Shown here in pieces: positions 1 to 29,622 of a stretch of 29,622 nt of DNA (its first letter is position 1; each line of letters starts with the position of its first letter). The position numbers were made by a program, and so were the translations under genes. A model generated the notes under the pieces. It did not search any database, was not told the DNA's origin, and saw nothing but the letters and a program-made list of their open reading frames with translations. Origin of the DNA: a virus; IMG/VR virus record IMGVR_UViG_3300028706_000028, positions 1-29,622 of that record; one strand, written 5' to 3'.

Positions 1-287
1 ATGTTACCCGCACAAAACTTTAAGATATTTTCAAAAACGAATAAGGTGCGAAACTTTAAAATATTTTCAAAAACGCACAAAACTTTAAGATGTTACCCGC
101 ACAAAACTTTAAGATATTTTCAAAAACGAATAAGGTGCGAAACTTTAAAATATTTTCAAAAACGCATAAAACTTTAAGATGTTACCCGCGTAAAACTTTA
201 AGATATTTTCAAAAACGAATAAGGTGCGAAACTTTAAAATATTTTCAAAAACGCACAAAACTTTAAGATGTTACCCGCACAAAACTT
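1..287. repeat. 89-bp tandem repeat array upstream of terminase genes
   Basis: Units begin at 1, 90 and 179, each exactly 89 bp, and a fourth partial copy begins at 268 and degenerates after about 20 bp. Copies differ at only a few bases (for example near 167 and 189-190). Each unit contains AAACTTTAA three times (offsets 15, 51, 80), two of them followed by AT-rich ATATTTTCAAAAACG, so there is a shorter internal periodicity. The array abuts the promoter of the packaging cluster. Iterated sites beside terS often serve as packaging (pac/cos) sites or replication iterons; which applies here is inference. The array may continue left of the window. Nothing else is seen in the gene-free stretch 1-327. 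Confidence 0.95.
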
Positions 288-327
288 AAAAGAACGCACA
301 AAACCTAACCAAAATTAAATTCTCACC

Positions 328-356
328 TTGACAAATATCCCCCACCCTGGTATAAT
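328..356 (+). promoter_or_regulatory. Consensus sigma-70 promoter P1, extended -10
   Basis: TTGACA at 328-333 and TATAAT at 351-356 are separated by exactly 17 bp, and TGG precedes the -10 (extended -10). Transcription would start near 362-364, which coincides with the ATG at 363. It lies between the repeat array and the packaging genes and should drive the first operon. Confidence 0.9.
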
Positions 357-362
357 ATACCT

Positions 363-701
363 ATGATTATTCAGAAATATTGCATCACAAAATGGGCACC
401 TCGTAATAAAAGACACTATACCGCCCTGGGGTATAAATTTACCAGTATGCAGGTTGAGTTTCGTACCCAAGTTGCACACCTGCCTAAAAGCAGTAATACA
501 CTAATTGCCTGTGCATGCGACGAATGTGGGGCTATATACAATATACCCTGGCAAGGTATTTCCCAAGGTAAGAATACTACTAAGTACTGCCCTACACATA
601 GGCAGAAATATAATAATAAATCAATTTCTGTGGGTATGTTTAAAAGTTGGGAAAAGAGATTAAATAAAGGAACAAAGAGATGGAAGAAACAAGAGAACTA
701 G
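363..701 (+). CDS. Small zinc-finger protein, phage HNH-associated N-terminal domain type
   Basis: A 112-residue protein. The pattern W-x5-HYxxLGYxFT (residues 11-27) followed by CDEC (52-55) and CPTH (76-79) resembles the zinc-binding N-terminal domain seen in some phage HNH/homing nucleases and stand-alone phage proteins; here no HNH part follows. The C-terminus is very basic (KRLNKGTKRWKK), suggesting nucleic-acid binding. No Shine-Dalgarno site precedes the ATG, and the consensus promoter predicts an RNA beginning at or next to this ATG, so translation may be leaderless. The only downstream in-frame ATG (residue 29) would cut off the conserved start of the domain. It overlaps the small terminase gene by 22 nt. 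A role in packaging or in regulating the first operon is speculation. Confidence 0.7.
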   Translation: MIIQKYCITKWAPRNKRHYTALGYKFTSMQVEFRTQVAHLPKSSNTLIACACDECGAIYNIPWQGISQGKNTTKYCPTHRQKYNNKSISVGMFKSWEKRLNKGTKRWKKQEN

Positions 702-1156
702 TACAAATGAGTCCTGAGGGATACGCTGTCGCTCAAGCCTACATTGAAACAGGTACTGTACAAAAAGCCTCAGTAAGACTAGGGATTCCAGCCGCTGAAG
801 TAAGTAATCACTTAACAGACCCAAAAGTTAAAACCTATATTGATCAAGCATACCTTGATTCTGGTTACCGAAATCGCGTAGCTTTAGGAAATGTACTAGA
901 TGGGCTAATCGATAAGAAGTTAGAAGAACTAGAAGAAGCTGAGATAGGCTCTTCAAAGGACATACTTGATATCCTAACTATGGCACATAAGATGCGTATG
1001 GAAGAGCTGAAAGCTATAATTGAATATGAGAAACTAGGTCAGAAAACAGAAATTAAAAATCAAACTAACATACAAGTCAATGACGGCTTAGGTGGCGGGA
1101 ACTACGGTAGACTAATGCAGCAACTAATGGGCGAAGTCTTAGATAGTGAAAAATAA
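680..1156 (+). CDS. terS: Terminase small subunit
   Basis: A 158-residue protein located directly before the large terminase. The N-terminal part holds a helix-turn-helix-like segment (about 18-46, with TVQKASVRLGIPAAEVSNHL) as expected for a DNA-recognition domain. A central charged helical region (about 85-125) fits the oligomerisation coiled coil of small terminases, and a Gly-rich tail follows. The small subunit forms a ring that binds the packaging site and recruits the motor. AAGGA at 667-671 lies 8 nt before the ATG. The neighbouring 89-bp repeats are a candidate binding target. The call rests on fold-like pattern and position more than on strict motifs, since small terminases diverge strongly. 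Confidence 0.82.
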   Translation: MEETRELVQMSPEGYAVAQAYIETGTVQKASVRLGIPAAEVSNHLTDPKVKTYIDQAYLDSGYRNRVALGNVLDGLIDKKLEELEEAEIGSSKDILDILTMAHKMRMEELKAIIEYEKLGQKTEIKNQTNIQVNDGLGGGNYGRLMQQLMGEVLDSEK

Positions 1157-1157
1157 T

Positions 1158-1207
1158 GGGTGAAAGGGGTTGCTCCCTGCTAGTTTTCCGGACTAGCTAG
1201 CCCACCA
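1158..1207 (+). promoter_or_regulatory. Potential RNA hairpins in the terS-terL gap
   Basis: GCTAGT (1179-1184) pairs perfectly with ACTAGC (1192-1197) around a 7-nt loop, and a GGG/CCC pairing lies just before it. There is no U-tract, so it is not an intrinsic terminator. It sits 13-40 nt before the ribosome site of the 16-codon minicistron and could influence terL translation or RNA processing. Function is inferred only from position. Confidence 0.4.
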
Positions 1208-1230
1208 TACAAAGTCTACGGAGGACTAAA

Positions 1231-1281
1231 ATGAAAGAAATAATTGTAACTTGCGGAGTGTGCGAATATGCTAGAAGTTAG
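1231..1281 (+). CDS. 16-residue minicistron overlapping the terL start
   Basis: An ATG at 1231 has a textbook ribosome site, GGAGG at 1220-1224, with 6 nt spacing. It encodes MKEIIVTCGVCEYARS and stops at 1281, 14 nt inside terL in another frame. The peptide carries a CxxC pair (residues 8 and 11). The likely role is translational coupling: ribosomes ending at 1281 are placed to reinitiate at the terL ATG (1268), whose own weaker GGAG (1255-1258) lies within this minicistron. A functional peptide cannot be excluded. The excellent ribosome site supports real translation; the purpose is inferred. Confidence 0.55.
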   Translation: MKEIIVTCGVCEYARS

Positions 1282-2578
1282 TTCAAAAGATATTAACACG
1301 ACTGAGCTTATTGAATTTCCGCAAAGCGACAGGTTTATTAAATTACCTATAGATAAGTATTTATCTTTATTAAATATAGAACCTATCGCACCCCAAATTG
1401 CACTAATCAATGCTATTAATGATCCTCAGTATAGGTTTATTACTGCTTGTCTTAGTCGAAGAACAGGCAAGACGTTCATCTCGAACATTATTGCCCAGAT
1501 GGTGGCACTAGTACCGAACTGCAACGTTCTTATTATGTCCCCAAACTATAGCTTATCCAATATCTCTTTTGAGCTACAGCGCCAATTGATCAAAACCTTT
1601 GACATTGAAGTGCTTAAAGATAACGCAAAGGATAAAGTTATAACACTAACAAATGGTTCCTCTATACGAGTCGGATCGGTCACACAAGCCGACTCTGTTG
1701 TTGGACGCTCGTACAACCTCATACTTTATGATGAGGCTGCACTAGCTGAAGGGATGAACTCATTTAACATCCAATTACGCCCTACCCTAGATACTAATAA
1801 TTCGAAAGCGATATTCATTAGTACACCTCGTGGTAAGGGTAATTGGTTTAAAGAGCTATATGATCGTGGTTGGTCAGATGATTACAGCTCTTGGGCTTCA
1901 ATCCATTCGGATTACAGAGAGAACCCAAGAGTTAAAGAAGCAGACATTGTAGAGGCTAAAAACTCTATGAGTCGACACGAGTTCGCTCAAGAATACTTAG
2001 CAGACTTTACTACATTCGCTGGACAAATTTGGGAACTTGATGAAAATTGTGTTACCGACTTATCCTCAATGGACTTTAGTAAGTTAGATATTATTTCAGG
2101 GCTTGACTTAGGCTTCAAAGATGAAACGGCTTTGTGTGTAATAGCGCATGATTACGATGATGATGTGTTCTACTTTATCGACGAGTACGAGGAAGGAGGA
2201 CAGACCACTAAGTATCATGCGGAACGCATACAAGAGATGGATTCAAAATACGGGTTAGATTACATCTATATAGATTCGGCTGCAGCGCAGACACGATACG
2301 ACTTTGCTATAAACTATGACATTTCAACTACTAATGCGAAAAAGTCTGTTTTAGATGGCATAGGGTTCGTTTCAGCCTTAGTAGAGTCTGGAAAAGTAAT
2401 AGTAGATCAAAATTGTACTAATATTTTACAGGCCTTCGATAACTATAGATGGGACCCAAGGGAAAACCTACTTAAGGAACGACCTCTACATGACCACTAC
2501 TCTCATATGGCAGATGCAATTAGGTATGCACTTTATACGCATGCCGGTCATATGGAGATACTAGATAATGGCGAATGA
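1268..2578 (+). CDS. terL: Terminase large subunit (ATPase-nuclease)
   Basis: A 436-residue packaging motor that drives DNA into the prohead and cuts concatemers. The ATPase half shows a Walker A-like SRRTGKT (63-69), Walker B LILYDEAA (151-158, with D155 and E156) and the coupling motif STPRGK (185-190). The RNase H-like nuclease half has GLDLG (D280), YIDSAA (D336) and HMADAIRYA (D416), matching the three metal-binding acidic positions of the family. All key residues are present and the length is normal. The ATG at 1268 overlaps the upstream minicistron and has GGAG 9 nt before it. The 3' end overlaps the next gene by 11 nt. Confidence 0.97.
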   Translation: MLEVSSKDINTTELIEFPQSDRFIKLPIDKYLSLLNIEPIAPQIALINAINDPQYRFITACLSRRTGKTFISNIIAQMVALVPNCNVLIMSPNYSLSNISFELQRQLIKTFDIEVLKDNAKDKVITLTNGSSIRVGSVTQADSVVGRSYNLILYDEAALAEGMNSFNIQLRPTLDTNNSKAIFISTPRGKGNWFKELYDRGWSDDYSSWASIHSDYRENPRVKEADIVEAKNSMSRHEFAQEYLADFTTFAGQIWELDENCVTDLSSMDFSKLDIISGLDLGFKDETALCVIAHDYDDDVFYFIDEYEEGGQTTKYHAERIQEMDSKYGLDYIYIDSAAAQTRYDFAINYDISTTNAKKSVLDGIGFVSALVESGKVIVDQNCTNILQAFDNYRWDPRENLLKERPLHDHYSHMADAIRYALYTHAGHMEILDNGE

Positions 2579-2957
2579 AGAAGCTACACACGGTCAGATA
2601 ATGGAAAAGATTGTCCAGTTGGAAGCGAGATGTGATGATGGTTGTGGTAACGTGTTTACTAAGAGATTCCCTTTAGGGGTTATTTTAGCTATTGCGTTAC
2701 AAACTTTTGGAATCATTTGGTGGGCAGCTGGCATAGACAATACTCTTACAAATATGAAAACTCTTACAACTACAATTCCTAACGAAGATCAAGTTAAGAA
2801 TTACATTGCTGAAAGGGAAAAGATATATATGGACATGGACAGCAAAAGACATCTAGGTATGTCTGAACGTGTGTCTAGAGTAGAAGGCAACTTTAAATTT
2901 ATAGAAAAATCCTTGAATAGAATAGAAAAGAAACTAATGCTAATTGGGAAGGACTAA
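2568..2957 (+). CDS. Single-pass membrane protein with C-terminal coiled coil
   Basis: A 129-residue protein with one clear hydrophobic segment (about 34-56, FPLGVILAIALQTFGIIWWA) preceded by the basic TKR. This predicts a cytoplasmic N-terminus of about 33 residues (with C22 and C26) and an exported C-terminal part. Residues about 98-126 form a heptad-like charged helix. The topology could suit a holin- or spanin-like lysis accessory or a membrane anchor, but no family is recognised and no lysis gene adjoins. It overlaps terL by 11 nt and abuts the HNH gene (shared ATG/TAA base), so it is co-translated with the packaging genes. Confidence 0.75.
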   Translation: MANEEATHGQIMEKIVQLEARCDDGCGNVFTKRFPLGVILAIALQTFGIIWWAAGIDNTLTNMKTLTTTIPNEDQVKNYIAEREKIYMDMDSKRHLGMSERVSRVEGNFKFIEKSLNRIEKKLMLIGKD

Positions 2958-3331
2958 TGGACTTAAAAAGAGATCTCGTTAAGTACGTAAGAGATAGGGC
3001 AAAATCACAGTATCACAAAGCTTCAAGCTGTGCGATTTGTGGCAGTGATGAGAAGTTAGATTTTCATCACTATTACTCTATGACTGAAATGCTCGAGAAA
3101 TGGTTAGCTAGAAATAAGCACAACCCTAGAACTGCTGAAGAGATAATGGCGATTCGTGACATATTTATTGCAGAGCATCATACCGAAGTGTACGACTCTA
3201 CAGTAACTCTATGCCACGTGCACCACTTAAAACTTCACTCAGTTTATGGGAAGAGGCCTTCTCTAGCAACCGCAAATAAACAACCTAATTGGGTTGAGAA
3301 ACAGAGAGGAAAACATGAACTGGCTAGATAA
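2957..3331 (+). CDS. HNH endonuclease
   Basis: A 124-residue beta-beta-alpha-metal nuclease. The zinc-knuckle cysteines are CAIC (25 and 28) and C86 in TLCHVHH; the catalytic/metal His residues are in LDFHHY (37-38) and HHLKLHSVYG (89-90 and 94). The charged helix after the first HH fits phage HNH proteins in packaging clusters. In phages such as HK97 an HNH protein next to terL/portal stimulates terminase cutting of cos DNA; a similar role is inferred here. A free-standing homing function is the alternative, less favoured because the gene is tightly embedded in the operon (ATG overlaps the previous stop, and the 3' end overlaps the portal gene). Confidence 0.88.
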   Translation: MDLKRDLVKYVRDRAKSQYHKASSCAICGSDEKLDFHHYYSMTEMLEKWLARNKHNPRTAEEIMAIRDIFIAEHHTEVYDSTVTLCHVHHLKLHSVYGKRPSLATANKQPNWVEKQRGKHELAR

Positions 3332-4505
3332 CTTAAAAGTTAAGTTAAACCCCGCCCAAATTGTTATCTCAGAGGAGAGTGGAGACTCTATTTACACAGA
3401 TACTGCTGCAAATCTTAAAGCTAGTGATGCTTATGATGATATTGAAGTGGTTAATCGTGGCGTAAATATGATTGCTGACTCTGCGGCTGAGCTACAATTT
3501 GAAATAGGGGATAGAATACATGGATTAGCGACTGAGAGTATAAGACTGAAAAAGTTAGATACTTTATTAAATCATTCACCTAATCCATACCAAACTGCAG
3601 AAACGTTCAAACGGGCGTGTTTTGTAGACTTTATTATTGATGGTAATATATTTATATATTACGATGGAGCACATCTTTATCACTTACCCTCTAAGTCTGT
3701 AGAGATTCAGACTGATAAGAAGGAATTTGTAAAAGGTTACGTATATGGAACTGTTCAGTTTAAAGCTAACGAAGTAATCCATATTCGAGATAACGCAGCA
3801 GACAGCATCTTTAGAGGAACTTCTAGATTGGAAGCATCATACCTAACTATTGATAGGTTAAATAAGATGCTTGCTTTCCAGACTAACTTCTTTAAAAATG
3901 GAGCAGTACCTGGGTTGGTACTAAAGAGCCCTAATGTACTATCTACTAAAGTTAAACAAAGACTTTTAGATAGCTGGGCACAACGATATAACCCTACTAC
4001 AGGTGGCCGCAAACCTGTAATACTTGATGGTGATTTAGATATTAAACCAATGGTAGACAGTACGTTCAAGGACTTAGACTTTGAAAACGCTGTTAAGGAA
4101 CATGAGACTAGAATTTTAAAAGCATTGGGCGTACCTCCTATCCTTTTAGATGGTGGAAATAATGCAAACATCCGACCAAACATGAGGTTGTTCTATCAAA
4201 CAACCGTCATGCCTTTACTAGTAAAATATTCTGCTGCAATGCGAAAGTACTTTGGGTACGGTGTATCTCCAATTACGGAGACCGTTAGCGCGTTACTTCC
4301 TGAGGCTAAAGACCAAGCAGCTTACCTAGCTACCTTAGTTAACTCAGGAATTATGACACCAAACGAGGCACGAGCTCAATTAAGATTAGACGCTGTAGAT
4401 GGTGGAGATGATCGACAGATACCTGCAAATATTGCGGGGTCTGCATCAAATCCTTCTGAAGGCGGTAAACCCCCTCAGAGTGAGGATGATAAATCAGTAA
4501 CCTAA
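3315..4505 (+). CDS. Portal protein (HK97 gp3-like)
   Basis: A 396-residue portal that forms the dodecameric DNA channel at the unique capsid vertex. Typical portal stretches are VVNRGVNMIADSAAEL near the N-terminus, LNHSPNPYQTAETFKR, the clip-region FKANEVIHIRDN, and the stem-region KEHETRILKALGVPPILL followed by a helical C-terminal part. The length is normal for HK97-type portals. The ATG at 3315 was chosen because GAGG lies 5 nt before it; an in-frame TTG at 3294 lacks a good site. The start overlaps the HNH gene by 17 nt. The Pro/Ser-rich last 25 residues are probably disordered. Confidence 0.95.
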   Translation: MNWLDNLKVKLNPAQIVISEESGDSIYTDTAANLKASDAYDDIEVVNRGVNMIADSAAELQFEIGDRIHGLATESIRLKKLDTLLNHSPNPYQTAETFKRACFVDFIIDGNIFIYYDGAHLYHLPSKSVEIQTDKKEFVKGYVYGTVQFKANEVIHIRDNAADSIFRGTSRLEASYLTIDRLNKMLAFQTNFFKNGAVPGLVLKSPNVLSTKVKQRLLDSWAQRYNPTTGGRKPVILDGDLDIKPMVDSTFKDLDFENAVKEHETRILKALGVPPILLDGGNNANIRPNMRLFYQTTVMPLLVKYSAAMRKYFGYGVSPITETVSALLPEAKDQAAYLATLVNSGIMTPNEARAQLRLDAVDGGDDRQIPANIAGSASNPSEGGKPPQSEDDKSVT

Positions 4506-4537
4506 CTTTCAACATACCAGATATTGAAAACTTTTGC

Positions 4538-4566
4538 TTGACATTTGGAGAAAATACTGGTATAAT
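4538..4566 (+). promoter_or_regulatory. Consensus sigma-70 promoter P2 for capsid gene
   Basis: TTGACA (4538-4543), 17-bp spacer, TATAAT (4561-4566), with TGG before the -10 exactly as in P1. Transcription would start near 4573, so the in-frame TTG at 4572 is unlikely to be used and the capsid starts at 4614. The 5' leader holds a 10-bp palindrome AGTGCGCACT (4585-4594) that could be a hairpin or operator half-sites. Confidence 0.9.
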
Positions 4567-4613
4567 AGTGGTTGTTGGTGGATCAGTGCGCACTCAATTT
4601 TATGGAGATAAGC

Positions 4614-6527
4614 ATGACTAACAAAACTTTAAACCTAGTCGGACAGTTTGAAAAATCAAGTTCAGACGACTCCGATGTTTTAAAGATTAAGGGTTACGCT
4701 AATACAACTTCCAAAGACCGCGTAGGCGATATCATAAGAGAATCGGCTTGGTTAAAGGGAGGATTGGATAATTATTTAAAGAACCCAATCATTTTAGCGT
4801 ACCATAATCACTCAAAGCCAATCGGAACTACTGTAGACTACAGTGTCAGTTCAAAAGGGTTGGAAGTCGTTGCAGAAATTTCTTCTGCAGCTGGCGAAGT
4901 ATATAACTTGATTAAAGATGGCGTTCTTAAAACGTTCAGTGTCGGATTTTCCATCAAAGACGCTGAATACGATAAAGAGGATGAAATTTTTTACATCAAG
5001 GATTTGGAGCTACTTGAAATTTCGGTAGTTTCCGTACCTGCAAACCAGGACTCTACTTTTAGCATTGCTAAAGCGTTAGGTGACGATTATGCAGACTTTA
5101 AGAAAGAGTATATTGAATCTGAGGAAATAGAAACAAACGTTGATAACTCCCCAGAAGCAAGTAATGAAACTATCCTAAAGGAGAACTTAGATATGGATAA
5201 ATTAGAAGAGTTAACACTCAAAATGGAAGCTTTAGAGAAAGCGGCTGCTGATAAAGTTGCTGCTGATAAGGCAACTATTAAAGCTGAAGCTAAGGCTGCT
5301 GAAGAAGCGGTCCAAGTAGAAGTTGATAAAAAGAAAGCTGCACAGATTGAAGTAATTTCAACTGGTGTAGAACGTTTAGAAGCAGAAGTTGCTAAACGTT
5401 TAGAAGATAATGATGCGTCGGTTAAAGACGTTATTGAAGGGTTACGCGCTGACCTTAAAGAGAACAAGGACGAATTAATAGCTCTTCGTGAGTCTAAAAT
5501 GCAGTTCGCCACTTCGGACGAAGTAGCTCTCTTTAGTACAGAGCAGAAGATGGATGCGGTTTTAGCCTCTAAAATCTTCCGTATGCCGATTTCAGATACT
5601 AAGACGTTTAAGAGTATCGTAGAAAAGGCTGCTCGTCATGGACATGTTCCTAACGAGAATTGGGAAACTGAGTACAATACTCAGATTTTTGATATTGCAC
5701 AACAGAAGTTAGTAGTTGCTGATCTATTCGGTACTATCAACATGAGTTCTGCTCATATGGATATTCCATCTAACCCAGGTGCAACCGCGGGCGAATGGAT
5801 TGTAGGAACTGCACAGGCCGGTACTGGCGCAGGACAAGATGCAATTCGTATGGGTACTACTTCACTAACTGCTCATAAGTTAGTATCTAAGGAGTATATG
5901 AACTACGAAGAAGAAGAAGATGCAATTATGCCTATTCTTCCAATGATTCGTGGCAATATCGCACAGCGTATCGCACATAGTACAGATGCAGCGGTTCTTA
6001 ATGGTCAAGGTGCTCCGGCAGCTACTCCTAAAGACCCAATGACTGGTCTTACTAAGATGTCAGAAGGTGCTGCTACTAAGGTTAGTACTACTGAAGTTGT
6101 TGCTAGCGCTAAGGTAACTGTTGATTATCTACAGGCTACACGTCGTAAGATGGGCTTGTATGGTCAGAACCCAGGCGAAGTTACTTATATCGTATCTACA
6201 GATGGTTATTATGACTTGATGGAAGACGAGAAGTTTACTTCTTCTGATAAGGTAACTGCTGCTAATCTAATGATGATTAAAGGCTTTGTTGGTTCTGTTA
6301 ACGGTTCACCTGTTATCGTATCTGACAAGTTCCCTGCAAAAGCTGCGGGTAAGGTTTGTGCTATGGCGGTTAATACTCAGTACTTCAAGAAGGGCATCCT
6401 TCGTGGACTAGTTACTGAATCTTTCCGTGACATCGACAACCAACGTACTGCAATTGTTTCTAGCGCTCGCTTCGGCTTCGTTCAGTTACAAGGCACTACT
6501 GCTGCTCAGTTAGCTTATAAAGCTTAA
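4614..6527 (+). CDS. Prohead protease-scaffold-major capsid fusion (HK97 fold)
   Basis: A 637-residue polyprotein. Residues about 1-160 are an S78/U35-type prohead protease: H64/H66 in LAYHNHSKP, the nucleophile S109 in LKTFSVGFS, and the strand LLEISVVSVPAN. Residues about 194-305 are a highly charged Ala/Lys/Glu coiled coil like the HK97 delta (scaffold) domain. The rest is the shell protein, with an N-arm and LFGTINMSSAHMDIPS into the HK97 fold, ending LQGTTAAQLAYKA. In HK97 protease and capsid are separate genes. The ATG at 4614 is preceded by GGAG 6 nt away. A terminator follows. Protease self-cleavage should release mature capsid; the cleavage site is not predictable by eye, though the segment about 300-320 is likely. 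Confidence 0.95.
   Translation: MTNKTLNLVGQFEKSSSDDSDVLKIKGYANTTSKDRVGDIIRESAWLKGGLDNYLKNPIILAYHNHSKPIGTTVDYSVSSKGLEVVAEISSAAGEVYNLIKDGVLKTFSVGFSIKDAEYDKEDEIFYIKDLELLEISVVSVPANQDSTFSIAKALGDDYADFKKEYIESEEIETNVDNSPEASNETILKENLDMDKLEELTLKMEALEKAAADKVAADKATIKAEAKAAEEAVQVEVDKKKAAQIEVISTGVERLEAEVAKRLEDNDASVKDVIEGLRADLKENKDELIALRESKMQFATSDEVALFSTEQKMDAVLASKIFRMPISDTKTFKSIVEKAARHGHVPNENWETEYNTQIFDIAQQKLVVADLFGTINMSSAHMDIPSNPGATAGEWIVGTAQAGTGAGQDAIRMGTTSLTAHKLVSKEYMNYEEEEDAIMPILPMIRGNIAQRIAHSTDAAVLNGQGAPAATPKDPMTGLTKMSEGAATKVSTTEVVASAKVTVDYLQATRRKMGLYGQNPGEVTYIVSTDGYYDLMEDEKFTSSDKVTAANLMMIKGFVGSVNGSPVIVSDKFPAKAAGKVCAMAVNTQYFKKGILRGLVTESFRDIDNQRTAIVSSARFGFVQLQGTTAAQLAYKA
5177..5195 (+). promoter_or_regulatory. 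Internal ribosome binding site for a nested capsid start
   Basis: AAAGGAG at 5177-5183 is followed after 9 nt by an in-frame ATG (5193-5195), Met194 of the fusion. The site lies exactly at the junction between the protease linker and the scaffold coiled coil. It is stronger than the ribosome site of the full gene, implying separate synthesis of a protease-free capsid precursor. Confidence 0.75.
5193..6527 (+). CDS. Nested scaffold-capsid product from internal start
   Basis: Initiation at 5193 would give a 444-residue protein beginning MDKLEELTLKMEALEK: the delta-like coiled coil plus the entire HK97-fold shell domain, without protease. Its size and architecture match an ordinary HK97 gp5-type precursor. 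This would allow hundreds of capsid subunits per head with a few full-length fusion molecules bringing protease, comparable in logic to the lambda C/Nu3 internal start. The ribosome site and in-frame ATG are seen directly; the use of the start is inferred. Confidence 0.65.
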   Translation: MDKLEELTLKMEALEKAAADKVAADKATIKAEAKAAEEAVQVEVDKKKAAQIEVISTGVERLEAEVAKRLEDNDASVKDVIEGLRADLKENKDELIALRESKMQFATSDEVALFSTEQKMDAVLASKIFRMPISDTKTFKSIVEKAARHGHVPNENWETEYNTQIFDIAQQKLVVADLFGTINMSSAHMDIPSNPGATAGEWIVGTAQAGTGAGQDAIRMGTTSLTAHKLVSKEYMNYEEEEDAIMPILPMIRGNIAQRIAHSTDAAVLNGQGAPAATPKDPMTGLTKMSEGAATKVSTTEVVASAKVTVDYLQATRRKMGLYGQNPGEVTYIVSTDGYYDLMEDEKFTSSDKVTAANLMMIKGFVGSVNGSPVIVSDKFPAKAAGKVCAMAVNTQYFKKGILRGLVTESFRDIDNQRTAIVSSARFGFVQLQGTTAAQLAYKA

Positions 6528-6545
6528 TATAGTTTAGGCTATTAG

Positions 6546-6575
6546 ATTGGGGGAGGTAAAACTTCCCCAATTTTT
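6546..6575 (+). terminator. Intrinsic terminator after capsid gene
   Basis: A 10-bp stem (6546-6555 with 6562-6571, one G-U pair) with loop GTAAAA is followed by five T. It lies 19 nt after the capsid stop and would end or dampen the capsid transcript before the connector genes. Confidence 0.85.
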
Positions 6576-6596
6576 CAATTTAACTGGAGGCACGCT

Positions 6597-7187
6597 ATGT
6601 CGGATCTTGTAACTTCTGATGAATATAAGGACTATCAAGGCATTACTAGCGGAACCAGTGATTCGAAATTATCGGTTTTAACAGGACACATTAGTGACCT
6701 AGTTAGAAATTATTGCAATCGCTCTTTTAGTGATTGGTATAATTTAACAAAGACTGAGTATTTTGACACAACTAAAGTTAATAAGCTATATGTAGAGGAA
6801 TGGCCTATTTTACCATCTGGAACACCTACTTCTTATAATATAGAAGTGGCAACTTCTGAGGATGGTGGAGTCACTTATACAGACTTAGTAGAGAATACAG
6901 ATTTCTTTATTGATGATGATAGTGTAAGAGCAGACATTGTAGGCTCAAAGACTTTCCTTGCAAGTGATATGTTCAAAGGGGTTAGAATCAAATACCGTGG
7001 AGGTTACGATTCAATTAACATTCCTAAGGATTTAAAATTAGCGACTTACGATTTAATAACTTACTATTTGAAAAGAGAACAGAATCCTAGAAAAGCTTTA
7101 GGAGACGCGTCAGTAGAACATTCAAAATCTTCTGACTTCCCTGCTCATATAAAGCGAGTATTAGACCTGTACAGAAATGTGGAGTAG
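6597..7187 (+). CDS. Head-tail connector protein (gp6-like adaptor)
   Basis: A 196-residue protein placed directly after the capsid, where HK97 gp6/SPP1 gp15 adaptors lie. It opens with the all-helical pattern typical of the family (LSVLTGHISDLVRNYCNRSF), has a central beta insert (about 55-130) and closes with helices containing IPKDLKLATYDLITYYLKRE and HIKRVLDLYR. Such adaptors form a 12/13-mer ring under the portal. GGAGG lies 6 nt upstream of the ATG. No separate stopper gene is visible between this gene and the next. Family assignment is by pattern and position. Confidence 0.8.
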   Translation: MSDLVTSDEYKDYQGITSGTSDSKLSVLTGHISDLVRNYCNRSFSDWYNLTKTEYFDTTKVNKLYVEEWPILPSGTPTSYNIEVATSEDGGVTYTDLVENTDFFIDDDSVRADIVGSKTFLASDMFKGVRIKYRGGYDSINIPKDLKLATYDLITYYLKREQNPRKALGDASVEHSKSSDFPAHIKRVLDLYRNVE

Positions 7188-7190
7188 TCT

Positions 7191-8318
7191 ATGTCAGCAA
7201 GAGCAAAGATAGTAAAAGCACTAGTTGCTAAACTTAATGAAATTACCTCAAAGCAAAATTTTAGTATTGCTGGTTCAGCTGTACCAACATTTGGTAGTTT
7301 AATTTCAGAACTTAATAATGCGTTAAGAGGTGCTACCGCAAGCCTCGATGGAAATAACGATTTGCGAGTTACAAACACTTCCGCAGGGAGTGAAGCGAAG
7401 ATAGGCTTAAGGGACATCGGTTCCAGAAGACTGTTTTCTAGTTTAAGCGGTTATTCTAAAATAAAAAATGCTGTAGACGGCACCGATCCAACCAATGGTT
7501 ATCAGAGGGTATCTTTAGATCCTTCTTCAACTAACACAACCGATCCTACAGGGTTAAATATAAGTAAAACTTATACAACCACTATTACTATTGATGGTGC
7601 AGCGCAAGCCGTATCCTTAGCAGGAAGTAATTGTACAACTTATAATACATTAGTAAATGAGTTGAATGCAAATACAAGTGGGTGTACAATAAAATTTGTC
7701 GGCTCTACTGGTGAACTCCAGGTTAAAAGCACTTCTAGCGGAGTGACCTCTAGCGTATCTATTGTAGATACAGGTACTGATAAATTATTTAGTTCTCTTA
7801 CTAACTACGATAGTATTAATACAGCAATTGCTGGGATAGATGCTGCCGCAGGGTATCAAGTTGTAGAGTTAACAGGCTCACCTACTTTAGGTTCAGCTAC
7901 GGGACTTCAAAACTTAGATACTTTTGTTTATACGTGTGAAGTAACAGTACCTAACAGATTTAAAACAGATCTCTACCAAAATGTAACTGATAAGTTAGTA
8001 TTCTGGGACGAAATCGTAGATTTTCCATTTGTAGGGGTTACAGCAGGAAACGAAACTAGAGAATATTTACCCGGCGCTTTTAAGTGGGGGTATCTAACTT
8101 TAACAATTAGGATGTATGTCCAGGAAGACGACCCAGTCGAGGCCTTGGAAAGCATGTTATATGAGGTTGAAAATAAGATTGAAGAAAACTCTGACTTAGA
8201 GTTTGAACTTGGAAAACGCGTGGCTGATATGAGGCTTATATCAATCACAACTGATGAAGGACTTCTAGCACCTATAGGTGTTGGAGAAATTCAACTACAA
8301 GCTCAATATGAAATATAA
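7191..8318 (+). CDS. Tail terminator-like protein with two inserted beta repeats
   Basis: A 375-residue protein. An N-terminal helix (1-20) and the C-terminal 115 residues (about 258-375, including LVFWDEIVDFPFVGVTAG, ETREYLPGAFKWG and DEGLLAPIGVGEIQLQAQY) look like a tail-terminator/completion protein, normally about 130-150 residues. Between them lie two related blocks of about 117 residues: one with SIAGSAVPTFGSLISELN and RRLFSSLSGYSKIKNAVDG, the other with SLAGSNCTTYNTLVNELN and DKLFSSLTNYDSINTAIAG. They are Ser/Thr/Gly-rich, predicted beta, probably exposed on the neck. GGAG lies 6 nt before the ATG. The terminator assignment is inferred from position before the tube gene. Confidence 0.72.
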   Translation: MSARAKIVKALVAKLNEITSKQNFSIAGSAVPTFGSLISELNNALRGATASLDGNNDLRVTNTSAGSEAKIGLRDIGSRRLFSSLSGYSKIKNAVDGTDPTNGYQRVSLDPSSTNTTDPTGLNISKTYTTTITIDGAAQAVSLAGSNCTTYNTLVNELNANTSGCTIKFVGSTGELQVKSTSSGVTSSVSIVDTGTDKLFSSLTNYDSINTAIAGIDAAAGYQVVELTGSPTLGSATGLQNLDTFVYTCEVTVPNRFKTDLYQNVTDKLVFWDEIVDFPFVGVTAGNETREYLPGAFKWGYLTLTIRMYVQEDDPVEALESMLYEVENKIEENSDLEFELGKRVADMRLISITTDEGLLAPIGVGEIQLQAQYEI

Positions 8319-8337
8319 TTTTTAAAGGAGAAAGATA

Positions 8338-9573
8338 ATGGCAACAAGTCATCTTAATCTAATCCGTAATAGTAGGGTTTTTATCAGTACTACTGATAAT
8401 AACTCTGATATGAAAGCAGCAAACACTTTTGAACTTAATGTTCTAGATGGTTTCTCTTTCACTCAGACCACTGCTACTGCGGAAATTACTTTGAATGAAG
8501 CAGGTACTAACCCAGATCGTGGTAAGAAATCTTACAATACAGCACGTAACCCGGTTGACTGGTCATTTACAACATATATTCGTCCCTATAAACGTGAGGC
8601 AACTCCTTCAGGCGGTAGTGCTACTAAATATACTAGTGCTGTCGAGAAGTTGATGTGGGAAGCGTTCTTAGGTAAAGGACGTACTACAGGTACCAACACT
8701 GATACTAAGTGGACCCCATTTGATAATTTCAATGAAGGTGCTACTACTACTGGAATGGAAGGTGATACTGACGATTCCGACGTAGATGTTTTACTACCTG
8801 TGTACATTTTCTTCGAGCTATCTGACGGCAGTAATAAGACTTACTACCGTATCAATAAAGCATTGGTTAACACTGCTGAAATTGACTTCAGTATCGACGG
8901 AATTGCACAAATTGCTTGGGGTGGTCAGGGTGAAACATTGGAAAATGTAGAATCCACGGATATGCCTACTAGTGGTATCAATAAGTTTATGCCTATTGCT
9001 AACTCATCAGCTGGCGAAACTTTAGCAGGTACTCACGGTGTTGGAGCCACAGGCTCTGTTCAGAAGGTGTTCCCTGCTGAGTTCATCCGTAATAAGCTAT
9101 CTACTGTTTCACTACAAGATGCTAGCAGCTCTAAGTATTACCAAGTAGTACTTACTGGCGGGTCTATTAGTTTAGACAATGGTGTAACATACTTAACTCC
9201 TGATGAGTTGGGTGTTGTGAATACTCCAATTGGAGGGTTCACAGGTACTCGATCTATCTCAGGTAGTATGAATTGTTATTTGCGTTCTGGTGATACTGTA
9301 AATACGGGTGGTTCAAGCGACCCTTATGACTCAGGTAAGTTGGTAGAAGACCTACTAGCAGCCACTACCCAAACAGATAATAGTTTTGATCTAACGTTGA
9401 GTATGGGTGGAGCAACTGCTCCTAAAGTAGACTTCACTTTCGCTCAAGCGCAGTTAGAAGTTCCTTCTATAGACGTAGCAGATGTTATTAGTACAACTAT
9501 TAACTTTGTTGCAGAAGGTTCTGCTATTACTTCAGCAGACGAAATGGACATTAAGTACATCGCTACTTTGTAG
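8338..9573 (+). CDS. Major tail tube protein
   Basis: A 411-residue protein lying between the tail terminator and the assembly chaperones, the standard place for the tube gene. It is beta-rich and starts with the tube-like segment HLNLIRNSRVFIS, then a domain with RNPVDWSFTTYIRP. The second half repeats the plan: AEFIRNKLSTVSLQDASSSK, then TGTRSISGSMNCYLRSG. This suggests two fused tube domains, as in T5 pb6, where trimers build a pseudo-hexameric ring. Single-domain tube proteins are about 150-250 residues, so the length fits a duplication. AAAGGAG is 7 nt before the ATG; a strong terminator follows, as suits a very abundant protein. Confidence 0.85.
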   Translation: MATSHLNLIRNSRVFISTTDNNSDMKAANTFELNVLDGFSFTQTTATAEITLNEAGTNPDRGKKSYNTARNPVDWSFTTYIRPYKREATPSGGSATKYTSAVEKLMWEAFLGKGRTTGTNTDTKWTPFDNFNEGATTTGMEGDTDDSDVDVLLPVYIFFELSDGSNKTYYRINKALVNTAEIDFSIDGIAQIAWGGQGETLENVESTDMPTSGINKFMPIANSSAGETLAGTHGVGATGSVQKVFPAEFIRNKLSTVSLQDASSSKYYQVVLTGGSISLDNGVTYLTPDELGVVNTPIGGFTGTRSISGSMNCYLRSGDTVNTGGSSDPYDSGKLVEDLLAATTQTDNSFDLTLSMGGATAPKVDFTFAQAQLEVPSIDVADVISTTINFVAEGSAITSADEMDIKYIATL

Positions 9574-9585
9574 TTCTACAAAGCT

Positions 9586-9611
9586 TCCCCACTTCGGTGG
9601 GGATGTTTTTT
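9586..9611 (+). terminator. Intrinsic terminator with UUCG tetraloop
   Basis: Stem TCCCCAC (9586-9592) pairs perfectly with GTGGGGA (9597-9603) around a TTCG loop, followed by TG and six T. It lies 13 nt after the tube protein stop. UUCG loops give exceptionally stable RNA hairpins. Confidence 0.92.
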
Positions 9612-9633
9612 AAAATACTCGCAGAGTATTTTA
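9611..9633. other. Perfect 10-bp inverted repeat after the terminator
   Basis: TAAAATACTC (9611-9620) and GAGTATTTTA (9624-9633) flank a GCA loop. It touches the preceding terminator's T-tract and has its own short T run on each strand. It could back up termination, act as an RNA processing or 3'-protection hairpin, or be a protein-binding palindrome. No clear promoter is visible between it and the next gene at 9689. Confidence 0.6.
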
Positions 9634-9688
9634 CAAAGCATAAGTGTAAACGATCGGAGAAGTTAAAATTAATTTTAAGGAGAAACCT

Positions 9689-10108
9689 ATGGCCGGACCA
9701 AACCTGTCCAGTTTATTGACTCCTAGTAAGACAGTTGATTTTGAGTATCCCGGTTACGAGGGATTCTCAGTAAAATTAACTTTCCTATCTAGGGAAGAGT
9801 TATTGAAAATTCGTAAAAAAGCGACTACTACTAAGTTTAATCGCAAAACCCGCCAACCCGAAGATGATCTTGATGAAGAACTATTCTTAAAGGCTTACGT
9901 GGGTTCAGTCGTTAAAGGTTGGAAAGGACTTAAGTACAAGTTCTTAGCTGACTTTATCTTAGTAGATTTAGACGGTGTAGAAGATTTAGGGGCTGAGTTA
10001 GATTATTCTGACGAAAATGCTCTTGTTATGATGAAGAATTCTAATGAATTTGATACTTGGGTATCAGAGATGGTTGGAGATTTGTCAAATTTTACCAAGA
10101 ACAACTAG
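9689..10108 (+). CDS. Tail assembly chaperone (gpG-like)
   Basis: A 139-residue protein between tube and tape-measure genes, the invariant place of lambda gpG/gpGT-type chaperones. It opens with a tube-/chaperone-like segment (VDFEYPGYEGFSVKLTFLSR), then a charged helical part. These proteins coat the tape measure and recruit tube subunits; they are absent from the virion. Its last codons overlap a second reading frame containing a slippery heptamer, so part of the product is extended. AAGGAG lies 7 nt before the ATG. Confidence 0.88.
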   Translation: MAGPNLSSLLTPSKTVDFEYPGYEGFSVKLTFLSREELLKIRKKATTTKFNRKTRQPEDDLDEELFLKAYVGSVVKGWKGLKYKFLADFILVDLDGVEDLGAELDYSDENALVMMKNSNEFDTWVSEMVGDLSNFTKNN

Positions 10109-10473
10109 AAACCGCCAAGTCCGACTTAATAAATTTTATTAAATCTAATCAATCTGGAATGACTGCAGAGCAGTACTTCGACATGATGGAACAATTAGGG
10201 GAAGAGCCTAAGCAGGAGGAAATTCCTCCTAGATTTGAAGATTTATTACAGGAGGCTCAAGAAGCCTGGATTGTATACAACTCCCTCCAAGATGTTTGGG
10301 AAGGGATGTCCGGGTCTTTTATGGGTAAAAACAAGGCTGGGTTGTTCGAGTTTTTTAAAGCCTATGAAGTTGAGAATATAAAGGAGGTGATCTCCCTAGT
10401 ATCTACCATAGAGGGCGAGTATATGCGCTACTATATGGAGCAGCAGAAGCAACGGAGTAAGAGCAAGCCATAG
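10057..10473 (+). CDS. Tail assembly chaperone extension (gpT-like, -1 frameshift)
   Basis: This frame is best read as the C-terminal extension of the 9689 gene, reached by a -1 shift at 10087-10093, with T-frame decoding from 10093. The fusion would have 135 + 126 = 261 residues. The extension is helical and acidic (LINFIKSNQSGMTAEQYF, EEPKQEEIPPRFEDLLQE) and ends in a basic QQKQRSKSKP tail. The nominal ATG at 10057 lies inside the G coding frame and has no convincing ribosome site, so independent initiation is unlikely. gpGT-type extensions bind the tape measure protein encoded next. Confidence 0.85.
   Translation: MGIRDGWRFVKFYQEQLETAKSDLINFIKSNQSGMTAEQYFDMMEQLGEEPKQEEIPPRFEDLLQEAQEAWIVYNSLQDVWEGMSGSFMGKNKAGLFEFFKAYEVENIKEVISLVSTIEGEYMRYYMEQQKQRSKSKP
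10087..10093 (+). other. Programmed -1 frameshift slippery heptamer A AAT TTT
   Basis: In the zero frame the codons are TCA AAT TTT ACC; AAT TTT can re-pair as AAA TTT after slipping back one base, fitting X XXY YYZ. The zero frame stops 12 nt later (TAG at 10106-10108) and the -1 frame stays open to 10473. GGAG at 10076-10079, 7 nt upstream, could act as a stimulating Shine-Dalgarno. No obvious downstream stem-loop was found by eye. Confidence 0.82.
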
Positions 10474-10496
10474 TAGTTGGTTTTTTCAGTAACTAA

Positions 10497-10536
10497 ATAG
10501 AGTAGCACGGGATTGACTGTGCTGCTCTATTTTTTT
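10497..10536 (+). terminator. Intrinsic terminator after chaperone genes
   Basis: A 12-bp stem (10497-10508 with 10519-10530, one U-G pair) has the 10-nt loop GGGATTGACT and a run of seven T. It sits just before promoter P3, separating chaperone and tape-measure transcription units. Confidence 0.92.
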
Positions 10537-10553
10537 GTCTGGAAAAAATGTTC

Positions 10554-10582
10554 TTGACATTTACACTGTTTTATAGTATAAT
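10554..10582 (+). promoter_or_regulatory. Consensus sigma-70 promoter P3 for tape measure gene
   Basis: TTGACA (10554-10559), 17-bp spacer and TATAAT (10577-10582) follow directly after a terminator. No TGn extension is present. Expected start is about 10589, leaving a leader of about 44 nt before the TTG start. Confidence 0.9.
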
Positions 10583-10632
10583 AGGGGCTAGAGTAAAAAA
10601 TTGTACCCGTTTAATATTTTTAGGAGTTAGAT

Positions 10633-13600
10633 TTGGCCAGTAAAAAGGTAGTCATTAAAGTAACCGATAAAGGTCTGAAAGAGACTATAGCTGACGCTAA
10701 GAAGCTAAATAAGCTATTGGACGAGGCCGACAAAAGATCCACTAAGGTTGGAGGGAGTCGTGGGGGTCCTAAGGATAATTCTGGAGCGTACAAAAAGAAT
10801 GCTGGAGCCACTAGAGAGGCTGCAGAAGCTACTGATAACTTAACTAAAAAGCAGGGAGAAAACTATAGGCACTCCCAAGGCGTATCGAACAGTAGCAGCA
10901 ACCTAACAAAAAACTTTAGTAAGCAAGCTCAAGGTTTGGGCGGGCTTATTCACGTCTACGCTACTGTAGCTGCTCATGCTTTCGCAGTTTCTGCAGCTTT
11001 TAACTTATTAAAAACAGCGATGGATACTTCCATAGTTGTTAAAGGTTTAGAAGAACTCGGAGCCTCAAGTGGCTCAAACTTGCATAGAATGGCTGAGGGC
11101 TTTAAAGAAGTTACAGGACACGCTATCAGTACTGCACAAGCGATGAGAACAGTCTCATTCGCTAGCTCTGCAGGGATGAGCGGAAAAGAGATTAATAACT
11201 TAGGTAAAATTGCTCGAGGCGCTGCAATTGGTCTCGGACGAGACTTAGGTGATGCGGTCGATCGTTTAACGCGTGGTGTGGCTAAGTTAGAACCTGAAAT
11301 CTTAGATGAATTGGGTATTATCGTTCGAGTAGATAAAGCTTCTAAAGATTATGCGGATACACTAGGTAAGACTGTAGTGCAGCTAACTATTGCTGAAAAA
11401 AGGCAGGCTTTCCTTAATGCGGTTCAAGAGCAAGGTTTAGGAAAATGGGCTGAGTTATCTGATAAGATTGACCCTAATGTATACGATCGTGTAGCGAAAG
11501 CTATGGAAGATCTAACTCATACGTCTCTCGAGTTTATAAATAAAGTTGCCTCCCCAGTATTAGAGTTCTTTTCTAGCTCCCCTAAAGCCCTTATGGCAGT
11601 TATGGTAATGATGGCGAACTTTATCGCCAAAAAAGCCTCCCATACTTGGTCAGACTTTAGCAATGTTATGCGGGAGAAAGTAGTCACTGCGTCAAATGCA
11701 GCAGCTACTTCTTTACAGCATATGAGAGATGAGCTGGTAGTACTAAAAAACATTAAATTCGATATAAAGGCTTTAGGTTTTGAGAAAGGTGGGGATATAC
11801 TGAAGAAGTATGGTCAAGACTTAAAGATGAACTCTAAGGTGATTGGAGGTATCTTTAATGATCCTAATATTAATGGGGAAGCTTTTGTCCTTAAGTTAAA
11901 AAGTCAAGGTAAGCATATTAAAGGAGCTCTAACTACAGCGTATAAAGCTCTAAATGCTGGAAAAGGTACCGCTAAGTTTTTAGGAGCTGAGGTAACTCGT
12001 GCAGAGTTAAAACAACTTGAGTTGTATATTACTAAATTAGGTATTACAACTAAGCTTACAGCTAAAGAGATGGGAGCTTCTCTGGCGGGTGCGGCAACTG
12101 TTGCAGGCGCTCGATGGAAAGTTTTCACTACTGGTGCAATAGCAGGGATACTAGCACTAAAATCAGCTGTGGTAGGTTTTGCAGCGACAGCAGGGGCTGT
12201 ATTCAGTAAACTATTGGGCCCAATTTCTTGGGTTATGATGGCGTGGGCCTTATTTGAAGATCAAATTACGGGGTGGCTACAGAATGTAGGTATCTTAGAT
12301 ACTGGGTCTAAAGAAATTGGGCAGTTTATAGAGATACTAACTGAAGATGTAGAACACGCAAGTCAAGTTGTAGTAAAATATAACAAGGCAGTAGCTGATG
12401 GGTTAGATAATACGTCAAAATGGGCAGCATCTTTTGAGCAAGCCTCTAACTTAGTGCGAAGCTTTTCTACCGATTATGAAAAAGTAGGTAAAAGTATCCG
12501 TGAAGTCGACGTTACAAATGCCGAAGACAAAGCCAAAGCTTCAAAACTTTTAGGTACGTTAATACAGAACTACAAAGACTTAAACAATGTAACTTTAAAT
12601 ACAGCTTTAGATGCAGCCATAACCCCCGAAGCGCTTCAAGCTCTAAAAGACGGAAGCACTGACATGAAGTTGATAACTAGTACCTTAGACGATATGTCTC
12701 CGGCACTAGACACCGCAGGTGCTAAGCTAAAGACAGCTGCAGATAACTTCAATAATTTTGGAGACTCTTTATCTAAGTTGCGTAAGGCTTTTACCGAATT
12801 CGCTAAAGAGGGCCTAAAGACTACTCCTTACGATAATCTAACCGACAGAATGATTACGCTTCAAATAGCGCAAGAAAATCTTACTGATGCCCCTCTAGCA
12901 GCACAAGCCGCAGCTTTACAAGGAAGGTTAGCTGAGTATAAGGACATGTTTGGTGTAGGGAGTGAGGACGATATTGAGAATATAAAGGAAAAGTCTCTAG
13001 CAATACAAAAGATGCAAACCTCCTTAAAAGCTGCTACTGACGCTCAATTCGCATACAAGACAGGGTTGGGGGGTATAAACGCCTCCTTACCCGATTTTGA
13101 GGATAAGGTTAAAAAGGCTAAGGATAGTTTAGCCTTTCAGCTCCTCCTTCGCAAGAGCTATATGCGAGGCGCCCTAACTATATCTAATAACCCCCAAGTG
13201 GAATTAGCCACGCAAGCCTTAGCCGATGCGAAGGAGGAGCTGAAAGGCTACGAAGCTGCCCAAAAAAGGTTTATACAAGGAGTCGCACAGAGTAAAATGG
13301 AGGTGGAGGAGTTAAACACTGCCATAGTTAAGGGAGAAGAAGACCTTAAGACGGCTATGCATACTGCCAGTGCCGCTGCGGATAAGATACGAGATGACAT
13401 AGTAGCTAGTTATAAGGCAGAATTAGCCGCGCAAGATGCTGTACTAAAATTCAAGTTCGAGGAGAAGCAATTCGCTGCTATAAAAAACTCAACTTCAGCT
13501 ATTAGTGGAAAATATAAAGCTAAAAAAGAGTTATTAAAGTTAGAGATTAAATCTGCGCAAGCTGAAGTAGCTCTGAAGAAACAGCTAAAAGCTACATCTG

Positions 13601-16600
13601 AAAAGAAGGACGGTGTGGACTCTGTGCAGTATGCTCAACGATCCGCAGCTTATGACAATGAAGTTGAGAGTTTGCGTCAACTACAGGCAGAGCAAAAGGA
13701 ATTAAACTCGGGTGCGGCAAAGTTCTTAGAGCTTCACAAGCATATAACCAAAGAAAACCTCTTAGTATCTAAATATAATACCGCCCTATTAGACTTCCAA
13801 TTAAAGAGTGCACAACTATTCGCACAAAATGACAAGAAACACGCGTTAGCTCTTGCTCAGAGGAAGTCTCAAATAGACTTACAGAAATTAAGTATTAAGC
13901 AGTCTGAAAAAATTAGCCATCTACAAAGGTTAATCACAGCTTCTGTAATGAAGCGTGCAGGCCTATCTGGCGAAGCCGCTAATGCAGAAAAAGAGAATCA
14001 AACGAATTTAGAAAGCCAGTTAAAGTACTTACGTTTAGAGTACGCTTACGAGGAGAAACTACTAAAACTTAAAAATGCGCAAAACGAGCTAACGGCTACA
14101 GGGGCGCAAGACGTCTTTGATAGGGTTAAAGCGTTTAAGGAAGGCATCAAAGGTGGAGATACTTTATCAGACGATTTAGCAGCTATCGGTGACGCCTCTC
14201 CAATTGCTAAGCGTATTAAGGAACTACGTACTGAGTTAAATGTACAGGAGGTACAAGCAAAGGTTGTAGAGGCTCAACAAGAAGCTATGAAGCTTATCCT
14301 AGATCAAGAGCAAGAGCGTTTAGACCTTATTAAGCAGCAAGCAATAGAGAGTGCTAAAATACCTTGTGTTTACGCTATGCCTGAACCTACACAGTTTACA
14401 GTAACTCAGATAGAGTCAAATGTTACTAATGATTTAATGAGCACTATTAAATCATTATTTAATCAACCAAAAGATTATAGTGACCAAGTTAAAGCAATGC
14501 ACCCGGGGTCCGAATGGACGCAGCTAGGTGCTAATAACAAAGCTTTATATCTAACTGAAGCAGAACAGGAGACCTTAATTAAGAATTTAGTATCTCAAAT
14601 AACTCCTGAGTTAGCTGAATTTTATAAAAGGCGCTCAGGGTTAATGCCTGATAGAGCTACTAATATCCAGGGGATGCATTATGGTATGTATACTAACCCA
14701 GAGACTCGAGAGCAGCGAGGCTTTGAGGGAGCAGCAGCTGATGGGCAGATTTGGATAAGTAAGGCCGCTAATATAATGACGCTTATCCAGGAGCAAATGG
14801 AAGTGTTCCTCAAGCGAAATAATATCGACTTTGGCGGAGCCGACTTTGGGGCTACACTAGTAGAGGCTATGAAAGGGGCGAACCTCCCAGCAAATTGGGC
14901 AGAGCTTCAAGCAGGAGCTTATTCGGCCCAGCAGGGGTCGATCCCAGAAGAAGTATGGCAGAGAATTAACGAAACTGCTATTGAAAATAATACCACTTGG
15001 TTAGCAGCTTTTGAAGAACTACCTTTAGGATTAGCAAACGCATTACTAAAAGCCGGCGTAGTTTTAGATATGTCTCACAAAGCAGATGCCTTTAATACTG
15101 GCGGGTTGGGTATGGGTAAAACCGCTTCTGAAGGTCTAGACACAAACGCAAGTACTCCAGGGCTTCTCAACTTCGATATGGAGGCTGAAGCGATTGGAGC
15201 GAATGGTCAAACTCAAACTCAAACGTCCGAGATGAATGACTGGTTAATTGACGAAAATGCAGCTAGACTAGATGTGATGCTTATGCAGGTGGAGTCTTAC
15301 GCAGAGAAAGCTGGTATGGTACAGCTGAAGTCTATGGGTAAAGCCATTAGTTATGGACAGCAGTTACTAAATTGGGAAGCCACAGCAGCAGACACAAAAA
15401 CTGCTAGAATGGATAAATGGGAAAAAGGTTTAAAAAAGGCAGGTAAAAGCGATCTTATAACTAAAAAAACTAGAGCAACTCAGGAGTCAAAAATAGACTC
15501 AGATCTTATGCAAGATAAGTTATCTGGTTATGCTTCTTTCATAGGGGCTACTGGTGCTATGATGAAGAAAGGTAGCAAAGCACAACAAGCTTTCGCAGCG
15601 ATTGAAAAAGCTATTCATATAGCTAAAATGGCTATGATGGTGGGCGAGATAGCTATGGGCATAAAGGCGGCTATAGCAGACACTGTAGCTACAGGTATTA
15701 AAAAGACGAACGCAGCAGCGGAGATAACACTGAATGCGGCAAAAGCTGGGGCAGATACCATGGCTAAAGACCCTAATCCTTACACAAAAATAGCTACAGG
15801 ATTAGCTGTAATGGCAGCAGCTTTAGGGCTCATTGGAATGATTAGTGGAGGCGGTGGTGCTACTTCAACGCCAGCAACAAGAACTACTCGAGTAGGGTCG
15901 TCCGCAACATTAGAGACTCCAACAGAGCAAGCTGATAGTTTAAAGACTGCACTTGAGAATATTGAAGAAGTTGAAATAAAAGCGTTTGAACAAGGTTGGG
16001 ACGTACTATACGCCCTCCGTTCAATTGATGATAGTATGACTAAGTTGTCTACTGATATCATTAAGGGTATGCAAGCGTTAGGTGGTATAGGTACTTTTAG
16101 TATCGGGGATATGGAAACAGTCTTCGGAGATTGGTTTGGTACTGCAGTTAAACCTGCATTCTTAGGTTTATTTGGTGGAAAGTCTACTACAACGGAGCTA
16201 ATGGGTGCGGGTATCCAAATCGTTGCTCAGAAGCTAGCTGATGTAGTTGACTTAGACGCAGGTAAGTGGGCAAATCTAGAGTTAAAGGTGTGGGAGAAGG
16301 TAAAAACTACTACAACTAAATCTGGCTTTTTCGGGTTTGGTGGGGGAACATCTTCATCAACTCAAACTAAGTGGAAAGACTTTGATACAGCAGCAGAGCA
16401 ATCTTTTGCTAAAACTTTGTATGATATTGGAGCAGCTGTTCTTAGTTTAGGGGAAGACTTAGGCTATGCAAAAAGTACTTTAATAGATAATATGAAAGAC
16501 TTTGAAATAGCAGTGCAGGATATTGACCTTAAGGACTTAAGTCCAGAGGAGCAGGCTACAGCAATACAAAGTGCCTTATCGGCTATTGCCAATGATATGA

Positions 16601-17961
16601 CTCTTAACATGATTCCTATGGTTGAAAAGTGGAGGCATGCAGGAGAAGAGTATCTAGAGGCTCTTTCTAGAGTATACCGTGATATGTTAGGATTCTCTAA
16701 AGCTTTTTCTTCAGTAGGTTTAGACGTATCAGGTTTCGTGAGTTTTAAAGATCAATTAACCTCTAAAACAGTAGAATGGACTACCACTACTAGAACGGAT
16801 GAATTAACCGACGAGTATAAAAAGCTAACAGGAGCGTTTGGAGTTTTAGGAGGTGTTGGGGGTCTGATAGCTACTATGCTCTCTACGGTGACTGACGGGC
16901 TTGCGGAGCAAGCTGGTGTTAAAAAGTTCAAAATGAAAGTAGAGCAGCACAGCAAGGTAATTGAGACTTGGCAGACTGCGCAAGAGCAGATGCTAGACTG
17001 GCAGCAAAAAGTTCTAAGCTCGAAAAAAGGCGGCTTCATGGATATTAAAGGCTTCCAAGAAGCATTTAGTAACTTTAGCAAGGCTTTATACAGTGAAGGT
17101 GAGTTAGCCAAATTCGCACTAGCTAATGCAAAAAATAGAGTCCATACAGGTTTGGCAGAATTAGGTCTATCCTTAGGCACTAGTGTAGAAGACTTTAGAA
17201 GTTTCTATGAGTCTAAGTTAGGTACGGATTATTTCCAGGATCCAGACAAGCTAGCTATAATGGTTAGACTTGGTGAAGCTTTTGGAGAGATGACAAATTC
17301 CGCTGCTGACTTAGAGGATGCATTTGGTGGTATTATTGATCTTATTGATGAGATGAAATACGGAGAACTTTCTTCTCTAACTCAATCTCAAAAGTACGCT
17401 TACTTCAAATCAGAAGCAGAACAACTATCAAGTGATGCTATGGCTGGAGACGTTAAAGCAGGTGAAAAGCTTGCAGATACGATGTCTAAGTTTGTTGAAC
17501 TATCTAAGGATATGTTCGGTGGAGTTGGTAGCTTCATGAATGATAGAGACTGGGCACTTAAACAGTTAGAAGACTTTAAAGCTAAGATGGGCTTTGCTAT
17601 GGGTGGTGTTGTTGCAGGAGGTTTCAGAGCCTTCGCAAATGGCGGTACTGTAAGCAAGCCTACTTTAGGTTTAGTTGGTGAAGGTCAGTATAATGAAGCA
17701 ATTGTTCCTCTACCTGACGGTAGAAGTATACCAGTTATGCAAACTGGAAGTAATCCTATAGTTGTAGAACTTAGTAAGTTCCGAGAAGAACAAGCCGAAT
17801 TAATGAGATCAGCAGTTACTATTAATACACAAGAAGGAGAGGAGCTACGGGAGACTTTAGAAGACCTTAAAGCTGAAGTTATAGAGCTTAGAAGCAGTAC
17901 TGAAGGATTTGGAAACTCAGTAGAACGAGTTGCAACTAATATTGAATATGGGAGAGCATAG
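10633..17961 (+). CDS. Tape measure protein
   Basis: A 2442-residue protein that spans the tail lumen, sets tail length and is ejected with DNA. It has long Ala/Lys/Glu-rich helical stretches (strongest about 780-1240), hydrophobic segments near 103-125, 502-540 (ISWVMMAWALF) and 1716-1743 (ATGLAVMAAALGLIGMISGG), and the typical tape-measure C-terminus with GG-rich turns and PTLGLVGEGQYNEAIVPLP (about 2343-2361). The start is TTG, with AGGAG 6 nt upstream; no better ATG is nearby. At about 0.15 nm per helical residue a full-length ruler would measure up to about 365 nm, but residues about 1243-1500 look non-coiled and may not count. Confidence 0.96.
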   Translation: MASKKVVIKVTDKGLKETIADAKKLNKLLDEADKRSTKVGGSRGGPKDNSGAYKKNAGATREAAEATDNLTKKQGENYRHSQGVSNSSSNLTKNFSKQAQGLGGLIHVYATVAAHAFAVSAAFNLLKTAMDTSIVVKGLEELGASSGSNLHRMAEGFKEVTGHAISTAQAMRTVSFASSAGMSGKEINNLGKIARGAAIGLGRDLGDAVDRLTRGVAKLEPEILDELGIIVRVDKASKDYADTLGKTVVQLTIAEKRQAFLNAVQEQGLGKWAELSDKIDPNVYDRVAKAMEDLTHTSLEFINKVASPVLEFFSSSPKALMAVMVMMANFIAKKASHTWSDFSNVMREKVVTASNAAATSLQHMRDELVVLKNIKFDIKALGFEKGGDILKKYGQDLKMNSKVIGGIFNDPNINGEAFVLKLKSQGKHIKGALTTAYKALNAGKGTAKFLGAEVTRAELKQLELYITKLGITTKLTAKEMGASLAGAATVAGARWKVFTTGAIAGILALKSAVVGFAATAGAVFSKLLGPISWVMMAWALFEDQITGWLQNVGILDTGSKEIGQFIEILTEDVEHASQVVVKYNKAVADGLDNTSKWAASFEQASNLVRSFSTDYEKVGKSIREVDVTNAEDKAKASKLLGTLIQNYKDLNNVTLNTALDAAITPEALQALKDGSTDMKLITSTLDDMSPALDTAGAKLKTAADNFNNFGDSLSKLRKAFTEFAKEGLKTTPYDNLTDRMITLQIAQENLTDAPLAAQAAALQGRLAEYKDMFGVGSEDDIENIKEKSLAIQKMQTSLKAATDAQFAYKTGLGGINASLPDFEDKVKKAKDSLAFQLLLRKSYMRGALTISNNPQVELATQALADAKEELKGYEAAQKRFIQGVAQSKMEVEELNTAIVKGEEDLKTAMHTASAAADKIRDDIVASYKAELAAQDAVLKFKFEEKQFAAIKNSTSAISGKYKAKKELLKLEIKSAQAEVALKKQLKATSEKKDGVDSVQYAQRSAAYDNEVESLRQLQAEQKELNSGAAKFLELHKHITKENLLVSKYNTALLDFQLKSAQLFAQNDKKHALALAQRKSQIDLQKLSIKQSEKISHLQRLITASVMKRAGLSGEAANAEKENQTNLESQLKYLRLEYAYEEKLLKLKNAQNELTATGAQDVFDRVKAFKEGIKGGDTLSDDLAAIGDASPIAKRIKELRTELNVQEVQAKVVEAQQEAMKLILDQEQERLDLIKQQAIESAKIPCVYAMPEPTQFTVTQIESNVTNDLMSTIKSLFNQPKDYSDQVKAMHPGSEWTQLGANNKALYLTEAEQETLIKNLVSQITPELAEFYKRRSGLMPDRATNIQGMHYGMYTNPETREQRGFEGAAADGQIWISKAANIMTLIQEQMEVFLKRNNIDFGGADFGATLVEAMKGANLPANWAELQAGAYSAQQGSIPEEVWQRINETAIENNTTWLAAFEELPLGLANALLKAGVVLDMSHKADAFNTGGLGMGKTASEGLDTNASTPGLLNFDMEAEAIGANGQTQTQTSEMNDWLIDENAARLDVMLMQVESYAEKAGMVQLKSMGKAISYGQQLLNWEATAADTKTARMDKWEKGLKKAGKSDLITKKTRATQESKIDSDLMQDKLSGYASFIGATGAMMKKGSKAQQAFAAIEKAIHIAKMAMMVGEIAMGIKAAIADTVATGIKKTNAAAEITLNAAKAGADTMAKDPNPYTKIATGLAVMAAALGLIGMISGGGGATSTPATRTTRVGSSATLETPTEQADSLKTALENIEEVEIKAFEQGWDVLYALRSIDDSMTKLSTDIIKGMQALGGIGTFSIGDMETVFGDWFGTAVKPAFLGLFGGKSTTTELMGAGIQIVAQKLADVVDLDAGKWANLELKVWEKVKTTTTKSGFFGFGGGTSSSTQTKWKDFDTAAEQSFAKTLYDIGAAVLSLGEDLGYAKSTLIDNMKDFEIAVQDIDLKDLSPEEQATAIQSALSAIANDMTLNMIPMVEKWRHAGEEYLEALSRVYRDMLGFSKAFSSVGLDVSGFVSFKDQLTSKTVEWTTTTRTDELTDEYKKLTGAFGVLGGVGGLIATMLSTVTDGLAEQAGVKKFKMKVEQHSKVIETWQTAQEQMLDWQQKVLSSKKGGFMDIKGFQEAFSNFSKALYSEGELAKFALANAKNRVHTGLAELGLSLGTSVEDFRSFYESKLGTDYFQDPDKLAIMVRLGEAFGEMTNSAADLEDAFGGIIDLIDEMKYGELSSLTQSQKYAYFKSEAEQLSSDAMAGDVKAGEKLADTMSKFVELSKDMFGGVGSFMNDRDWALKQLEDFKAKMGFAMGGVVAGGFRAFANGGTVSKPTLGLVGEGQYNEAIVPLPDGRSIPVMQTGSNPIVVELSKFREEQAELMRSAVTINTQEGEELRETLEDLKAEVIELRSSTEGFGNSVERVATNIEYGRA

Positions 17962-17963
17962 TA

Positions 17964-19799
17964 ATGATGACGGCAGCACAAATAGCATACTTAAGAGATG
18001 CTTATGCTCCTCGAATTTATTTGGTGGAGTTCGATGCGTATGATTTAACTGCAGACTCTACTAAGACGCTGTACTACTCTACTACTGGGTTCACTTCTCT
18101 GCCAGGAGATAGCCCTTCCAATACTCACTTCGAGGGTAGGGTTAAATCTGCCTTAAACGTTTCAAGAAATATGTACTCCCCAGGTAAGATTGGGGGGCGT
18201 AGCGTTCCAGCTTTCGGAACGATTAAACTCAATAATGTAGATGGGTACTTAGATTTCCTACAAGGGTACAGTCTTAATGGTAGAAATATTAAGGTAAAGG
18301 TGGGTAGTGGCGGACTCTATTCGGATTTTTTCAATATTTTTGTAGGAACTATGGACCAGATTGAGTGGTCCTCTACAGAAGTCACTATTAAAATCAGAGA
18401 CTTTCAACATAAGTTAGATAAGGATATTGAAACCGACACTTACACAGGTACTATAGAAGTTACAGGAACAGCACAAGCAGGCGGAACTAGCACAATTACG
18501 CTAGCCTCTTCTGCCAGCAGTACACATGACTTTTATAAATATATGGATATTGAGGTAACGGGAGGTACTGGGTATGATCAAAAACGTAAAATTATTGCGT
18601 ACAATGGGAGTACTAAAGTCGCTACAACAAAGAGTAGTACGCCTTGGACAGTTAATCCTGATAATACTTCTCTTTATTCTGTCTATAATAATAGTAACGG
18701 GGAGGATAGGTTAAAAGATAAGGTCAAACCTCTATGTTACGGAGACGTATCCCACATAGAGCCTATTGAAATTGACCCTAGTAACCGAAAATACCAGGTA
18801 CATAATGGAGCGGTTGAAGAGATTGTTGGAGTATATGCTGGAGGAAACCAGCTAGGAAGTTGTAGTTCCGGCAGCTATACTAATGCTTGGGACTGTCAGG
18901 CAGATGGGTATACTTGGACTAACTCTGGGTTTACTCCTAGTATCTCAACAGGAACTTTTACCCTCGTAGGTAGTGCAACAACTGTTATTACTGCAGATGT
19001 TAAAGGGTCTAAAGAATCTGATGCTTTCAATGCTTCTGCTACATATGTTTCTAAAACAGGTGACTTGGTTAAAAGAATAGTTACAACAAAGGGAGGAATT
19101 CAAGTATCAGGTATAGATACTAGCTCCTTTAATGACTTTGATGTAGCAACTACGGCAATTAAAAATGGTGATGTCGGGTACTATGTGCCAGAAGGCGGTA
19201 ACATCCTGAATGTGTTAGATGACCTCATATCCTCACTAGGGGGCTTTTACTCATTTAGTCGAGAAGGGAAACTAGTTATAGGTGTTTTAACCGAGCCCTC
19301 TGCAACTCCAGTAGAAAGTTTTACCGAACATGAGATTATGAGTATACAGAGAAGGTCTACTAGTATACCTACACTTTCCCAGACTACAGGAAATAGGCGC
19401 TATTGGCGACAGTTTTCCGAGAATGATCTGGCTGGTGCGGTTTTAAGTGACGAACCTTACAAAGCTAGATTGGAAAGTCAGTTTGTAGACGAAGAGTACT
19501 CTGGTACTAATAATATTAGTACTAGACACTTATTAGCGGAGGCTGCAGAAAAGATAGACACTTATCTTAATTGTAACTGTATGGGATATGAAGAAGCTAA
19601 ACGAAGGCAAGAGCTATATGGGGTCGAAAGGGACTTATTTATAGTCAAAGTTAAAACGCAGCCTTTCATGCTAGATATAAACAGTACTGTACAAATTAAA
19701 CTAAATAGGTACGGACTAGATAATGGAAAGAATATGAGAGTTGTATCATTAAAGGAAGACGCCTCAAAAAATGAGGTTACTATGGAGGTTTGGGGATGA
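17964..19799 (+). CDS. Distal tail/tip protein
   Basis: A 611-residue structural protein directly after the tape measure, where distal-tail and tip-hub genes lie. The N-terminal 150 residues form a beta-rich domain (including YLVEFDAYDLTADSTK and SVPAFGTIKLNNVDGYLD) like other siphovirus tip proteins. Residues about 165-240 form a beta insert (AQAGGTSTITLASSASSTHD, then KRKIIAYNGSTKVAT) of a type recurring in phage tail proteins. A Cys-pair motif C300/C311/W318 follows. The C-terminal part (about 420-611) resembles tail hub/tip folds. Start ATGATG at 17964 lies just after the tape-measure stop. The exact ring (Dit or hub) cannot be fixed by eye. Confidence 0.75.
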   Translation: MMTAAQIAYLRDAYAPRIYLVEFDAYDLTADSTKTLYYSTTGFTSLPGDSPSNTHFEGRVKSALNVSRNMYSPGKIGGRSVPAFGTIKLNNVDGYLDFLQGYSLNGRNIKVKVGSGGLYSDFFNIFVGTMDQIEWSSTEVTIKIRDFQHKLDKDIETDTYTGTIEVTGTAQAGGTSTITLASSASSTHDFYKYMDIEVTGGTGYDQKRKIIAYNGSTKVATTKSSTPWTVNPDNTSLYSVYNNSNGEDRLKDKVKPLCYGDVSHIEPIEIDPSNRKYQVHNGAVEEIVGVYAGGNQLGSCSSGSYTNAWDCQADGYTWTNSGFTPSISTGTFTLVGSATTVITADVKGSKESDAFNASATYVSKTGDLVKRIVTTKGGIQVSGIDTSSFNDFDVATTAIKNGDVGYYVPEGGNILNVLDDLISSLGGFYSFSREGKLVIGVLTEPSATPVESFTEHEIMSIQRRSTSIPTLSQTTGNRRYWRQFSENDLAGAVLSDEPYKARLESQFVDEEYSGTNNISTRHLLAEAAEKIDTYLNCNCMGYEEAKRRQELYGVERDLFIVKVKTQPFMLDINSTVQIKLNRYGLDNGKNMRVVSLKEDASKNEVTMEVWG

Positions 19800-21211
19800 G
19801 TGTAGCAATTGTTGGCAATAACTTCATAGACGATACAGATACCTATGTATACCCAGAGTCTTCTGCGGAGGGTCTTCCGCACACAAACCTGAAGGATAGG
19901 CAGATTACAAAGATTTGGCGCACAGGCGACCAACCCGCTAAAGGGGATTTTCACGTTATTACGAACCCTACTACAGCTGACTGGATAGACTTGGGACAGA
20001 CTTCTGGGTCTGCTGTACGTTTCACGTTTGCCACTACAGGTAGCTCTAATGTATCTGGGAGAGTTATTCGCGTGATGGCAGATATGGATGATACAATTGG
20101 AGAAATCTGGTATGTATTAAGTCAGTATGCTAGCGGGGGTTACTCAGGCGAAGTAGACGATTTAGACATTAATTTAGGGGGGCCTCTAAGAACTTGGAAC
20201 CCTCCAGCAACGTCTATTGCCTCAGGGCCCCAAAGCGTGGGACAAGAGGATGGCGGCCCAGAACATACACGCCATCTGCATATGAATGTTAAAAGTAGTT
20301 TAGGTACCGTGTCATATCCTAATGGTACTAGTGCCCTCCCTTATGGGAATGGGTATTATTATAGTACTTATGGAGGTTGGCACCATAGCACGGCTTTTAC
20401 AGCCGGGCATATTGGAGGGCAAGAAGAAACTCATATTCAGATAGAATTTTCAGGTCAAAGACTAGTAGATAGTCTATCTCTTATCAACCATAATTTTTCT
20501 GGGGGAGCGCAATGGAGGGTTCGTTTTGCTACGGACTTAACTGCCGAAATGGATGCCTGGCCTAATAAACCTTGGGACTTAGCTGTTAGACATAACTGGG
20601 ATAATGTACCCAATATCTGGAGCTATGTAGCACATACTAAATGGACAGATGTTTGGCCTACTATTGGGTCTTTTGGTACACTACCTTGGGGAGTCTTTTT
20701 ATGGGGTACACATGTAAGTGCGGAGCAGTTAGATAGCTACAAACCTTTCTCCTCGCATTTACTACTAGAGGACCCTGTTTACTCTAAGTTTATCAGAATT
20801 GAGGTTAGGGATACTGCAGCTCCTGATTACTTTGAGATTGGGCGTATTGTAGTAGGAAAGGCTTGGAAGCCTTCAAGAAATATGAGTAGAGGTTGGACAC
20901 TAACATATAAAGACCCTTCTAAGATTACAAGGTCACTAGGGGGTCAAACCTACGTAGATACTCTTAGTAAGTATAGAAGTATTAAGTTTGATCTAAAGTA
21001 CCTAACGGAGGAAGAAATCTTCGAAAACGCTTTAGAACTAGATAGAACAAAAGGATCGAGTGGAGATGTGCTTGTCTATACAGACATAAACGCACCTGCA
21101 CACAAGTTATTTAAACAAACGGTATATGGACGTATATCTAAAATCTCCCCAATGAAACATAACATTGGAGGGTATTGGACCCGTTCATACCAATTAGAGG
21201 AGTTATTATAA
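19796..21211 (+). CDS. Minor/distal tail protein
   Basis: A 471-residue protein. The C-terminal third (FIRIEVRD, YFEIGRIVVGKAWKPSRNMS, TRSLGGQTYVD, VYGRISKISP) has the pattern of a widespread phage distal-tail protein family whose members carry a PSRNM segment and a SLGGQ turn. The N-terminal part is beta-rich with many Trp/Gly residues (PYGNGYYYSTYGGWHHSTAF), perhaps carbohydrate-facing. ATG at 19796 overlaps the previous stop (ATGA) with GGAGG 7 nt upstream, chosen over TTG at 19790. Together with the preceding gene it probably builds the tail tip on which the fibres sit. Confidence 0.75.
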   Translation: MSVAIVGNNFIDDTDTYVYPESSAEGLPHTNLKDRQITKIWRTGDQPAKGDFHVITNPTTADWIDLGQTSGSAVRFTFATTGSSNVSGRVIRVMADMDDTIGEIWYVLSQYASGGYSGEVDDLDINLGGPLRTWNPPATSIASGPQSVGQEDGGPEHTRHLHMNVKSSLGTVSYPNGTSALPYGNGYYYSTYGGWHHSTAFTAGHIGGQEETHIQIEFSGQRLVDSLSLINHNFSGGAQWRVRFATDLTAEMDAWPNKPWDLAVRHNWDNVPNIWSYVAHTKWTDVWPTIGSFGTLPWGVFLWGTHVSAEQLDSYKPFSSHLLLEDPVYSKFIRIEVRDTAAPDYFEIGRIVVGKAWKPSRNMSRGWTLTYKDPSKITRSLGGQTYVDTLSKYRSIKFDLKYLTEEEIFENALELDRTKGSSGDVLVYTDINAPAHKLFKQTVYGRISKISPMKHNIGGYWTRSYQLEELL

Positions 21212-21212
21212 T

Positions 21213-22016
21213 ATGGCATGGCCCGTAACACTTAATGGTAGAGTTTACAACGCGGATGATTTTGAAGGTACCGCGTATGTAACAGGAATGCCAGACGCAT
21301 TTGAAGATTTTGCTAATCACGCAGCTTCTATACACACAGGATTAGTTTATCAATCAATCAACTTGACTAACTCTAGTTCACAAAGAGGAGCCACCCTAGC
21401 TCTAACAATACTTGGCGCTACTTATACTATAGGGGGTAGTGTGGTTAGTGTTAACAAATCCTTCGCCCCTGGGCAACCTATAAGACTAGCTCACTACACT
21501 GGAACAACTTTAGATGGGTTCCTAGATGGCACCGTAACCACGTTCAATGCTACTACAGGAGCTTTAGAATTCCTAGTAGGTAATAGGATTAAAAATAGTG
21601 CGGCTGCATCATACGGGTCGGGTTCCGACGCTTGGAATGTATCTATAGGAGGAACTGGGGATCATCTACCTTTAGCTCCAGGCACAGATTACTACTCCGT
21701 CGCTCAAGCAAATGATATGTTCCTAAATGAGGCTAGTAACTTAAGTGACATATCTAGTGCTTCAACAGCCGTATCTAATTTAGGTTTTACAGCTACGGTT
21801 GCGGAAATAAACGCAGTATGTGATGGTTCTACGGTTAAAAATAGTCATACTCATACAGCAGACACAGACTCCCGGTACACTCGTACCTATACTGGAGGGT
21901 CAACTCCTTCAGCCTCTAAAGCGGGAGATATTTGGACTAATGGTTCTACTATTAAAATTTCAACAGGTTCGGGTACTGCTAATTGGAAGCAAGTATTCCC
22001 AGCAATTTATTCATAA
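21213..22016 (+). CDS. Tail fibre/tip protein with HxH motif
   Basis: A 267-residue protein. The N-terminal segment MAWPVTLNGRVYNADDFEG recurs at the start of phage tail fibres and likely docks onto the tip. The middle part is Ser/Thr/Gly-rich beta. The C-terminal part has NLSDISSASTAVSNLGF, then SHTHTAD (HxH, typical of metal sites in trimeric fibre shafts), then a module GDIWTNGSTIKI...W found also in downstream fibre genes. GAGGAG lies about 10 nt before the ATG, one base after the previous stop. Trimeric fibre role is inferred from composition and motifs. Confidence 0.75.
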   Translation: MAWPVTLNGRVYNADDFEGTAYVTGMPDAFEDFANHAASIHTGLVYQSINLTNSSSQRGATLALTILGATYTIGGSVVSVNKSFAPGQPIRLAHYTGTTLDGFLDGTVTTFNATTGALEFLVGNRIKNSAAASYGSGSDAWNVSIGGTGDHLPLAPGTDYYSVAQANDMFLNEASNLSDISSASTAVSNLGFTATVAEINAVCDGSTVKNSHTHTADTDSRYTRTYTGGSTPSASKAGDIWTNGSTIKISTGSGTANWKQVFPAIYS

Positions 22017-22028
22017 GGAGCTTTTTAA

Positions 22029-23516
22029 ATGGCAAATGAATTACAAAATAAGTCCCCTGCAGATACGTATAAAGACGTACTACATTTAGGTACTGCAACT
22101 ACTAGTACCCCAGGCACAGGACTCCCCCCTACTACAGGGCAGGTTGTTTATGATGGGGCGGGTAGTGCCACAAAACTAAAACTAAGTCAATCTAAAATCG
22201 AAGCCGACAATATTTATATTACTAATGGTACTATAACCTCCCTAGCCGCTCCTTTAGCGATAGCTCAAGGAGGTACGGGAGGTTCCTCTACTGCTCTGGT
22301 TAAGTCCTCTTGGGGGATTGATAATGTAGAAAATACCGCGATTAGTACCTGGGCAGGATCAAATCAAATAACCACTTTAGGGACGATTAGTACTGGAGTC
22401 TGGGAAGGAGCCCCTATTGAGGTAGCTAACGGAGGTACTGGGGGGTCTGACGTTAATGCAGTTAAGACCTCCTGGGGTATTAATAATGTTGAAAACACCC
22501 CTATTAGTACTTGGACAGGTTCCCCTAACCTAACTACTTTAGGCACTATTACTTCTGGTGAGTGGTCTGGCACACTAATTCCTTTAAATAAAGGGGGTAC
22601 AGGGGCCTCTACTGCTCTAGGCGCTCAAAGTTCTTTAGGCTTAGGAAGCCTAGCTACTCAAGCTGATTCCGCAGTAGCAATTACAGGAGGAACCTTAGCT
22701 AATGTTACTATAAGCTCCGCAGTTATTAGTGGTAGTTCGTTATCAGGTATATCAGACCTAACTGTAGATAGTATAAACCTTAATGGTAGTACTATTGATC
22801 ACGTTACCCCTGGAGCTAGTTTAGTAATACCTAATATTTCTAGTACTGAGGTGGTAAGTAACCATCTATCTATAGGAACCGCAGTTCTTCATAGATTAGC
22901 TACGTCGACGTTAGGGCAGCCAACGTTATCTATTGTTCAATATGGCACCGAGTCGGAAGACTTAATCTCCGTTACCGACCAACATCAAGTTACTAAAACT
23001 ACCCTACAAAGTACTGGTACAATAAAAGCTAATCAAATTGATGCAGAACGCTTTATAGACTTTAGAGGTACTCAAAGTGTAGATTTGGGAGGTAGCTACT
23101 CTGTAAGCTCAGCCGACTTAACCACTGTCGAAAGTCATTCTAGTACTTTTACTACCGCTAATATTGCTGTGGGAGACCTAATAAGAATTAAGGCGTCTGC
23201 TGGAGGCACATATGAAACGCGGGAAGTGTTATCCCGTGTTTCCGATAGTATGTTGACGGTAACGAAAGCCTTTACTTTTAGTTATACGAACTCGTCTTTC
23301 TTTATAAAATACGTATCCAGCTCGTCTAGAAAATTCTCTGTTGAAAATGATGGGAGTATTGGGTGTGGTTGTCCTGGTAGTGGGGGAGCCTGGGACACAG
23401 GACACCTCAGACTCGGAAGCTACCATATCTGGGTAGACTCAACGGGGAACCTTCGCATGAAAAATGGAGTCCCAACGTCGGATACAGATGGAAATATTGT
23501 AGGCACTCAGTCCTAA
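22029..23516 (+). CDS. Tail fibre protein with WGIxNVENT repeats
   Basis: A 495-residue protein. Two near-identical repeats of about 54 residues (about 80-134 and 134-190) have the pattern SWGIxNVENTxISTWxG...TTLGTIxxGxW, each preceded by GGTGG; a degenerate third copy starts near 190. Repeats of this NVENT type are common in long phage fibres. A beta module at about 350-430 includes SHSSTFTTANIAVGDLIRI. The end contains a Cys-Gly-rich turn (GCGCPGSGGAW) and IWVDSTGNLRMKNG, also common in phage fibres. GGAG lies 8 nt before the ATG, just after the previous stop. A strong terminator follows. Confidence 0.8.
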   Translation: MANELQNKSPADTYKDVLHLGTATTSTPGTGLPPTTGQVVYDGAGSATKLKLSQSKIEADNIYITNGTITSLAAPLAIAQGGTGGSSTALVKSSWGIDNVENTAISTWAGSNQITTLGTISTGVWEGAPIEVANGGTGGSDVNAVKTSWGINNVENTPISTWTGSPNLTTLGTITSGEWSGTLIPLNKGGTGASTALGAQSSLGLGSLATQADSAVAITGGTLANVTISSAVISGSSLSGISDLTVDSINLNGSTIDHVTPGASLVIPNISSTEVVSNHLSIGTAVLHRLATSTLGQPTLSIVQYGTESEDLISVTDQHQVTKTTLQSTGTIKANQIDAERFIDFRGTQSVDLGGSYSVSSADLTTVESHSSTFTTANIAVGDLIRIKASAGGTYETREVLSRVSDSMLTVTKAFTFSYTNSSFFIKYVSSSSRKFSVENDGSIGCGCPGSGGAWDTGHLRLGSYHIWVDSTGNLRMKNGVPTSDTDGNIVGTQS

Positions 23517-23523
23517 AATTAAG

Positions 23524-23547
23524 GGGGTACTTTCGAGTACCCCTTTT
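23524..23547 (+). terminator. Intrinsic terminator with UUCG tetraloop
   Basis: GGGGTACT (23524-23531) pairs perfectly with AGTACCCC (23536-23543) around TTCG, followed by TTTT. It lies 7 nt after the fibre stop and ends the tape-measure/fibre unit. Confidence 0.93.
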
Positions 23548-23565
23548 GCTTTTCTAAATTTTTAG

Positions 23566-23594
23566 TTTACATTTTTTAAAAGATTGTGTATAAT
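23566..23594 (+). promoter_or_regulatory. Sigma-70 promoter P4 for late fibre cluster
   Basis: TTTACA (23566-23571, five of six consensus) and TATAAT (23589-23594) are 17 bp apart, directly after a terminator. The leader RNA (start near 23601) contains a small hairpin AAACCT/AGGTTT (23616-23630) with a T run after it, before the ribosome site TAAGGA (23637-23642). Confidence 0.87.
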
Positions 23595-23651
23595 TATACC
23601 TATAAATGAAATTTTAAACCTTTTAGGTTTTTCAAATAAGGACAATAGACA

Positions 23652-24392
23652 ATGGCATTACCCACCTATGATATAACTATCACAGTCTCTGACAGTGCGG
23701 GTACCCCTGTAGTCGGAGCTTCAGTGATAGCGGTTTTAGATAGAACGGAAATAGATAATGTTTCCGGATCTTCTTATGTAGTTCCCGCAAAAATTACGGC
23801 TGAGACAGGATCTACAGGGGCAACAACCCTAGCCTTATGGCCTAATACTAGAGGGTCTACAGAAAGTCAATATAGATTTATTGCCAGGAATCCTGACAAT
23901 GGAAATACTTATTTTGACATTATGGGAACTGTACCCGAGTACAACTCTACTTTAGTAGAGATTGCACAAATTCCCCCTTACCCTGGCATGAGTGATGGCC
24001 AGGCTGCAGTTGATACTGCAGTAAGAGCGGCAGCAGAAGCAAAAGCTGCGCTCTCAAAGTTAGATAACTTTTATCAGTCAACGGAAGCTCCACTAGATGG
24101 ATCAACTAAATTAACTGTAGGCGACCTATGGTATGATACAGATGATGATCAATTATTTGTATACCGAGGTAGTATCCCAGCATCAGAAGCTTATTGTAGA
24201 AATAGGGTGAATGGGGCAAAGATACCTACAATTACAGATGAGACCTCTTGTACCACTGCAGGCCATTATTGGACCACCGCAGATTGGAGACCGTTAGCAT
24301 TAGCAGGATATGTCGAAGAAGGCACTGCTACAACTTCTACTTTTACCTACGCAGACACAGATAACGAAATTTTAAACGGTGGTGTTTGGTAA
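23652..24392 (+). CDS. Fibre-associated protein with Ig-like N-terminal domain
   Basis: A 246-residue protein. Residues about 5-105 resemble a carboxypeptidase-regulatory/Ig-like beta sandwich (YDITITVSDSAGTPVVGASV...TGSTGATTLALWPN). An Ala-rich helix (about 112-140, VDTAVRAAAEAKAALSKLDN) may trimerise. Then follows a module GDLWYDTDDDQLFVY...W and a Cys motif YCRN...CTTAGHYW, and the protein ends NEILNGGVW. It is the first gene behind P4. The Ig-like domain suggests surface binding or decoration. It is likely part of the adhesion apparatus; no more precise function is visible. Confidence 0.7.
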   Translation: MALPTYDITITVSDSAGTPVVGASVIAVLDRTEIDNVSGSSYVVPAKITAETGSTGATTLALWPNTRGSTESQYRFIARNPDNGNTYFDIMGTVPEYNSTLVEIAQIPPYPGMSDGQAAVDTAVRAAAEAKAALSKLDNFYQSTEAPLDGSTKLTVGDLWYDTDDDQLFVYRGSIPASEAYCRNRVNGAKIPTITDETSCTTAGHYWTTADWRPLALAGYVEEGTATTSTFTYADTDNEILNGGVW

Positions 24393-24411
24393 TTCGAGGA
24401 GTGCTCGAATT
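24391..24411 (+). terminator. Hairpin after the 246-residue gene (weak terminator)
   Basis: AATTCGAG (24391-24398) pairs with CTCGAATT (24404-24411) around GAGTG, followed by TAGG rather than a long T run. It may attenuate transcription or stabilise the upstream RNA rather than stop it fully. Confidence 0.5.
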
Positions 24412-24438
24412 TAGGTTACTATACTTTAAGGAATAAAT

Positions 24439-27400
24439 ATGGCATATAACAAAATTTTACTAAAACGTCGTGCTACTGCAGGCGGAACTCCCACCATTGA
24501 ATATGGTGAGTTAGCTTGGAACCAGGTTGACGAAAAACTATATATAGGTACTGACGCTGGGGGCGGTGGTACAAAAATACTAGCAGGTGAGGGGGCGTTC
24601 GTCGCTTTAGACCCTGCAGGATTAGATCAAACTTTAGCACAAAGTTTGACTATTGGACCTAAGGCTTCTGGGGGCGTTTCATACGACCTTATTTTCAAAG
24701 AGCAAGGTACAGGTGATAAATCGAAGATTTATCAAAGTTCTGGGGATTTAGTAATCGCAGTAAGCGACGGCTCTCCAGCAGCTTACACAGATGCGTTTAA
24801 AGTTCAAGATGGTATTGGCTTAGTATGGGCTAAGAACGGTTTTGAAACGGGTAATATTAAACTCGAAACTAATAGTGATGGGGGTAAATTAACTGCTACA
24901 GGTACCAACGGTGGCGTTAGCTTAATTACTACTGGTTCTGGTAAAGTCGTTTTAGATGCTGACTCTACAGGAGCGGGCGTACAAATTGACACGGGCTCCG
25001 CCGGTGTTGATATTAACTCAGCTGGTATCATAGATATTGCAGCGAGTGGTACTAGTAATGCTGTTAATATTACTTCTAACAATGATGTAGTACTAGTTAC
25101 GGGTAAGAAAGCTGGAGCTGGAGCGGTTAAGCTTAATGCTACCGCGGCGGATGCTGCTACTACTGTTGAGTTAACTTCAGCAGGTACAGGGGCTTCAGCA
25201 GTTGATATTAACTCAGCTGGTGGTGTAGATATTGATGCAGCAGGTGCGGTAGACGTTTCTGCTACATCTGTAGTTCTTGACGGTAGCAAGGTTGGGACTG
25301 ACGCAGTTAAACTAAATGCTTCAGGGGGCACAACCGCTACCCTACACTTAAACTCTACAGGTACAGGCAATACAGCAGTAGACATTGATTCTACGGGTGG
25401 TATTGACCTAGATGCTGCTAAAGACATCGCTGCGACTTCTACGGAAAGAGTAGTAATTGAAGGTCAGAAAGGTTCAGCAGATGCAGTTAAGATTAGTGCT
25501 ACAGGCACTAATGGTGGTATTGATATTGACGCTAAACAGGGCGGAGTAAATATTGATGCGGTAGACGGCGCAGTAATTGTTGAGTCTACTAAAGCAGGTG
25601 CTGGAGCTATACAAGTTAACGCAACTGGAGCAACTGGTGGTGTTACATTAGCAGCTAAGCTAGGTGGTGTCGACATTGACGCAGTTGGTGGGGCAGTATC
25701 TATTGACGCTTCTGGAGCTAATAAAGATGTTACTATCGGATCATCTGGTGGTAAGGTTTCTATTTCAGCAGCAGGGGCTGTTGCAGAAGCAGTTAAGATT
25801 GCAGCAACAGGGGCGGGAGCAGCTACTCAAGTAGAAATCACCTCAGTCGGTACTAATGATACTAGCACTATTGGAGCTTCTCCTATTTATGTAGCGTCTA
25901 GTGGCGGTATTGCTTTAGACGCAACAAAAGATATTACTTTAGATGCGATTACTAATATATTAGTTAAATCAACGTCTAACGCGGCTAATGCTGTATATGT
26001 TCATGCAGATGGTGGTACAAGTGAAACAATTAAGATTCACTCAGACCAAGGAACAGGAGCGGGCTCAGTTGAGCTAACTTCAGATGCTGGTGGCATAGAT
26101 ATTAATGCAGGAACTACTGTTGCTATTGACTCAGTAGGTGAGGCAAACTTAACTTCATCTGGTGCAGATGTTAGTATTACAGCTACAGCTAAATCTGTCC
26201 TTATACAGGGTGGAGAGGCTGCAGTTGACGCAGTATACATTAAAGCAACGAATGCTGCTGGTGGTATTGATATTAACGCAGGAACTGGAGGAATCGCAGT
26301 CGATACGACTGGTTCTCTAAGTTTAGACTCTGCAACAGACTCTAATTTTACTACTTCTACAGGAAATATTACTGTAGATGGTAAGACAGGCATTAACCTT
26401 AAAGCTGACGGTACAGACGCTATAACTATAGGCTCTGACGGGGATATTGCACTTATTGCCACAGGTGGTGATAACAGTAACCCAGACTTCGGAGTTGCAG
26501 GTTACTCTAGATTCACAGATGCTTTAGAAGTTGATAATATAAAGATTGATGGTAATGCTATCACATCTATTGACTCTAATGGTAATATCGACCTTACGCC
26601 TAACGGCACAGGCGAAGTTAACATTACTAAGGTAGATATTAATAGTGGTACTATTGATGATACCACTATTACAGGAGGTTCCGTATCTTCACTAGTAACT
26701 TCTAAGGGTGATACTTCTATTGCTCTTTCTGGTACTGTTGAGGTTACAAGCGGTAGTAAGAATGTAACAGGTACAAGTACTGCCTTCACATCAGAACTTG
26801 CAGAAAACGACGCTATCGAAATTGATGGCAATGTTTATATTATAGACTCTATTACTAGCAACTCTGCTTTAGTATTGACGGCTAATGCCTCTACTACAGC
26901 AGCGAGTATTACAGCTAAGAAAGATCCTAACTTATTCAAAGTTCAGACTGGGGCAGCTACAGATAAGTTTGTAATTGACAAGTCTGGTAATGTTGATGTT
27001 AAGACGGGCTCCCTAACTATTGGTGGAGACTTAGTTGTAAACGGTACCACTACTACAGTTAATAGTACTACTATTAGTGTAGATGATAATATCATATCTT
27101 TAGGCGACTTAGATAATACTCCAATTGCTGCTTCTACTAATGACTTTGGTGTTGCGTGGGCAAGAGAGACTTCTGATGGTGCTGGCGGGTTTGAAACTAA
27201 GTTTGGTGGCTTAATTTGGGATGAGTCTTCTGACCAAGTTATCGTATCTAATGACTTAGGTACTTCAGTAGGTGCTATTGCAACTATTAATTCTTATGCT
27301 GATTTACGAGTTAATCATATTCGTATTGGTAGTGACACAATTAATCGTGACGCACAATGGCAGAAAGTCTATGACAAGCTATGGGCTTCAGCTGTAGGAG

Positions 27401-27525
27401 ATACTAGCGGTACTCCAGACGACTTAGAGGCGGTAGACTTAGATAAAGTACTAATGGTTAAGTCTGACGGTTCAGGTGGTTTTGAGTTCCAAGTTACAGA
27501 TACCCTAGATGGTGGTACTTGGTAA
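24439..27525 (+). CDS. Giant beta-repeat fibre/adhesin protein
   Basis: A 1028-residue protein. The N-terminal 50 residues (ILLKRRATAGGTPTIEYGEL, then KLYIGTDAGG) match the attachment-domain pattern of many phage fibres. Residues about 145-675 are Ala/Gly/Asp/Ser-rich repeats with variants of GGVDIDAAGAV and DAVKLNATG, alternating short hydrophobic strands and polar turns, which suggests a beta-solenoid or triple-stranded shaft. Then come a module VEVTSGSKNVTGTSTAFTSE (about 770) and VNGTTTTVNSTTISVDDNII (about 865), both frequent in phage fibres, and an end ...LDGGTW. AAGGA precedes the ATG by 8 nt. Probably a long receptor-binding fibre; the trimer and fold are inferred from composition. 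Confidence 0.8.
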   Translation: MAYNKILLKRRATAGGTPTIEYGELAWNQVDEKLYIGTDAGGGGTKILAGEGAFVALDPAGLDQTLAQSLTIGPKASGGVSYDLIFKEQGTGDKSKIYQSSGDLVIAVSDGSPAAYTDAFKVQDGIGLVWAKNGFETGNIKLETNSDGGKLTATGTNGGVSLITTGSGKVVLDADSTGAGVQIDTGSAGVDINSAGIIDIAASGTSNAVNITSNNDVVLVTGKKAGAGAVKLNATAADAATTVELTSAGTGASAVDINSAGGVDIDAAGAVDVSATSVVLDGSKVGTDAVKLNASGGTTATLHLNSTGTGNTAVDIDSTGGIDLDAAKDIAATSTERVVIEGQKGSADAVKISATGTNGGIDIDAKQGGVNIDAVDGAVIVESTKAGAGAIQVNATGATGGVTLAAKLGGVDIDAVGGAVSIDASGANKDVTIGSSGGKVSISAAGAVAEAVKIAATGAGAATQVEITSVGTNDTSTIGASPIYVASSGGIALDATKDITLDAITNILVKSTSNAANAVYVHADGGTSETIKIHSDQGTGAGSVELTSDAGGIDINAGTTVAIDSVGEANLTSSGADVSITATAKSVLIQGGEAAVDAVYIKATNAAGGIDINAGTGGIAVDTTGSLSLDSATDSNFTTSTGNITVDGKTGINLKADGTDAITIGSDGDIALIATGGDNSNPDFGVAGYSRFTDALEVDNIKIDGNAITSIDSNGNIDLTPNGTGEVNITKVDINSGTIDDTTITGGSVSSLVTSKGDTSIALSGTVEVTSGSKNVTGTSTAFTSELAENDAIEIDGNVYIIDSITSNSALVLTANASTTAASITAKKDPNLFKVQTGAATDKFVIDKSGNVDVKTGSLTIGGDLVVNGTTTTVNSTTISVDDNIISLGDLDNTPIAASTNDFGVAWARETSDGAGGFETKFGGLIWDESSDQVIVSNDLGTSVGAIATINSYADLRVNHIRIGSDTINRDAQWQKVYDKLWASAVGDTSGTPDDLEAVDLDKVLMVKSDGSGGFEFQVTDTLDGGTW

Positions 27526-27534
27526 GAAATTATT

Positions 27535-27551
27535 GGGGGTCATATACCCCC
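27535..27551 (+). terminator. Hairpin between fibre genes (weak terminator)
   Basis: GGGGGT (27535-27540) pairs with ACCCCC (27546-27551) around CATAT, followed by only TTAAA. The short U-tract suggests partial termination or RNA protection between the two fibre genes. Confidence 0.5.
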
Positions 27552-27580
27552 TTAAATTAGCTATATAGCGGAGAATAACA

Positions 27581-28786
27581 GTGGCGAGAAAACAGAATAT
27601 TCTGTTAAGACGTTCAGCAGTACAGTATAATATTCCTAGCACGGCAGCACTAAATTTAGGTGAAGCTGCTATTAATACTAAAGATGGTAAACTCTTTATT
27701 AAAAGAGATTATGGGTCGGAGAGTATAGTAGAGTTAGGAGTGGGACCAACATTTCAGTTAGTAACTGGTGGAAGTCCTGCACATACTCATTCTGTTTCCT
27801 TAACGGGGCAACAAGCATTAGACTTGTTGGATGGAACGGCAACAACAGTAACAGTAAGATCAAGTGACGCAGGGCATACCCATGACGTTACGGTTAAGTA
27901 TAGTACAACTGATAAAGGATTTGTACTTAATAATGCTTCTAGTATCTCTAGTAACCACGCCTCCGCACACACATTAGTTTCTAATGGTGGGGGCGCTAGT
28001 AGTATTGACGCGTTAAATGACGTTGATGCTACTAATATAGCTAATAATAAGATACTGAAGTATAACTCTACCACAAGTAAGTGGGAATGCGTAGACGATG
28101 CTGAAGGCACTACAATTGCTTTACTTACAGATGTAGCAGATGTTGACGCAGGTGCTATAGACGGTCAAGTACTAAACTGGAATAATACTACAAGTAAGTG
28201 GACTCCTGTAGATCAAGTGGGTTCCCATGTTTACACAGAAGGAACCACAGTACCTGCATCCCCTACTACAGGAGATGAGTACTTTGACCAAACTACGGAT
28301 ATACTTTATAAGTATGTTAATGATGGAAGTAGTAGTGCTTGGATTGATATTAGTACAGACTCCGTTCTTAGTATAGCAGGTATAGACGATTTAGGCGACG
28401 TAGATACAAATACAGCAGCACCTACTAATGGTCAAGTACTAGAATGGGATGGAACTAATTGGGTACCAACGGATGCCGCTGCAGGCATACTACAAGATAT
28501 AGCAACTCAAACAGTAGGAACTTCCGTAGTAGTACTAGACACTTGGGCCAACACTAGCGTATCCGCTAAATATCAGGCCACTTGTAAAGTAGGTTCTAAA
28601 TATTCAGCATCAGAAATACTAGTACTAAATAGAGGCACTAGTGCAGAGATTACAGAGTATGCAGCATTAGGGGATAGCTTACTTACTTTTACAGTAGCTG
28701 TTAATGGGTCTAATATTGAACTATCAGGAGTTAGCACAGATGCTAGTACTTCTGTAAAACTAACTAAAGTCTTACAAGGAGTATAA
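27581..28786 (+). CDS. Fibre protein with LxDVD repeats
   Basis: A 401-residue protein with a GTG start preceded by GCGGAG. The N-terminus (ILLRRSAVQYNIPSTAALNL, then KDGKLFIKRD) is the same attachment-type domain as in the 1028-residue gene. HTH motifs occur at 68-70 and 99-101. Three repeats follow the pattern LxDVD...GxVLxWxxxTxxWxPxD (about 143-172, 182-211 and 269-298); the third reads DDLGDVDTNTAAPTNGQVLE. A GDEYFDQTTDILYKY...W module lies between repeats two and three. These repeats are widespread in phage tail fibres. The C-terminal 95 residues have a beta-rich composition and may be the tip domain. Confidence 0.8.
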   Translation: MARKQNILLRRSAVQYNIPSTAALNLGEAAINTKDGKLFIKRDYGSESIVELGVGPTFQLVTGGSPAHTHSVSLTGQQALDLLDGTATTVTVRSSDAGHTHDVTVKYSTTDKGFVLNNASSISSNHASAHTLVSNGGGASSIDALNDVDATNIANNKILKYNSTTSKWECVDDAEGTTIALLTDVADVDAGAIDGQVLNWNNTTSKWTPVDQVGSHVYTEGTTVPASPTTGDEYFDQTTDILYKYVNDGSSSAWIDISTDSVLSIAGIDDLGDVDTNTAAPTNGQVLEWDGTNWVPTDAAAGILQDIATQTVGTSVVVLDTWANTSVSAKYQATCKVGSKYSASEILVLNRGTSAEITEYAALGDSLLTFTVAVNGSNIELSGVSTDASTSVKLTKVLQGV

Positions 28787-28788
28787 TT

Positions 28789-29250
28789 ATGGCAGATTTT
28801 AAAGTTTCTCCTTCTGTAGGTGATGAGATAGCTAAAGGAAGAAACAGGTATAAGTTTAATGGTGTAGGCTGGACTTCTGTAGATAGAGATACTTACCGAG
28901 AAGGTACTTTAATAACTACTAAAGCTTCGTGGACATACAAACTGATTGCAGATCAAACCATTATAACAGGAAATGACCTAGCAAGCAATGCTTTAAGCTA
29001 CGATACTAATGCCGAAATAGAGGTATTTTATAATGGAATTAAGATTAAAGAAGGCGCTTCAGAAGATTACGTGTTAACAAGTTCAGGTACTATCACATTA
29101 GTATCTGGAGGGAAGTTAAACGATGAAGTAGAAATAAGTCAGAGAACTAAGTTCTCCGATACTAATATTTATACCAAAGCAGAAGTGGATGCCAAGTTAG
29201 GTACCGTTTCAGACACAGATTTAACAGACTATTACATGGGGAACTTATAA
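28789..29250 (+). CDS. Structural protein of fibre cluster
   Basis: A 153-residue protein with AAGGAG 7 nt before the ATG and two bases after the previous stop. It begins FKVSPSVGDEIAKGRNRYKF with GVGW, a short N-terminal module seen in phage fibre proteins, followed by a beta-rich body (DTNAEIEVFYNGIKIKEGAS, then DYVLTSSGTITLVSG) like phage fibre beta domains, and a short helical tail (IYTKAEVDAKLG) also frequent in fibre proteins. Its last base overlaps the next start (TAATG). Virion role is inferred from motifs and location. Confidence 0.65.
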   Translation: MADFKVSPSVGDEIAKGRNRYKFNGVGWTSVDRDTYREGTLITTKASWTYKLIADQTIITGNDLASNALSYDTNAEIEVFYNGIKIKEGASEDYVLTSSGTITLVSGGKLNDEVEISQRTKFSDTNIYTKAEVDAKLGTVSDTDLTDYYMGNL

Positions 29251-29576
29251 TGGCAAAAGGAACACTAGGAACTCCTACTTACTTAGATGATACAGCGGCT
29301 CATATAGTCTATACTGTACCAGCAAGTATGGTAGCAGTAATTACATTAAACGTTTGTAATAGAGACTCTGCATCAGTTGCAGTAACTATTGGTATAGAGC
29401 GTGCAGGTAGTACAGGTACTTTATCTAATGGTGAGTATGTTGAGTATGAAACTTCCGTAATTGGACATTCAGTAATGGAGCGCTCGGGTATTCTACTATC
29501 AACCGGAGATAGCGTTGTAGTAAAAGCTAATATTGCTAACATGATTGATGTAAACTTATGGGGCATAGAGGAGTAA
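29250..29576 (+). CDS. Small beta-sandwich structural protein
   Basis: A 108-residue protein, mostly beta by composition (HIVYTVPASMVAVITLNVCN, then DSASVAVTIGIE), starting on the previous stop codon (TAATG), so translation is probably coupled. Compact beta proteins of this type occur in phage fibre clusters as caps or decoration subunits. No specific family is recognised. Confidence 0.55.
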   Translation: MAKGTLGTPTYLDDTAAHIVYTVPASMVAVITLNVCNRDSASVAVTIGIERAGSTGTLSNGEYVEYETSVIGHSVMERSGILLSTGDSVVVKANIANMIDVNLWGIEE

Positions 29577-29579
29577 CTT

Positions 29580-29622
29580 ATGGCTAGAAGTGTAGAAAGA
29601 GAAGAGTATTTTGATAAGCAGC
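29580..29622 (+). CDS. Partial gene, start only
   Basis: ATG at 29580 is preceded by GAGGAG with 6 nt spacing and opens MARSVEREEYFDKQ before the window ends. The strong ribosome site and operon spacing support a real gene in the fibre cluster. Product unknown. Confidence 0.6.
   Translation, partial: MARSVEREEYFDKQ

Follow-up and report, generated by a model that had tools for sequence, protein, structure and literature searches.

A protease, a delta-like scaffold and a capsid domain in one gene

The window, meaning the whole 29,622-nucleotide stretch of viral DNA analysed (IMG/VR record IMGVR_UViG_3300028706_000028), carries genes for terminase, portal, head completion, tail terminator and the major tail protein, arranged as in a T5-type head module. 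Among them, on the plus strand at 4614..6527, lies a fused protease-delta-capsid gene of 637 codons plus stop, delimited by ORF translation, profile searches and AlphaFold. Head modules of the Demerecviridae have separate protease and capsid genes; the window has one ORF. Two small ORFs flanking the terminase and portal genes (363-701 and 2957-3331) weakly match homing/HNH endonucleases (phrog_12131, phrog_8048). Further downstream, the product of 7191-8318 has a tail terminator domain (PF23818) at residues 252-374 behind a long N-terminal extension with two similar repeats, and is unlike the tail-completion protein of Demerecviridae. The idea that this gene, too, might be a fusion with an internal start was rejected, as no in-frame start preceded by a Shine-Dalgarno (SD) sequence is found at its domain border.

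The fused product begins with a Peptidase_S78 prohead protease domain (residues 1-166; 4614..5111), identified by Pfam, an alignment of 33 relatives and AlphaFold. Pfam placed Peptidase_S78 (PF04586) at residues 15-153 with 64.1 bits (cut-off 21), and TIGR01543 matched the 637-residue product with 67.2 bits (cut-off 59). His64, Ser109, Glu132 and Glu135 were invariant in the 33 aligned relatives, and from knowledge of the family we take His64 and Ser109 to be the catalytic residues. The AlphaFold model, built from 33 relatives (mean pLDDT 72.6, pTM 0.51), resolved the protease at 1-166, disorder at 168-197 (pLDDT <50) and a capsid fold at 309-637. Two long helices (197-244 and 253-294) make up a coiled-coil region at 197-294. 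The disordered linker was accordingly drawn at residues 167-193 (5112..5192), and the delta-like scaffold region, from AlphaFold and the alignment, at 194-338 (5193..5627), with its end at a cut site inferred from T5.

The remainder (5628..6524) encodes the mature capsid domain, with a T5 pb8-like HK97 fold. Phage_capsid was found by Pfam at residues 353-524 (32.5 bits, cut-off 24.2), the top six Foldseek matches of the capsid part were all DT57C and T5 capsids (E 2e-22 to 6e-13), and phmmer matched it to the T5 pb8-type capsid at 1e-34. Lys338 is nearly invariant in the alignment of relatives, and a cut after it would leave 299 residues, the mature T5 chain length in 5tjt, given an alignment uncertain by one residue. 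Maturation cleavage is predicted at or adjoining Lys338. The NCBIfam model for a protease/capsid fusion, NF045541, reached 55.8 bits over residues 59-289 only, below its curated cut-off of 525. Taken together, Pfam, AlphaFold and Foldseek confirm that a single ORF runs from an S78 protease through a disordered linker and a delta-like coiled coil to a capsid of T5-type HK97 fold, bearing out the preliminary description of a protease, a delta-like coiled coil and a shell domain in a single gene.

An internal start codon at the domain border

The first start, ATG 4614, is preceded by GGAG at 4604..4607 (SD energy -5.2 kcal/mol). A second SD sequence, AAAGGAG at 5177..5183, lies 9 nt ahead of an in-frame ATG at 5193-5195 (codon 194). 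At -7.2 kcal/mol it exceeds the SD of the first start in strength and is equal to the one that precedes the major tail protein gene at 8338 (-7.2 kcal/mol). Initiation here would give a protease-free capsid precursor of 444 residues, comprising delta and capsid (5193..6527, plus strand). Met194 stands at the border between protease and scaffold, because in the AlphaFold model the protease ends at 166, disorder covers 168-197 and the coiled coil starts at 197. The motif, its spacing and its position at the domain boundary, all pointed out in the preliminary description, agree with the sequence and the AlphaFold borders.

The internal start is conserved beyond amino-acid requirement

Conservation was assessed in 133 fused relatives, reduced to 74 lineages at <80% identity; these share ancestry and are hence not fully independent. 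One fused relative (L056:276-2221) is frameshifted within its protease region, which may be an assembly error. Each gene was scored for the best SD-preceded in-frame start per 40-codon window, with a threshold of SD <= -4.4 kcal/mol. The 40-codon window at the border had an SD and an in-frame ATG or GTG in 72 of the 74 lineages (97%), against 0-16% of lineages for windows not overlapping it. An in-frame start at initiation-compatible spacing was present in all 74, and L101 and L153 had only a weak SD at the border.

One alternative to a second start is that nothing but the fusion is made, giving protease and capsid at 1:1, with the protease releasing itself by a cut in the linker and the SD-like sequence either non-functional or a by-product of Lys-Glu or Gly-Glu codons in the linker. 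Lys-Glu codons do look SD-like, and the disordered linker could be cleaved. Protease-capsid fusions have also been published before, and databases and papers annotate them as single proteins (PMC5513430, PMC8508860). Against this stands a recoding control, in which the linker was rewritten 500 times with each gene's own synonymous codons. The summed border SD energy was -381.7 kcal/mol as observed and -175.5 ± 20.5 after recoding (lowest sum -241.7), a signal about 10 standard deviations beyond expectation. The SD is moreover encoded by varied peptides (LKENLDM, NKGEEPV, KGDTQV, KKEWNM) in more than one codon phase, and the motif is nearly absent elsewhere in the gene. Lineages of the KEWNM type add little individually (recoding P 0.3-0.8) because their amino acids alone yield a similar SD-like sequence.

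The start codon itself argues in the same direction. It is ATG in 64 lineages and GTG in 10, and in those ten GTG makes up only 2-15% of Val codons. Since the site had been chosen for having the best linker start, a plain product of GTG shares would overstate the case; the recoding test covers that choice and, combined over the ten lineages, gave Fisher P = 6e-8. A polyprotein with no second start is thus improbable, and the recoding results indicate that the border SD signal is maintained beyond what the amino acids require. Conservation in relatives, which the preliminary description had proposed as a check on the internal ribosome site, therefore holds and exceeds amino-acid constraint.

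An SD-like sequence placed exactly at a domain border could instead slow the ribosome to aid folding, without initiation. A pause needs no start codon, however, and an ATG or rare GTG at initiation spacing accompanies the motif in every lineage. Local RNA structure is also low: the 71 nt around the nested start fold at -8.0 kcal/mol compared with -13.5 elsewhere in the gene (Wilcoxon P = 4e-12), a difference that may partly reflect the A-rich composition of the linker. We consider a pause site very unlikely. Still harder to credit is a programmed frameshift in the A-rich SD region that frees the protease and leaves the fusion as a by-product. A-AAA-AAG does precede the SD in a few lineages (e.g. 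L040, L047), but no such heptamer occurs at the junction in the window, most lineages listed lack one, and the conserved start codon would be left unexplained.

SD strength gave a less uniform picture. Over the 74 lineages the internal SD was stronger than the first in 27, equal in 10 and weaker in 37, and the two were equal on average, so that as a proxy for product ratio it shows no family-wide bias. The preliminary description had suggested that one gene may give a rare fusion and an abundant protease-free capsid. Two products are favoured by the conserved start and by the fit to the Demerecviridae capsid described below. A rare fusion and abundant capsid as a family trend finds no support in the sequences of the 74 lineages, although in this window the two SD energies make a fusion rarer than the nested capsid plausible.

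The predicted nested product corresponds to the separate capsid precursor of Demerecviridae

The closest named phages to the window gene are T5-like Demerecviridae. They have the same protease and capsid families as the window (pb11 and pb8 in T5), the same gene order, delta ahead of the shell domain and a capsid start with an SD directly after the protease. They differ in that a stop codon separates the protease gene from the capsid gene in all 8 Demerecviridae examined, whereas the window lacks that stop and has its capsid start within a single ORF. Full or near-full IMG/VR relatives were fused in 133 cases and split in none. Among the matches listed by a tblastn search of INPHARED with three diverse fused proteins, no isolate had its T5-type protease and capsid annotated as one fused gene; where a match came in one piece (JSF10, JSF12, phi 3, Proteus Stubb and VTCCBPA139), the annotation gives two genes that share a frame. 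A record named as a Corynebacterium phage (PQ773600.1, 6679-8618) carries protease and capsid of the Demerecviridae type, a sign that its host may be mislabelled or the record contaminated.

Averaged over the 69 complete lineages, the segment ahead of the nested start has 194 residues and the nested product 457 ± 16, compared with 191-210 for split proteases and 458-475 for split Demerecviridae capsid precursors. By start position and length, the predicted nested product thus matches the separate capsid precursor. The junctions read AAG GAA AAC TAA ACC ATG in JSF10 and AAG GAG AAC TTA GAT ATG in the window, as if a single stop codon separated the two layouts; in so variable a linker the likeness illustrates the idea but does not prove descent. 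Split Demerecviridae formed one clade, whose support was 1.0 in both the concatenated and the capsid tree and 0.55 in the protease tree. Under midpoint rooting, the only rooting used, this clade falls inside fused diversity, and the two-gene T5 layout could itself be a product of fission.

The correspondence with the split capsid start would also be expected of a relic, inherited from a separate capsid gene and now unused. Unused sites should decay, yet the SD and start persist at 35-45% amino-acid identity despite changes of codon phase and start codon, and we regard a relic as highly improbable.

Transcription signals frame the gene

A sigma-70-type promoter, TTGACA-N17-TATAAT with TG before the -10 (an extended -10), lies directly ahead of the fused gene at 4538..4566 on the plus strand, 76 nt upstream of the first start, with 12/12 consensus matches. 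The same 12/12 promoter is found 75-77 nt upstream in the close relatives L011 and L014 and is not conserved in the wider family. Downstream, a sequence scan located an intrinsic-terminator-like hairpin on the plus strand at 6544..6573, between the capsid and head-completion genes. Such a hairpin follows the capsid gene in 61 of 67 lineages, compared with 2 in shuffled controls. A consensus scan of the plus strand from 4614 to 5193, a method whose reach does not extend to phage-specific promoters, gave no promoter-like site. With one promoter upstream, one terminator downstream and no good internal promoter, a single mRNA with two starts is the simplest reading.

A model of two in-frame starts on one mRNA

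We propose that two in-frame starts on one mRNA give a 637-residue fusion and a 444-residue delta-capsid product, 3'-co-terminal and co-assembling, and consider this very probable. The model builds on the domains, the internal start, its selection and the correspondence with Demerecviridae as observed; translation from both starts, co-assembly, dosing, the cut site and the product ratio are what it predicts from sequence. Initiation at ATG 4614 would produce the protease-delta-capsid fusion, and initiation at ATG 5193 on the same mRNA the delta-capsid precursor. Sharing delta and capsid domains, both products would co-assemble. Each fusion molecule in the prohead would bring a protease inside as part of the shell lattice, with the nested product supplying protease-free shell subunits. 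After assembly, cleavage by the protease near Lys338 would remove delta and the linker, leaving 299-residue subunits from both precursors.

Candidate border starts in other protease-capsid fusions

Actinophage fusions (Arthrobacter clusters AM, AU and AN, Rhodococcus RRH1, Gordonia) resemble the window in having a protease-linker-capsid gene, many with an SD and ATG at the border, and differ in that their capsid lineage is distinct from that of the window. The set studied comprised Rhodococcus RRH1, Gordonia, Arthrobacter and Hadban fusions with IMG/VR relatives, 51 lineages in all. In 53% of them an SD-preceded ATG occurred <=40 codons past the protease, while other windows had one in 2-10% (61% against 12-26% for any start codon). 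The recoding test was weaker here, at -238.7 compared with -176.1 ± 17.0. No description of a nested start in these fusions was found in PMC5513430, and a scan of genome contigs with the KylieMac/Hadban alignment yielded no relative.

Pseudomonas phage MD8 gene 5 likewise holds protease, scaffold and capsid in one gene (PMC8508860), with a ClpP-type protease as the difference; no mention of an internal start in it was found in that paper. In the ClpP-type group around MD8, an SD and ATG follow the protease in 12 of 12 lineages, which is suggestive only because the amino acids there are conserved. A border start in these two further families is thus indicated by sequence more weakly than in the T5-type family. 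It is quite possible, though we would stop short of calling it probable, that phage fusions of protease and capsid contain, as a general rule that covers at least three families, a nested start for a protease-free capsid, the gain or loss of one stop codon interconverting fusion and fission.

Other candidates were rejected. The coat of ES18, considered as a further fusion, is encoded by a separate gene 9, and the coat matches in Moraxella Mcat9 and Mcat10 are separate overlapping genes. In ES18 gp7, a protein of unknown function (L232:4542-5807), an in-frame ATG at codon 308 with an SD of -8.7 kcal/mol precedes a possible scaffold-like tail, a layout that resembles C/Nu3.

Comparison with known nested systems

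In lambda, the scaffold Nu3 is nested in frame and 3'-co-terminal within the gene of the ClpP-like protease C, and the capsid protein E is separate. The window shares an in-frame, 3'-co-terminal internal start that would remove the protease, as judged here from sequence and conservation. By contrast, the nested product of lambda is scaffold only, that predicted in the window includes the capsid domain, and the protease of the window belongs to S78. A logic like C/Nu3 but applied to the capsid, as put forward in the preliminary description, is thus upheld in sequence for both the nested in-frame start and a nested ORF that holds the capsid. Herpesvirus UL26 and UL26.5 are overlapping in-frame genes producing a protease-scaffold and a protease-free scaffold, the short form having its own promoter and transcript and not being a capsid. 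The likeness lies in protease-bearing and protease-free forms from an in-frame overlap; the difference is that UL26.5 has its own promoter, whereas the consensus scan of 4614-5193 found no good one.

Protease-capsid fusion genes and C/Nu3-type nesting are already known, and the sharing of one gene by protease and scaffold is stated in PMC8508860. No report of a capsid start nested within a fusion of this kind was found in the open literature, to which our search was mostly confined, and the arrangement is apparently undescribed. If such genes made only the single protein that is annotated, each shell subunit would bear a protease, a puzzle that the conserved nested start removes, and the annotation of such fusion genes in many phages should change. 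Dosing of a tethered protease by two starts on one mRNA is a concrete hypothesis, testable in cultured phages of the other two families. The fused and T5-type split layouts would then be linked through one stop codon.
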